Source of the DNA: Brevundimonas sp.
Lineage (GTDB): Bacteria > Pseudomonadota > Alphaproteobacteria > Caulobacterales > Caulobacteraceae
Direction: 5' to 3'
DNA: 64,000 nucleotides
Assembly: GCF_013912005.1 (NCBI RefSeq)
Contig: NZ_JACESB010000001.1
Coordinates: 186,001-250,000, forward strand
A program made the translations under genes and the position numbers. A model generated the notes under the pieces. The model was not told the origin of the DNA. It made no database searches and worked only from the letters and a program-made list of their open reading frames with translations. Below, one piece after another: positions 1 through 64,000 of the stretch (position 1 is its first letter; each line of letters starts with the position of its first letter).

Positions 1-8
1 CGGCGCGG

Positions 9-23
9 GCCCGCAATGCGGGC
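9..23 (+). other. GC-rich hairpin before the first gene
   Basis: GCCCGC at 9-14 pairs with GCGGGC at 18-23 around a 3-nt loop. There is no T-tract. It could end the gene left of the window or structure the leader of the DUF3667 gene. The earlier in-frame ATG at 16 lies in this hairpin, which argues against it as the start. Confidence 0.35.
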
Positions 24-36
24 TACGGGAGGGGGG

Positions 37-1014
37 ATGACCGACGCAGCCGCGCAGGCGACGCCGACCGGCGATCCGAAAGGCTGCGGAGCCTGCGGGG
101 CGGCGCTCCACGGCCGCTATTGCCACGCCTGCGGCCAGGACTCGGATGATCGCCCCCGACCCCTGCGCGACTGGGTCGAGGAGGCCTTCTCGGAAGGCAG
201 CCTCGTCGACGGCCGCACCGCCCGCACCCTGATCGCCCTTGCGACCGCGCCGGGCCGCCTGCTCGAGGCGTACCGCAGCGCCGCAGGCAGTCGCTACCAG
301 ACACCCACCAAGCTGTTCGTCGTGGCGACGGCGCTGTTCCTGCTGGCCCTGGGGTTCGCGGACGTCGCCCTCTACCAGTTCGTCGCGCGCCCGGTGGACG
401 CGGGACGGCCGGTGACCGCCGTCGCTGACCCTGATGGCGCGACGGTGCACATGGACAACGTCGCCCAGGGCGAACTGTGGATGCGGCGTCGGGTGGAGCC
501 GACGATCGATCCGGCCGTGACCGCGGCCCTGCGCGCGGCGGCGGCGCAGGCGGTCACCGAACGCGACCGGCAGAACCTGCTCTACGAGATCCAGAGCAAC
601 CGGGAGCAGGCGCTGATCTCCGAACGGCTGGCGGCGTGGCTGCCGAACGCCTTGTGGCTGCTGATGCCGCTCTATGCGCTGCTTCTGGCGCCGTTCTTCG
701 GCCGGCGGCGCTTGCTGATGGAGCACCTCGTCTTCGCCATGTGGGCCCACGTCATCGGCTTCGGCCTGCTCAGCCTTCTCGCCCTGGCCAACAAGTGGGG
801 CCCGGGCTTCCCGGCCTGGCCCGTGGTCATCCCGTATCTGCTGTACTTCACCGCGGCGGCGTCGTCGTACTACCGGACGCCGCCGTTCAGCGCCCTCTGG
901 CGCGGCGCAGCCCACCTCGCCGCCTATGTGCTGCTCGTCCTGATGCCGGCCACGATCGTCGTCGCCGTCTCGGCCATGGACGTGGAAGCGTTCATCGCCT
1001 TTCTGATGGCCTGA
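37..1014 (+). CDS. DUF3667-family membrane protein with N-terminal zinc ribbon
   Basis: 325 residues. The N-terminus has a four-cysteine ribbon (C17, C20, C29, C32, as CGAC and CHAC pairs). A soluble stretch ending in a SRYQTPTKLF segment follows, then about five hydrophobic segments (near residues 95-115, 205-222, 235-255, 268-285 and 300-320). This is the layout of DUF3667 proteins, whose function is unknown. The ATG at 37 is chosen because GGGAGG at 27-32 precedes it; the ATG at 16 has no ribosome site and sits in a hairpin. It is followed by lpdA on the same strand after 93 nt. The family call is good; no function is claimed. Confidence 0.75.
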   Translation: MTDAAAQATPTGDPKGCGACGAALHGRYCHACGQDSDDRPRPLRDWVEEAFSEGSLVDGRTARTLIALATAPGRLLEAYRSAAGSRYQTPTKLFVVATALFLLALGFADVALYQFVARPVDAGRPVTAVADPDGATVHMDNVAQGELWMRRRVEPTIDPAVTAALRAAAAQAVTERDRQNLLYEIQSNREQALISERLAAWLPNALWLLMPLYALLLAPFFGRRRLLMEHLVFAMWAHVIGFGLLSLLALANKWGPGFPAWPVVIPYLLYFTAAASSYYRTPPFSALWRGAAHLAAYVLLVLMPATIVVAVSAMDVEAFIAFLMA

Positions 1015-1107
1015 CAAATTGTATCGCTGCAGGGCAGGGGAGTGGCCCGCCCGGCCCCCGGCGCGTTAAAGAGGCTGCCCGCGGGAGACTCGCGCCAAGG
1101 AGGGCCT

Positions 1108-2511
1108 ATGGCTGACTTCGACCTCATCGTGATCGGTTCGGGCCCCGGCGGGTACGTCGCCGCCATCCGCGCCTCCCAGCTGGGCCGGAAGGTGGCGATC
1201 GTCGAGCGCGAGAACCTCGGCGGCATCTGCCTGAACTGGGGCTGCATCCCGACCAAGGCGCTGCTCAAGTCCGGCGAGAAGTTCGAGAGTCTGTCACATC
1301 TCAAGGACTACGGCCTTTCGGCCGAGAAGGTCGGCTTCGACTTCGACGCCATCATCCAGCGCTCGCGCGGGGTGGCCGCCCAGATGAACAAGGGCGTCGC
1401 CTTCCTGATGAAGAAGCACAAGATCGAGGTGATCGAGGGCTCGGCCAGGCTGGAGAAGGGCGCCGCGGCCCCGAAGGTGGTCGTGAAGCTGAACGCCGGG
1501 GGCGACCGGACGGTTGAGGCGAAGGCCGTGATGCTGGCGGTGGGCGCGCGGGCGCGGGCGCTGCCGCAGATCGGCCTCGAGGCGGACGGCGAGCGGATCT
1601 GGGCCTATCGCGAAGCGCTGGCCCCGAAGCGGCTGCCGAAGTCGTTCGTGGTCATCGGATCAGGGGCGATCGGACTGGAATTCGCCAGTTTCTACAGAGC
1701 CCTGGGCGCGGAAGTTACGGTCGTGGAAGCGGTCGACCGGATCATGCCGGTCGAGGACGAGGAAGTGTCGAAGGCGGCCCAGAAGGCGTTCGAGAAGCGC
1801 GGCATCCGGTTCCGCGTCGGCGCCCGGGTGACGAAGGTCTCGAAGTCCGCCGCCGGCGTGAAGGTCGACATCGAGGCGGGCGGCAAGGCCGAGACCCTCG
1901 AGGGCGAGGTCTGCATCTCGGCCGTGGGCATCACCGCCAACACCGACGGCATCGGCCTGGAGGCGCTCGGCGTCGAGATGGACCGGGGGCACGTCAAGAC
2001 CGGCCCGCACGGCGAGACCAATGTGAAGGGGCTCTACGCCATTGGCGACTGCGCCGGCGCGCCCTGGCTGGCGCACAAGGCCAGCCACGAAGGCATTCAC
2101 GCCGCCGAGCACATCGCGGGCTTCCGCTCGCCGAACGTGGTCTCGCCGATCGCGGGATGCACCTACACCCAGCCCCAGGTGGCGTCGGTCGGCCTGACGG
2201 AACAGGCGGCGAAGGCCGCGGGCCGCGAGATCAAGGTCGGACGCTTCCCGTTCCGGGTGAACGGCAAGGCGGTCGCGGCCGGAGAGGTCGAGGGCTTCGT
2301 CAAGACGATCTTCGACGCGAAGACCGGAGCCCTCATCGGTGCTCACATGATCGGCGCGGAAGTCACGGAAATGGTGCAGGGTTTCGTCACCGCCATCACC
2401 ATGGAAGCGACCGAGGAAGACATGCACGGCATCGTCTATCCGCACCCGACCATGAGCGAGGCCATGCACGAGGCGTCGCTCGACGCCTGGCAGCGCGTCC
2501 TGCACATCTGA
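1108..2511 (+). CDS. lpdA: Dihydrolipoyl dehydrogenase (E3)
   Basis: 467 residues, the normal length for the flavoprotein that reoxidises dihydrolipoamide on 2-oxoacid dehydrogenase complexes with NAD+. It shows the FAD-binding GSGPGG at 10-15, the redox disulfide C41/C46 in GGICLNWGCIPTK, an NAD-binding GSGAIGLEF motif, the second FAD motif LYAIGDCAG, and the C-terminal HPTMSEAMHE segment with the active-site histidine and glutamate. The ATG at 1108 has a perfect AAGGAGG at 1097-1103. An upstream in-frame start adds 22 residues with no ribosome site. No E1 or E2 genes lie beside it, so which complex it serves cannot be told; it may be shared. Confidence 0.95.
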   Translation: MADFDLIVIGSGPGGYVAAIRASQLGRKVAIVERENLGGICLNWGCIPTKALLKSGEKFESLSHLKDYGLSAEKVGFDFDAIIQRSRGVAAQMNKGVAFLMKKHKIEVIEGSARLEKGAAAPKVVVKLNAGGDRTVEAKAVMLAVGARARALPQIGLEADGERIWAYREALAPKRLPKSFVVIGSGAIGLEFASFYRALGAEVTVVEAVDRIMPVEDEEVSKAAQKAFEKRGIRFRVGARVTKVSKSAAGVKVDIEAGGKAETLEGEVCISAVGITANTDGIGLEALGVEMDRGHVKTGPHGETNVKGLYAIGDCAGAPWLAHKASHEGIHAAEHIAGFRSPNVVSPIAGCTYTQPQVASVGLTEQAAKAAGREIKVGRFPFRVNGKAVAAGEVEGFVKTIFDAKTGALIGAHMIGAEVTEMVQGFVTAITMEATEEDMHGIVYPHPTMSEAMHEASLDAWQRVLHI

Positions 2512-2550
2512 CCCGCGGCGATGCGGCCGGGGCTGGGCGCCGCCGGCGGC

Positions 2551-3543
2551 TCAGTTGCGGATCCGGCCCGGCCGCGGCGGCCGGAACCGCGCGCCGGACA
2601 CTGCGCGTCCGATGCGGCGGATGACGTCGCGACCCTTGCCGATGCGGCCGGCGAACAGGACGAAGCCGTGGATCGTCCCCTTGATCCGCCATTCGCGCGC
2701 AACGGCTCCGGCGCGTTTGAGCGCCTTCACATAGGCGGCGCCCTCGTCGCAGAGGGGGTCCAGACTGGCGGTGATCACCACGGTCGGCGGTTGCCGCGAC
2801 AGCACCTCCGCCGGCGCCAGCAGGGGGGAGGCCGGTGCGGCCTCCCGATCGGCGTCGGGCGGGAAATACTCGCTTTCGGCCCGCAGGATGTCGAACTCGC
2901 GGAGAAACCAGGTCCCGTCGCCCAGCGTCTTGCGCGAGGCGAAGCCGGCGTGGGCGCTGGCGGTCGTCACCGGGTAGACAAGGATCTGCAGCGCCACCGG
3001 GATCGACGTCTGCTGGCAGGTCGCCGCCGCCAGGTGGCCGCCCGCACTGTCGCCGGTCACCACAAGGCGCATCGGATCGCCGCCGAGCGCCCGGGCGTTG
3101 GCTGCGGCCCAGGCGAGAGCCGCCAGGCAGTCGTCCAGCGCCGCCGGGTGTTTGTGCTCCGGCGCCCGACGATAGTCGACGTCCACCACGACGCAGTCGC
3201 CGGCCGCGCAATAGGCCCGGCAGACCCGCTCATAGCCGTCGGGATCCCCGAGCACCCAGCCGCCGCCGTGGATGTGCACCACCAGGGGGCGGAGACGGTC
3301 GCGCTCGGCCCGGGGCGGCCAGTAGACGCGCAAGGGAACGGGTCCGCGGGGACCCGGGGCGACCCGCTCCTCGACCCGACCCACCGGCGCCGGCGCCGGG
3401 CCGTACAGGCCGGCGGCGATGTTCAGTCCCTGCCGGCGTTCGTCGACCGTGGGCTCGGCGGGAGCGCCCGCGAAGTCCGTGGCCATGGCCGCCAGCAGCG
3501 CCGCCGTGTCCGGCTCGACCCAGGGCCTTCGCGCGCGGGTCAT
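2551..3543 (-). CDS. Alpha/beta hydrolase, hormone-sensitive-lipase (HSL/family IV) type
   Basis: 330 residues. The oxyanion-hole motif HGGGW (92-96) and the nucleophile motif GDSAGG with Ser166 define the HSL-like carboxylesterase group. A DPLCDEG aspartate and an IHGF histidine near the C-terminus complete the triad. The protein is probably cytoplasmic, as no signal peptide is seen. Its start lies 1 nt after the stop of the TonB-dependent receptor upstream, so the two are almost certainly co-transcribed and perhaps translationally coupled. The likely job is hydrolysis of an ester brought in with the help of the receptor; the substrate is unknown. Confidence 0.88.
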   Translation of the reverse strand: MTRARRPWVEPDTAALLAAMATDFAGAPAEPTVDERRQGLNIAAGLYGPAPAPVGRVEERVAPGPRGPVPLRVYWPPRAERDRLRPLVVHIHGGGWVLGDPDGYERVCRAYCAAGDCVVVDVDYRRAPEHKHPAALDDCLAALAWAAANARALGGDPMRLVVTGDSAGGHLAAATCQQTSIPVALQILVYPVTTASAHAGFASRKTLGDGTWFLREFDILRAESEYFPPDADREAAPASPLLAPAEVLSRQPPTVVITASLDPLCDEGAAYVKALKRAGAVAREWRIKGTIHGFVLFAGRIGKGRDVIRRIGRAVSGARFRPPRPGRIRN

Positions 3544-3544
3544 C

Positions 3545-5737
3545 TCAGAACCTGAACCCGGCGGTGAGGCGGACCGTGCGGGGGGCGCCGAAATAGGCGA
3601 GCTGGTATCCCAGCGAGTCCGACAGGTCGAAGCCCTGCTCGATATGCCGCTCGTCCGTCAGGTTCTGGCCGCCGAGCTGGAGGAACAGGCGGTCATCGCC
3701 GTCGCTCCAGCGCACGAAGGCGTCCACCAGGGTGTGGCCCTCCTGGGCGAGGACCTCGCTGGACGAGACGGTCGGATAGACCTTGGAGCGGTACGCCGCG
3801 TCGGCTCCCAGGGTCAGGGAGCCGTTCGGCCCCAGGTCGACGACGTAGACGCCGCCGAGCCGCGCCGACCACTCCGGCGCGTTGACCAGATGGCGCTGGT
3901 CGCTGATGTCCACCCCGCCGGGGCCGATGTACTCGTCGTACCGTGCGTCGAGATAGCCGACCGTCGCGTTCAGCGTCAGCGCCGGGACCGGACGCGCGGT
4001 CAGTTCGAGCTCCGCGCCGCGGATGGTCGCCGCGCCGGCGTTGGTGAAGAGGGCGATGAAGCCGCCGCCGCCGTCTGCGGAGAAGCTCGACAGCTGCAGG
4101 TCGGTGTAGTCGTTCCAGAACACCGCCATGTTGGCGACCAGACGCCGGTCCATCAGAGTCGACTTCAGGCCCGCCTCATAGGCCCACAGGGTCTCCGGGT
4201 CGTAGGGCGCGGCGCCGGAGGCGTCGTTGGCGCGGCCGTCGAAGCCGCCGGACTTGAAGCCCCGGCTGACGCTGACATAGGCCATGACGTCTTCGGAGAT
4301 CGCGTAGTCGAGCCCGACCTTCGGCGACCAGGAGTCCCAGCTCGCCGCGGTGTCGATGTCGGTCACCAGCAGCCCGGGATCGTCGCGTTCGGGCGGTGTT
4401 GTGATCGGGCCGTAGAAGGTCTGGGTCCGGCGGAAATCCTTGTCCTCGTAGGTGTAGCGCAGGCCCGCCGTCAGGCTGAGCCGTTCGGTCAGGTCGTAGG
4501 TCGCCTGGCCGTAGGCCGCATAGGAGCGGTTGCGCTGGTCGTTGATCGAGCCGGTGACGAGGCTGATGACCGGGCCGAGCAGGCCGGAATAGGTCAGGTC
4601 AGTCTCGTCGAAATAGAAGACCCCGGCCACGGCGTTCAGACGCTCGCCGGCGTAGGTCAGCTGGAACTCCTGGCTGAACTGGTGCTGGTCTTCGTCGACG
4701 TAGACGCCGAACACGGCCAGCGGCGTCGCGTCGAGGTCGAGGTGGCTGGCGTAATCCATGGAGCGCCAGGCGGTGACCGACTTGAACGACCACAGGTCCG
4801 ACATGGCCCAGTCGGCGGTCAGGGCGACGCCGAAGGTGTCGAGGGCGCTGAGGTCGTTGAAGTCGGCCTCGACCCTGAAGGGATCGGCCAGGGTGTCGGG
4901 GTAGAGGCCCAGCACGGGCGTCGCACGCGCCGGGGTTCGCGAGGTGTCGGGCCGATCGCGCGACGCATCCACGTTCAACCGGACCGACAGGTCCCCGGTG
5001 GGGCGGTATTCGAGGGACACCCGGCCCGCGATCTGATTCCTGTCGCCGTCGTCCGCGCCGGTGAAGGCGTTGTCCGAATAGCCGTCGCGGCGCGACAGCG
5101 ACACCGCCGCCTTGCCCAGAACAGTGGCGTCGTCGTTCAGGGCGCCGCCGACGCTGATCCGCGACTCGACCAGTCCGTAGTCGCCGATCGAGGCCTCGGC
5201 CCGGCCGCCCGGGTCCGCAGCCAGCGGCGTCGAGACGAACTTCACCGCGCCGCCGATGGTGTTGCGGCCGTAGAGGGTGCCCTGCGGGCCCCGCAGCACC
5301 TCGATCCGGTCCACGTCGTAGACCGACAGGAAGGCCCCTTGGGCGCGGCCGAGATAGACGTCGTCCACATAGACGCCCACGCCCGGATCCGCGAAGGCGA
5401 GGCTGTCCACCTGGCCCACGCCCCGCAGGTAGACCACGGCGTTGGCGGCGTCGCCCTCGTGCAGGGTCAGGTTGGGCACCGCGCCCTCGAGGGCGGCGAT
5501 GTCGGACGCCTGCAGGTTTTCGAGGGATTCCGACGACAGGGCGGTGACCGCCACCGGCACGTCCTGCAGCCGCTCTTCACGCCGGCGGGCGGTGACCACC
5601 ACCTCGTCGAGGGTCGAGGCCTGATCCGTCCCCGGGGGCGCTTCCTGCGCCACGGCGGGCAGGGCGGCCAGCACGGTTGCGGACACGCCGGCGAGCATGA
5701 GGGCGCGGCGCGCGCCACGAGCGGTCTGTATCGTCAT
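3545..5737 (-). CDS. TonB-dependent outer-membrane receptor
   Basis: 730 residues. It has a signal peptide (about 1-30, ending PAVA-QEA), a TonB box-like DEVVVTA at 44-50, a plug domain with VPVAVTALS, VLRGPQGTLYGRNTIGGAV and similar signatures, and a 22-strand-type barrel ending in phenylalanine (LTAGFRF). Length and plug style fit the large, poorly characterised TonB-receptor expansion of Caulobacterales and sphingomonads. GGGGGAGGA stands 5-6 nt before the ATG. It heads an operon with the esterase; a MarR-like regulator lies 118 nt upstream on the same strand. An iron chelate is possible, but the esterase partner favours a carbon source or an esterified siderophore. Confidence 0.9.
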   Translation of the reverse strand: MTIQTARGARRALMLAGVSATVLAALPAVAQEAPPGTDQASTLDEVVVTARRREERLQDVPVAVTALSSESLENLQASDIAALEGAVPNLTLHEGDAANAVVYLRGVGQVDSLAFADPGVGVYVDDVYLGRAQGAFLSVYDVDRIEVLRGPQGTLYGRNTIGGAVKFVSTPLAADPGGRAEASIGDYGLVESRISVGGALNDDATVLGKAAVSLSRRDGYSDNAFTGADDGDRNQIAGRVSLEYRPTGDLSVRLNVDASRDRPDTSRTPARATPVLGLYPDTLADPFRVEADFNDLSALDTFGVALTADWAMSDLWSFKSVTAWRSMDYASHLDLDATPLAVFGVYVDEDQHQFSQEFQLTYAGERLNAVAGVFYFDETDLTYSGLLGPVISLVTGSINDQRNRSYAAYGQATYDLTERLSLTAGLRYTYEDKDFRRTQTFYGPITTPPERDDPGLLVTDIDTAASWDSWSPKVGLDYAISEDVMAYVSVSRGFKSGGFDGRANDASGAAPYDPETLWAYEAGLKSTLMDRRLVANMAVFWNDYTDLQLSSFSADGGGGFIALFTNAGAATIRGAELELTARPVPALTLNATVGYLDARYDEYIGPGGVDISDQRHLVNAPEWSARLGGVYVVDLGPNGSLTLGADAAYRSKVYPTVSSSEVLAQEGHTLVDAFVRWSDGDDRLFLQLGGQNLTDERHIEQGFDLSDSLGYQLAYFGAPRTVRLTAGFRF

Positions 5738-5855
5738 TGTCGTCCTCCCCCGGTCGCCGCTGACGGGCGATCTCGATGGAGGGATCGCAGCACGGAGCAG
5801 GGCAGGCGACTAGCGCAGAGTTGCGCGCGAAACTGTCCGCAAATCCTGCACCCAA

Positions 5856-6239
5856 TCAGGCGTCAGCGAGGGCCGTCCGGATGATCTCGCGGGTGCGCCG
5901 CAGGTGGCCGACCATCAGGGCCTCCAGCTTGGGCGTCGGTCGGACCAGGGCCATCCGGCCGTCGTCTCCGGTGCGCTCCTTGACGAGGAAGCCGTCGTCC
6001 ACCGCGCGCTTGATACGCTCCTCGCGGGTCCGGTTGGAGCCGCTCTTCATCTGCTGACAGGCCTGGCTCATGGTCATGGGGCGACCGTGCCAGTTGGCGA
6101 TCATGCAGCCGACCAGCAGGTACCAGAACTCCTGGGTGAAGTAGCCGGGGCGCTTCTCGAAGGTCTCGTCCCAGTCGCGGGCATAGGCCTCCAGCGCCTG
6201 CGCCCAGACGACGAGTTCATCAGTGTCGCGCGACTCCAT
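5856..6239 (-). CDS. MarR-like winged-helix transcriptional regulator
   Basis: 127 residues. An alpha-helical start (about 1-40) is followed by a winged helix: TMSQACQQMKSGSNRTREERIKRAV resembles helix-turn-helix and recognition helix, and VKERTGDDGRMALV resembles the wing. C-terminal helices suit dimerisation. The layout is MarR-like but the sequence is divergent, so the family call is moderate. It lies 118 nt upstream of the TonB-receptor/esterase operon on the same strand and is the obvious candidate to control it. Confidence 0.65.
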   Translation of the reverse strand: MESRDTDELVVWAQALEAYARDWDETFEKRPGYFTQEFWYLLVGCMIANWHGRPMTMSQACQQMKSGSNRTREERIKRAVDDGFLVKERTGDDGRMALVRPTPKLEALMVGHLRRTREIIRTALADA

Positions 6240-6412
6240 GGCCGCAATAGTCCCGAAACGGACGTCAAATTCCAGATTTTCTGCAAGCAGGGGACGCGCG
6301 GCGGCCTCGCGCCCACGCCCGGCGCCCGCCGGATCCGCTCGCCGGAGAGCGACGGGCGGACGCGCCCCGGAAGCCGCCTAAGAGATATTATGCGAAACTC
6401 CGGCTTGTGGAG

Positions 6413-7282
6413 TCAGCCTCGCAACGATCGCTCCTGCAGCCTCGCGACGAGGCTGGAGGTGTCCCAGCGCCGGCCGCCCATGGCCTGCACTTCGGAATAG
6501 AACTGGTCGACCAGCGCCGTGAGCGCCAGATGACTGCCGTTGGCGCGGGCTTCCTGCAGCACCAGCCCCAGATCCTTGCGCATCCAGTCGACAGCGAAGC
6601 CGAAGTCGAACTCGCCCCGCGCCATGGTCTTCCAGCGGTTGTCCATCTGCCACGACTGGGCGGCGCCCCGGGACACGGCTTCGTACACGGCGTCCGGATC
6701 GAGTCCCGCCGCCTGGGCGAAATGCACCGCCTCGGCCAATCCCTGGACGACGCCGGCGATGCAGATCTGGTTGACCATCTTGGTCAGCTGGCCGGCGCCC
6801 GGCGGTCCCATGTGGCGGACCGCCTTCGCATAGGCGTCCAAGGCCGGCTGCACGCGGGCCAGCGCTGCTGCGTCGCCGCCGACCATGACGCTGAGCTGGC
6901 CGCTCTCGGCCCCGGCCTGGCCGCCCGACACCGGGGCGTCGAGGAAGCGGGCGCCCTGCCCTTCAGTCAGCGCAGCCATCTCGCGGGCGACGGTTGCTGA
7001 GGTGGTGGTGTGATCGACGATGACGGCGCCGTCGGCCAGGTGCGGCAGCGCCGCGGCGACCACGCCGCGGACATCGTCGTCATCGCCGACGCAGAGGATG
7101 AAGAGCCCGGCGCCGGCGGCGGCCTCGGCCACGGTGGCGGCGAAGCGGCCGCCGCAAGCCTCCGCCCAGGTCCGCGCCTTGTCCGGCGAACGGTTGAAGC
7201 CGGCGACCTCGTGGCCGGCGGCGACCAGATGGCGGGCCATCGGCGCGCCCATCACGCCGAGGCCGGCGAAACCGATCTTCAT
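6413..7282 (-). CDS. NAD(P)-dependent beta-hydroxyacid dehydrogenase (3-hydroxyisobutyrate dehydrogenase family)
   Basis: 289 residues. It starts with a Rossmann GLGVMGAPMA motif (7-16), has the substrate-binding DAPVSGGQAGAESG signature, and the catalytic lysine in GAGQLTKMVNQ. These define the 3-hydroxyisobutyrate, tartronate-semialdehyde and glyoxylate reductase superfamily; the exact substrate cannot be read from sequence. The ATG at 7282 overlaps the stop of the flavin reductase gene by 4 nt (ATGA), implying translational coupling. The open frame runs far upstream through other genes, but that extension is not coding. Confidence 0.88.
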   Translation of the reverse strand: MKIGFAGLGVMGAPMARHLVAAGHEVAGFNRSPDKARTWAEACGGRFAATVAEAAAGAGLFILCVGDDDDVRGVVAAALPHLADGAVIVDHTTTSATVAREMAALTEGQGARFLDAPVSGGQAGAESGQLSVMVGGDAAALARVQPALDAYAKAVRHMGPPGAGQLTKMVNQICIAGVVQGLAEAVHFAQAAGLDPDAVYEAVSRGAAQSWQMDNRWKTMARGEFDFGFAVDWMRKDLGLVLQEARANGSHLALTALVDQFYSEVQAMGGRRWDTSSLVARLQERSLRG

Positions 7283-7782
7283 GCCAGGTCTCCCAGCGAC
7301 CCGTATCGGCCGCGCCAGTAGGTCAGGGCCGCGCCGTCGGCGGCGGTGAAGGCGTAGACCCGGCCGACGATCATCATGTGATCGCCCATCGGCAGGCGCT
7401 CGTGCGCCTCGCATTCGAACCGGGCCAGGGCTTCCGGCAAACAGGGCGGTCCGTCGGGCGGGCGCTCGAACTCGTCCGGCTGCAGGAAGGCCGCGCCGCG
7501 GGCGAAGCGGGTCGCCTTTTCCTGGTCGGCGGCCGGCAGGACATGGATGGCGAACCGCTCGGCCGCCGCGAAGGTCGGCCACCGCTCCGAGCGTTCGTCG
7601 AGGCACCACAGGACCAGCCGCGGCTCGAGCGAGACCGAGGTGAAGGAGTTGATGGTCAGGCCGAGCGGGCCCTGGTCGCTGTCGGCCGTGACGACGCAGA
7701 CGCCTGTGGCGAAGGTCCCCAGCGCCCGGCGGTAGGCGACGGTGTCGGCGGACGGTCGGGCGGGCGGCGGTTCGAGGGTCAC
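7279..7782 (-). CDS. Flavin reductase family protein (FMN-binding split barrel)
   Basis: 167 residues with the typical N-terminal YRRALGTFATGVCVVTA and TINSFTSVSLEPRLVLW segments that bind FMN, plus the C-terminal GDHMMIVGRV strand. Members use NAD(P)H to supply reduced flavin to a monooxygenase, or are short-chain flavin:NADH oxidoreductases. No oxygenase partner is adjacent; its partner by overlap is the hydroxyacid dehydrogenase. It starts at a GTG. A 6-bp GC hairpin (7783-7800) abuts that codon and leaves no clean ribosome site, so initiation may be weak or regulated. Confidence 0.85.
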   Translation of the reverse strand: MTLEPPPARPSADTVAYRRALGTFATGVCVVTADSDQGPLGLTINSFTSVSLEPRLVLWCLDERSERWPTFAAAERFAIHVLPAADQEKATRFARGAAFLQPDEFERPPDGPPCLPEALARFECEAHERLPMGDHMMIVGRVYAFTAADGAALTYWRGRYGSLGDLA

Positions 7783-7888
7783 GCCCCCGACCTAGGGGGC
7801 GCAAGGCCCGGGAGCAAGCCGGGTATGGGAAACGTGGCCTTAACTTCGCATCCGCAGGATGGCCGCCGTCACCACGGAGTCCGCCCCC

Positions 7889-8791
7889 ATGTCCCTGAGC
7901 GATCGGCCGATCCTCATCAAGAAGGTCAAGAAGGTCGCCGGGCACGGACATCACGGCGGCGCGTGGAAGGTCGCCTACGCCGACTTCGTCACGGCGATGA
8001 TGGCCTTCTTCCTGCTGATGTGGCTGATCAACACCACGGATCCGGAGCAGAAGCGCGGCATCGCCGAGTATTTCGCCCCGGCAAGCGTGTCCCAGACCAC
8101 CTCCGGCTCGGGCGGGATCCTGGGCGGCACGGCGCTGGGCGACGACGGCGCCAAGGGCGCGGGCTCCATGTCGGTGATCACCCAGCTGGCGCCCGAGGCG
8201 CCGCCGGACGCGCCCCAGGAGGCCGGGCAGAGCTCGAACCTGGCGGCGGCGAGCGAGGCGGAGCTGCGCGAGGAGATCGAGCGGCGCGAGGCGGCGGACT
8301 TCGCCTCGGCGGCCGAATCGCTGCGGCAGGCGATGCAGTCGATGCCCGAGCTGGCGGAGCTGTCGAAGCAGCTGATCATCGACCAGACGCCCGAGGGGCT
8401 GCGCATCCAGCTGGTCGACCAGGAGGGCCGCTCGATGTTCGAGGCCAACTCCTCGCGGCCGAACCCGCGGGCGCAGCTGCTGCTGCGGGCGGTGGCGCGG
8501 GTCATCAACCAGCTGCCCAACCGGATCTCGATCACCGGCCACACCTCGGCGACGCCGGGGTCGAACCGGGCCAGCGGTCCCAACGACTGGACGCTGTCCT
8601 CGGCCCGCGCGGACGCCTCGCGCCTGGTGCTGCAGGGCGCCGGCGTCGATCCCGACCGGGTCTACCAGGTCTCGGGCAAGGCCGGGTCGGATCCGCTGTA
8701 CCCGGACGATCCGACGCTGGCGGGCAACCGGCGGATCGCCATCGTGCTGCTGCGCGAGGCGCCGGTGCTGCCGACGGACACCAGCCTGTGA
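7889..8791 (+). CDS. motB: Flagellar stator protein MotB
   Basis: 300 residues. A basic N-terminus (IKKVKKV) precedes a single membrane segment, YADFVTAMMAFFLLMWL, with the proton-channel aspartate at D32, the number it has in E. coli MotB; this supports the start at 7889. GGAG at 7876-7879 precedes it; the ORF opens 10 codons earlier without a better site. A plug/linker region follows, then an OmpA-like peptidoglycan-binding domain (about 160-290, with ISITGHTSATPG). No motA is adjacent. motA and motB are, to my knowledge, also unlinked in Caulobacter crescentus. Confidence 0.93.
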   Translation: MSLSDRPILIKKVKKVAGHGHHGGAWKVAYADFVTAMMAFFLLMWLINTTDPEQKRGIAEYFAPASVSQTTSGSGGILGGTALGDDGAKGAGSMSVITQLAPEAPPDAPQEAGQSSNLAAASEAELREEIERREAADFASAAESLRQAMQSMPELAELSKQLIIDQTPEGLRIQLVDQEGRSMFEANSSRPNPRAQLLLRAVARVINQLPNRISITGHTSATPGSNRASGPNDWTLSSARADASRLVLQGAGVDPDRVYQVSGKAGSDPLYPDDPTLAGNRRIAIVLLREAPVLPTDTSL

Positions 8792-8902
8792 GCCGCGCCC
8801 GGCCGTCGCAGGCCGGGCTTGCGCGGAAACGCGGAGCCGTCCCACATAGGGACATGCGGGCGTGGCCGGATTTCGGGCGGATTTGGGTGGCGAGGTGAGG
8901 CC

Positions 8903-9637
8903 GTGACCCGCTTCGTCCCGCATCGCCAGCTACGCTTCTACCTGACCTCGGTCGCCCCCTGCCCCTATCTGCCCGGGCAGACGGAGCGGAAGGTGTTCGC
9001 CAACCTGCCCTTCTCGGACGGGGCGCACGTCAACGACGAGCTGACCCAGGCCGGCTTCCGGCGCAGCCAGAACATCGCCTACAGGCCCGCCTGCGAGAGC
9101 TGCGACGCCTGCGTGTCGGTGCGGATCCCGGTGGGCGGCTTCGCCTTCTCGCGATCGCAACGGCGGGTGCTGGCGCGGAACGGCGATCTGACCCGGGACA
9201 TGGTCGAGGCGGAAGCGACGACCGAGCAGTTCGACCTGCTGCGCCGCTACCTGCTCGCCCGGCACCCCGGCGGCGGGATGAGCGGCATGGGCTGGCTCGA
9301 CTATGTGGCCATGGTCGAGGACACGGCGGTGCGCACCCACCTGATCGAGTATCGCCTCCCCTCCTCCGACGGAGGGCCCGGCGACCTGGTGGGGGTATGC
9401 CTGACGGACCTGCTCTCGGACGGGCTGTCGATGGTCTACAGCTTCTTCGATCCGGCGCTGGAGGCCCGCAGCCCGGGGCGGTTCGCCATCCTCGACCACG
9501 TGCGGCAGGCGCAGGCGGTGGGGCTGCCCTACCTGTACCTCGGCTACTGGGTCCGGGGGTCGGAGAAGATGGACTACAAGGCCGGCTTCCGGCCGATGGA
9601 GCAGCTGACCCGCCGCGGCTGGGAGCCGCTGGCCTAG
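8903..9637 (+). CDS. bpt: Aspartate/glutamate leucyl-transferase Bpt (N-end rule)
   Basis: 244 residues. It attaches leucine from Leu-tRNA to proteins with N-terminal Asp or Glu, marking them for ClpS/ClpAP. The N-terminal ATE domain with YRPACESCDACVSVRI and the C-terminal domain with YLYLGYWVRGSEKMDYK match the bacterial Bpt/ATE family, and the length is typical. The GTG at 8903 follows GAGGTGAGG and gives the standard MTRFVPH-type N-terminus. The stop shares a CTAG with the convergent M48 protease gene. Confidence 0.9.
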   Translation: MTRFVPHRQLRFYLTSVAPCPYLPGQTERKVFANLPFSDGAHVNDELTQAGFRRSQNIAYRPACESCDACVSVRIPVGGFAFSRSQRRVLARNGDLTRDMVEAEATTEQFDLLRRYLLARHPGGGMSGMGWLDYVAMVEDTAVRTHLIEYRLPSSDGGPGDLVGVCLTDLLSDGLSMVYSFFDPALEARSPGRFAILDHVRQAQAVGLPYLYLGYWVRGSEKMDYKAGFRPMEQLTRRGWEPLA

Positions 9638-10662
9638 CCGCTGGCGGGGACCGAGGTCCCCTGCCCCGCCGCCGGGCCAGTCCCCGGCGCGGTCCAGGGG
9701 CCCGGATCCCGGCCGCCGGCGAATTTCACGAGCGCTTCGACCCGCTTGCCGATCGGCGGATGGGTCGCCATCAGCCCCTCGAGCCCCCGGCCGTCGGGCT
9801 GGTTGTCGAAGAACATCTGCTGCACCTCGTCCGGCCCCTTCAGCGCGGACCGGCCCTCGATCTTGCGCAGGGCCGAGATCATGGCGTCCGGGTTCTTGGT
9901 CAGCTCGACCGCGCCGGCGTCGGCGACGAACTCGCGCGTGCGCGACAGCATCATCCGGATGACCACGGCCAGGGCTACGCCGATGGCGGCGAACACGAGG
10001 CCGATGAGGATCAGCGGGCCGCCGTTGGAATTCCTGGAGCGGCCTCGGCCGGCGTAAAACAGGCCGCGGAAGACCAGCTCGGCGAGCACGCTGATGATGC
10101 CGGCGAAGATCGAGGCGATCACCATGGTGCGCACGTCCCTGTTGATGACGTGGGTCAACTCATGGGCCAGCACCGCCTCGAGCTCGTCCCGGGTCAGGGC
10201 GTTGACCAGGCCGCGGGTGACGGTGACGCTGTAGCGGCCCTCGTGCAGTCCGGTGGCGAAGGCGTTGAGGCTGTCGCTCTCGATCATGCGCAGGGCCGGG
10301 GTCCGCATGCCGCGGGAGATCGCGAGGTTTTCCAGCAGGTTGTAGAGCTCCGGTTCAGACCGTCTCTCAACCTTCCGGGCGCCGGTGACGGCGTCGATGA
10401 TGAGCTGGTTGCCGAGGTAGGCGATGGCGAACCAGACGGCGGCGGCCGCGAGGGCCATCGGCACGGTCCAGCCGAGCCAGGAGGCGGCCAGGGCCATGTC
10501 GTCGCCGAGCCCGCGGCCCGTGCCCGGCAGGACCCCGAACCCCATCAGCACCAGCTGGCCGCCGTACAGGATCAGGACCAGCAGCACCGGGAAGCCGGCG
10601 AGCAGCAGGATCGACCGGGTGTTGTTCGCCCAGATGTGGGTCTGGAGCCCGACCGCGCCCAT
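9634..10662 (-). CDS. M48-family membrane zinc metalloprotease (HtpX-like)
   Basis: 342 residues. N-terminal hydrophobic segments (about 18-42 and 64-83) are followed by the zinc motif HELTH at 167-171, further membrane segments (about 180-200 and 215-235), and the third-ligand motif in REFVADAGAVEL. The catalytic site would face the cytoplasm, as in HtpX, which degrades damaged membrane proteins. Its start is 7 nt downstream of the lemA stop. The LemA-M48 pair recurs in many bacteria. The C-terminus is a Gly/Pro-rich tail. Confidence 0.9.
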   Translation of the reverse strand: MGAVGLQTHIWANNTRSILLLAGFPVLLVLILYGGQLVLMGFGVLPGTGRGLGDDMALAASWLGWTVPMALAAAAVWFAIAYLGNQLIIDAVTGARKVERRSEPELYNLLENLAISRGMRTPALRMIESDSLNAFATGLHEGRYSVTVTRGLVNALTRDELEAVLAHELTHVINRDVRTMVIASIFAGIISVLAELVFRGLFYAGRGRSRNSNGGPLILIGLVFAAIGVALAVVIRMMLSRTREFVADAGAVELTKNPDAMISALRKIEGRSALKGPDEVQQMFFDNQPDGRGLEGLMATHPPIGKRVEALVKFAGGRDPGPWTAPGTGPAAGQGTSVPASG

Positions 10663-10669
10663 GTCCCGG

Positions 10670-11245
10670 TCAGGCCTGGAAGCTCACCGTCGGCGGGGCC
10701 GCGGTCATGGCGGCGCGCTCGCTTTCGCCGACGTCGAAGAACGGCTTGTCGACGCCGAAGCCGACGAGGCCGGCGAACAGGACGGTCGGGAACTGGCGGC
10801 GGACGGCGTTGAACTCGGATACCGCGCTGTTGAAGAAGCGGCGGGCGGCCGCCAGCTTGTTCTCGATGTCCGACAGTTCGGACTGCAGCTGCTGGAAGTT
10901 GGTGTTGGCCTTGAGGTCCGGATAGGCCTCGGCCACGGCGAACAGGCGGCCCAGGGCGCCGGAGAGCATGTTCTCGGCCTGCACCCGTTCGTTGACGTTG
11001 TGGGCGCCGGCGGCGGCGGCGCGGGCCTGGGTGACGGCGTCGAGGGTGCCGCGCTCGTGGGTGGCGTAGCCCTTCACCGTCTCGACGAGATTGGGGATCA
11101 GGTCCTGGCGCTGCTTCAGCTGGACGTCGATGTCGGCGAACGACTGGTCGGCCCGCTGGTCGAGGGCGACGAGACGATTGTAGCCGCCGACCACGACGAA
11201 CAGGACGACGGCGATGATGACGCCGATGACGATCAGGGTGATCAT
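10670..11245 (-). CDS. lemA: LemA family protein
   Basis: 191 residues: an N-terminal membrane segment (ITLIVIGVIIAVVLFVVV), then a helical bundle with the family signature QLKQRQDLIPNLVETVKGYA and a second conserved stretch FNSAVSEFNAVRRQFP. LemA proteins are membrane-anchored helical proteins of unclear role. I chose the ATG at 11245 because GGAG stands 6 nt before it; a GTG four codons earlier is the alternative. It is the first gene of a two-gene unit with the M48 protease. Confidence 0.9.
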   Translation of the reverse strand: MITLIVIGVIIAVVLFVVVGGYNRLVALDQRADQSFADIDVQLKQRQDLIPNLVETVKGYATHERGTLDAVTQARAAAAGAHNVNERVQAENMLSGALGRLFAVAEAYPDLKANTNFQQLQSELSDIENKLAAARRFFNSAVSEFNAVRRQFPTVLFAGLVGFGVDKPFFDVGESERAAMTAAPPTVSFQA

Positions 11246-11339
11246 GTCAGTCTCCACGGCGGGGCGGAGGCCCCTTTCGCCCGACTATCGCCGGTTCCGG
11301 CGACGGCGATAAGTGAAATCCGCGTCACGCCGGCCGGGC

Positions 11340-13541
<2,202 letters not shown>

Positions 13542-13617
13542 GCCAAACTGATTCGAGCGAGGAAGCCGTCAGTCTAGCGCAGGATGGCCGTTCGCGCCGG
13601 AAAGCGCCTGTGGGCGA

Positions 13618-15198
13618 TCAGCCCACCGCCTGTTCGATGCCTGTGAGCAGGGTGGCGGCGGTCACCGGCTTGGCGACATGCAGGTCGGCGCCCGCGGCGC
13701 GGGCCTCCTCGCGATGCTCGGGCATGGCGTTGGCGCTGAGCATGACGACCGGCGTCGGCGGGACGCCGCGCCGGGCCTCAAGCTCGCGAATGGCGCGGGT
13801 GGCGGTCAGGCCGTCCATCCCGGGCATCTGCATGTCCATCAGCACCACGTCGTAGGCTTCGGCCGCAAAGGCCTCCAGCGCCTGCTGGCCGTTCCCGACG
13901 ATGGTCAGTTCCGCCCCGGTCGAGGCGAGGATCAGCTGGACGACGCGCTGGTTGGTCGGGTGGTCCTCCGCCAGGAGCACGCGCAGCGGCCTGTCGCGAC
14001 GGGCGGCCTGGGCCGGTTCAGCGTCGTTCGCGGCGCTGTCCGCGCCGGCCTCGGCCCGCGCCAGCGGCAGGTGGACCGTGAACCGGCTGCCGACGCCGGG
14101 CGTCGAGACGGCGGCGATGTCGCCGCCCATCATCCGCGCCAGCGAGCGGCAGATCGAAAGCCCCAGTCCCGTGCCGCCGAAGCGGCGCGTGATGCTGGTG
14201 TCCGCCTGGGTGAAGCGCCCGAACAGGCGCGCCCCCGTCGCGGCGTCGAAACCGATGCCGGTATCCTGCACCTCGATCCGGATGCGACCGGCGTCGTCCA
14301 GGTCGATCCGGATCGTGATCGCTCCGTCGGCCGTGAACTTGACGGCGTTGGACACCAGGTTGTCGACGATCTGGCGCACGCGGGTGCTGTCGCCGATGTA
14401 CCGCCCCCGGGCCGCCGGATCGTGGTCGACGACCACCTCCAGCCCCTTGTCCGCGGCGCGGGAGCGGCAGCCCTCGATGGAGGCTGCGAGGGTCCGCGCG
14501 AGGTCGAACGGCCGGCTCTCGAGATCCAATTGGCCCGCCTCGATCTTGGACACGTCCAGGATGTCCGAGACCAGCCGTTCCAGCACCACGCCGGAATCGC
14601 GCACCAGGGCGACCATCTCGGACTGTTCAGCCGTCAGCTCGGTGCGCGACAGGGCGTCGACGATTCCGATCACCCCGTTCAGGGGCGTCCGGATCTCATG
14701 GCTCATATTGGCCAGGAAGTCGGACTTCGCGCGGCTGGCCGCCTCGGCGGCGGCCTTCGCCTCGGCCATGGCGCGCTCGGCCGCGACGCGATCCGTCACG
14801 TCACGGGCCACGGCGTAGATCAGGTCGCCGTAGCGCTGCGCCCGCCATTCAAGGATCCGGTACGAGCCGTCCGCGTGGGCATAGCGGTTGATGAAGCCCA
14901 GCACCGGATCGCCCGGCTTCCGGTTCTCGACCTCGTTGACGCTGACGCGCGTGGCCGCCGCATCTTCCGGGTGAAGGAAGCGCAGGAGAGGCCGCCCCTC
15001 CATGTCCTCAGGGCGATGCCCCAGCACCGTCTCCCACGAACGGCTGACCTTGACCGCCCGTCCCTCAAGATCGCGGATGACGAGGAGGTCCAGCGAAACA
15101 TCGAAGAAGGTGCTGAGGTGCGCATCCTCACCCTCGCGCGGCTCCGACACCGGCTCTTCCGCCACAAGGGACGTTTTGACGAGGGACGCAATACTCAT
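13618..15198 (-). CDS. PAS-containing hybrid sensor histidine kinase/response regulator
   Basis: 526 residues, no membrane segment, so cytoplasmic. A PAS domain (about 25-135, with FFDVSLDLLVIRDLEG) is followed by an Ala-rich linker, a HisKA domain with the phosphorylated His167 in NMSHEIRTPLNG, an HATPase domain with N-box DNLVSNAVKF and G boxes QDTGIGF and GGTGLGLSI, then a REC domain (about 405-520) with phospho-acceptor Asp455 in VLMDMQMPGMDG. It is a BarA/ArcB-like hybrid, but no phosphotransferase or partner regulator is nearby. The signal is unknown. Confidence 0.9.
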   Translation of the reverse strand: MSIASLVKTSLVAEEPVSEPREGEDAHLSTFFDVSLDLLVIRDLEGRAVKVSRSWETVLGHRPEDMEGRPLLRFLHPEDAAATRVSVNEVENRKPGDPVLGFINRYAHADGSYRILEWRAQRYGDLIYAVARDVTDRVAAERAMAEAKAAAEAASRAKSDFLANMSHEIRTPLNGVIGIVDALSRTELTAEQSEMVALVRDSGVVLERLVSDILDVSKIEAGQLDLESRPFDLARTLAASIEGCRSRAADKGLEVVVDHDPAARGRYIGDSTRVRQIVDNLVSNAVKFTADGAITIRIDLDDAGRIRIEVQDTGIGFDAATGARLFGRFTQADTSITRRFGGTGLGLSICRSLARMMGGDIAAVSTPGVGSRFTVHLPLARAEAGADSAANDAEPAQAARRDRPLRVLLAEDHPTNQRVVQLILASTGAELTIVGNGQQALEAFAAEAYDVVLMDMQMPGMDGLTATRAIRELEARRGVPPTPVVMLSANAMPEHREEARAAGADLHVAKPVTAATLLTGIEQAVG

Positions 15199-15278
15199 GT
15201 CGACTGGCCTTCGGCGGACCCACGGATGCGGGTCGGCGACCGTACAAATCGAGGGTTAAGGCCGCTTGAAGCGGTCAG

Positions 15279-16010
15279 TCACAGCCGCCCCGCCTCGCGC
15301 AGGCGGTCGATCATCCAGACCCGGGCGGGCGGCAGGGGGCGGTCGAGAGGATGGAAGACGAACTGCTCGAGGAAGTGTCCGGTCAGCTCGAGACCGGAGC
15401 CGACGTCGCCCTCGCCGAGGCCGGCCTGGGCGCCGAGCAGGAAGGGGGGCAGCTTCAGCAGCTTGTCGGCGTACGGCTCCCCTGCGGCGCGGCTGACGGC
15501 GCGGCCGGTGCGGGGGCTGACCCAGACGAGGTCGTCGACCGCCCCGGTGGCGGCGCAGCGGCTGAGGTCGAGGCCGAAGCCGAGGTCCTCGAGCAGACCG
15601 GCCTCGAAACGGACGAAGACCGCGGGCCAGACCTCCGGGACGGCGAAGGCGCCGATCAGGGCCTCCAAGGCGAGGAAGGCGCCCGGATGCGGCTCCCGCT
15701 CCGGCAGGGCGCCCTGGGCCACGGCGGCCGCGGCGGCGAGGCCGGTCAGGGCCAGGGAATCGTCGAACAGGGCGCTGGGCCCCTCCCCCACCGGCTCCAG
15801 CCGGGCCGAGCCGAGGTGCTCGGAGGTGCGGGCGCGGACGTCGGCGACGACGCGGGCGCCGGCCTGCAGGAAGGGCTTCATCCGGCGGGAGGCTCCGCCG
15901 GCGACATAGGCGGCGCGGCGGCCGTGGTCGCGGGTGAGCAGCTCCACGACGGCGCCGGTGTCCCCGTGGGCGCGGGCGGCGAGGACGAAGGCGTCGTCGG
16001 TGAAGTCCAT
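15279..16010 (-). CDS. recO: DNA repair protein RecO
   Basis: 243 residues with the N-terminal OB fold (DAFVLAARAHGDTGAVVELLT) and the helical domain expected of RecO, which helps RecR load RecA on SSB-coated single strands. The SRCAATG segment keeps only one of the cysteines of the usual C-terminal zinc site, as in many alphaproteobacteria. The ATG at 16010 is the only good start. In related genomes recO often follows era; here several kilobases of accessory genes stand between them. Confidence 0.88.
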   Translation of the reverse strand: MDFTDDAFVLAARAHGDTGAVVELLTRDHGRRAAYVAGGASRRMKPFLQAGARVVADVRARTSEHLGSARLEPVGEGPSALFDDSLALTGLAAAAAVAQGALPEREPHPGAFLALEALIGAFAVPEVWPAVFVRFEAGLLEDLGFGLDLSRCAATGAVDDLVWVSPRTGRAVSRAAGEPYADKLLKLPPFLLGAQAGLGEGDVGSGLELTGHFLEQFVFHPLDRPLPPARVWMIDRLREAGRL

Positions 16011-16078
16011 GGCGACGGCTTAGAGCGGCCGGCGGGGGTTGGCCATACGTTCCGGGCGCCTGTCCGTCGGCGGAGGCG

Positions 16079-18767
<2,689 letters not shown>

Positions 18768-18830
18768 CGCGGTCTCCTTGCGCTGGAGCCGGCGCAATGC
18801 GCGGAAACGGATCGCCGTTCCGGCGCTCGT

Positions 18831-18851
18831 TATTTAACCGGCCGGTTGACA
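18831..18851. promoter_or_regulatory. Operator 1 of the ArsR-SRPBCC operon
   Basis: TATTTAACCGGCCGGTTGAC contains the perfect palindrome AACCGGCCGGTT (18836-18847). It matches operator 2 in its first ten bases and overlaps the -35 hexamer TTGACA. A repressor binding here would block RNA polymerase. Confidence 0.65.
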
Positions 18852-18874
18852 ACGCTCGGCCGGCCTCGTATTTA
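18846..18874 (+). promoter_or_regulatory. Sigma-70-type promoter of the ArsR-SRPBCC operon
   Basis: Consensus -35 TTGACA (18846-18851), a 17-bp spacer, and -10 TATTTA (18869-18874). The predicted start of transcription is about 18881, 20 nt before the arsR-like ATG. It is the best promoter match in the window. Confidence 0.7.
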
Positions 18875-18889
18875 ACCGATTAGTTACAC
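18869..18889. promoter_or_regulatory. Operator 2 of the ArsR-SRPBCC operon
   Basis: TATTTAACCGATTAGTTACA repeats operator 1 at a 38-bp centre-to-centre distance, with dyad AACC-GATTA-GTT. It covers the -10 hexamer and the predicted transcription start. A TTAACC...GTTA dyad fits ArsR-family sites. Confidence 0.65.
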
Positions 18890-18900
18890 AAGACGCCGCG

Positions 18901-19248
18901 ATGCAGACCGATCCGCTCTCCGCCCAGTTCGCCGCCCTCGCCGACCCGACCCGTCGGGCCATTCTGGCGCGGCTGAGCGAGGGCGAGGCCAGCGTCAACG
19001 AACTGGCGGAGCCGTTCGACATCAGCCTGCCGGCGGTGTCGAAGCACCTGAAGGTGCTGGAGAAGGCCGGACTGATCAGCCGCGGGCGCGAGGCGCAGTG
19101 GCGGCCGGCGCGGCTGGAGCCGATGGCGCTGAAGGGCGTCGCCGAGTGGCTGGAGCACTACCGCCGCTTCTGGGACGCCAGCTTCGACCGGCTCGACGCC
19201 TACCTGAAGAAGATCCAGCAAGGAGACGACAATGGCCCAGGAAACTGA
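18901..19248 (+). CDS. ArsR-family repressor (non-metal, SRPBCC-associated type)
   Basis: 115 residues with the ArsR winged helix: FAALADPTRRAILARLSEGEASVNELA, then ISLPAVSKHLKVLEKAGLISRGREAQWR, the recognition helix and wing. It has no cysteine pairs, so it is not a metal sensor; this subtype typically heads operons with AHSA1/SRPBCC genes. The last codons overlap the next start by 17 nt. The start has no clear Shine-Dalgarno. Two operator repeats in its own promoter indicate autoregulation. The ligand is unknown. Confidence 0.88.
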   Translation: MQTDPLSAQFAALADPTRRAILARLSEGEASVNELAEPFDISLPAVSKHLKVLEKAGLISRGREAQWRPARLEPMALKGVAEWLEHYRRFWDASFDRLDAYLKKIQQGDDNGPGN

Positions 19249-19735
19249 GACCAACCCCTGCCACACCGACGGCGTCGCCCACGCCTTCGAGCTGGAGCTG
19301 CGTCGGACGATCGACGCCTCGCCCGAGCGGATCTGGAAGGCGTGGATGACGCCGGAGTTGCTGGAGCAGTGGTTCGCCCCGAAGCCGTGGCGGATCTCGG
19401 ACGTGACGGTCGATCCGCGCCCGGGCGGGGTGTTCAACTTCGTCATGCACGGGCCTGACGGCGAGCGCTTTCCGAACCACGGCGTGTTCCTCGAGGCCGA
19501 GCCGAACCGGCGCTGGACCACGACCGACGCCTTCACCCCGGACTGGAGGCCCGCCGGGCAGCCGTTCATGGTGGGGACGGTCGAACTGACGCTGCTGGCG
19601 GACGGCCGGACCGAATATGTCGCCACCGCCCGGCACTGGAACGCCGAGACGATGAAGCAGCACGAGGCCATGGGCTTCCACGAGGGCTGGGGCCAGTGCG
19701 CCGACCAGCTGGAGCAGTTGCTGAAGAACCACTGA
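19232..19735 (+). CDS. SRPBCC/AHSA1-domain protein 1
   Basis: 167 residues. The START-like AHSA1 pattern is clear: RTIDASPERIWKAWMTPELLEQWFAP, then PGGVFNFVMHGPDG, and a long C-terminal helix EGWGQCADQLEQLLKN lining a hydrophobic cavity. The protein probably binds a small hydrophobic ligand. AAGGAG precedes the ATG. Second gene of the operon, overlapping the ArsR gene. Confidence 0.88.
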   Translation: MAQETETNPCHTDGVAHAFELELRRTIDASPERIWKAWMTPELLEQWFAPKPWRISDVTVDPRPGGVFNFVMHGPDGERFPNHGVFLEAEPNRRWTTTDAFTPDWRPAGQPFMVGTVELTLLADGRTEYVATARHWNAETMKQHEAMGFHEGWGQCADQLEQLLKNH

Positions 19736-19778
19736 TCCCCTCCCCGACCGTCGACCGGAGCCGGCCCAAGGAAGCCTC

Positions 19779-20264
19779 ATGAGCCACGTCGAAGCCATCG
19801 CCCGACCGTCCCTGCACCTGCAGCGCGTCTTCGACGCGCCCCGGGCGCTGGTGTGGAAAGCCTGGACGACGCCCGAGACCGTGGTGCTGTGGCTGGGTCC
19901 GGTCGAGTGGCCGGCGGTGAGCGTGTCGCAGGACCTGCGGGTCGGCGGCGCGTGGCGAGCCTGCCTGCGGTCGCCGGAAACCGGGCAGGACCTGTGGCAG
20001 GGCGGCGTCTATCGCGAGATCGTCCCGCCGGAGCGGCTGGTGTTCACCTTCCGCTGGGACGAGTCCCACGAGGACGGGCCGCCGGTGGACACCCTGGTGA
20101 CGGTGGCGTTCGCCGAGCTGCCGGACGGCCGCACCCGCATGGACTTCACCCACGAGGGCCTGAAGTCGGAGCAGAGCCTGGTCGGTCATCGCCACGGCTG
20201 GACCTCGACCTTCGACCGTCTGGTGGCCTTCCTCGAAAACCAGAACGACGGAGACAATCGATGA
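19779..20264 (+). CDS. SRPBCC/AHSA1-domain protein 2
   Basis: 161 residues with the same fold as its neighbour: RVFDAPRALVWKAWTTPETVVLWLGP, a VGGAWRACLRSPETG beta region, and the closing helix HGWTSTFDRLVAFLE. The two paralogs are diverged, so the duplication is not recent or they were recruited separately. Its stop overlaps the next start as ATGA, implying coupled translation. The operon setting suggests different roles or heteromers in binding one ligand class. Confidence 0.88.
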   Translation: MSHVEAIARPSLHLQRVFDAPRALVWKAWTTPETVVLWLGPVEWPAVSVSQDLRVGGAWRACLRSPETGQDLWQGGVYREIVPPERLVFTFRWDESHEDGPPVDTLVTVAFAELPDGRTRMDFTHEGLKSEQSLVGHRHGWTSTFDRLVAFLENQNDGDNR

Positions 20265-20704
20265 AGATCGTGACCAGCCTGAGCTTCAACGGCCAGTGCC
20301 GCGAGGCGTTCGAGTTCTACGCGAAGGTGCTGGGCGGCAGGATCACCGCCGCCATGCCCTATTCCGATGCGCCGCCGGAGATGCCGGTGGGCGACAGGTA
20401 CCGCGACTGGCTGATGCATTGCTGGCTGGAGGTCGGCGACCAGGCGATCATGGGCGCGGACATGGACGTCGACTGGGCGCCCAACGTCGACAAGCCCAAG
20501 AACGGCTTCGACGTCACCCTGCACACCGAGGACCGGGCCGAGGCGCAGCGCTGGTTCGAGCAGCTGTCCGAGGGCGGCCGGGTGGTCATGGCCTTCAGCG
20601 AGACCTTCTGGTCGCCGGGCTACGGCAGCCTGATCGACCGCTTCGGCGTGCCGTGGATGGTCAACACCGTGCCCGCGGGCGAGTGGCGCGGGCCGCAGGA
20701 CTGA
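20261..20704 (+). CDS. VOC-superfamily (PhnB/glyoxalase-like) protein
   Basis: 147 residues. The FNGQCREAFEFYAKVLGG opening and the DVTLHTEDRAEAQRWFEQLSEGG middle are typical of the PhnB-like branch of the vicinal-oxygen-chelate superfamily; it ends with YGSLIDRFGVPWMVN. Members include glyoxalases, dioxygenases and antibiotic-binding proteins, and PhnB itself has no proven reaction. The ATG at 20261 overlaps the previous stop (ATGA) with GGAG upstream. Fourth gene of the operon. Confidence 0.85.
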   Translation: MKIVTSLSFNGQCREAFEFYAKVLGGRITAAMPYSDAPPEMPVGDRYRDWLMHCWLEVGDQAIMGADMDVDWAPNVDKPKNGFDVTLHTEDRAEAQRWFEQLSEGGRVVMAFSETFWSPGYGSLIDRFGVPWMVNTVPAGEWRGPQD

Positions 20705-20757
20705 CGACCGGGAGCGGTTCCGGCGCCGCGCCTGCGCGCGCCCAGGGAGGTCATGAG

Positions 20758-21417
20758 ATGCGTACGATCAGAGCCGCCACCTTCGTCTCGCTGGACGGCG
20801 TGATGCAGGCCCCCGGCGGGCCGGAGGAGGATCCGACCGGCGGCTTCCGCTTCGGCGGCTGGGTGTTCCCGCACTTCGACGAGGCGCTGGGCGGGTTGAT
20901 GGATCGCGCCATGGGCGCGGACTACGATCTGCTGCTGGGCCGCCGGACCTACGAGATTTTCGCCGCGCACTGGCCGCACCAGGAGGACGAGATCGCGCGG
21001 GTGTTCAACAGCGTGAACAAGTACGTGGTCGCCGGACCGGACGCCCCGATGGACTGGGCCCACAGCCACCGGCTGGAGGGCGATCCGGCGGAAGCGGTGC
21101 GGCGGCTGAAGGCGACGCCGGGTCGTGACCTGCTGATCCAGGGCTCCGGCGAGCTGATCCACGCCCTGCTGGCCCACGACCTGATCGACCGACTGACCCT
21201 GCTGACGTTTCCGATCGTGCTCGGCCGCGGCAAGCGGCTGTTCGACGCGGGCTCGCAGCCCCAGGCGTGGCGACTGACCGACAGCGAGGTCACGCCCGCG
21301 GGCGTGGTGGTCGCCGCCTACGAACGGGGCGGCGAGGTCCCGACCGGCTCGTTCGGCGACCAGCATCCCGGCGAGGCGGAACTGGCCCGGCGCGCGCGCT
21401 GGGCCCGCGAGAGCTAG
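20758..21417 (+). CDS. Dihydrofolate reductase-like (RibD C-terminal domain) protein
   Basis: 219 residues with FVSLDGVMQAPGGPEEDPTGGF, LLLGRRTYEIFAAHWP, LIQGSGELIHALLAHDLID and FPIVLGRGKRLFD, the signatures of RibD_C/DHFR-like reductases that bind NADPH. These stand-alone proteins have no settled function. GGGAGG lies 7 nt before the ATG. The last 30 residues after VVVAAYERG are charged and outside the domain. Last gene of the ArsR-SRPBCC operon; its stop shares CTAG with the convergent serine hydrolase. Confidence 0.87.
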   Translation: MRTIRAATFVSLDGVMQAPGGPEEDPTGGFRFGGWVFPHFDEALGGLMDRAMGADYDLLLGRRTYEIFAAHWPHQEDEIARVFNSVNKYVVAGPDAPMDWAHSHRLEGDPAEAVRRLKATPGRDLLIQGSGELIHALLAHDLIDRLTLLTFPIVLGRGKRLFDAGSQPQAWRLTDSEVTPAGVVVAAYERGGEVPTGSFGDQHPGEAELARRARWARES

Positions 21418-22646
21418 CGCGCCACCGCGGTCGGGAAGGAACGGCCGAGCGCCTCGGCCATGGCCTGCTGCGAGAGCAGCAGGACAGCCTCGCGCTGGTG
21501 GAAGTTGTTCGACAGGACGACAACGGTGATCTCCTCGTCCGGCTGCCAGCTCACCAGGTTGCGGAAGCCCGACCAGCTGCCGGTGTGGTAGATCTGGCGG
21601 TCGAGGAAGTCGGGGCGGACCTGCCGGCCCAGCGCCTTCTCGTAGAGGCCGAAGCCCCACAGGCGGCGCGGCCGGCCCCGTTCGTCGGGCGTGTCCTCCG
21701 GCGCGTGGTCCGCGATCATCTGGCGGTAGCTTTCCGGCGACAGCACCCGTCCCGAGTGGAGAGCCCGGGTCCAGACGAACAGGTCGTCGAGGGTCGAGTA
21801 CATGGCCCCGGCCCCGAAGATGATGCTGACGTTGGCGTCCGGCTGGGGCGACGGCGGGCCGCCGAGGTTGGCGTAGCCCATGACCACGTCCGAGGCGCCG
21901 TCGTCGTAGCCGGTGTCGGCCATGCCGAGCGGCTCGTAGAAGGCTTCGCGCAGATAGTCGTGCAGCGGCCGGCCGCTGGCCTTCTCGACCACGGCGCCGA
22001 GCAGGTTGTAGCCGGCGTTGTCGTAGCGGACCTTCGTGCCCGGGGCGAACTGGAGCCGGAACTTCTTCGAGTCCTCGGTGAGTTCTTCCGGGGTCGCCGG
22101 CGTGACGCGCCGCAGCCCCCAGCCGGGCCGCGCCATCAGGTCGGGGATGCCGGAGGTGTGGGCCAGCAGGTGGCGCAGCCGGATCGGCGCCCAGGCGGCC
22201 GGACAGTCGTCGACCCAGCGGCAGACCGGATCCTCGATCGTCAGCACGCCGTCGTCCTGCAGGCGCAGGATGGCGGCAGCGGTGAACTGCTTGCTCACCG
22301 AGGCGAGGCGGAACCGGGAATCGAGCGCCAGCGGACGGCCGGTGGCGCGGTCGGCCATGCCGTGCACCTGGCGGAACAGAATCTCGTCGCCGCGCGCCAC
22401 CAGCACGCCGCCGGTGAAGCGGTCGGCGCCGCCCCAGCGGTCGAGCTGGTCCTTCAGCTGCGGGAGGCGCTCGACCACTACGAGCGGCGGGCGCGGGGGC
22501 GGTGCGGCGGCCACGGCCTCGCCGGCGGGAGCCGGTCGCTGCAGGGTGGCCCAGCCGACTCCGCCGGCGAGGAGCGCGGCGGCGATGGCGAGGAGGCCGA
22601 AGGTCAGCCGGGGGTGGTTTCCGGCGCGGCGGGGAACATGGAACAA
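21414..22646 (-). CDS. Exported serine hydrolase (class C beta-lactamase/esterase fold)
   Basis: 410 residues. One hydrophobic N-terminal segment (about 16-31, LTFGLLAIAAALLAGG) makes it a membrane-anchored or exported protein. The SxxK motif S116-V-S-K119, a YDNAGYN motif (YxN) and the HTGSWSG motif in place of KTG are those of penicillin-binding-protein-like esterases. Substrate unknown: candidates are peptidoglycan-related D-amino-acid peptides or esters. It starts 4 nt after era ends, on the same strand, and may be read through from the era operon. Confidence 0.87.
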   Translation of the reverse strand: MFHVPRRAGNHPRLTFGLLAIAAALLAGGVGWATLQRPAPAGEAVAAAPPPRPPLVVVERLPQLKDQLDRWGGADRFTGGVLVARGDEILFRQVHGMADRATGRPLALDSRFRLASVSKQFTAAAILRLQDDGVLTIEDPVCRWVDDCPAAWAPIRLRHLLAHTSGIPDLMARPGWGLRRVTPATPEELTEDSKKFRLQFAPGTKVRYDNAGYNLLGAVVEKASGRPLHDYLREAFYEPLGMADTGYDDGASDVVMGYANLGGPPSPQPDANVSIIFGAGAMYSTLDDLFVWTRALHSGRVLSPESYRQMIADHAPEDTPDERGRPRRLWGFGLYEKALGRQVRPDFLDRQIYHTGSWSGFRNLVSWQPDEEITVVVLSNNFHQREAVLLLSQQAMAEALGRSFPTAVAR

Positions 22647-22650
22647 GGGA

Positions 22651-23610
22651 TCAGACGTCGTACTCGAGACCGAACTGGGCGTAGAGCGCCCGCGAATCCT
22701 GCCATTTCGGATCGACCTTGACGGTCAGGAACAGGTGGACGGGACGGTCGAACAGCTCGGTCAGCTCCTCGCGCGACTTCTGCCCGATCCATTTGAGGGT
22801 CTGGCCGCCCTTGCCCAGCACGATCGGCCGCTGGCTCTCGCGCTCGACGTAGATGGTCTGCTCGATCCGGGCCGAGCCGTCCGGGCGTTCCTCGAAGGCG
22901 GTCGTCTCGACGGCGGCCGAATAGGGCAGCTCCTCGTGGACGCGGAGGTAGACCTTCTCGCGGGTGATCTCGGCGGCGAGGACCCGCAGCGGCACGTCGG
23001 CGGACTGGTCCTCGGGATAGAGCCACGGTCCCTCCGGCATGGCCTCGGCGAGGCGGCGGCCGAGGTCGTCCACCCCGTCGCCGCTGAGCGCCGAGATCAT
23101 GAACACCTCACTGTAGACGCCCGTCTCGAACAGCTCCTGCGACAGGGCCAGCAGGGTGTCGCGACGCATGCCGTCGATCTTGTTGAGGGCGAGGATCACC
23201 TTCTTCCCCGACTCCTTCAGGGCCGAGATGATCATCTCGGTGTCTTCGGCCGAGCGGCGGTCGGCGGCCGAGCCGTCCTTGCCCTGGGCGGCGATGTGGG
23301 AGGCGGCGTCGACCAGGTGGACCACGGCGTCGGCCTCGTCCGCCCCGCCCCAGGCCGAGGCGACCATGGCCCGGTCGAGACGGCGGCGGGGGCTGAAGAT
23401 GCCGGGGGTGTCGACCAGCACGATCTGGGCGTCGCCATAGATGGCGATGCCGCGCACGGGGAAGCGCGTGGTCTGAACCTTCTGGGTGACGATCGAGACC
23501 TTGGTTCCCGTCAGGCGGTTGACCAGCGTCGACTTGCCCGCATTGGGGGCGCCGATGATCGCGGCGAAGCCGGCTCGCTGGGTGGGGGCCTCGGCCCGGG
23601 GTTCGGTCAA
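22651..23610 (-). CDS. era: GTPase Era
   Basis: 319 residues. G1 motif GAPNAGKST, switch KVQTTRFPVRG, G3 DTPG, G4 NKID and a C-terminal KH domain with VLGKGGQTLKWIGQKSREEL identify the 16S rRNA-binding GTPase used in 30S assembly. The start overlaps the rnc stop by 4 nt (ATGA), the conserved rnc-era coupling. A short N-terminal extension precedes the G domain. Confidence 0.97.
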   Translation of the reverse strand: MTEPRAEAPTQRAGFAAIIGAPNAGKSTLVNRLTGTKVSIVTQKVQTTRFPVRGIAIYGDAQIVLVDTPGIFSPRRRLDRAMVASAWGGADEADAVVHLVDAASHIAAQGKDGSAADRRSAEDTEMIISALKESGKKVILALNKIDGMRRDTLLALSQELFETGVYSEVFMISALSGDGVDDLGRRLAEAMPEGPWLYPEDQSADVPLRVLAAEITREKVYLRVHEELPYSAAVETTAFEERPDGSARIEQTIYVERESQRPIVLGKGGQTLKWIGQKSREELTELFDRPVHLFLTVKVDPKWQDSRALYAQFGLEYDV

Positions 23611-24323
23611 ATCACGCCTTCACGCTGGAGAAGGGCGGTCGCAGCCGCCTTCTCCGCGTCCTGACGCGAACGCCCCTTCGCGGTCAAGGGCGGATATCCG
23701 GCCACGCTGACCTCGACAGTGAAGGTCGGGGCGTGGTCGGAGCCGGTGCGTTCGACAATCCGGTAGGTCGGCAGCGCCTTGCCGTGGCCCAGCGCCCACT
23801 CCTGGAGGGCCGACTTGGGATTGGTCAGGGCGGGCCGCGCGGGGGCCGTGAGCTCCTTCTCCCAGACCCGGTCGAACACGGCCCGCGCCGCCTCCGTGCC
23901 GCCGTCCAGCCAGACCGCCGCCAGCAACGCCTCCATGGCGTCGCCCAGCACGCTCTCGCGACGCCGGCCGCCCTGTTTCGCCTCGCCCGGCGACAGCCGC
24001 ATGGCGGGCCCGACGCCGAGGCGCTCGGCGACCCGGGCGCAGGCGCTCTTGTCCACGAGGGCGTGCAGGCGGGCCGACATCTCGCCCTCGTCGGCCGCGG
24101 GAAAGTCGCGCAGCAGGCGGTCGGCGACCAGCAGGCCGAGCACCCGGTCGCCGAGGAACTCGAGCCGCTGGTTGTCGAGGAAGGGCCGGCCGCGAGCGTC
24201 GCGGGCCGCGCCCTCCCCCACGCTGGGATGGGTCAGGGCCCGCTCCAGCAGGTCGCGGTCGCGAAACTCGTGGCCCAGGGCGCGAACCAGGGTGGAGACG
24301 GCCTCGGCCCTGCGGTCGGCCAT
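23607..24323 (-). CDS. rnc: Ribonuclease III
   Basis: 238 residues. The nuclease domain has the signature RLEFLGDRVLGLLVAD and the second acidic site in ESVLGDAMEALLAAVWLDGG; a double-stranded-RNA-binding domain follows (about 160-235, ending with GRSRQDAEKAAATALL). It processes rRNA precursors and structured mRNAs. The ATG at 24323 shares one base with the lepB stop (TGATG). Without this start the open frame would run uselessly through lepB in another frame. Confidence 0.97.
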   Translation of the reverse strand: MADRRAEAVSTLVRALGHEFRDRDLLERALTHPSVGEGAARDARGRPFLDNQRLEFLGDRVLGLLVADRLLRDFPAADEGEMSARLHALVDKSACARVAERLGVGPAMRLSPGEAKQGGRRRESVLGDAMEALLAAVWLDGGTEAARAVFDRVWEKELTAPARPALTNPKSALQEWALGHGKALPTYRIVERTGSDHAPTFTVEVSVAGYPPLTAKGRSRQDAEKAAATALLQREGVI

Positions 24324-25648
24324 CAGTGGAGGACGGTGAAGAACCGGCTCGGGCGGACCTTGGTGAACCAGCTGACCGGGTTCCACAGCGAGGCGCCCGG
24401 CTGCCACGAGAACAGGATGACCTCGGCCTTGCCGATCAGGTTCTCGGCCGGGACCAGGCCCACGCCCATCGACTGGTCGACGCGGCTGTCGACCGAGTTG
24501 TCGCGGTTGTCGCCCATCATGAAGTAGTGGCCGGCGGGCACCTCGAACACCGGAGTGTCGTCGAGGTCGCGGCCGGGGCCGAAGTCCTGGATGCGGAAGG
24601 TGCGGCCGCCCGGCAGGGTCTCGTCGGAGGTGACGATCAGCTCGCCGTACATGTTGGTGACGTCCTGGCCGGTGACGGTCACGTTGCGCGCGGCCTCGCC
24701 GTTGATGTGCAGGACGTTGTTGATCATCTGGATGCGGTCGCCGGGCAGGCCGACGACGCGCTTGATGTAGTCGGTCCGGTTGTCGCGCGGCAGCTTGAAG
24801 ACGACGATGTCCCCGCGCTCGGGCTGGCTGCCGAGAATACGGCCCTCGAACACCGGCGGGCTGAACGGGATCGAGTGCTTCGAATAGCCGTAGGTCCACT
24901 TGGACACGACGATGTAGTCGCCCTCGTACAGGTTGGGCTCCATCGAGGCCGACGGAATGGTGAAGGGCTGGAACAGCAGCACGCGCAGCACCAGGGCGAT
25001 CAGCAGGGCGAAGACGATGGTCTTGATGATTTCCCAGCTTTCGCTGCCGCCGCCGCCCTTCTTCGCCTTCTTCCGGCCCTTGCCGCCGCGGGCGTAGACC
25101 GGGGTGGCCTCGACGCTCTCGAAGGGCGCGTCGCCGGAGTCGCTCCACACCGGCTTGCGGTCAGTCGACGTCGCCGCCGCGGCCGCAGCCCCGTGATCGG
25201 CGGCGGGGGCATGACCCTGGTGGTCGTGGTCGACGGCGTGGCCGTGATGGTCCTGGGCCGCCCCGTGGTCGTCGTGGGACGGCGTCGCATGGCCATGATC
25301 GTCATGGGACGCCGCGGCGTGGCCGTGATCGTCATGGGTCGGCGCGTGGGCGTCGTGAGCTGCGCCATGGGCATGGTCGTCGTGGGCAGGCGCGGCGTGA
25401 CCGTGCTCTTCATGACCGGGGGCGGCATGATGCCCGTGATCGTCGTGGGGAGGCGTGGCGTGACCGTGGTCGTCGTGACCGTGGTCGTCGTGGCCGTGGT
25501 CGTCGTGGCCGGCGGCGGCGTGGCCGTGGTCCTCGTGCCCGGTCGCGGCGTGGCCGTGGTCGGCGGGCTGCGGCGCAGCGGCGGCCCCGTGCGCATCATG
25601 CGCCGGATCGTGGCCGTGCTCGTCGTGCGGCTTGTGCTCGTCGCTCAT
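24323..25648 (-). CDS. lepB: Signal peptidase I with long histidine/aspartate-rich N-terminal extension
   Basis: 441 residues, about 150 more than I would expect for this family. Residues 1-152 hold 45 histidines, in imperfect units near HDDHGHAxxx. A basic linker (KGRKKAKKG, 190-197) precedes the only obvious membrane segment (208-226). The catalytic part is intact: Ser235 in IPSASMEPNL, Lys296 in DYIKRVVGLPGD, box E GHYFMMGDNRDNSVDSR (373-389). With one anchor and the positive-inside rule, the extension should face the cytoplasm. No ATG, GTG or TTG with a ribosome site lies between the extension and the anchor, so the long form looks real. A weak promoter (TTGCCG, 15 bp, TATACC) lies in the 60-nt gap to acpS and the acpS end. 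Confidence 0.93.
   Translation of the reverse strand: MSDEHKPHDEHGHDPAHDAHGAAAAPQPADHGHAATGHEDHGHAAAGHDDHGHDDHGHDDHGHATPPHDDHGHHAAPGHEEHGHAAPAHDDHAHGAAHDAHAPTHDDHGHAAASHDDHGHATPSHDDHGAAQDHHGHAVDHDHQGHAPAADHGAAAAAATSTDRKPVWSDSGDAPFESVEATPVYARGGKGRKKAKKGGGGSESWEIIKTIVFALLIALVLRVLLFQPFTIPSASMEPNLYEGDYIVVSKWTYGYSKHSIPFSPPVFEGRILGSQPERGDIVVFKLPRDNRTDYIKRVVGLPGDRIQMINNVLHINGEAARNVTVTGQDVTNMYGELIVTSDETLPGGRTFRIQDFGPGRDLDDTPVFEVPAGHYFMMGDNRDNSVDSRVDQSMGVGLVPAENLIGKAEVILFSWQPGASLWNPVSWFTKVRPSRFFTVLH
25193..25636 (-). repeat. His-rich coding tandem repeat in lepB
   Basis: Degenerate repeat of about 30 bp encoding HDDHGHA plus three small residues, irregular at both ends. On the + strand it shows as recurring cgtcgtgg/ccgtggtcg words. 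The variation between units is at the residue level too, so it is an old, diverged array rather than a recent expansion. Confidence 0.85.
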
Positions 25649-25708
25649 GATGACCTGTCCCCCATGCCGCTGCGCGCGGTCTTCAGCCGCGAAACGGGTA
25701 TAACGTGA

Positions 25709-26110
25709 TTAAGCCATCGGCAAGGCTTCGATCACCACGAAGGCGAGCGCGTACGGGTGCTCGTCGCTGAGGGTCAGGTGGATGCGCGGCGCGTGGCCCG
25801 GCGGCAGCAGGCGGGCCAGGTGGTCGGCGGCGTGGCCGGTCAGGGCCAGGGTCGGCTGGCCGGAGGGCAGGTTCACCACCCCCATGTCGCGCCAGTAGAC
25901 GTCCGACCGCATGCCGGTGCCCAGCGCCTTGGCGCAGGCCTCCTTGGCGGCGAAGCGCTTGGCGTAGCTCCACGCCGGGTCGGGCTTGCGGTCCGACCGC
26001 GCCTGCTCGAGGTCGGTGAAGCAGCGGCGCCGGAAGCGGTCGCCGAAGCGGTCCAGCGAGCGCTGGATGCGGCGGATGTCGGTCAGATCCGCGCCGACGC
26101 CGAGGATCAC
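25709..26110 (-). CDS. acpS: Holo-[acyl-carrier-protein] synthase
   Basis: 133 residues. The Mg2+-binding Asp8 in GVGADLTDI and the [14 protein letters not shown] motif with the second ligand glutamate identify the enzyme that transfers 4'-phosphopantetheine from CoA to ACP. Length is normal. Its start overlaps the pdxJ stop by 4 nt; the pdxJ-acpS pair is common in proteobacteria. Confidence 0.95.
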
Positions 26111-26856
26111 GGAAGGTCCGCCGCCGCGGCGTCCATGGCTGCGCGCATCCGGTGGATGGCGGCGGCCAGGCCGACGAACACCGCCTCGCCGATCAGGAAG
26201 TGGCCGATGTTGAGCTCGCGCAGCTCGGGGATGGCCATCATCTCGGCGGCGGTCGTGTAGTCGAGCCCGTGCCCGGCGTGGACCTCCATGCCGAGACCGA
26301 CGGCGCGGGTGGCGGCGGCCTGCAGGCGCTCGAACTCGACCAGCCGGTCGTCGCCGGACAGGTGACAGTAGCGGCCGGTGTGGAACTCGACCACCTGGGC
26401 GCCGACGGCGGCGGCGGCGTCGACCTGGTCGGGCGAGGGCTCGATGAACAGGGAGACGCGGACGCCCGCCTCCGAGAGGGCGCGGACGACCGGCGCGACG
26501 CGCGCCTCGTGGCCGGCGACGGCGAGGCCGCCCTCGGTCGTCACCTCCTCGCGCCGCTCCGGCACGAGGCAGGCGGCGTGGGGGCGATGTCGCAGGGCGA
26601 TGGCCAGCATCTCGTCGGTGACGGCCATCTCGAGGTTCAGCGGCCGGCCAGCCTCGGCGCAGAGGTCGCTGAGGGCGGCGATGTCGGAGTCGGTGATGTG
26701 CCGCCGGTCCTCGCGCAGGTGGGCGGTGATCCCGTCGGCCCCGGCGGCCAGCGCCTCGCGGGCGGCGCGCACGGGGTCGGGATGGCTGCCGCCGCGGGCG
26801 TTCCGGACGGTGGCGACGTGATCAATGTTGACGCCGAGGCGGACGGGGCTGGTCAT
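26107..26856 (-). CDS. pdxJ: Pyridoxine 5'-phosphate synthase
   Basis: 249 residues. The N-terminal [16 protein letters not shown] with catalytic His, the middle [11 protein letters not shown], and [25 protein letters not shown] are PdxJ signatures. It condenses 3-amino-1-hydroxyacetone 1-phosphate with deoxyxylulose 5-phosphate to make PNP, the vitamin B6 route. It follows pyrE after a 125-bp gap that holds an inverted-repeat element, so it may have its own promoter. Confidence 0.96.
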
Positions 26857-26880
26857 CGGATCGCAGGCGCAACGGCTGGG

Positions 26881-26966
26881 TGAAGAGTGCTAGTGAGCAA
26901 GGGGTGAGCAGGAGCGTGTCGCCAGGCGCCGCATCGGCCCACTGCTTCGCTTACTAGCACCTTTCA
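26881..26966. repeat. Inverted-repeat element between pyrE and pdxJ
   Basis: TGAAGAGTGCTAGTGAGC (26881-26898) is the inverted partner of GCTTACTAGCACCTTTCA (26949-26966): 15 of 18 positions match, all mismatches are A/G. The 50-bp centre has no ORF. The loop is too long and T-poor for a Rho-independent terminator. Confidence 0.55.
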
Positions 26967-26981
26967 TCTCCCGGCCGCGCC

Positions 26982-27578
26982 CTATTTCGCCAGCCGGCGG
27001 CTGCCGGGGTCCTCGACCGGCAGGGCGGCCAGCTCGGGCGGCAGGGCGTCAGCGGGCCAGGCGGGCACATCGAGGGTGGCGAGGGCGACCAGCGGCACGC
27101 CCACGTCGGCGCGCCCGCCGGAGCGGTCGACGATGCAGGCGGCGGCGACGACCTCGCCTCCGGCGGCGCGGATCGCCTCGATGCACTCGCGGGAGCTGAG
27201 GCCGGTGGTGACGATGTCCTCGACCATCACCACCCGCTGGCCCGGCTCGACATGGAAGCCGCGCCGCAACCGGAAGGCCCCGCCTTCGCGCTCGACGTAC
27301 ATCGACGGAACGCCGAGCCAGCGGGCGGTCTCGTACCCGGGGATGATGCCGCCCACGGCCGGCGAGATGGCCACGTCCACCGGCCCGACGGCGGCGACGA
27401 TCTTCTCCGCCAGCGCCTTGCACAGCCGGGCGCAGCGGTCGGCGTGCATGAACACGAGGTTCTTCTGCAGGAAGACCGGGCTGTGCAGGCCCGAGGAAAG
27501 CACGAAGTGGCCTTCGCGCAGGGCGCCCGCGGCGCGGAATTCGTCGAGGACGTCTTCGGAGGTCAGGGGGGAGCTCAT
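26982..27578 (-). CDS. pyrE: Orotate phosphoribosyltransferase
   Basis: 198 residues. The PRPP-binding motif [32 protein letters not shown] and [15 protein letters not shown] match the alphaproteobacterial PyrE type, which makes OMP from orotate and PRPP. It starts 9 nt after the LOG-family gene ends and sits in the rpoZ-rel run. Confidence 0.95.
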
Positions 27579-27587
27579 GCCCCTCCC

Positions 27588-28409
27588 CTACCCCGTCACG
27601 CCCTCGCTTTGAAGCGCCGGCTGGTGCGGATCCTCGGCGCTGCGGGCGCCGGGCCGGAGGCCGCGGGCCAGCAGCTCGCGCCAGATCCCCTCGGCGTCCT
27701 CGGCGAAGCCGATCAGGTCGAGGTCCTCGGGGGCGATCATGCCGTGCTCGACGAGGGTGTCGAAGCCGACCGCGGCGCGCCAGTACGCCTCGTCGACGAG
27801 GACGATCGGCGTGTCGCGGACCTTGCCGGTCTGGCGCAGGGTGACGATCTCGAACAGCTCGTCGAAGGTGCCGAAGCCGCCGGGGAAGACCACCAGGGCG
27901 TTGGCGCGCATGGCGAGGTGCATCTTGCGCATGGCGAAGTAGTGGAAGCGGAACGTCAGCTCCGGCGTCGACCAGGGATTCGGCTCCTGCTCGTGCGGCA
28001 GGGTGATGTTGAAACCGATGGAGGGGGCCCCGACGTCGTGCGCCCCGCGATTGGCTGCGCCCATCACGCCGGGGCCGCCGCCGGTGGCGATGACGTTGTC
28101 GCGCGGCTGCCCGGGGCCGGCGTGCAGGGCCCCGCCCCGCTCGGACGCCAGCCGGCCGAAGGCGCGGGCCTGTTGATACCAGCGGGCGTGGCCGTTGCCG
28201 CCGTTCTCGACCACCCGGGCGCTGCCGAACACCACGATGGTGGAGCGGACGCCCCAGGCGCGCAGGGCCTCCTCGGCCTTGGCGTACTCCATCAGGAAGC
28301 GGACCCCGCGCATGGAGTCGCCAAGCAGGAAGTCCTGGTCCAGCGCCGGCAGGCGGTAGGAGGGCGAGGCCAGCTGGGCCGCGTTGTCCGGGACGGCGTC
28401 CTCGCTCAC
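27588..28409 (-). CDS. LOG-family (TIGR00730-type) nucleoside-5'-monophosphate phosphoribohydrolase
   Basis: 273 residues. The Rossmann-like core has IVVFGSARV, VIATGGGPGVMGAANRGAHD and the signature PGGFGTFDELFEI of Lonely-guy proteins, which cleave ribose phosphate from AMP-type nucleotides. A longer N-terminal part than in short LOGs fits the proteobacterial group II. The start is a GTG overlapping the rel stop as GTGA. The frame is open further upstream inside rel, but that stretch is Arg-rich shadow sequence. Confidence 0.88.
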   Translation of the reverse strand: MSEDAVPDNAAQLASPSYRLPALDQDFLLGDSMRGVRFLMEYAKAEEALRAWGVRSTIVVFGSARVVENGGNGHARWYQQARAFGRLASERGGALHAGPGQPRDNVIATGGGPGVMGAANRGAHDVGAPSIGFNITLPHEQEPNPWSTPELTFRFHYFAMRKMHLAMRANALVVFPGGFGTFDELFEIVTLRQTGKVRDTPIVLVDEAYWRAAVGFDTLVEHGMIAPEDLDLIGFAEDAEGIWRELLARGLRPGARSAEDPHQPALQSEGVTG

Positions 28410-30562
28410 CCGCGGGCCCGCTCGACGGTGTCGACGGAGGGGTTGGCGCGGAGCGCGGCCATGATGGTCGTGGCGTGACGGGCGTCCTCGACCTCGACGT
28501 CGATGTCCACGTCGAAGAAGTCCTGCTGGCGGTGGCTCATCACCAGGTTGAGGATGTTGCCGCCGGCCTCGCCGATGATGGTGGCGACCTGGCCGAGCAC
28601 GCCGGGGGCGTTCTTGATGGTCGCGCGCAGGCGGGCGGCGGCGACGGCCCCGCGCTCGGCCTGGGCCGTCCACTGCAGGTCCTGCCAGACCGAATCGTCG
28701 TCGGCGAAATCGGCCAGCCGCTGGCAGTCGATGGTGTGCACTGTCAGGCCGACGTCCGGCTCGAGAATGCCGACGATGCGGTCGCCCGGGACCGGCGAGC
28801 AGCAGTGACCGAAGTGGATGCTGACCCCGGGGGTCAGGCCGCCGCCGCGGACGAAGAGCCGCGCCTGCTCGTCGCCGATGCGCTTGCGGTCGGGGCCGGC
28901 CTTGAGCCGCCCCTTGAGGCTGGGGAACAGGGTCTCGCCGACCTTGCTGGCGGACAGGCGACCGCGGCCGATGGCCTCGAACAGCTCGTCCTCCGAGGCG
29001 ATGGCGAGAGTCTCGAGCGCCGGCTTGAGCGACACCTCGGCCAGCGCCTTTCCGGCCCGGGCCAGGGTCTGGTCGAGGGTGGCGCGGCCCAGCTTCTGGA
29101 ACTCCTCGCGCTCGGAGCTGCGGATGTGGCGGCGGATGGCCGAGCGGGCGCGGCCGGTGACCGTGAGGGAGCGCCAGTCGGAGGGGATCTCGCGCTTGGC
29201 GCCGCGGATGATCTCGACGACGTCGCCGTTCTGCAGTTGGGTGCGCATCGGCTTGAGCTCGCCGTTGATCTTCACCCCCACGGCCGAGTCGCCCACCTCG
29301 GTGTGCACGGCGTAGGCGAAGTCCAGCGGCATCCCGCCGCGCGGCAGGGTGATCAGCGCCCCCTTCGGGGTGAAGACGAACACCTGGTCGAGGTACATCT
29401 CGAGCTTGGCGTGTTCGACCCAGTCCTCGCCGCCCTCGCCGTGCTCGATCACCTGGACGAGGTGGCGCAGGTTCTGCAGCGGGTCGCGGCCGCCCTGGGC
29501 GGCCATGGCCTCGCGGTCGAAGCCGTAGGCGTGGTTCTTGTACGCCCAGTGGGCCGCGACCCCGTCCTCGGCGACGCGGTCCATCGCCTCGGTGCGGATC
29601 TGCATCTCGATGCGCAGGCCCGAAGGCCCGACGACCGTGGTGTGCAGCGAGCGGTAGTTGTTCGACTTGGGCGTCGAGATGAAGTCCTTGAACCGCTCGG
29701 GCACGACCGGCCAGGCCCGGTGGATGACCCCGAGGGCGCGGTAGCAGTCGTCCTCGGCCTCGACGATGACCCGGAAGCCGTAGATGTCGGACAGGGAGGA
29801 GAAGCCGACGGACTTGCGCTGCAGCTTGCGCCAGATCGAGTACGGCGTCTTCTCGCGGCCCAGCACCCGGGCCTTGACCCCCGCCTCCTGCAGCACCCGC
29901 TCGACCTCGCGCGAGACGCCCTCGATGGCGCGGCCGTGCTCGAGCTTGAGGGCCTCGAGCCGACGCTCGATGGCGGTGCGGGCGGTCGGGTTGAGGTGCT
30001 CGAAGGCGAGCTCCTCGAGCTCGGAGGCGATCGAGTGGATGCCGATCGAGCGGCCGAGCGGGGCGTAGACCTCGAGCGTCTCGCGGGAGATGCGTTCCCG
30101 CTTCTCCGGCTTCACGTAGCGCAGGGTGCGCATGTTGTGCAGGCGGTCCGCCAGCTTGACCAGCAGCACCCGCACGTCGCGCGAGATGGCGAGGATGAAT
30201 TTGCGCAGGTTCTCGGCCTGGCGCGTGTGCTCGGCCTGCAGCTCCAGCCGCGACAGCTTGGTGACGCCCTCGACGAGGTCGGCGATCTCCTCCCCGAACA
30301 TGCCGGCGATGTCGTCGCGGGTGGCCGAGGTGTCCTCGACCACGTCGTGCAGCAGGGCGGTGACGATGGTGGCGGTGTCGAGCCGGTAGTCGGTGAGGAT
30401 GCCGGCGACCTGGATCGGATGGGCGAAATAGGGATCGCCCGAGGCGCGCAGCTGCGAGCCGTGCATCTTCATCGCATAGACGTAGGCGCGGTTGAGCAGC
30501 CCCTCGTCGGCGGTGGGATCGTAGGCCCGGACCGCCTCGACCAGTTCGAACTGGCGCAGCAC
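28406..30562 (-). CDS. spoT: Bifunctional (p)ppGpp synthetase/hydrolase Rel (SpoT-type)
   Basis: 718 residues from the GTG at 30562. The order is an HD hydrolase domain (YAHP-like FAHPIQVAGIL, LLHDVVEDT, KLADRLHNMRTL), a synthetase domain (GREKTPYSIWRKL, DIYGFRVIV, SNNYRSLHT), TGS (FTPKGALITLPRGGMPLDFAY), a zinc-finger/helical part, and an ACT domain. Both active sites look intact, as in the single Rel of most alphaproteobacteria. The GTG matches the family N-terminus (LRQFELVE) but has no ribosome site; an in-frame CTG at 30700, 7 nt after AGGAGG and overlapping the rpoZ stop, would add 46 residues. Confidence 0.95.
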   Translation of the reverse strand: MLRQFELVEAVRAYDPTADEGLLNRAYVYAMKMHGSQLRASGDPYFAHPIQVAGILTDYRLDTATIVTALLHDVVEDTSATRDDIAGMFGEEIADLVEGVTKLSRLELQAEHTRQAENLRKFILAISRDVRVLLVKLADRLHNMRTLRYVKPEKRERISRETLEVYAPLGRSIGIHSIASELEELAFEHLNPTARTAIERRLEALKLEHGRAIEGVSREVERVLQEAGVKARVLGREKTPYSIWRKLQRKSVGFSSLSDIYGFRVIVEAEDDCYRALGVIHRAWPVVPERFKDFISTPKSNNYRSLHTTVVGPSGLRIEMQIRTEAMDRVAEDGVAAHWAYKNHAYGFDREAMAAQGGRDPLQNLRHLVQVIEHGEGGEDWVEHAKLEMYLDQVFVFTPKGALITLPRGGMPLDFAYAVHTEVGDSAVGVKINGELKPMRTQLQNGDVVEIIRGAKREIPSDWRSLTVTGRARSAIRRHIRSSEREEFQKLGRATLDQTLARAGKALAEVSLKPALETLAIASEDELFEAIGRGRLSASKVGETLFPSLKGRLKAGPDRKRIGDEQARLFVRGGGLTPGVSIHFGHCCSPVPGDRIVGILEPDVGLTVHTIDCQRLADFADDDSVWQDLQWTAQAERGAVAAARLRATIKNAPGVLGQVATIIGEAGGNILNLVMSHRQQDFFDVDIDVEVEDARHATTIMAALRANPSVDTVERARG

Positions 30563-30696
30563 CTTGCTGCGGCCGGAATGGTCCGCGGCCGAGGCCGGCG
30601 GCGCGGCGCCGTCCGGCTCGTTCAGATTGGCAGCTTCAGGGGTCGGCGCGGGCGATCGCGCCGGCAGGATGGTGATACCGCTGGCGGGGTCCGCCG

Positions 30697-31056
30697 TCAG
30701 TACCGCTCCTCCTGCCCGCCGTCGCGATCGCTCTGCAGCGCGCGGATCAGCTCGGCCTCGGCCATGTTCATGTGCTGCGGCTCGGCCAGCAGGGCGACGG
30801 TCTCGGCCTCGTCCTCGGCCTCGGTGCGCTCGTCGACGCGCTGCAGGGTGGTGATGATGTTCTCCTGCAGTTCGGCGGGGACGACGGTGTCCTCGGCCAG
30901 TTCACGCAGGGCCACGACCGGGTTCTTGTCGTTGTCGCGGTCGAGCGTCAGCGGCGCGCCGTTGGCGATGTTGCGCGCGCGGTGACCGGCCAGCAGAACC
31001 AGACCGAAACGGTTCGGCACCTTCTCGATGCAGTCTTCGACAGTGACGCGGGCCAT
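30697..31056 (-). CDS. rpoZ: RNA polymerase omega subunit
   Basis: 119 residues. [30 protein letters not shown] is the conserved N-terminus that binds beta-prime; the acidic C-terminal half is variable in the family. It assists assembly of RNA polymerase and, in enterobacteria, forms one ppGpp site, fitting its place directly before rel. GAGGA stands 6 nt before the ATG, and a good promoter lies just upstream (31089-31117). Confidence 0.95.
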
Positions 31057-31088
31057 GAATATCCTCGGACGCGGGGGGAGAACCCGTC

Positions 31089-31117
31089 AAAATAGAGATG
31101 TGACGGCGATTGTGCAA
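31089..31117 (-). promoter_or_regulatory. Sigma-70-type promoter of the rpoZ-rel operon
   Basis: Minus-strand -35 TTGCAC (31117-31112), 17-bp spacer, -10 TATTTT (31094-31089). Predicted start about 31082, giving a 25-nt leader before the rpoZ ATG. It may drive the run down to pyrE. Confidence 0.6.
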
Positions 31118-31146
31118 CGCCGCATGGGCGGGAATGAGGCGGCGGT

Positions 31147-31710
31147 TCAGTTCGGGAGCGGATGCGCGTCGCGCCCGACCGGGGCGCTCCGCGCCAGATC
31201 GGCGGCCGTCCGGTCGAGGGCGGGATGCCGCCACGCCGGAGCGATCTCCGCCAGCGGTCCCATCACGAACAGGCGCTCGGCCGCGCGCGGGTGGGGCAGG
31301 ATCAGGCCGTCGAGATCCCCCGCGAGCCGTCCGCAGGCGACGAGGTCGAGGTCGAGGGTGCGCGGCGCATTGGCCCGCGCGCGCTCGCGGCCGAAGGCCT
31401 CCTCGATGCGCCCCAGCGCCGCCATGAGGGCGTGGGGCTCGTGTTCGGTGCGCACCAGGACGACGCCGTTCAGGAAGGGCGGATCGTCGGGGTCGGGCCA
31501 GGCCGCCGAGCGCCACCAGGCGGAGCGGGCGACGATGTCGATCCCTTCGGCCCGGAACCGCGCCAGCGCAGCCTCGAGCGCTTCCCGGCAATCGGCCCAC
31601 GGCCCCTTGTCATTGCAGCCGAGGGCGACGATGACGGCGGCCTCCAGGTCGAGACCGCCGTCCGCATCGGAGGGCGGGACCGGATCGGATCTTGCGGAGT
31701 CGCTGCTCAT
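31147..31710 (-). CDS. folK: 2-amino-4-hydroxy-6-hydroxymethyldihydropteridine pyrophosphokinase
   Basis: 187 residues. The domain begins AVIVALGCNDKGPW and has FLNGVVLVRTEHEPHALM, FGRERARANAPRTLDLDLV and LPHPRAAERLFVMGPLAEIAP, the HPPK signatures for pyrophosphate transfer from ATP in folate synthesis. About 25 poorly conserved residues precede the domain, with no later start codon available. The ATG at 31710 overlaps, head to head, the ATG of the NYN gene on the other strand. An in-frame start at 31746 would overlap that gene even more. Confidence 0.93.
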   Translation of the reverse strand: MSSDSARSDPVPPSDADGGLDLEAAVIVALGCNDKGPWADCREALEAALARFRAEGIDIVARSAWWRSAAWPDPDDPPFLNGVVLVRTEHEPHALMAALGRIEEAFGRERARANAPRTLDLDLVACGRLAGDLDGLILPHPRAAERLFVMGPLAEIAPAWRHPALDRTAADLARSAPVGRDAHPLPN

Positions 31711-32251
31711 GACGCCTGTTCCCGGCGAACGCGTCGCCCTCTTCATCGACGGCGCGAACCTCTACTCGGCGGCGCGCGCGCTGAACGCCGACCTCGACTT
31801 CCGCAAGCTCCTCAACCTGTATCGCGAGAGCGGCGTCCTGGTGCGGGCGTATTACTACACCGCCGTGGTCGAGGGCGAGGAGTTCTCGCCGCTGAAGCCG
31901 CTGGTCGACTGGCTGGACTACAACGGCTTCTCGGTCGTGACCAAGCCGGTGAAGCGGTTCACCGACAGCGAGGGCCGGTCGCGGACCAAGGGCAACATGG
32001 ACATCGAGATCGCCGTGGACATGCTGGAGCTGGCCCCGCGGCTGGACCACGCGGTGCTGTTCTCGGGCGACGGCGACTTCCGGCGGCTGGTCCAGGCGGT
32101 GCAGGCGAAGGGGGTGCGGGTGACGGTCGTCTCGACGATGAAGTGCCAGCCGCCCCAGATCGCCGACGAGCTGCGCCGGCAGGCCGACGCCTTCGTGGAC
32201 CTGAACGACCTGCTGCCGGAGATCGGCCGCCCCCGCGCCGGCGGCGCCTGA
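31709..32251 (+). CDS. NYN-domain (LabA/DUF88) protein, putative RNase
   Basis: 180 residues. The PIN-like NYN fold shows its three acidic sites: ALFIDGANLYSA, KGNMDIEIAVDML and LFSGDGDFRRLVQAV. The family includes LabA and YacP-like nucleases; catalysis on RNA is likely but unproven here. CGGAG at 31694-31698 lies 10 nt before the ATG, inside folK. There is no later in-frame start before the FIDGAN motif, so the overlap with the folK start codon is forced. Confidence 0.88.
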   Translation: MTPVPGERVALFIDGANLYSAARALNADLDFRKLLNLYRESGVLVRAYYYTAVVEGEEFSPLKPLVDWLDYNGFSVVTKPVKRFTDSEGRSRTKGNMDIEIAVDMLELAPRLDHAVLFSGDGDFRRLVQAVQAKGVRVTVVSTMKCQPPQIADELRRQADAFVDLNDLLPEIGRPRAGGA

Positions 32252-32253
32252 GC

Positions 32254-33324
32254 TCAGACGTCGCCGGCCGCCGGCAGGGTGTCCGGAAACAGGCGACGGC
32301 CCAGCCACAGGGCCGCCGAGACGAGCAGGATCAGCACCGGCACCTCGACCAGCGGCCCGATGACGGTCGCGAAGGCCACCGGCGAGGCGAGGCCGAAGGC
32401 GGCGATGGCCACGGCGATGGCCAGTTCGAAGTTGTTCGACGCGGCGGTGAAGGCCAGGGCGGTGGTGCGCGGATAGTCGACCTCGATCAGCCGCCCCATC
32501 AGGAAGCTGACCGTGAACATGACGAGGAAGTAGATGGCCAGCGGGAGGGCGATGCGCAGGGCGTCGAACGGCAGGGCCAGCACCTCCCCGCCCTTCAGGC
32601 TGAACATGGCGACGATGGTGAACAGCAGGGCGATCAGGGTCAGGGGCGCGATCCGGTCCAGCACGCGCCGGCGATAGCCCTCCTCGCCCAGCCGCGGGAT
32701 CAGGATGCGGCGGGTCAGGAAGCCGGCGAGGAACGGCAGGCCGAGGTAGACCAGCACCGCGCCGGCGATGGTCCAGAACGACACCTGCACCACGCTGCCC
32801 TCGAGGCCGAACAGCGGCGGCAGCACGCTGAGGAACAGCCAGGCGTAGAGGCTGAAGAAGGCGATCTGGAAGAGCGAGTTGAAGGCGACCAGCCCGGCCA
32901 CGTACTGGCCGTCGCCGCGGGCCAGCTGGTTCCACACCAGCACCATGGCGATGCAGCGCGCCAGACCGATCAGGATCACCCCGGTCATGTAGGCCGGCTC
33001 GTCGCGCAGGAAGATGATCGCCAGGGCGAACATCAGCACCGGGCCGAGCACCCAGTTCTGGAACAGCGAGAGCGCCAGCACCCGCCGGTCGGCGAACACC
33101 CGCGGCAGCTCCTCGTAACGCACCCGGGCCAGCGGCGGATACATCATCAGGATCAGGCCGATGGCGATCGGCACATTGGTGGAGCCCACCGACAGCCGGT
33201 CCAGGCCTTCCGGCAGGCCGGGGAACAGGGCCCCGAGCGCCACGCCCAGCGCCATGGCGGCGAAGATCCACAGCGTCAGCCAGCGATCGAGGAAGGACAG
33301 GCGCCGCGGCGCGGCGGCGCTCAC
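32254..33324 (-). CDS. acr3: Arsenite efflux transporter of the ACR3 family
   Basis: 356 residues and about ten membrane segments. [15 protein letters not shown], the conserved cysteine in [18 protein letters not shown], and the [19 protein letters not shown] segment are ACR3 signatures. It extrudes arsenite, and in some members antimonite, using the proton-motive force. It is the last gene of the arsR-arsC-acr3 operon; its start overlaps the arsC stop by 4 nt. Confidence 0.94.
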
Positions 33325-33740
33325 CGGCCGGCCCCCGGGCCGGGCGAGACGACCTCCCCGTCCTCCTTGACGAAGGGCGTGGCGAGCGGCTCCGGCAAGA
33401 GGTCCAGCACCGCCTCGGACGGGCGGCAGAGGCGAACCCCCAGCGGCGAGACGACAACCGGGCGGTTCATCAGCACCGGATGGGCGACGATGGCGTCGAG
33501 CAGCTGGTCCTCGGTCAGGCCCGGATCAGCCAGCCCCAGCTCCGCGTACGGCGTGCCCTTCTCGCGCAGCAGCGGACGCACCCCCGTCCCCATCCGCTCG
33601 ACCAGCGCCGCGAGCATCGGCCGCGACGGCGGGGTCTTCAGGTACTCGATCACGTGGGGCTCGATCCCGGCGTGGCGGATCAGGGCGAGGACGTTGCGCG
33701 ACGTCCCGCAGGCGGGGTTGTGATAGATGACGATGTCCAT
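33321..33740 (-). CDS. arsC: Arsenate reductase (glutaredoxin type)
   Basis: 139 residues. [12 protein letters not shown] carries the catalytic Cys11, and the later [18 protein letters not shown] segment has the arginines that bind arsenate. Length and layout are those of the E. coli plasmid-type ArsC, which uses glutathione and glutaredoxin. It starts 3 nt after arsR ends. Its product arsenite is the substrate of the acr3 pump in the same operon. Confidence 0.94.
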
Positions 33741-33743
33741 CGG

Positions 33744-34079
33744 TCAGCTCCGGGCGGCGGCCAGGGCGGAGGTCAGGGGACCGCACAGCGCGGCGCGGCC
33801 CTGACAGCAGTCGTTCAGCAGGAAGCCCACCAGTTCGCCCAGGCGGTCGAGCCCGGCCCGGTAGACGATGGAGCGCCCGTGGCGCTCCGAGGAGATCAGT
33901 CCGGCGCGGCTCAGAACGCCGAGATGGGCCGAGAGGGTGTTGGCGGGCACCGCCAGCAGATCGGCGAGCGCCCCTGCCGCCAGGCCCTCCGGCGCGGCCT
34001 GGACCAGCAGGCGGAGAGCCTGCAGCCGGGTGGGCTGGGCGAGGGCCGCGAAGGCGGCGATGGCGTCGTCCGATTCCAT
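33744..34079 (-). CDS. arsR: Arsenic-responsive ArsR repressor
   Basis: 111 residues with the ArsR winged helix (FAALAQPTRLQALRLLV, ANTLSAHLGVLSRAGLISSERHGRSIVYR). There is no CVC pair in the DNA-binding helix; instead C91, C92 and C99 near the C-terminus (DCCQGRAALC) form the likely As(III) site, as in the C-terminal-site ArsR type. The ATG at 34079 directly follows GGAAGG, with no spacer. The promoter position suggests a leaderless or very short leader transcript. It probably represses its own operon. Confidence 0.9.
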   Translation of the reverse strand: MESDDAIAAFAALAQPTRLQALRLLVQAAPEGLAAGALADLLAVPANTLSAHLGVLSRAGLISSERHGRSIVYRAGLDRLGELVGFLLNDCCQGRAALCGPLTSALAAARS

Positions 34080-34081
34080 CC

Positions 34082-34097
34082 TTCCACGATAATGGAA
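34082..34097. promoter_or_regulatory. Candidate ArsR operator overlapping the ars promoter
   Basis: TTCCACGATAATGGAA, a 5-bp perfect dyad (TTCCA/TGGAA) with 6-bp spacer, 3 bp upstream of the arsR ATG. On the minus strand it covers a weak -10 (TATCGT), 16 bp from TTGCCC (34113-34108). Confidence 0.45.
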
Positions 34098-34149
34098 ATG
34101 TGCCGCCGGGCAAGCGCCCCGGGCCGGAATCACGCTAGCGGGCCGGGAG

Positions 34150-34791
34150 ATGACGCCCTTTCCGCCCGAAGCCCCGCGCGACTGCCCCCTGTGTCCGCGG
34201 CTGGTCGACTACCGGCACGAGAACGCCCGCCGGAACCCGGACTGGTGGAACGGCGCCGCGCCCTCGTTCGGCGATCCGCAGGCGCGCCTGCTGGTGGCGG
34301 GACTGGCGCCGGGCCGGACCGGGGCCAACCGGACAGGCCGGCCGTTCACCGGCGACCACGCCGGCTGGCTGCTCTACGAGACCCTGCACCGGACCGGCTT
34401 CGCGCGCGGCGGCTACGATCCCGACGGGAAGGACGCCCTGGAGCTGGTCGACTGCATGATCACCAACGCCGTGCGCTGCGCCCCGCCGGGCAACAAGCCC
34501 CTGCCGGTCGAGGAGGCGACCTGCCGCCCGTTCCTGCAGGCCCGGCTGGCGGCCCTGCCCCGGCTGAAGGTGATCGTCACCCTCGGCGACGTGTCGCGGC
34601 GCAACGTGCTGAAGGCGCTGGGCCGACCGGCCTCGGCCATGGCGGCGGGCCACGGCTCGGAGGGCGAGGCCGGCGGCTATGTGCTGCTGAACAGCTATCA
34701 CTGCTCGCGGCTGAACACGAACACCGGCCGGCTCACGGCGGAGATGTTCGAGGCGGTGTTCCGGCGGGCCCGCGCGCTGATCGAGGCCTGA
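34150..34791 (+). CDS. Type-5 uracil-DNA glycosylase (UDGb family)
   Basis: 213 residues. Motif A GLAPGRTGANRTGRPFTGD and motif B NSYHCSRLNTNTGRLT are those of family 5 enzymes, which remove uracil and some other deaminated bases. C12 and C15 (DCPLCPRL) with later cysteines (TNAVRCAPPGNK, ATCRPF) can hold the 4Fe-4S cluster. GGGAG sits right before the ATG. It is divergent from the ars operon. Confidence 0.93.
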   Translation: MTPFPPEAPRDCPLCPRLVDYRHENARRNPDWWNGAAPSFGDPQARLLVAGLAPGRTGANRTGRPFTGDHAGWLLYETLHRTGFARGGYDPDGKDALELVDCMITNAVRCAPPGNKPLPVEEATCRPFLQARLAALPRLKVIVTLGDVSRRNVLKALGRPASAMAAGHGSEGEAGGYVLLNSYHCSRLNTNTGRLTAEMFEAVFRRARALIEA

Positions 34792-34896
34792 CAAGGCGGT
34801 CGGCCGGACCGGGTGTTGCGCCCGCGTCACGCGAATCACGCAGCGTCCGATGCGCCGTCCGCGGCAGGAACGGCGTCCGGGAGGATGCGTTGACCG

Positions 34897-34916
34897 GACA
34901 GCTTTGGAGGGCTGTC
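34897..34916 (+). promoter_or_regulatory. Hairpin presenting the ribosome-binding site in its loop
   Basis: GACAGC (34897-34902) pairs with GCTGTC (34911-34916); the 8-nt loop TTTGGAGG is the Shine-Dalgarno, and the ATG follows the stem directly. It could tune initiation of the 63-residue protein. Confidence 0.45.
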
Positions 34917-35108
34917 ATGCACAGGGGCGAAGGGGTGTTCACCTCACGCGAGCGAAAGGCCGCGCTCTGGGCGCTGGTCGGCGCCGCGCTGATCGCGGCG
35001 AGCGGGGTTCTGGTTCAGCAGTACAGCCGGCCGTCGGTCGGCGGACTGAACGGCGATGTGTCGGCGCCGCCGCCCGGCGTGCTGCAGGCGCAGCCGCTGC
35101 AGGGCTGA
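34917..35108 (+). CDS. Small single-pass membrane protein, 63 residues
   Basis: A charged start (MHRGEGVFTSRERK) is followed by one hydrophobic segment (ALWALVGAALIAASGVLV, about 15-32) and a Ser/Gly/Pro-rich tail (about 30 residues) likely outside the cytoplasm. I do not recognise it. A strong TTTGGAGG at 34903-34910 with 6-nt spacing and the ordinary hydrophobic pattern make it a credible gene. It lies between the UDG gene and convergent smpB. Confidence 0.65.
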   Translation: MHRGEGVFTSRERKAALWALVGAALIAASGVLVQQYSRPSVGGLNGDVSAPPPGVLQAQPLQG

Positions 35109-35115
35109 AGCGCGG

Positions 35116-35586
35116 TCAGCCGCGCTCCTTGAGCAGGCGGGCCTTGTCCCGCTGCCAGTCGCGCTCGGCGGTCGCCTCGCGCTTGTCGTGCACCTTCTTG
35201 CCCTTGGCGAGGGCGATCTCGAGCTTCGCCTTTCCCGCCTCGTTCAGATAGAGGCGCACCGGGATGATGGTCCGCCCCTCGCGCTGGACGGCGCCGATCA
35301 TGCGGTCGATCTGGCGGCGGTGCAGCAGCAGCTTCCGGTGGCGACGCGGCTCATGGTTGAAGCGGTTGGCCTGCTTGTAGGGCGGGATGTCGGAGTTGAT
35401 CAGCACCAGCTCGCGGCCCTCGGGCGCGACATAGGACTCGGCGATATTGGCGCGGCCGTCGCGCAGCGCCTTGATCTCGGTGCCGAGCAGCTGGATGCCG
35501 GCCTCGGTGAAGTCCTCGAGGAAGTAGTCGAAGCGCGCGCGCCGGTTCTCGGCGATCACCTTCGTCTTCGGCTTTTCCGACGCCAT
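35116..35586 (-). CDS. smpB: SsrA-binding protein SmpB
   Basis: 156 residues. [30 protein letters not shown], the [23 protein letters not shown] beta-barrel region and the basic C-terminal tail GKKVHDKRE are SmpB signatures. It brings tmRNA to stalled ribosomes. The tmRNA gene itself is not in the window. Its ATG shares one base with the dapA stop (TGATG), so the two are coupled. Confidence 0.96.
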
Positions 35587-36473
35587 CAGCCCAGGCCCGC
35601 CGCGGCCATGGCCCGGTCGATGGCCGGCTTGACCGCGTCCGCCGTCGGGACCAGCGGCAGCCGCACCTCCTCGGTGCACAGACCCAGCCGCGACAGGGCG
35701 TACTTGGCCGGCGACGGCGAGCTGTCGAGGAACAGGCCCTTGTGCAGGCCGATCAGGCGGTCCTGCCAGTCGCGGGCCGCGGCGTAGTCGCCCGCGGCGG
35801 CCGCCTCGTGCAGGGCGACCATGGCCTCGGGGGCGACGTTGGAGGTCACCGAGATCACCCCGACGCCCCCCTGGGCGTGGTAGCCGAGATAGCTGGGATC
35901 GTCGCCGGAGATCAGGTCGAACTGCTGGCTCTGGATGTGGGCGCGCATCCAGCTGACCCGCGACAGGTCGCCGGTGGCGTCCTTGATCCCGACGATGTTG
36001 GGATGGGCGGCCAGGGCGGCGACGGTCTCATTGGCGAGGTCGACGCCGGTGCGGCCCGGCACGTTGTACAGCAGGACGGGCAGCTGGACGGCGTCGGCGA
36101 CGGCGCGGAAATGCGCCTCCAGCCCGGCCTGCGAGGGCCGGTTGTAGTAGGGCGTCACCACCAGGGCTCCGTCGGCCCCGACGGTCTTGGCGTGGCGGAC
36201 CAGGTCGATGGCCTTGTCGGTCGCCGAGGCGCCCGCGCCGGCGATGACGCGGACCCGCCCGGCGGCCACCTCGACGCACAGCTCGACCACCCGACGGTGC
36301 TCGTCGGGGTGCAGGGTGGCGCTCTCGCCCGTGGTGCCCATCGGCACGAGGCCGTGAACCCCGGCGGCGATCTGGCGTTCGACCAGCGCCCGGAAGGCGG
36401 CCTCGTCCACCTTTCCGTCACGAAGTGGTGTGATCAGGGCGGTGATCACGCCCTTGAACAAGGGGGCGGTCAT
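35586..36473 (-). CDS. dapA: 4-hydroxy-tetrahydrodipicolinate synthase
   Basis: 295 residues, TIM barrel. The Schiff-base Lys164 in [10 protein letters not shown], Tyr136 in LLYNVPGRT, and GTTGESATL (46-54) are the DapA active site. It makes the first dedicated lysine/diaminopimelate intermediate from pyruvate and aspartate semialdehyde. The ATG at 36473 gives the normal N-terminus; an upstream start would add 35 residues. It is divergent from the lytic transglycosylase. Confidence 0.95.
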
Positions 36474-36581
36474 GGGAACGATGATCCTGCGTGGAAATCG
36501 GGCGGCGGTCGCCGGGTAGGCGCGAAGGGTAGGTGGCCGGTCGAGCGACCGCAACCGCAACGAATGGGGATCGGACACGGG

Positions 36582-38672
36582 ATGATCGGAATCAGCTTCG
36601 CGGCCGCGCTGGCCCTCCTCGCCCCCGCGCCGGAAAGCCTGATGCCGCCCCAGGTCCCCTACAGCTCTGTCGGCGGCCCGGTCGGCGACGAGCCGCGGGT
36701 TCTGGGCGAACAGGACGCGGCCCTGTTCCGCGAGGGGCTGGCCCTGGCGCGGGCGCGCGACATCCCCGGAACCCGCGCGGTGATGGCCCGCATCGGCGAC
36801 CCGGCCGCGCGCAAGCTGGTCGAATGGGCCCTGCTGGACACCTCAGCGGACCGGATGTCGTGGGCCGAGCTGGCCGACGTCGAGAGCCGCTTCGCGGGCT
36901 GGCCGCGCGGGTCGAGCCGCCGCGAGGCGATCGAGAAGGCGCTGGAGCGGGACTACGCCGGGCCGGACGCGGCCCTGGCCCTGTTCGCCCGCTCGGGCCC
37001 GACCACCATCGAGGGCGTCATCGCCCTGGCCGACGCGCTGGAGCAGCGCGGCCGCGGCGACGAGGCGCGGCGGCTGGTCCGGGAGTGGTGGACGACCCGG
37101 TCCTTCGACGAGGCGAGCCAGAACCGGATCCTGGCGCGCTGGGGCGGCGCCCTCACCGCCGCCGACCACGAGGCCCGGCTGGGTCTGCTGCTGGCGGGAC
37201 CGCACGGCCCGGCGACGCGGGCGATGACCACGCTGGTCTCGGCGGAGCGGCGGGCGGTGGCCGAGGCGGCCATGGCGCTGCGCACCGCCTACAGCCCCGA
37301 CGCCATCGTCGCCGGGCTGACGCCGGCGCAGGCGCGCGATCCGGCGGTGGCGCTGGAACGGGCGCGGATCCTGCGGGCGCAGAACCGGCAGTCGGAGGGC
37401 TTCGCCCTGCTGTCCGCCCTGCCCCCGGCGGGCACGGCCTCCAGCGACGCGCAGAACACCCTGTGGTCGGAGCGGCGCAACTACTTCCTCGACGCGCTGG
37501 AGCGGCGCAACTGGCAGGCGGCCTACGACGCCATGGCCGGACACGGCTTCGTCTCGGGCGAGCGGATGGTCGACGCCGAGTTCTTCGCCGGCTGGGCGGC
37601 CCTGACCAAGCTGAACGACCCGGCCCGGGCGGCGCGGCATTTCGAGGCCCTGCGGCAGGCCTCCTCGACCCCGATCACCCAGGGCCGGGCCCTGTACTGG
37701 CTGGGGCGCGCGGCGGAGGCCCAGGGCAACACCCCCGCGGCGGTGGAGTTCTACCGGGCCGGCGCCCAGCACATCCAGACCTTCTACGGCCAGCTGGCGG
37801 CGGAGAAGGCGGGGCTGACGACCCTCACCCTGCCCGGGGATCCGGTTCCGTCGGCGGCCGACCGGTCCGCCTTCGAGGCCGACGAAAGGGTGCGGGCGCT
37901 GCGCATTCTTGGCGAGACTGGCGAACCGGCCCTGTTCCGGGTGTTCGCCTATCAGCTGGACGACGACCTGCCGGGTCCGGCCCAGCTGGCCCTGCTGATG
38001 GACGCCGCGCGCGGCTACGGCGAGGAATTCACGGCCATGATGGTCGGCCGGGCGGCCAGCCAGCGCGGCTATCTGATGCCCGAGCGGCAGTATCCGATCC
38101 GCGTCCCGCCGCCGGTGGCGGGTGCGGCGCCGCTGGAGTTCACCCTGGCGATCACCCGGCAGGAGTCGAGCTTCGATCCGCGGGCGCGCTCCGGGGCCGA
38201 CGCCCGGGGCATGATGCAGTTCCTGCCCTCCACCGCCTCCGGGGTCGCCCGCCGGCTGGGCCTGCCCTACTCGGCCGAGCGCCTGTGGGAGCCGGACTAC
38301 AACATGACGCTGGGCAGCTATCACCTCGGCGAGTTGATGAGCCGCTTCGGCGGGTCGATGCTGCTGACCACGGTCGGCTACAACGCGGGCCCGGCGCGGC
38401 CGCCCCAGTGGATCGCGCGCTGCGGCGACCCGCGCGGCGCGCAGGTGGATCCGGTGGACTTCATCGAGTGCGCGCCCTTCACCGAGACGCGCAACTACAT
38501 GATGCGGGTGATGGAGAACATGGGGGTCTACAGGGCGCGGCTGAACGGCGGCTCTGCGCCCCTGACCCTGTCGCAGGACCTGCGGCGCGGCGCGGCCGAG
38601 GGGCCCCGGCCCTACCCCGTCTCCGCCGGCGAGCCGGAGCTGACCGCCCCCGCGCCCGAGCCTTCCGAATAG
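36582..38672 (+). CDS. Soluble lytic murein transglycosylase (Slt-type)
   Basis: 696 residues from this start. A signal peptide ([18 protein letters not shown]) is followed by a long alpha-superhelical region and a C-terminal goose-lysozyme-like domain. The catalytic glutamate is E528 in [12 protein letters not shown], with [10 protein letters not shown] and [13 protein letters not shown] after it. It cuts the MurNAc-GlcNAc bond with anhydro-ring formation, in the periplasm. The ATG at 36564 would add six residues without a better site. Its 3' end overlaps the convergent ABC ATPase gene by 61 nt. Confidence 0.9.
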
Positions 38673-39421
38673 CGGGTCCCTGACAGCAGCGGCCCGTCGG
38701 CGGTCCCGATCCAGCGGCCGGACAGGCCGAACACCCGCGCCAGCACCGGCGGCGCCAAGGCCCGCAGCGGCGGACCGTCGGCGGCGACTTGGCCGCGATC
38801 CAGCACCACCACCCGGTCGGCGCATCGGGCGGCCAGGGTCAGGTCGTGGAGGCTGACCAGCACCGCCTGCCCCGCGCTCGCCCGCGCCCGCAGCCGCTCC
38901 AGCACCAGCAACTGGGCGTCGGGATCGAGGCCGGCGACCGGCTCGTCGGCCAACAGGGCGGCGGCGTCGGCGGCGAAGGCCCGGGCCAGCAGGACGCGGG
39001 CCCGCTCGCCGCCGGACATCTCGGCGACCCCGCGGTCGGCGAGATGGTCCGCCTCGACCTCGGCCAGGGCCCGGCGTGCGGCGGCCAGCGCCTGAGGCCC
39101 GGCGAGGAAGGGGGCGCCAAGCGCCGCGACCTCGACCGCCGGGAGATTCCACGCGATGCGCCGTTCCTGCGGCAGCCAGGCGGCGCGGGCGGCGCGCTGG
39201 CGCGGCGACAGGGCGCCGACCGCCGCATCGCCGAGGCGGGCGACGCCGGCGGTCAGCGGCAGCAGGCCCGCCAGCACCCGCAGCACGCTGGACTTGCCCG
39301 CGCCGTTGGGGCCGACCAGGGCGACCAGCTCCCCTGCCCCGACCGCGAGGTCGACGCCGTCCAGCGCAGTGCGGCCGCCCAGCCGCGCCGTGGCGCCCTG
39401 CAGCGTCAGGGCGGGGGTCAC
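38612..39421 (-). CDS. ABC transporter ATPase, B12/siderophore importer type (BtuD/FecE-like)
   Basis: 269 residues. Walker A GPNGAGKSS, Q-loop WLPQERR, signature MSGGERARVLLARA, Walker B ALLADEPVAGLDP and the switch histidine VSLHDLTLA are all present. It energises the BtuC-like permease encoded just upstream. It starts at a GTG that overlaps the permease stop (GTGA). The last 20 codons (Ser/Gly-rich) overlap the convergent lytic transglycosylase gene, so the true C-terminal function probably ends before them. Confidence 0.9.
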   Translation of the reverse strand: MTPALTLQGATARLGGRTALDGVDLAVGAGELVALVGPNGAGKSSVLRVLAGLLPLTAGVARLGDAAVGALSPRQRAARAAWLPQERRIAWNLPAVEVAALGAPFLAGPQALAAARRALAEVEADHLADRGVAEMSGGERARVLLARAFAADAAALLADEPVAGLDPDAQLLVLERLRARASAGQAVLVSLHDLTLAARCADRVVVLDRGQVAADGPPLRALAPPVLARVFGLSGRWIGTADGPLLSGTRYSEGSGAGAVSSGSPAETG

Positions 39422-40413
39422 AGCCGCCACTCCCGCGCCGCCCGCCAGGCGATCAGGGCGAACAGGGGCGCGCCGACGAGCGCGGTGAAGACGCCGAGCT
39501 TCAGCTCCTGGTCGGTGGGGGTGATCCGGGCCAGCACGTCGGCGACGACCAGCATCAGGGCTCCGGCCAGGGCCGAGGGCGCCAGCAGCCGGCCCGGGTC
39601 GCCCCGGACCGCGGCGCGGACGAGGTGGGGCGCCGCCAGACCGACGAAGCCGATCACCCCCGCCACCGCCACCGCCGCCCCGGTGGCGAGGGCGGCGGCC
39701 AGCAGGGCCAGCACCCGCAGCCGGCCCATGGGCAGGCCGGAGGCGCGGGCCGTCTCCTCGCCCAGGCTGAGCATGCGCAGGCCGGGCGCCGCGGCGGCGG
39801 CGAGGGCGGCGGCGGCCAGCACGGCGGGCAGGATCCAGCCGGCGTCGATCCAGCTGCGGTTCTGGACCGAACCGAGCAGCCAGCCCATCACCTCGGCGCT
39901 GGCGATCGGCGACGGCGACAGGTTGAAGATCAGGGCGGTGGCGGCGCCGGCGAAGCTGGACAGGGCGACGCCGAACAGGATCAGCGCCTCCGGCGAGCGC
40001 ACCCGGGCCGAGAACAGCACCAGCAGGCCGCCGGCCGCCGCCGCGCCCGCCAGGGCGGCGACTTCGACCACGCCGGGGACGGCCGCGAGCCCGAGCACGA
40101 CGGCGACGGCGGCGGCGAAGGCGGCCAGGGCCGAAACGCCCAGCACGCCCGGGTCGGCCAGGGGATTGCGCAGCAGGCCCTGCATGACCGCGCCGGACAG
40201 GCCGAGCGCGGCCCCGACCAGGCCCGCCACGACCGCACGGGGCGCGCGCACCTGCCAGAGCACCACGCCGGGGCCGGAGTCCGGACGCCGGAGGGCGTCG
40301 GCATACTGCTCCGCCGTCAGGGCGCTCTCGCCGACGAGGACGGCCGCGACGCCGGCGAGGGCGAGAGCGAGCGCCAGCCACAGGGCCAGGCGGCGTCCGG
40401 ACGGCGGGCTCAC
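39418..40413 (-). CDS. ABC transporter permease, BtuC/FecCD family
   Basis: 331 residues and about ten membrane segments. VRAPRAVVAGLVGAALGLSGAVMQGLLRNPLADPGVLG is split here as VRAPRAVVAGLVGAALGL and MQGLLRNPLADPGVLG; both are typical of the family, as is GFVGLAAPHLVRAAVRGD near the end, which contacts the ATPase. It imports iron chelates, haem or cobalamin. It starts at a GTG overlapping the substrate-binding protein stop (GTGA). Confidence 0.92.
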   Translation of the reverse strand: MSPPSGRRLALWLALALALAGVAAVLVGESALTAEQYADALRRPDSGPGVVLWQVRAPRAVVAGLVGAALGLSGAVMQGLLRNPLADPGVLGVSALAAFAAAVAVVLGLAAVPGVVEVAALAGAAAAGGLLVLFSARVRSPEALILFGVALSSFAGAATALIFNLSPSPIASAEVMGWLLGSVQNRSWIDAGWILPAVLAAAALAAAAAPGLRMLSLGEETARASGLPMGRLRVLALLAAALATGAAVAVAGVIGFVGLAAPHLVRAAVRGDPGRLLAPSALAGALMLVVADVLARITPTDQELKLGVFTALVGAPLFALIAWRAAREWRL

Positions 40414-41216
40414 CGGCGGCCTTCGGCGAGCAGGACGGCGGCGTCGGCGGCGAACCAGGCCGGACAGGTCAGGACGGCGGCCGGCAGGTCGGCGACGACC
40501 CGGCCGGCGGCGGCGCGACGCACGACCGGATGGCGGCCGGGGCCGCGCCGGTCGGCCCGGGCCTGGTCGAAGAAGCCGAGCACGAAGCGCGCCGGCGGCG
40601 CGAGGGCGATGCGCTCGACGGACACGGGCTGGAAGAAGGGGCGGACCGCGGCGTTGGCGAGGCCGGCGGCGGCGAGGACGGCGTCCACCAGCGTGCCCTT
40701 GCCGGCGGTGAAGCCGCCCGCCGTGAGGTAGAGGGCGGAAGGCCTGTCGGCGGCGCGGGCCGGGGCGGCCTCCGCCAGCCGCGCGTCCATGCGGGCGATC
40801 AGCCGTTCGCCCCGTGCAGGAACCTCGAGCGCCGCGGCGACGCTGCGGATGTTGCGCCGGACGCCGGCGAAGTCCGCCGCGTCGCCGATGGTGGCCACCC
40901 GCACGCCCTCGGCCTCCAGCCGGCGGAGCAGGCGCGGCTCGCCGCCCCAGTAGCGCACCACGACGTCCGGATGGAAGGCGACCGCAGCCTCCAGCGTCGG
41001 GCGCACCCGCCGGCGCCCCTCGGTGGCGCGCCGCAGCCGGGCGTCCGCATCGTCGGCGCGCGGCGAGAGAGCCAGGTCGGCGTCGGGGCGGAGCGCCAGC
41101 AGGTACTGGTCGGCGCACTGGTCGAGCCCCATGGCGCGCAGCGGCCGCGCCTCGGCGCCCCCGGCGAGCAGGCCGGCCGCGGCGACGGCCGGGAGCAGGC
41201 TGCGCAGCGGCTTCAC
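40410..41216 (-). CDS. ABC transporter substrate-binding protein, BtuF/FecB-like
   Basis: 268 residues. A signal peptide (about 1-23, SLLPAVAAAGLLAGGAEA-RPL) precedes a class III binding-protein fold; AMGLDQCADQYLLALRP, HPDVVVRYWGGEP and the AAALEVPARGERLIARMDARL helix fit cobalamin/iron-chelate binders. Periplasmic. It begins at a GTG overlapping the TetR stop (GTGA). The ligand is not certain: no TonB receptor or B12 riboswitch is next to the operon. Confidence 0.87.
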   Translation of the reverse strand: MKPLRSLLPAVAAAGLLAGGAEARPLRAMGLDQCADQYLLALRPDADLALSPRADDADARLRRATEGRRRVRPTLEAAVAFHPDVVVRYWGGEPRLLRRLEAEGVRVATIGDAADFAGVRRNIRSVAAALEVPARGERLIARMDARLAEAAPARAADRPSALYLTAGGFTAGKGTLVDAVLAAAGLANAAVRPFFQPVSVERIALAPPARFVLGFFDQARADRRGPGRHPVVRRAAAGRVVADLPAAVLTCPAWFAADAAVLLAEGRR

Positions 41217-41845
41217 GGGCGCAGCAGACCGGCGAGCAGGCCCTCGATCATGGTCGCGGCGAGGGTGTCGCGGTCGACCCATTCGAAATAGGGCTTGCTG
41301 ATCATCAGCGACACCACCCCGTGGCCGCCGGCCCAGAGCGCCTGGGCGGCGGTGCGAGCGTCGACCCGCAGCCGCCCCGCCGCCTCGAGCTCCTCGACCA
41401 CCTGCTCGAAGGCGCGGAACAGGCCGACCCCCAGCTCCCGCGCGGCGCTCTGGGCGCCTTCGCGCAGCTCGGCGGGGCGGGTCATGTAGACGAGCCGGTA
41501 GGCGTCGGGATTGGCGAAACCGAAGGCGACATAGGCCTGCATCATCCGGCGCATGCGCGCCTCGGGCGGGCCGGACTGGGCCACCGCCCGGTCATTGGCC
41601 TGCTGCAGCGTCTCGAACGCCTGGCGGCAGATCTCCTGCAGGATCTCGCCCTTGTCGGCGAAGTGCATGTACAGAGCCGTCGAGGACAGGCCGACCTCGT
41701 CGGCGATCTTGCGGATGGTCGCGCCCTCGTAGCCGTGCTCGACGAAGATCCGTTCGGCGGCGGCGAGGATCTCCGCGCGCCGCTCATGCCCCTCGCCCTT
41801 CGGCTTGCGGCGGGACCGGGCGCTGGCGGGGGCTTCGGCGGGCAA
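41213..41845 (-). CDS. TetR-family regulator, first gene of the ABC importer operon
   Basis: 210 residues. The N-terminal HTH (RRAEILAAAERIFVEHGYEGATIRKIADEVGLSS, with ALYMHFADKGEIL) is a clear TetR domain; the C-terminal part with AYVAFGFANPDAYRLVYMTRPAE resembles the WHG ligand domain. It starts at a TTG, with CCGGAG 6 nt upstream; no ATG exists before the HTH. It overlaps the binding-protein gene and probably autoregulates the operon, perhaps also the divergent glycosyltransferase. Confidence 0.87.
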   Translation of the reverse strand: MPAEAPASARSRRKPKGEGHERRAEILAAAERIFVEHGYEGATIRKIADEVGLSSTALYMHFADKGEILQEICRQAFETLQQANDRAVAQSGPPEARMRRMMQAYVAFGFANPDAYRLVYMTRPAELREGAQSAARELGVGLFRAFEQVVEELEAAGRLRVDARTAAQALWAGGHGVVSLMISKPYFEWVDRDTLAATMIEGLLAGLLRP

Positions 41846-41897
41846 GGACGACTCCGGAGGACGTGGCGCCTGAATAGCGGCTTTCCGGCCCTCCCGC

Positions 41898-41907
41898 CAA
41901 CCGGTTG
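41898..41907. promoter_or_regulatory. Candidate TetR operator
   Basis: CAACCGGTTG is a perfect 10-bp palindrome, 52 bp upstream of the TetR start and 52 bp upstream of the divergent glycosyltransferase. Position fits; the sequence is short, so chance is not excluded. Confidence 0.35.
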
Positions 41908-41959
41908 CCCGGCCCGGGGCCTCGCGTTAACCATTGCGGGTGGGCAGGGCTGAAACCAC

Positions 41960-43429
41960 GTGACGGGCGAGCCGCCCGGAGAGGCGCGCTGGGGGCCGCC
42001 GCTCGAGGAGAGCGCCGGCCGCCGGGGCCTGTCGTCCTTCCAGTGGCTGGCGCTCATCGGAGTCCTGGCCGGCGGCGCCGTCGCCTTCCGGCTGGAGCCG
42101 CAGCGAGCCACGGCCGTGCTGGTCCTCGTCGTCGCTGCAGGCTTTCTGCTGATGGCGGTCTGGCGCGTGGCGCTGGTGCTGCTCAGCGCCCGGCCGCCGC
42201 AGCCCCATTCCGCGCCCCGCGACTGGCCGTCGTACACGGTGCTGGCGGCGGTCTACGACGAGGCCGAGGTGGTTCCGCAGCTGATCGCGCGGCTGGCGCG
42301 GCTGGACTATCCGGCCGACCGGCTGCAGGGCCTGCTGCTGCTCGAGGCGCACGACCACGACACCCTGCGCGCGGCTCTGGCCACGCCCCGGCCGCCGTGG
42401 CTGGAGCTGTTCGTCATCCCGCCCGGGGCGCCGCAGACCAAGCCGCGGGCCCTCAACCACGCGCTCGCCCGGGCCACGGGCGAGCTGCTCACCATCTATG
42501 ACGCCGAGGACGAGCCCGACCCGCAGCAACTGCGGGCGGCGGCGGCGCGCTTCGCGGCCGACGGGGACGGCCGTCTCGGCTGTCTGCAGGCGCCGCTGCG
42601 CATCCGGCGGCTCGGCCGGGAGGGCGCCGATCCCTTCTTCGATCGCCAGTTCGCGGCCGAATACGCGGCCCTGTTCGAGACCGCCCTGCCTGGCCTCGCC
42701 CGGCTTGGCCTGCCCTTTCCGCTCGGGGGCACCAGCAACCACTTCCGCACCGCGGCCCTGCGGGCGGTCGGCGGCTGGGACGCCTGGAACGTCACCGAGG
42801 ACGCCGACCTCGGCTTCCGCCTCTGGGCGCGCGGCTGGCGGCTGGGAGTGATCGACCGCCCCACCCGCGAGCCGCCGCCGGGCGGGCTGGAGCACTGGCT
42901 GCCGCAGCGGGTGCGCTGGCAGAAGGGCTATATGCAGACTTGGGGCGTGCACACCCGCCGCCCGTGGCGGCTGGGCCTGCGCGGGCTGGCGGCGCTGACC
43001 CTCACGGTGGGCGCCGGCCTCGCCTCGGCCGCCCTGCACGGGCCGTCGGTGGCGTGGATCGCCGCCGCCGTGCTGGTGGCGGCGACCGCCGGCCTGTCGC
43101 CCGCCACTCCCTGGCTGTCGCTGGCCGTGCTGGTGCTGGGGGCCGCCGCCGCCTGGCTGGCCTGCGCCATCGGGGCGCGACGGGCGGGCGTGCCCTACGG
43201 CCTGCGCGACATGCTCGCCGCCCCGGCCTACTGGAGCCTGCTCAGCCTCGCCTTCGCCCACGCCGCCTGGCGGCTGGTCCGCGAGCCTTTCGCCTGGGAC
43301 AAGACGCGGCACCGGGCGGATGCGCCCGCCGAGGCCTCGCCCGCCCTCGCAGGCGACGCCATGCTGGACGAGGCGGGGCGCGACCGCCTATCAGCGGCCC
43401 ATGTCGCCGCGCCTGAACCCGTCGCCTGA
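41960..43429 (+). CDS. Membrane glycosyltransferase, GT2 (cellulose synthase-like)
   Basis: 489 residues. Two N-terminal membrane segments (about 29-45 and 50-75) precede a GT-A domain with the nucleotide-sugar YDAEDEPDP motif, the acceptor TEDADLGFRLWARG and the QxxRW motif PQRVRWQKGYMQTWG; three to four membrane segments follow. This is the layout of processive or bactoprenol-type GT2 enzymes. No other polysaccharide gene is adjacent, so the product is unknown. It starts with GTG; the 3' end overlaps the next gene by 29 nt. Confidence 0.88.
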   Translation: MTGEPPGEARWGPPLEESAGRRGLSSFQWLALIGVLAGGAVAFRLEPQRATAVLVLVVAAGFLLMAVWRVALVLLSARPPQPHSAPRDWPSYTVLAAVYDEAEVVPQLIARLARLDYPADRLQGLLLLEAHDHDTLRAALATPRPPWLELFVIPPGAPQTKPRALNHALARATGELLTIYDAEDEPDPQQLRAAAARFAADGDGRLGCLQAPLRIRRLGREGADPFFDRQFAAEYAALFETALPGLARLGLPFPLGGTSNHFRTAALRAVGGWDAWNVTEDADLGFRLWARGWRLGVIDRPTREPPPGGLEHWLPQRVRWQKGYMQTWGVHTRRPWRLGLRGLAALTLTVGAGLASAALHGPSVAWIAAAVLVAATAGLSPATPWLSLAVLVLGAAAAWLACAIGARRAGVPYGLRDMLAAPAYWSLLSLAFAHAAWRLVREPFAWDKTRHRADAPAEASPALAGDAMLDEAGRDRLSAAHVAAPEPVA

Positions 43430-44291
43430 GACCCTCGTCACCCGCGGCTGGGCGGACTACGCCCTGCTGGACAGCGGCCACGGCCGCAAGCTGGAGCGTT
43501 ACGGCCGCTTCACCGTGGTGCGGCCGGAGCCGCAGTGCTTCTGGGCCCCGCGCGATCCGGGCGCCTTCGACCGGGCCGACGCCGTGTTCGATCCGACCGA
43601 CGAGGACGAGGCCGGCCGCTGGCGTTTCGCCGGCCGGCCGCTGGACACCTTCCCGCTGGCGTGGCGGGAGGTGCGCTTCACCGGCCGCTTCACCCCGTTC
43701 CGCCACCTGGCCTTCTTCCCCGAGCAGGCGGCCAACTGGGAGTGGCTGGACGCGCGGGTGAGGAGCCTGCAGCGGCCGCGCGTCCTGAACCTGTTCGGCT
43801 ACACCGGCGTGGCCAGCCTCGCCTGCGCCGCGGCCGGGGCGGAGGTGACCCACGTGGACGCGTCCAAGAAATCGGTCGGCTATGCGCGGGAGAACGCCGA
43901 CCTCTCGGGCCTTGCGGACCGGCCGGTGCGCTGGATTGTCGAGGACGCCCGCAAGTATGTGGCGCGCGAGGTGCGGCGGGGATCGAAGTACCACGGGATC
44001 GTTCTCGACCCGCCCAAGTACGGGCGCGGCCCGACCGGCGAGGTGTGGCGGCTGTTCGAGGACCTGCCGGGGCTGCTGAAGGACTGCGCCGCCCTGCTGG
44101 CCGACGACGCCTCCTTCCTGCTGCTCAACGCCTATGCGGCGCGCATCTCCGGCCTGTCGCTGGCTCATCTGATGGCCGAGGCGACCGCCGGCCGGGGCGG
44201 AACCATCGACTGGGGCGAGCTGGCCCTGGCCGAGGACGGTCCGCAGGCGCGGGCGATCGGGCTGAGCTTCTTCGCGCGGTGGTCGGCGTGA
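43401..44291 (+). CDS. Class I SAM-dependent methyltransferase, RlmI/RsmD-like
   Basis: 296 residues. RVLNLFGYTGVASLACAAAGAEVTHVD is the SAM-binding motif I region (split here as RVLNLFGYTGVASL and AGAEVTHVDASKK), and IVLDPPKYGRGPTG is the DPPK catalytic motif of rRNA base methyltransferases such as RlmI and the RlmK part of RlmL. No PUA domain is seen. Probable target: 23S rRNA. It overlaps both neighbours and is coupled to a SpoU-type methyltransferase by GTGA, which supports an RNA role. Confidence 0.85.
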   Translation: MSPRLNPSPETLVTRGWADYALLDSGHGRKLERYGRFTVVRPEPQCFWAPRDPGAFDRADAVFDPTDEDEAGRWRFAGRPLDTFPLAWREVRFTGRFTPFRHLAFFPEQAANWEWLDARVRSLQRPRVLNLFGYTGVASLACAAAGAEVTHVDASKKSVGYARENADLSGLADRPVRWIVEDARKYVAREVRRGSKYHGIVLDPPKYGRGPTGEVWRLFEDLPGLLKDCAALLADDASFLLLNAYAARISGLSLAHLMAEATAGRGGTIDWGELALAEDGPQARAIGLSFFARWSA

Positions 44292-45085
44292 GCGACCGGC
44301 TGATCACCTCCCTGACCAACGACACGGTCAAGGCCGTGCGCGCCCTGCACATGCGCAAGGAGCGCGAGGCGACCGGGCGGTTTCTCGCCGAGGGGCTGAA
44401 GTTCATCGGCGAGGCGCTGGACCAGGGCCGCGCCCCGCGACTGCTGCTGGTCGGCGAGGACGCTCGGCCGCATCCGCTGCTGGAGCGGGCGAAGGCGGAA
44501 ACGCGGGCGGCCGGGGGCGAGGTGGTGACGGTGACCCACGCCATCCTCGAGAAGATCAGCCGGCGCGACAATCCGCAGACGGTGCTGGGCGTGTTCGAGC
44601 AGGTCTATGCGCCGCTGGAGGCCGTCAGCCCGCACGCCGCGCCCTGCTGGGTGGCGCTGGAGCAGGTGCGCGACCCGGGCAACCTCGGCACCATCATCCG
44701 CACGGCCGACGCGGCCGGCTGCGGCGGGGTGATCCTGATCGGCGACTGCGTCGACCCCTATTCCGTCGAGGCGGTGCGGGCGACGATGGGCTCGGTGTTC
44801 GCGGTGGCGATCGTCCGGACCACGCCGGCGGCCTTCCTGGCCTGGCGACAGGCCTGGCCGGGCAGCGTGATCGGGACCCGGCTGGACGCGACCCACGGCT
44901 ACCGCGACGCGCCGCTGCGGCGGCCGGCGCTGGTGGTCATGGGCAATGAGCAGGCCGGGCTCAGCGACGAACTGGCGGCGGCCTGCGACGTCAACGTCAA
45001 GATCCCCATGCGCGGCCGGGCCGACAGCCTGAACCTCGCCATCGCCACCGGGATCATGGTCTATGCGGTGACCGACGCGGCGTGA
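44288..45085 (+). CDS. SpoU-type (SPOUT) RNA 2'-O-methyltransferase
   Basis: 265 residues. An N-terminal substrate-binding part (KAVRALHMRKEREATGRFLAEGLKF) precedes the SpoU domain: motif 1 DPGNLGTIIRTADAAG, motif 2 VVMGNEQAGLS and motif 3 KIPMRGRADSLNLAIA, which form the SAM-binding knot. It methylates ribose in rRNA or tRNA; the site is not predictable. It starts at GTG with a 4-nt overlap on the upstream methyltransferase. Confidence 0.9.
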   Translation: MSDRLITSLTNDTVKAVRALHMRKEREATGRFLAEGLKFIGEALDQGRAPRLLLVGEDARPHPLLERAKAETRAAGGEVVTVTHAILEKISRRDNPQTVLGVFEQVYAPLEAVSPHAAPCWVALEQVRDPGNLGTIIRTADAAGCGGVILIGDCVDPYSVEAVRATMGSVFAVAIVRTTPAAFLAWRQAWPGSVIGTRLDATHGYRDAPLRRPALVVMGNEQAGLSDELAAACDVNVKIPMRGRADSLNLAIATGIMVYAVTDAA

Positions 45086-45144
45086 GCCGCGGAGCATCAC
45101 GGGATTCACTTGCCCCGCGCAGGCGGCGGCGCGAGCGTGGCCTT

Positions 45145-46308
45145 ATGCGACCCCTCCTGCTCTCCATCGCCCTGTCAGCCTTCGCCGTCGCCGCTCCCCT
45201 GCGCGCCCAGGAGGCGGCGGACTACCGCGCCGACGCCCTGGCCATCGAGGCGCTGGTCGATGCGCAGTACGCCTATGCCGACCGCCTGCCGGGCGGGCGG
45301 TTCCCGACCAGCCCCGTGCTGCGAACCGAGGCGGAGGCGGTGAGCGACAGCCGGTCCCTGCTCCGCTACGCCGAGCGGGCGGTGGCGGCCCTCGCCGACC
45401 ACCATGCGATCACCGGCAGTTCGTTCACCGACAGTTGGGCCCTGGTTCCCAGCTACGCCGACCTGTGGATCGAACCGGAGGGGGAGATGTGGCGGATCAC
45501 GGCGGTGCGCGAGGCCTCGCCGGCGCAGGCCGCAGGGGTGACGGCCGGGGACGAGCTGGTCGCCGTGGACGGCGTGGCGACGGGCGAGGCGGCGGCCGGC
45601 TTCTGGGCCGATCTCGGCCTGGAGGCCACGCCGCAGCGGGCGGCGTACGCCGTGCGGGTGCTGGCGGCGGGCCGCCGCGACCGGCCGCGCGACCTGACCG
45701 TGCGCGGTCGCGACGGGGCGATCCGAAGGCTGGCGCTGCCGAACCTCTACGCCCTGCCCCGCGTCGAACGGCCGCCGGTCACGGCCGCGGCCGAGGGGAC
45801 GGCGCTGGTGCTGCGCCTCAACGACTCCCTCGGGGACACGGCGACCATCGCCGCCTTCGACGCGGCGATGGCGCGAGCGCGGCCGGGGCAGCCGGTGGTG
45901 CTGGACCTGCGGGACACGCCGTCGGGCGGGAACACCGTGGTGGCGCGGGCGATCATGGGCTGGTTCGTCGACGAGGCGCGGGCGTACCAGATCCATCGGC
46001 TGCCGGCGGAGGAGCGGGAGACGGGGGTGCCGCGGCAGTGGGTCGAGCAGGTGCTGCCGCGCGAAGGCCGCCGGCACGGCGGGCCCGTGGCGGTCCGGGT
46101 CGGGCGCTGGACCGGGAGCATGGGCGAAGGGTTGGCGATCGGGATGGCGGCGCTGGGGGCGCGGGTCGAGGGCGGACCGATGGCCGGCCTGCTCGGGGCC
46201 GTCTACGACCACAGGCTGCCGAACTCGGGACTGATCCTCAAGCTGCCGACGGAGCGGCTGTACGCCGTAGACGGGACGCCGCGCGAGGCCTTCCGGCCGG
46301 AGCCGTGA
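45145..46308 (+). CDS. Exported S41-peptidase-like protein with PDZ domain
   Basis: 387 residues. A signal peptide (RPLLLSIALSAFAVAAPLRAQ) leads to a helical region, a PDZ-like part (AAGVTAGDELVAVDG) and a tail-protease-like domain with VVLDLRDTPSGGNTVVAR and VRVGRWTGSMGEGLAIGMAALGA, where the serine of GSMGE is at the expected nucleophile place. It may be a periplasmic protease or an inactive relative. The ATG at 45145 is chosen because it opens the signal peptide. Confidence 0.8.
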   Translation: MRPLLLSIALSAFAVAAPLRAQEAADYRADALAIEALVDAQYAYADRLPGGRFPTSPVLRTEAEAVSDSRSLLRYAERAVAALADHHAITGSSFTDSWALVPSYADLWIEPEGEMWRITAVREASPAQAAGVTAGDELVAVDGVATGEAAAGFWADLGLEATPQRAAYAVRVLAAGRRDRPRDLTVRGRDGAIRRLALPNLYALPRVERPPVTAAAEGTALVLRLNDSLGDTATIAAFDAAMARARPGQPVVLDLRDTPSGGNTVVARAIMGWFVDEARAYQIHRLPAEERETGVPRQWVEQVLPREGRRHGGPVAVRVGRWTGSMGEGLAIGMAALGARVEGGPMAGLLGAVYDHRLPNSGLILKLPTERLYAVDGTPREAFRPEP

Positions 46309-46664
46309 TCAGAAGCTGGCGCCGTCCACCCGGGTGGCGGTCCAGCTGAACGGCTCGATGTCGGTCAGGGTGCGGACGTTGACGGCGACCATCGGGCGTC
46401 CGTCGGGCCCCTCCCCGCGCGCGTAGGCCTGGACGCCGCAGGTCTGGCAGAAGCGGTGGCCGATCTTGTGGCTGCCGAAGCGGTATTCGGTCTCCGGTCC
46501 CTCGGCGGTGAGCCGGAAGGCGTCGGGGCTGACGAAGCCGAGCACGAAGCCCTTGCGATGGCAGTGGGAGCAGTTGCACTCGATCAGGCCGTCGAGGCTC
46601 ATCTCGACCTCGAAGGCCACGGCGCCACAGTGGCAGGAGCCGGCGTGGGTCCGAACATCGGTCA

Positions 46665-46665
<1 letters not shown>
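46309..46665 (-). CDS. GFA-family (glutathione-dependent formaldehyde-activating-like) zinc protein
   Basis: 118 residues. The cysteine pattern GSCHCGAVAFEVE, CNCSHCHRKG and FCQTCGVQAYARG is the zinc-binding core of the GFA fold (CENP-V/Gfa). Most members have no proven reaction. Its start shares one base with the dnaE stop (TGATG), so it is translated from the dnaE message. Confidence 0.9.
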
Positions 46666-50111
<3,446 letters not shown>

Positions 50112-50383
50112 CGCCCGTTCGCCACGCCCCTTCGCTCCGTCCCCCGGAAGCCCGCCTATCCTGCCCCGAGTCTCACATCAGCGGCGGCGGAGACACCGCA
50201 ATCCGCCGGCGGGCGCAGCGCAGGCGGGGATCGTCTGTGGACAGGCCGACCCCCGGAGCGAGACGAAGCGCACTCACACAAAAAGCGGGTGCACATCGTG
50301 CACATTTCGCCGCCGGCCCGGTGGCCAACCCCTTGGGCTCCCTGTGTACCGTCACGGAGCCCGGAGCGCGGCCGGGCGCCTCT
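50112..50383. other. Intergenic region upstream of dnaE
   Basis: 272 nt with no gene. It holds the dyad GTGCAC-ATC-GTGCAC (50289-50303) and a GGCTCC/GGAGCC hairpin (50336-50361) just after the 31-residue ORF. I could not place a convincing dnaE promoter. Confidence 0.5.
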
Positions 50384-50479
50384 TCAGGCCGCCGGCAGCA
50401 TCAGGGCGGCCTGCCACATCACCCACACCACCCCGCCGCACGAAGCCAGCGACAGAAGTTCCCTCATCCAGCGCGCCAT
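50384..50479 (-). CDS. Putative 31-residue hydrophobic small protein
   Basis: ATG to TGA, MARWMRELLSLASCGG then VVWVMWQAALMLPAA: a charged start and one hydrophobic stretch long enough to enter a membrane. GGGAGG stands 6 nt before the ATG, and TTGACG-16 bp-ATAGAA lies 32 nt upstream of it, predicting a leader of about 25 nt. Promoter, ribosome site and hydrophobic pattern together make it credible despite the length. No function known. Confidence 0.5.
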   Translation of the reverse strand: MARWMRELLSLASCGGVVWVMWQAALMLPAA

Positions 50480-50510
50480 CACGGGCCTCCCGGTTGCGTG
50501 TTCCGGGATT

Positions 50511-50539
50511 GTTCTATGTTGCCGGTTTGTTCCCGTCAA
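50511..50539 (-). promoter_or_regulatory. Sigma-70-type promoter of the 31-residue ORF
   Basis: Minus strand: -35 TTGACG (50539-50534); -10 ATAGAA at 16-bp spacing (50517-50512) or TAGAAC at 17 bp (50516-50511). Predicted start near 50504. Confidence 0.5.
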
Positions 50540-50554
50540 GCCGGTGACGCCGCG

Positions 50555-50818
50555 TCACTTGGACAGGGCCGCCGCGGACCCGCTCGCCTGATCCAGCCGC
50601 CTGTCGATCCGGACGAGGAGACGGAGGCCTCCTCCGAGCGCCGCCAGCACGAGCCCCTGGAAGGCGACCGGCGGCATCGGAGGCATGCGGACGCCGAACA
50701 GGCTCGGCAGGGCGAAGGCCAAGAGTAGCGCGGAGAGACCCAGGCCGACACCAAGGAGCGCCAGCCCGAATCCGTCCAGAAATCTCCGGAACTCGTCCGG
50801 CGTCATCCGCAACCGCAC
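50555..50818 (-). CDS. Small hypothetical two-pass membrane protein
   Basis: 87 residues. A charged N-terminus (TPDEFRRFLDGFG) precedes a hydrophobic segment (LALLGVGLGLSALLLAFALP), a short proline loop (RMPPMPPV), a second segment (FQGLVLAALGGGLRLLV) and a charged tail. I do not recognise the family. It starts at a GTG with GGGAG 7 nt upstream; an ATG four codons later is the alternative. It follows the glycosyltransferase by 18 nt, so is probably in one transcript. Confidence 0.6.
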   Translation of the reverse strand: MRLRMTPDEFRRFLDGFGLALLGVGLGLSALLLAFALPSLFGVRMPPMPPVAFQGLVLAALGGGLRLLVRIDRRLDQASGSAAALSK

Positions 50819-50836
50819 CGCTTGTCTCCCCTGCCC

Positions 50837-52015
50837 TCAGGCCGCCTCGGCCGCCTGCTCCGCCGCCCGGAAGATGAGCGGCAGGCGCGCGTCCCAGGTG
50901 TGATCGGCGACCGCCTTCGCCTTGCCCTTCTGCACCATGGCGAAGGCCTGCGCCGGGTCGTCCAGCAGCGCGCGCAGACGCGCGAAGCCGGCCGGCAGGT
51001 CCATCCAGCGGTACATGGCGATGTCGACGCCGTCCTCGAAGACCTGCTCGTAGTAGCGGCTGACGTCGGTGAAGGGCAGCGCCCCGGAGAGCAGGACGGT
51101 GAACGGCCGCTCGTGCGAGCCGGCGCCGAAATTGCCGTTGGTGTTCAGCACGACCCGGCTCTGGCGCATCAGCTCGACCACCTTGGGCATCGGCTGCGGG
51201 CCGAGGTACTGGACGTTCTTGAAGCGGTACAACTGGTCCTTCCAGTGATCGCCGCAGATGACGACGGGCAGGCCGGTCTTGGCGAGCTTCTTGATGAAGT
51301 CGAAGCGGCGGGTGGTGCGCACCACGGTGTCGATGTGCCGGCAGGCGGTGCGGGCGCCGCGGTTGGCCGGATCGGACAGGTCGAGACCGCTGTCGGCCAG
51401 CACCCGGTCGAAGATCTCGTGCGGCGGCGCCCATTCGATCGCCAGCGCCTGGTCCAGCGCGGCCTCGAACACCTTGCGCGTCTTCGCCGGCGCCTCGGCC
51501 CAGGGGATCTCGGGCCGGTGGCAGGTGCCGGACCACAGCAGCGGGATCGGCCGCGCGGCGTAGGTGTCGAGATCCTCATCCGGCGTCGGGTCGCAAGCCG
51601 CCGGATGCGGGAAGAAGGTCAGGCTCGGGTGGCGCGCCGGGCCGTAGATGCTGCGCACCGCCTCGATCTGGGTCGGATCGACCATCAGCAGCGGCGTCTC
51701 CGGCGGCGTCCGCTCCAGCCGCTCGGTATGGTTGAAGACGTAGTCCGTGTGCCACAGCACGTGCGGGGCGTTGAACAGCTGGGAGATCGTCTGTCCCGCC
51801 GGGGTGCGCAGCTCGCCCAGGATGTTGATGGTGAAGACCAGGTCCGGCCGCACCTCGAGGGCCAGCTCCAGCACCCGGCGCATCAGGTGGCCCGAGGCGA
51901 CGAGGTCGTCGACGATCACCGTATGGCCGGCCCGGCGCATGGCCCCGGCCGCCAGATCCACGAAGGTCCGGGTGCCGTCGTACTGGGATTGGCCCTTCAT
52001 GAGCAGGATCAGCAT
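50837..52015 (-). CDS. CgeB-like glycosyltransferase (GT-B type)
   Basis: 392 residues. An N-terminal Rossmann half (VDLAAGAMRRAGHTVIVDDL, RPDLVFTINILGELRTP) is followed by a C-terminal half with VQYLGPQPMPKVVELMRQSRVVLNTNGNFGAGSHERPF, split here as YLGPQPMPKVVELMRQS and VVLNTNGNFGAGSHERPF, the donor-binding pattern of the DUF3880/CgeB group. Donor and acceptor unknown; surface or flagellin glycosylation is possible. No strong ribosome site; the ATG at 52015 or a TTG two codons earlier are the candidates. Confidence 0.78.
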   Translation of the reverse strand: MLILLMKGQSQYDGTRTFVDLAAGAMRRAGHTVIVDDLVASGHLMRRVLELALEVRPDLVFTINILGELRTPAGQTISQLFNAPHVLWHTDYVFNHTERLERTPPETPLLMVDPTQIEAVRSIYGPARHPSLTFFPHPAACDPTPDEDLDTYAARPIPLLWSGTCHRPEIPWAEAPAKTRKVFEAALDQALAIEWAPPHEIFDRVLADSGLDLSDPANRGARTACRHIDTVVRTTRRFDFIKKLAKTGLPVVICGDHWKDQLYRFKNVQYLGPQPMPKVVELMRQSRVVLNTNGNFGAGSHERPFTVLLSGALPFTDVSRYYEQVFEDGVDIAMYRWMDLPAGFARLRALLDDPAQAFAMVQKGKAKAVADHTWDARLPLIFRAAEQAAEAA

Positions 52016-52113
52016 GACCAAGGGCTAGCCGGAGTTGCGATTCCCGCCAACCGCCGCGATCCGGACGGCCGCCGCTCCGGGACAGGGCGCCGCCGCTGTG
52101 GCAGGATGGAGCG

Positions 52114-52731
52114 ATGGTGCGCGCCCTTCTCTCCCTCGCCCTCGTGCTGAGCCTGGGCTGTTCGCCGGCGCCGGCCGAACCCGCGCCGCCGGCCGCCGTG
52201 CAGGCGCGGGCGCAGACGGCGGTGTTCGCCGGCGGCTGCTTCTGGTCGGCGGAGAAGGCGTTCGAGGGCGCGCCCGGGGTGCTGTCGGCGGTCTCGGGCT
52301 TCGCGGGCGGCCGCACCGCCCGTCCGACCTACGAGCAGGTCGTGCGCGGCGGGACCGGCCACATGGAGGCGGTGCAGGTGACCTGGGACCCGGCCGTGAC
52401 CAGCTACCGCGCCCTCGTCGACCGCTTCTGGCGGACCATCGACCCCACCGACCCGGGCGGCCAGTTCTGCGACCGCGGCCCCTCCTACCGCACCGCCGTC
52501 TTCCCGGACGCGGGGCAGCGCCCGGCGGCCGAGGCCTCGCGCGCCGCGGCGGCGCGGGTGCTGGGGCGGGAGATCGTCACCCCGGTGCTGGCGCCGGCGC
52601 GCTTCTGGCCGGCCGGGGCCGAGCACCAGGACTTCGCCCGTCGCCATCCGGCCCGCTACGAGGCCTATCGCATCGGCTGCCGCCGCACCTCTCGGCTGCG
52701 GGCCGTCTGGGGCGGGGCGGCGATCGGCTGA
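52114..52731 (+). CDS. msrA: Peptide-methionine (S)-S-oxide reductase, lipoprotein form
   Basis: 205 residues. VFAGGCFWSAEKAF holds the catalytic cysteine, with GHMEAVQV, DPGGQFCDRGPSYRTAVF and FWPAGAEHQDF completing the MsrA site. The N-terminus (RALLSLALVLSLGC) is a signal peptide ending in a lipobox with Cys16, so the enzyme is expected to be lipid-anchored in the periplasm, where it repairs oxidised methionine. MsrA is more often cytosolic. Confidence 0.93.
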   Translation: MVRALLSLALVLSLGCSPAPAEPAPPAAVQARAQTAVFAGGCFWSAEKAFEGAPGVLSAVSGFAGGRTARPTYEQVVRGGTGHMEAVQVTWDPAVTSYRALVDRFWRTIDPTDPGGQFCDRGPSYRTAVFPDAGQRPAAEASRAAAARVLGREIVTPVLAPARFWPAGAEHQDFARRHPARYEAYRIGCRRTSRLRAVWGGAAIG

Positions 52732-52749
52732 GACCGCCGCCGGCGGTCC

Positions 52750-53472
52750 TTACCAGGCCTGGCTCTCGGCCGGGCGCGCCTCCAGATGCCCGTCCTTGAG
52801 CGCGAACACCCGGTCCATGTGCCCGGCGAGCTCCATGTTGTGGGTGGCGATCAGGGCCGCGACGCCGGTGGATTTGACGAGATCGTGCAGGGCCTCGAAC
52901 ACCGTCTGGCTCGTGGCCGGATCGAGGTTGCCGGTGGGCTCGTCGGCGAGCAGAAGGCGCGGCCGGTTGGCCAGGGCGCGGGCCACGGCGACGCGCTGGC
53001 GCTCCCCGCCCGACAGCTGGGCCGGCTGGTGGGTCAGGCGGTCGGCGAGGCCGAGCTTCTCCAGCAGCTCCGTCGCCCGCGCCCGGGCGGCCTCGCGGCC
53101 GACGCCGGCGATGCGCAGCGGCAGGGCGACGTTGTCGCGGGCGTCGAACTCCGGCAGCAGGTGGTGGAACTGGTAGACGAAGCCGATGGCGCCGAGGCGC
53201 ACCCGGGTGCGGGCGCTGTCGGGCAGCTGGCCCATCTCCTGACCGTCGATGCGCACCTCGCCGGAGGTCGGGTGCTCCAGCAGGCCGGCCGCGTGCAACA
53301 GGGACGACTTGCCCGAGCCGGACGGGCCGATCAGGCCGACCACCTCGCCGGGCATGACGTCGAGGTCGACGCCCTTCAGCACGGTCAGGTCACCGGCGGC
53401 GGCGGCGTAGGTGCGGCTCAGGCCACGGACGGAGAGGACGGGCTGCGAAAGGTTGGGGGCGGCCTCACTCAT
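52750..53472 (-). CDS. lolD: Lipoprotein-releasing ABC transporter ATPase LolD
   Basis: 240 residues. Walker A GPSGSGKSS, the LolD-type GFVYQFHHLLPEFDARDNV Q-loop, signature LSGGERQRVAVARAL and Walker B LLLADEPTGNLDP identify the MacB/LolD group. It powers release of outer-membrane lipoproteins to LolA. Its start overlaps the 3' end of the lolC gene by 8 nt, fixing the complex. Confidence 0.94.
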   Translation of the reverse strand: MSEAAPNLSQPVLSVRGLSRTYAAAAGDLTVLKGVDLDVMPGEVVGLIGPSGSGKSSLLHAAGLLEHPTSGEVRIDGQEMGQLPDSARTRVRLGAIGFVYQFHHLLPEFDARDNVALPLRIAGVGREAARARATELLEKLGLADRLTHQPAQLSGGERQRVAVARALANRPRLLLADEPTGNLDPATSQTVFEALHDLVKSTGVAALIATHNMELAGHMDRVFALKDGHLEARPAESQAW

Positions 53473-54769
53473 AGCGGAGCGCCTCCACGGGATCGAGGCG
53501 GGCCGCCTGCCACGAGGGGATCAGGCCGGCGACGCAGCTCATGAAGAAGGACCAGACGGTGACCCAGAAGACGTCCACGGGATCGACCTCGGCGGGAATG
53601 GAATCCAGCATGTAGACGTCGGCGTTGAACAGCTGGACGCCCAGCAGCGCCTCGAGGAAGTGCTGGATCGCGCCGATGTTGAGGCAGAACAGCAGGCCCA
53701 GCAGCAGGCCGGTGATGGTGCCGAGCACGCCGATGGTCGCGCCGGCGATGAAGAAGATCCGGAGCATCGAGCCCTGGCTGGCCCCGACGGTGCGCAGGAT
53801 GGCGATGTCGCGGGTCTTGTTCTTCACCAGCATGACGATGCCGGAGATGATGTTCAGCGCCGCGATGGCCACGACCAGGCCGAGGATGATGCTCATCGCC
53901 ACCCGCTCGACCTTGAGCGCGCCCCAGAAGGCGGCGAGGCGGTCGCGCCAGTCGCTGACGAGGGAGCCGGGGCCGGCGGCGTCACGCAGGGGCTGGAGCA
54001 GCTCGCCGACCCGGTCGGGCTCGCGCACCTTGATCTCGATCACGTCCCAGACGCCCTCCTTGCCGAAGAACAGCTGGGCCTGTTCCAGGGGCATGAAGAT
54101 ATAGGCCTGGTCGAAATCGGCGGCGCCGGAGCTGAACACGCCGCCGATGCGGTAGGTCTTCTCGAGGCCGCCGAGGTTGCCGAAGGCGCTGTCGGCGCCG
54201 GTGGGCGAATAGAGGGTGATCGGGTCGCCGACGCGCAGGCCGAGGCCCTCGGCCAGGGCCTTGCCGATGATCAGATCGTCGCCGCCGTACGCGCCGCGCC
54301 CGAAGCTGCGCTTCGCCCGCTCGTCGAGGCTGGCGTAGACATAGGCCATGGAGTCGAGGTCGCCCGGGGCGATGCCGCGGACCATGGCCCCGGTCGTGCG
54401 GCCGGCGGCGCGGACGAGACTCTGGTCCTCGGTCAGGGGGGTGACCGAGACCACGCCCGGCACCTGGCCCAGCCGCGCCACGGCGGCGTCGCGCTCCGGC
54501 GAGAGCAGAACCTGGCCCTGCACATAGACGTGGCCGTTGAAGGACAGCATCCGGCTGAGCAGCTCGTTGCGGAAGCCGGCCATGATGCTCATCACGGTGA
54601 TCAGGGCCATGACCGCCAGGGCGATGGCGACGTAGGAGATGATGGCGATCAGGGCGATGCCGCCCTCCTTGCGCCGGGCGCGGAGGTAGCGGAACGCCAG
54701 TCCGAACTCCCAGCCTGCGAAAGGGCCGGCGGGCTTGACCGGCTTCAGGGCCGCTCCGGCGTCGGTCAT
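53465..54769 (-). CDS. lolC: Lipoprotein-releasing system permease (LolC/LolE family)
   Basis: 434 residues. The opening [28 protein letters not shown] is family-typical (one membrane segment about 37-60), then a periplasmic domain (about 65-275) and three C-terminal membrane segments with [25 protein letters not shown], the coupling region. Ends in DPVEALRYE. As in other alphaproteobacteria, one LolC/E-type gene stands with lolD. It overlaps the proS stop by 4 nt. Confidence 0.93.
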
Positions 54770-56082
54770 GCGGTCAGCCTCGCGAGGGCTTCGTCCAGCG
54801 ACAGGGACAGCTTCTCGCCGGTGGCCCGGCGCTTGAGCTCGACCACGCCGTCGGCGAGGCCCTTCGGCCCGATGGTCAGCTGCCACGGCACGCCGATCAG
54901 GTCGGCGGTGGCGAACTTGCCGCCGGGGCGTTCGTCGGTGTCGTCATAGAGAACGTCCTTCCCGGCGGCCTCCAGCCGGGCCACCGCGTCCTCGCAGGCC
55001 GCGGAGACGGCGGCGTCGTTGGCGCGCAGGTTGATGACCACCACGTCGAACGGGGCCACGGCGTCGGGCCAGACGATGCCGGCCTCGTCGTGGCTGGCCT
55101 CGATGATGGCGCCGAGCAGGCGCGACACGCCGACGCCGTAGGAGCCCATGTGCACCGGGGCGTCCTTGCCGTCGGGGCCCTGCACGTTCGCCTTCATCGG
55201 GGCCGAGTACTTGGTCCCGAAGTAGAAGATGTGGCCGACCTCGATGCCGCGGGCCGACAGGCGGTCGCCCTCGGTCGTCTCGGCCTCGAACCGGGCGGCG
55301 TCGTGCATCTCCTCGGTGGCGGCGTAAAGGGCGGTGCGCTGGTCAACGATGGACTGCAGGTCGTCCCAGTCCACGTCGCCGCCCGGCGCCGGCATCTCGA
55401 CCAGCTTTCGGTCGCAGAACACGGCGCTCTCGCCGGTGTCGGCCAGGACGATGAACTCGTGGGACAGATCGCCGCCGATCGGGCCGGTGTCGGCGCGCAT
55501 CGGCACCGCCTTCAGCCCCATGCGGGCGAAGGTGTTCAGATAGGCCACGAACATCCGGTTGTAGGCCTTGCGCGCCGAGACCTCGTCGATGTCGAAGCTG
55601 TAGGCGTCCTTCATCAGGAACTCGCGGCCGCGCATGACGCCGAAGCGCGGGCGGCGCTCGTCGCGGAACTTCCACTGGATATGGAAGAGGTTGAGCGGCA
55701 GGGCCTTGTAGCTCTTCACATAGGCCCGGAAGATGTCGGTGATCATCTCCTCGTTGGTCGGGCCGTACAGCAGCTCGCGCTCGTGGCGGTCGGTGATGCG
55801 CAGCATCTCGGGACCGTAGGCGTCATAGCGGCCGGACTCGCGCCACAGGTCGGCCAGCTGCAGGGTCGGCATCAGCAGCTCGACCGCGCCCGCCCTCACC
55901 TGCTCCTCGCGGACGATCTGCTCGATCCGGCGCAGCACCCGCAGGCCCAGCGGCAGCCAGGCGTAGATGCCGGCGGCCTCCTGGCGGATCAGGCCGGCCC
56001 GCAGCATCAGCTGGTGCGAGACGATCTGGGCGTCCGAAGGCGCCTCTTTCAGGGTGGGCAGGAAGTAGCGCGACAGGCGCAT
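54766..56082 (-). CDS. proS: Prolyl-tRNA synthetase, short alphaproteobacterial type
   Basis: 438 residues. The class II motifs [25 protein letters not shown] (motif 2 region; GVMRGREF shown) and [14 protein letters not shown] (motif 3) are intact, and the anticodon domain is at the C-terminus. The bacterial INS editing insertion is absent, which is normal for alphaproteobacteria; a free-standing editing protein may replace it. It is the first gene of the proS-lolC-lolD unit. Confidence 0.96.
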
Positions 56083-56109
56083 GGGGGAGAATCCGGCGTG
56101 GGAGGCGTG

Positions 56110-56294
56110 GGGTGGATGGTTTAGCGGGTCCGGCGGGGCGAAAGCTAGGCCGGGGAAGGGATTAGGGATTAGGGATGAGGGATGAGGAGCTCAACGGCGG
56201 GGGCAAGACGGAGCAGTCCGGCCGACCATGCGCCGCCCGACGACCGCTCCCCCGCCTCATCCCTCATCCCTAATCCCTAATCCCCCATCCACCC
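56110..56294. repeat. Nested palindromic element with heptad G-tract arms
   Basis: Inner arms 56158-56187 and 56255-56284 are perfect inverted copies of 30 bp, made of GGGATTA twice, GGGATGA twice and GG. Outer arms GGGTGGATGG (56110-56119) and CCATCCACCC (56285-56294) also pair perfectly. The 67-bp centre has no ORF. The right edge touches the stop codon of the DUF3088 gene. Confidence 0.9.
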
Positions 56295-56632
56295 TACGGA
56301 TGCGGCCGGGCGATGCCGTAGCGCGCCGCCAGATATGGAATGATCGCCTCGTCCTGCAGGAAGCGGGCGCCGGTGGCGGCGCTTGTCTGCGCGTCCGGCC
56401 AGTCCAGTTCGCCGTCCAGCACCAGCAGGGGGCAGGACTGGTTCTCCTCGCCGACGGCCGCGATCACCGCCGGGCGCGGGCGGGGCCAGTCGAGACGGAC
56501 GATCTCCAGCCGCTCCCGCAGCTGCGGATGAAAGGCCAGCACGCCCTCGATCACCGCCCCGGCCGGGCAGTACCACGGGCCGCCGTGGTCGTCGGTCCAG
56601 CCCGGGTTGACCAGGAACAGGCGCTCGGTCAC
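56294..56632 (-). CDS. DUF3088 family protein
   Basis: 112 residues. FLVNPGWTDDHGGPWYCPAGAVIEGVLAFHPQL resembles a thioredoxin-like start with a single cysteine (split here as FLVNPGWTDDHGG and YCPAGAVIEGVLAF); LVLDGELDWPDAQTS and EAIIPYLAARYGI fit DUF3088. Function unknown; a glutathione-transferase N-domain-like fold is possible. It starts 4 nt after the DUF1467 gene. Confidence 0.75.
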   Translation of the reverse strand: MTERLFLVNPGWTDDHGGPWYCPAGAVIEGVLAFHPQLRERLEIVRLDWPRPRPAVIAAVGEENQSCPLLVLDGELDWPDAQTSAATGARFLQDEAIIPYLAARYGIARPHP

Positions 56633-56636
56633 GGCG

Positions 56637-56900
56637 TCACGCCGCCGGCGGCGCGAGGTCGGGCAGCGGCATCCAGCCGATCCAGACCAGCACCATCACG
56701 AGCAGCCAGACCGCGGCCGAGACCCAGGTCGTGGTGAGGAATTTCCGCTTCAGGTCCGGCTGCACCGGCGCGCCCCACTGGGCGCCGTCCTCCGGCCGCT
56801 CCTGGTCCTGCTGGTTCATGCCCAGCGGCAGCACGGTGAACAGCACCACCCACCAGCACACGACGTAGATGGCCACCATGGTGAACAGGCCGATCGGCAT
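56637..56900 (-). CDS. DUF1467 family small membrane protein
   Basis: 87 residues with two membrane segments (about 5-25 IGLFTMVAIYVVCWWVVLFTV shortened here to MVAIYVVCWWVVLF, and 60-75 VWLLVMVLVWIGW). The LPLGMNQQDQ stretch after the first segment is the DUF1467 hallmark in alphaproteobacteria. Function unknown. It starts 1 nt after the epimerase gene ends; the mce-DUF1467 pairing is common in this class. Confidence 0.85.
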   Translation of the reverse strand: MPIGLFTMVAIYVVCWWVVLFTVLPLGMNQQDQERPEDGAQWGAPVQPDLKRKFLTTTWVSAAVWLLVMVLVWIGWMPLPDLAPPAA

Positions 56901-56901
56901 T

Positions 56902-57324
56902 TCAGTGCGCTCCCTTCGGCGTTTCCATCAGTTCGACCAGCACCCCGCCCATGTCCTTCGGGTGCAGGAAGATGATCGGCGTGCCGTGGGCGCCGATGCG
57001 TGGCTCCCCCGTGCCGAGGATCGTCGCCCCCTTCGCCCGCAGCGCGTCGCGCGCGGCGAGGATGTCCTCCACCTCGAAGCAGACGTGGTGCTGACCGCCC
57101 TTCGGGTTCTTCGCCAGAAAGCCGTGGATCGGGCTGTCCTCGCCGAGCGGCTCGATCAGCTCGATCTGGCTGTTGGGCAGGTCGATGAAGCAGACCCGCA
57201 CCCCCTGGGCCGGCAGCTCGAAGGGCGCCTGCGCCTGCGTCGCGCCGAGCAGGTCGCGATACAGGGCGACGCTGGCCTCGATGGAGGGGGTGGCGACGCC
57301 GACGTGGTTCAGTCTTCCGATCAT
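56902..57324 (-). CDS. mce: Methylmalonyl-CoA epimerase
   Basis: 140 residues, VOC fold in two halves. LNHVGVATPSIEASVALYRDLLG and GGQHHVCFEVEDI give the metal-binding histidines, and GGVLVELME the last ligand glutamate. It interconverts the methylmalonyl-CoA epimers between propionyl-CoA carboxylase and the B12-dependent mutase. This gives a reason for cobalamin uptake in this organism. Confidence 0.93.
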   Translation of the reverse strand: MIGRLNHVGVATPSIEASVALYRDLLGATQAQAPFELPAQGVRVCFIDLPNSQIELIEPLGEDSPIHGFLAKNPKGGQHHVCFEVEDILAARDALRAKGATILGTGEPRIGAHGTPIIFLHPKDMGGVLVELMETPKGAH

Positions 57325-57397
57325 GGCGAGGACTTAGCCGTTCCGGCGGTCCGGGAGAAGGCGGCGCGGTTGTCGCGCCCCGCCCCTCCCCCTTCCG

Positions 57398-58996
57398 TCA
57401 CTGCGCGAACGGGTCGGTCGGCGTCGGCCGGGTCGGCAGCGGCATGCGCGGCAGGGGCTCGTCCGAATTGGCGGCGGCCAGCAGCAGCCCGGCCAGCACC
57501 ACGGCCGCCTGGCGCAGGTCCTCCGGCTTCAGGTGATCGTAGCTGTCGAGCGAGCTGTGGTGCAGCCGGCTGCCATAGTCGAGCGGGTCCTGGATGAACT
57601 GGAAGCCGGGGACGCCGACGGTCTGCATGTAGACGTGGTCGGTGCCGCCCGACGGCCGCAGCGAGACGGTGTCGGCGCCGAGGCCGTGGAAGGGCTCGAG
57701 CCATTCCTCGAACACGGCGGCGGCGGCGACATTGCCCTCGGCGTTGATGCCGCGGATGCGGCCCGAGCCGTTGTCGATGTTGAAGTAGGCGACGAGATCC
57801 GAATAGCCCTCGCGCGGCTGGACCGGCCAGCGGGCGCGCCAGGTCTGGCCGTTCGGCAGGGCGTCCAGGGCCGGGTCGCCCAGCGGGGCGCGGGTGGCGA
57901 GGTGACGGTCGACATAGGCCAGCGAGCCGTGCAGCCCCTGCTCCTCGCCGTTCCACAGGGCGAAGCGGATGGTGCGCTTCGGCCGGACGTTCAGCGCCTT
58001 CAGGATCCGGGCCGCCTCCATGACCACGGCCGTGCCGGCGGCGTTGTCCACCGCCCCGTCCGCCGCGACCCAGCTGTCGAAGTGGGCGCCGGCCATCACA
58101 TACTCGCCCGAGCGGCTGGTCCCGGGGATGTCCGCCAGCACATTGTAGGCGTTGACGTCGTCGTCGTGGAAACGGACCTCGCTGAGCATCTCCAGCTTCG
58201 GCGCGGCGCCGGCGCGCGAGAGGCGGGCCAGACGGCGGTAGTCCTCGGCCGCCAGCTCCAGCCCGGGGAGCCGGGGCGTGCCTCCGACGCGGTAGGTGTA
58301 GCCGGCGCCGTGCAGAAGGCCGCCGTCGCGATAGGACATGCGCACCCAGCCCAGAGCGCCCTCCTCGGCCAGGAAGGCGTCCAGCTGCAGGGCGAAGTTG
58401 TCCCGGCCGCCATCGCGGCTGACGGTCACCGGCGCATGGGTCGGCTGCACGTAGTCGGTCCGGCCGGCCAGCTCCTCGTCGGTCCAGCGGCGGAAGAAGG
58501 GCTCGGTCGGATCGCTGGCGTCGTTGGGCGCGGAGATCATGACGATCTTGCCGGCCAGCTTGCCGCGGTGCTTCTCGAAGTCGGCGGGGCTGCTCATCGG
58601 CGCCAGCACGACCTCGCCGGAGACGGTCCCGTCGGTGCCCGGAGTCCAGGCCACCGGAATGGCGCGCAGCTCCAGCGGCCGGGGCTCGACCATACGCACG
58701 TCGGAGCGGACGATCGACCAGCCGCGGCCGAACTCGAAGCCCTCGGCGCGGACGTTCGACAGGCCCCACTCGCGGAACTTCGCCTGGGTCCAGGCCTCGG
58801 CCTCGCGCATCTGCGGGGAATTGGTCATGCGGCCGCCGATGCGGTCGGTCAGATGCGCCGCCGTCCGCATCACCTCGGAGTGGTTGAAGCCCTGGTCGAA
58901 GATGCCGTTCACAGCGACGAGGTCCGGCGCCTGGGCGAGGGCCGGCGCGGCGGCGAGGACGGCGGCGACGGAGACGGCGGCGAACAGGCGCTTCAT
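57398..58996 (-). CDS. Exported M28-family zinc metallopeptidase
   Basis: 532 residues. Signal peptide (FAAVSVAAVLAAAPALAQA), a protease-associated domain in the middle (about 120-270), and the M28 peptidase domain with the zinc ligands in MAGAHFDSW, VDNAAGTAVVMEAARIL, WNGEEQGLHGS and GGTDHVYMQ. Probably a periplasmic or secreted aminopeptidase or carboxypeptidase. Monocistronic on the minus strand. Confidence 0.9.
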   Translation of the reverse strand: MKRLFAAVSVAAVLAAAPALAQAPDLVAVNGIFDQGFNHSEVMRTAAHLTDRIGGRMTNSPQMREAEAWTQAKFREWGLSNVRAEGFEFGRGWSIVRSDVRMVEPRPLELRAIPVAWTPGTDGTVSGEVVLAPMSSPADFEKHRGKLAGKIVMISAPNDASDPTEPFFRRWTDEELAGRTDYVQPTHAPVTVSRDGGRDNFALQLDAFLAEEGALGWVRMSYRDGGLLHGAGYTYRVGGTPRLPGLELAAEDYRRLARLSRAGAAPKLEMLSEVRFHDDDVNAYNVLADIPGTSRSGEYVMAGAHFDSWVAADGAVDNAAGTAVVMEAARILKALNVRPKRTIRFALWNGEEQGLHGSLAYVDRHLATRAPLGDPALDALPNGQTWRARWPVQPREGYSDLVAYFNIDNGSGRIRGINAEGNVAAAAVFEEWLEPFHGLGADTVSLRPSGGTDHVYMQTVGVPGFQFIQDPLDYGSRLHHSSLDSYDHLKPEDLRQAAVVLAGLLLAAANSDEPLPRMPLPTRPTPTDPFAQ

Positions 58997-59090
58997 GAAG
59001 GGGACCCCCGGGAATCAGAACCGGGGGACATTTGACGCGTCCGGCGCGGATGCACAAACCGCCCGTGCGTTCGGGCGCCGCGGAGACCGC

Positions 59091-59615
59091 TCAGTCCTCG
59101 ACGTGCGGCGGACAGACAGGCAGGGCGTCGTCCGAGGGCGAGAGGCCGCCGATCACCACCTGGATCACCGGCTCCGGCCACCGCTCGAAGGTGGCCATCC
59201 CCGCGGGCACGGTGCAGACGGAGGTGGCGTCCGGCCCCCGGGCCTGGCCGCCGACGTAGCGGACCACGTAGCCCGCGTACTTCAGCCCCTCCTCCTGGCC
59301 GTTCTCGACCTTCAGGAGCGAACCGACGTCCCGCCGCCCGTGCAGGGCGAACCGGAGGGTCCCGGAGGCCGCCTGGTTGGGCTGGTCGCGCGAGCCTTCG
59401 GCCGGCGGCAGGACGTCTGCAAACTCGATGCGGTCGACGGCGACCAGGTCGTAGGTCCCGTCGGCGTTCCGGCGCAGGGTGGCGCGCTCGCCGATCGCGA
59501 CGTTCAGGGTGCCCTGCACGTAGCTGGAACGCCGTCCCTCGACCTGTTGCGGCGTCGCCGGGTGGGGAACCTGGATCGCGGCGGCGAAGGCGAGGGTCAG
59601 GGGCGCGATCAGCAT
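59091..59615 (-). CDS. Exported hypothetical protein
   Basis: 174 residues. A short signal peptide (IAPLTLAFAAAIQVP) and a mixed beta-rich body with two cysteines (VCTVPAG, PVCPPH) that may form a disulfide. I do not recognise it. The frame stays open upstream to 59861, but that part runs through the tsf terminator and has an Arg-rich shadow composition; the ATG at 59615 opens the signal peptide. Confidence 0.65.
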   Translation of the reverse strand: MLIAPLTLAFAAAIQVPHPATPQQVEGRRSSYVQGTLNVAIGERATLRRNADGTYDLVAVDRIEFADVLPPAEGSRDQPNQAASGTLRFALHGRRDVGSLLKVENGQEEGLKYAGYVVRYVGGQARGPDATSVCTVPAGMATFERWPEPVIQVVIGGLSPSDDALPVCPPHVED

Positions 59616-59815
59616 GGGAACTCCGGCACGGGCGGAGCCTCCGTCCCGGAGCCCCGCGCCATGCATGTCAGGACGGCCCCGCGCGAGCAATGGACAAGGC
59701 GCGCCCGCCGGGAATCGTGATCGCTGCGACCGCGAAGCCTCCCGTCTCGTCCACGGCGAAGCCGACCACGCGGGCTGCAGACGGCGCAGACGCGCCGATC
59801 CGCGCCCCCGCCGCA

Positions 59816-59858
59816 CGAAAAAGGGGCCGACGACCGCAGCCGCCGACCCCCTTTTTTT
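59816..59858 (-). terminator. Rho-independent terminator after tsf
   Basis: On the minus strand AAAAAGGGG pairs with CCCCTTTTT around a GC-rich, partly paired centre, ending in a T5 run. A T7 run on the + strand makes it work in either direction. It lies 26 nt past the tsf stop. Confidence 0.8.
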
Positions 59859-59883
59859 CAACGCATCCCGGAGGATGTGCGGA

Positions 59884-60825
59884 TCAGTTGCCGCCCATCA
59901 TCGAGGCGACTTCGGTGGCGAAGTCCGGGCCCTCGACCTTCTCGACGCCCTCGCCGAGGGCGAGGCGGACGAAACCGGCGACGTGCAGGCCCGGCGCGCC
60001 CAGCTCCTTGCCGGTGTTGGCCACGAGCTGCTCGATGGTGACGTCCGGGTCCATGACGAACGGCTGCTTGGTCAGCACCACGTCCTTCTGGAACTTGGCG
60101 ATCTGGCCCGAGACGATCTTCTCGATCATGTTCTCCGGACGGCCTTCTTCCTTGGCCTTCTCGATCAGCACGGCGCGTTCCTTCTCCACCGCGGCCGGAT
60201 CGAGGTCGTCGGTGTTCAGGGCCAGCGGCGAGGTGGCCGCGACGTGCATGGCGATCTTGCGGCCGAGCTCGCGCAGGGCGGTCTTGTCGCCGGCGCCGTG
60301 CAGGGCGACCAGCACGCCGATGCGGCCGACGCCCGGCGAGACGGCGTTGTGGACGTAGGTGGCGACTACGCCCTCGTCGACCGACAGGCGGGCGGCGCGG
60401 CGCAGCTGCATGTTCTCGCCGATGGTGGCGATCATGTTGGTCACTTCGTCCTGGACCGTCTTGCCGGCTTCCAGTTCGGCGCCGTGCAGCGCCTCGACGG
60501 TGTGGTGCTCGAGGCCCAGCTCGGCGAAGCGCTTGGCCGCGTTCTGGAACAGCTCGTTGCGGGCCACGAAGTCGGTCTCGGCGTTGAACTCGATCGCCGC
60601 GGCGATCTCGCCCTTGCCGTCCTCGCGCGAGGCGACGGCGACGAGGCCCTCGGCGGCGACGCGGTCGGCCTTCTTGGCGGCCTTGGACAGGCCCTTGGCG
60701 CGCAGCCAGTCGATGGCCGCTTCCATGTCGCCGTTGGTTTCCTGAAGCGCCTTCTTGCAGTCCATCATGCCGACGCCCGAACGCTCGCGAAGCTCCTTCA
60801 CGAGGGCGGCAGTGATCTCGGCCAT
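59884..60825 (-). CDS. tsf: Elongation factor Ts
   Basis: 313 residues. The UBA-like N-terminus with [19 protein letters not shown] and the core with [13 protein letters not shown]-like [16 protein letters not shown] identify EF-Ts, which recharges EF-Tu with GTP. The C-terminal part has [20 protein letters not shown]. Second gene of rpsB-tsf, followed by a strong terminator. Confidence 0.97.
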
Positions 60826-60854
60826 TGTAGTCTCCTGAGTCTTGATATGCGGGT

Positions 60855-60879
60855 ACGGCCGGGTTGTTAGCCCGGCCGT
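60855..60879 (-). other. Hairpin between rpsB and tsf
   Basis: Perfect 9-bp stem ACGGCCGGG/CCCGGCCGT with a 7-nt loop, no T-run. It sits in the 96-nt rpsB-tsf gap and may set the ratio of the two products by partial termination, RNA processing or 3'-end protection. Confidence 0.6.
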
Positions 60880-60921
60880 GTGTCAGTCACGCACGACCCT
60901 CGCCGGAGGGCCGTCGGGCGA

Positions 60922-61833
60922 TCAGCCCGTGGCCTTCTCGGTCTCGACGGCGTCGTTCGCTTCGGCGGTCGCCTCCTGGGCGGCCTCGTCGGCGACGGCC
61001 GGCTCGGCGGCCGCTTCCATCTCGGCGGCGACGCCTTCCGTGCCGGCCGGGGCGGCCTCGGCTTCAGCCTTCGGGGCTTCGGCCTCGCGCAGCATCGGCT
61101 CGACCGGGGCTTCCGAAGCGCCCAGGTCGATGCCCGAGGCCGCGGCGCCCGAGGCCAGGCCGTCGAGGACGGCGTCGGCGATCAGGTCGCAGTAGGTCTG
61201 GATGGCGCGGGCGGCGTCGTCGTTGCCCGGGATCGGATAGGTGATGCCGTCCGGATCGCAGTTGGTGTCGAGGATGGCGATGATCGGGATGTTCAGCTTG
61301 CGCGCTTCCTGGATCGCGATCGCTTCCTTGTTGGTGTCGATCACGAACATGATGTCGGGGATGCCGCCCATGTCCTTGATGCCGCCCAGCGAGGCTTCCA
61401 GCTTGTCGCGCTCGCGCTGCAGGCTGAGCAGCTCGCGCTTGACGCGGCCCTCGCCGCCCGACTCCAGCAGGGAGTCCAGCTCGCGCAGGCGGGCGATCGA
61501 GCCCGACACGGTCTTCCAGTTGGTCAGGGTGCCGCCGAGCCAGCGATTGTTCATGTAGTACTGGGCGCAGCGCTTGGCGGCCTCGGCGACCGGGTCGGCG
61601 GCCTGGCGCTTGGTGCCGACGAACAGCACGCGGCCGCCCTTGGCGGCGACGTCGCGCACGGCGACCAGCGCCTGGTGCATCAGCGGGATCGACTGCGACA
61701 GGTCGATGATGTGGATGTTGGAGCGCGCGCCGAAGATGTAGCGCTCCATCTTCGGGTTCCAGCGGTGGGTCTGGTGGCCGAAGTGCGCGCCGGCTTCCAG
61801 CAGCGAACGCATGGAGAATTCAGGCAGAGCCAT
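60922..61833 (-). CDS. rpsB: 30S ribosomal protein S2
   Basis: 303 residues. [25 protein letters not shown] and the [15 protein letters not shown] segment are S2 signatures. The last 60 residues form an Ala/Glu-rich acidic tail ([27 protein letters not shown]) of the kind seen in several alphaproteobacteria. AAGGA stands upstream of the ATG. First gene of rpsB-tsf with a strong promoter and a structured leader. Confidence 0.97.
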
Positions 61834-61952
61834 GATCGTCTTGTCCTTTTTCCGATAGACGTTGCGCGGACGGTTAAAGGACCGGATGGTCCCTCGGAAC
61901 GGAGCCGCCGGGGATGTCTCCCCCGGAAGCGCCACGCCCGCGTGCGAAGTGC
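61834..61952 (-). promoter_or_regulatory. Structured 5' leader of rpsB
   Basis: About 119 nt from the predicted start to the ATG. Two hairpins: CCGGGG/CCCCGG (61908-61926, 7-nt loop) and GGACC-GGAT-GGTCC (61879-61892). S2 is known to repress its own operon in E. coli; this leader is the place to look for that here. Confidence 0.45.
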
Positions 61953-61958
61953 GCGCGG

Positions 61959-61987
61959 TCTCTAGGCGAGTTGCGGGCTGAAAGCAA
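61959..61987 (-). promoter_or_regulatory. Sigma-70-type promoter of rpsB-tsf
   Basis: Minus strand: -35 TTGCTT (61987-61982), 17-bp spacer, -10 TAGAGA (61964-61959). Predicted start about 61952. Confidence 0.55.
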
Positions 61988-62028
61988 GGTTGCCTTGCCC
62001 CTGCGCCCCACAAGCCGGATGTTCCGGC

Positions 62029-62604
62029 ATGAGCCAGAAAAGCCTGATCCTCGCCGTCGCCTTGACCCTGGGCTCGCCCGGTGCGGCGTCGGCCCAAGCT
62101 GCGTCGGACGAACTCAATATCCGACACCAGCCCTGGCCGGGCCGCGAAGCCTTCGCGGGGGTGACGACATCCGCCGCCCTGTCCCGGTCGTGGTCCGCCA
62201 ATCGCTTCTATGTCGTCACCCTGGGAGAGTGGCCGAACGCCACTCGCCACTGGATCGTCCGTCGCGCGTTCGGCGAGGAACTGGGCCCGGACGCCGGCCG
62301 CACGACTGTGGTCTGGGCGGACTCGAGAAGCTGTCCGGCGCTCGCGCCGGTGCTGCAGCGAATGGAGCGCATGCCGGCGGCGAGGATCGATGTCCCGGGA
62401 CTGGGTTGGGAAGACGACCGGTGGGGCCTCACCTTCGATGGCGTGCATCACCGGTTCTGGAGCCATGTCCGGGATGCGACGACCGGATCGCGCATGACCA
62501 TGACGCTTGAAGGCAATCTCAACACGCCGGTCGAACGCTGGTGGAGCGAGGCCCTCCGTCGACTGGAGGCCTGCTGGACGACCTCGCCGCCGACCGACGG
62601 CTGA
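62029..62604 (+). CDS. Exported hypothetical protein
   Basis: 191 residues. A signal peptide ([23 protein letters not shown]) leads to a soluble domain rich in tryptophan with two cysteines ([18 protein letters not shown]). I do not recognise the fold. The frame opens 13 codons earlier, but the ATG at 62029 starts the signal peptide. It is divergent from rpsB and convergent with chrA. Confidence 0.65.
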
Positions 62605-62681
62605 GCTCCGTTCGCCAGAGGCCCGCATCGCCTTCGCCTCCATCCGGTCGATGTCGGCAGATGGTCCGCAGCCCGGTGCTC

Positions 62682-63878
62682 TCAGCCGAGCCACAACTGG
62701 CCGGCCGCGGCGGCGGCGGCGAGGATCAGGGGGGCGGCGAAGCGCCCTTTCAGCGTCGATGCGGCCACGACGGCGAGGCCGCCGATGACCACAAGCGGCC
62801 AGGCCGCCCCCTCATCGACCAGTCCCGCGGCGAGCTGGAACACCGTGGCGGCGATCACCCCGACGACGGCGCCGGCGACGCCGTCCAGCACGGCGTGAAC
62901 GGCCGGGGTTCCGACCACCTGCTCCAGCCGGTCGTGGAGGACCATCGAGAAGGCGAAGGCGGGCAGGAAGACGCCGGCGGTGACGGCCAGCGCGCCGGGG
63001 AAGCCGCCGGCGGCGTAGCCGACGAAGGTTGCGAAGATGACCAGCGGCGCGGGCATGACTTTGGCCATCACCACCCCGTCGAGGAAGGTCGCGTCGCTCA
63101 TCCAGCCGCGCGGAACCACGTCGGCGCGGACGAAGGGAATGGCGGTGTAGGCTCCGCCGAAGGTCAGCAGGCCGGCCTTCAGGCCGGTCAGGAACAGGGC
63201 GAGGACCGAAGCCGGCGCGGCCGCGGCGACGACGGCGTCGACAGCCTGCGGCGCGGCAGGGCGCAGGAGCCAGAGGGCGGAGATCCCGACGGCCAGGGCC
63301 AGCGCTGCGAGGGCCGCGCCCCGGCGGCCGGTCGCCGCCAGCCCATGAACGAGGGCTCCGGCGGGGAGCACGATCCAGAACGGGACGCCGGCCAGCGTCG
63401 CCGGCAGGGCCAGCCCGGCGACCAGCCACAGGCTGCGGCCGACAAGAATGTGACGGCCGATGCGCTCCACGGCGCGGGCGATCAGCCCGATCACCGCCGC
63501 CTGCGCCCCCAGCAGGGCCGGCGCCAGGGCCCCCTGCCCCACGTCGAAGCGGAACCAGGCCCAGGCGGCGGCGAGCATCAGCAGGAAGCCCGGCAGCATG
63601 AAGCCGAGGCCGGCGACCAGCCCGCCCCGGCGGCCCCGCGCCCGCACGCCCATGTGCACGCACAGTTCGTGCGCCTCGGGCCCCGGAAGGGCCTGCATCA
63701 CCGCCAGCAGCCGGTTGAACCGGGCGGACGACATCCAGCGGTCCCGCTCGACCAGTTCGCGCCGGATCATGGCGATCTGCGCCACCGGCCCCCCGAAGGC
63801 GAGCGCCCCGAAGCGCAGGAAGCGCAGGAACAAGGGCCAAAGGCCGATCGGAGGCGGGCGCAGGTCGTCGTCGGCCAT
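62682..63878 (-). CDS. chrA: Chromate transporter ChrA, long (two-domain) form
   Basis: 398 residues, two homologous halves. The first has [19 protein letters not shown] and [17 protein letters not shown]; the second has [21 protein letters not shown] and [19 protein letters not shown], the conserved CHR motifs. It exports chromate across the inner membrane. No chrB regulator is adjacent. Confidence 0.93.
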
Positions 63879-63953
63879 CGGCCTCCTATGCCCTCCCCCG
63901 AGCCCGGCGTCACCGCCCCCGCATGCGGCCTCGCCAGCCTGGCGTAACGCCGC

Positions 63954-63959
63954 TATATT
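63954..63959 (+). promoter_or_regulatory. Possible -10 element of the gene leaving the window
   Basis: TATATT, 20 nt before the ATG at 63980 and with GGGAGGGG between. No matching -35 was found. Confidence 0.3.
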
Positions 63960-63979
63960 GTTCCCGGGAGGGGCTTCAG

Positions 63980-64000
63980 ATGAACCGCGTGCAAGCCGCC
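63980..64000 (+). CDS. 5' end of an unidentified gene (partial)
   Basis: ATG with GGGAGGGG (63966-63973) 6 nt upstream; only MNRVQAA is visible before the window ends. Nothing can be said of the product. Confidence 0.55.

Follow-up and report, generated by a model that had tools for sequence, protein, structure and literature searches.

What is a stretch of 152 residues with 45 histidines doing at the N terminus of signal peptidase I (LepB), an essential enzyme that is commonly regarded as a housekeeping function, constitutively active? The question is raised by the lepB gene in a 64,000-nucleotide stretch of a Brevundimonas sp. genome (assembly GCF_013912005.1), which is referred to here as the window. 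An earlier note on this DNA had described the His-rich stretch, and a count in the open reading frame (ORF) gave the same 45 histidines in the first 152 residues. Among the papers listed by the literature searches (titles and abstract starts, with subscription journals thinly covered) none describing a His-rich tail on signal peptidase I was found.

A complete signal peptidase I with a His/Asp-rich tail

The protein scored 171.5 bits against Pfam Peptidase_S26 (PF10502, cut-off 22.9) and 161.5 bits against NCBIfam TIGR02227 (cut-off 47); with matches above both curated cut-offs, the Ser/Lys pair and a predicted anchor before the catalytic domain it belongs to signal peptidase I. Ser235 and Lys296 are invariant in 35 aligned LepB sequences and both align with PDB chain 1t7d_A. 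Full-length LepB has one match in the host genome. There is one hydrophobic segment, starting at about residue 207 (Kyte-Doolittle 19-residue mean 2.67), and no 19-residue segment above 1.6 on this scale starts outside residues 196-234. Lysines and arginines accumulate shortly before the core, with 7 in the last 25 residues against 3 in the preceding 174. Thus, the description in the earlier note of an otherwise complete LepB with intact Ser235 and Lys296, a basic linker and a single anchor was borne out; both residues lie within motifs that align to solved chains. LepB is predicted to cleave exported preproteins. Since the catalytic domain follows the anchor, and according to the positive-inside rule, the tail is expected on the cytosolic side. 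A Pfam search found no match of LepB to PF01297 (ZnuA) up to E = 1, and the protein does not belong to the ZnuA type.

The tail includes, besides its 45 His, 33 Ala, 27 Asp, 18 Gly and a single Lys. In a six-frame scan of the window no other stretch of this length came near it, the runner-up having 20 His, and at a background of 2.7% His (six neighbouring ORFs and the LepB core) the binomial chance of at least 45 His in 152 residues is about 10^-33. In the DNA of the tail, tandem arrays overlap one another; their periods are 9, 15, 30, 60 and 78 nt. Codons for HDDHGH have six exact matches in the host genome, all of them inside the lepB tail, and the HGHDDHGH-type repeat pattern of ZnuA loops is also found in the tail. 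From the N terminus onwards, a start motif common in the genus is followed by the repeats, WSDxGDAPF, a basic stretch and the single anchor (Table 1). Judged by its composition, the tail is probably disordered. A real fusion, with the His/Asp repeats within the LepB protein, is supported by the sequence data. Elsewhere in the window, an ORF at 21414-22646 resembles by eye a beta-lactamase-family serine hydrolase.

Table 1 Features of lepB and its leader in the window.
Feature	Position	Strand	Basis or remark
lepB, signal peptidase I, 441 aa including tail	24323..25648 (stop codon included)	(-)	ORF
Peptidase S26 domain, residues 205-412	24413..25036	(-)	Pfam profile match
Catalytic Lys296	24761..24763	(-)	alignment to solved signal peptidase I chains
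Catalytic Ser235	24944..24946	(-)	alignment to solved signal peptidase I chains
Single predicted membrane anchor, residues ~207-225	24974..25030	(-)	Kyte-Doolittle
Basic stretch before membrane anchor, residues 187-199	25052..25090	(-)	
Cytosolic motif WSDSGDAPF	25121..25147	(-)	one match in host genome
His/Asp-rich repeat tail, residues 1-152, 45 His	25193..25648	(-)	exactly codons 1-152 of lepB
N-terminal motif MSDEHKPH	25625..25648	(-)	M[ST][DE][DE]xK family of genus starts
GGGGGA, likely ribosome-binding region	25658..25663, 10-15 nt before start	(-)	
GTTATA in TTAATCACGTTATACC leader, putative promoter -10-like element	25699..25704	(-)	

N-terminal tails are usual in Brevundimonas and His-rich in part of the genus

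In a tool-drawn sample of 101 Brevundimonas genomes, in which near-identical genomes were counted apart, 100 had a lepB match. These 100 loci and those of the named strains below were located with a query (24326-25070, (-)) that was out of frame, and the proteins were then re-read in frame. Two N termini were cut by contig ends and 98 were readable; one of the 98 (L162) had no extension. Readable N-terminal extensions of 31-284 residues were present in 97 of the 101 genomes; some N-terminal tail on LepB is usual in Brevundimonas. A WSDxGDA-like motif is found in 78 of the 98 members and the strict form WSDxGDAPF in 69 of 97. At least 10% His was seen in the extensions of 25 of the 98, mostly in one clade, with 14 at 20% or more and 11 at 10-20% (L008 being just below 20%); the N termini of the other 73 are not His-rich. 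Named strains with His-rich tails are B. lenta (L034, 47 His in 212 residues) and Brevundimonas sp. Root1279 (L033, 43 in 179), and His-poor ones are B. viscosa (L032, 6 in 124), B. vesicularis (L036, 0 in 55), B. intermedia (L038, 1 in 55), B. albigilva (L039, 1 in 37) and B. naejangsanensis (L048, 0 in 65). In one draft genome (G030) lepB (L177) is broken by a frame break in the enzyme part, perhaps an assembly fault.

At the family level, a search of 21 other genera with an in-frame query gave a lepB match in 147 of 149 genomes. A long His-rich tail was found in none of the 26 genomes outside Brevundimonas whose N termini were read, which cover 19 of the 21 other genera. In near genera (L209, L211, L212, L213, L229) the tails are acidic, about 59-102 residues long and contain 0-6 His. 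The remaining tails, as far as a start could be chosen, are shorter; that of L228 includes 4 His in fewer than 20 residues. In the comparison across Caulobacterales proposed by the earlier note, a His-rich tail was seen in a quarter of the genus members read and a long one in none of the 26 genomes of other genera. The interpretation in the note is partly supported: the fusion, the cytoplasmic side (as deduced from the topology) and a grammar shared with zinc-binding proteins have support, a general trait does not.

Median net charge was -28 in the 25 His-rich tails. It came to -25 for 27 long tails that are His-poor and to -3 for 39 short tails; a further six long tails, in which His makes up 5-10%, belong to neither long group. 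What is shared more widely is an acidic tail whose composition varies, and this makes it unlikely that metal sensing is its sole or ancestral role.

The history of the His-rich state was followed on a tree of the LepB cores, in which the tails were not used (106 rows, 96 from the genus and 10 as outgroup; L162 and L177, of the 98 readable, were left out). The window lepB falls into a clade of 21 rows (support 97/87), 19 of which are His-rich. The two exceptions, L003 and L004, form a pair that is sister to the window lepB and L005; their cores are 92% and 90% identical to that of the window, and their tails, with 6 His in 121 and 124 residues, are without repeats and rich in Glu, Pro and Ala. 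The His-poor state of this pair would most simply be explained by loss. That it occurs next to such similar cores indicates that the His repeats are dispensable. His-rich tails outside the main clade were found in L165 (next larger clade), L176, L152 with L157, and L153, and the tree requires at least six changes of the His-rich state. The tails of L165 and L176 are built of other repeat units, which suggests a separate His enrichment in these two.

These data bear on the view that a long acidic spacer is what is conserved, with His as an interchangeable polar filler and any metal binding incidental. The similar net charge of His-rich and His-poor long tails, the use of Glu, Pro and Ala by the closest sisters where others have His and Asp, and the end motifs common across the genus are all in line with it. 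On the other hand, a near-constant HGHDDHGH with diverged silent sites and the lack of Tyr beside 937 His codons (see below) seem to go beyond what a filler needs, and His was enriched outside the main clade too, with other units in L176 and L165. We regard a tether that works by charge alone as rather unlikely, if still a serious candidate.

The same repeat grammar in other proteins

Codons for the octet HGHDDHGH were found in 16 of 385 alphaproteobacterial genomes. They lie in ZnuA in 7 genomes (L261, L262, L263, L264, L267, L268, L287, all Pfam-confirmed), in NuoL-type antiporter subunits in 5 (L266, L272, L273, L274, L275), in CoxG in 3 (L269, L270, L280), in cytochrome oxidase subunits in 2 (L265, L283) and in a His-rich protein without Pfam match in 1 (L271); three of the 16 genomes count twice across these classes. 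In lepB, the octet was seen solely in the window's genome, in a sample that held just two other members of the genus, both without an octet match. The match to ZnuA is the best pointer to zinc, and the tail possibly binds this metal. Proteins of respiratory complexes carry the octet too, and its presence in NuoL, CoxG, oxidase subunits and the unassigned protein counts against a metal reading; we know of no metal-binding tail role in NuoL or CoxG. In several Alphaproteobacteria (L266, L272, L273, L274, L275, L255) the NuoL-type subunits have an HDDHGH-containing loop.

Within the genus, HDDHGH codons occur in 90 of 131 genomes, and several of the matches listed are far from lepB (e.g. in G072, G009 and G085). 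Three arrays were examined: one is in lepB (G243), one in a protein that is NuoL-like by resemblance (G041) and one in a DUF998 membrane protein (G183). The latter (L254:957-2078) ends in a tail of HxDHGH repeats and has 57 His in its ORF, though the LepB of the same genome (L214) has just 5 His. ZnuA (PF01297) itself was found in 0 of the 101 Brevundimonas genomes by a search that was positive in 11 of 14 controls. In the host genome, neighbouring ORFs (L253:992-2872 and L253:3062-4015, (-)) encode a CobW-type GTPase that contains a HDHHHHDHDHDHGHDHHHH insert and a cation-efflux transporter whose N terminus is His-rich; this is a possible zinc locus.

Could LepB be a mere carrier of a membrane-bound metal store, in which the tail buffers cytosolic zinc, nickel or copper and the peptidase is unaffected? 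Forty-five histidines on an essential enzyme, a genus in which another way of holding zinc could help because ZnuA was not found, and similar repeats on the unrelated DUF998 protein speak for such a store. But ZnuA is absent from His-rich and His-poor members alike, the abundance of LepB is probably modest, and the host genome already has the His-rich CobW and cation-efflux proteins, all of which makes a store distinctly unlikely.

The repeats appear to be under purifying selection

Repeat units within the arrays of nine genes differ at 0.757 (75.7%) of silent and at 0.091 (9.1%) of replacement sites (uncorrected). The pooled pN/pS is 0.12, with values of 0.075-0.235 per gene, the window gene (6 units) being the highest at 0.235. 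These related genes were chosen from the 25 His-rich ones for their clear units, and units were picked at 62% protein identity or more, which lowers pN. The codons give a similar picture. In the variable part of the 25 His-rich tails there are 566 CAC and 371 CAT but 0 Tyr and 7 Arg CGY, and 448 GAC and 166 GAT but 5 Asn; Cys, Met and Tyr are absent from its 3849 residues. When the tails are cut from the first residue to the last His, the counts are 614 CAC, 372 CAT, 2 Tyr, 1 Arg CGY and 10 Asn. As the 25 genes are related, these counts are not independent. Codons that end in T are used more in tails than in cores for Asp, Gly and Ala, whether the group is His-rich or His-poor; for His this holds only in the His-rich group, and we attach no weight to this bias.

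A neutral expansion of repeats in a tolerant tail, seeded from an HDDHGH-like start and kept open by the essential enzyme downstream, would fit the tandem arrays with their periods of 9-78 nt, the wide variation in tail length and the six or more changes of the His-rich state on the tree. A pooled pN/pS of 0.12 and 371 CAT against 0 Tyr are not what is expected without selection, and the choice of units by identity cannot produce silent divergence between units of identical protein. Such wide silent divergence is also hard to square with recent slippage. Neutral slippage, which these figures largely refute, was therefore rejected, and we consider it very improbable. Purifying selection on the His/Asp repeats in the clade is supported by the codon data, and the tail appears to do a job, its protein sequence having been kept while its DNA changed freely. 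Selection seems to act on two traits: on an acidic tail as such and, within this clade, on the His/Asp grammar.

Start of translation and leader

All of this presupposes that the tail is translated. The motif M[ST][DE][DE]xK stands at the start of 76 of the 97 genus extensions and its narrower form MS[DE][DE]xKP at the start of 49 (22 of the 25 His-rich, 27 of the 72 others), and 78 of the 97 genes have GGGG within 20 nt upstream of the start. The leader is visibly conserved in most of the 31 rows compared, and the TTAATCACGTTATACC-like leader before lepB resembles that of many relatives. Beyond residue 1, the only in-frame start codon ahead of the anchor in the window lepB is GTG at codon 167. 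The earlier note had named a late start together with a lack of His-rich relatives as speaking against the fusion; relatives proved to be His-rich and to share the start motif. Low-complexity, GC-rich DNA may stay open by chance and the antisense ORF is open too, but with first residues common in the genus, a conserved leader, the codon counts and the pN/pS of the repeats, translation from GTG 167 and a protein that lacks the repeat are hardly credible and were rejected. A start at residue 1 is well supported by these comparisons.

The leader suggests that lepB has its own promoter downstream of the upstream ORF (acpS by eye). GTTATA is present in 22 of the 25 His-rich leaders and in 14 of the 72 others, and we read this spread as following clades. 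GTTATA was also considered as a Zur box and dropped: no inverted repeat was seen by eye, GCTATA or GATATA stand in its place elsewhere, and its position is -10-like. In the main text of a paper on Zur in Caulobacter the term 'lepb' is absent (PMC4176598).

A possible role of the tail

Taken together, residues 1-152 would form a tail of signal peptidase I that is translated, acidic, on the cytosolic side and probably disordered. In our preferred reading, which is tentative and may well be wrong, the tail is a tether or scaffold whose repeats, in this clade, respond to metal. Its general job would be to act beside the membrane as a flexible tether or scaffold and, by way of short motifs, to keep LepB near a partner such as the Sec machinery. 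In the clade, the repeats could offer many weak binding sites for Zn(II) or a similar metal. The metal level might then change the compactness or the self-association of the tail, and these, in turn, might change the clustering of LepB or the access of substrates. Local buffering of metal would be a by-product. Several results count against this reading: 73 of the 98 N termini in the genus are not His-rich, the sisters L003 and L004 do without the His repeats, the octet is also present in proteins other than ZnuA and HDDHGH at places away from lepB, no partner for the tail motifs was found, and Zur-type regulation of lepB was not shown by the comparison of leaders. Unlikely on present evidence is the more specific proposal of a metal-responsive LepB in the clade, in which cytosolic zinc or a similar metal alters clustering or the docking of WSDxGDAPF at the Sec machinery. 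If it were true, protein export would be linked to the metal status of the cell.

A cytosolic tail that is under selection, has metal-ligand residues by the dozen and includes a short motif common in the genus (WSDxGDA) would offer a handle for controlling protein export from inside the cell. Moreover, repeats that are held while silent sites diverge are well suited to the question of what selection favours in tails of biased composition.

Comparison with known systems

Like other bacterial signal peptidases I (PF10502, TIGR02227), the protein has a complete S26 domain, the Ser/Lys pair and one anchor before the domain. Unlike them, it has about 200 residues before the core, 152 of which are His/Asp-rich; in alphaproteobacterial lepB genes from outside the family there are mostly about 10-40 residues where a start could be picked, and some have more. 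With the His-rich loop of ZnuA (PF01297), as found in 7 genomes, the tail shares identical HGHDDHGH octets. ZnuA loops sit inside a periplasmic binding protein. The LepB repeats, in contrast, are interspersed with Ala/Pro spacers and form a tail at the cytosolic N terminus, and ZnuA was found in none of the sampled genomes of this genus. For the ZnuA loop, the titles cited in one paper point to a possible regulatory role and to flexibility that is modulated by zinc (PMC3872050).

Two other membrane proteins are comparable. The N-terminal domain of PcoB from Caulobacter, another member of the Caulobacterales, is reported to be disordered and rich in His and Met and to serve copper resistance (PMC12509749). 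Like the LepB tail, which is probably disordered as well, it is a His-containing N-terminal domain of a membrane protein; it differs in that PcoB is an outer membrane barrel, with the domain on the periplasmic side, copper as the metal and Met in addition to His (PMC12509749), whereas the variable part of the 25 His-rich LepB tails is free of Met. PacL1 of mycobacteria is a one-anchor membrane protein with a disordered, Glu/Ala-rich cytosolic part that binds metal and is a proposed scaffold; unlike LepB it has a single C-terminal metal motif, a zinc pump as partner and no peptidase (PMC9374683). With no homology claimed, PacL1 and PcoB show that membrane proteins can have disordered parts, acidic or His-bearing, which act in ways such as those considered here for the tail of LepB.
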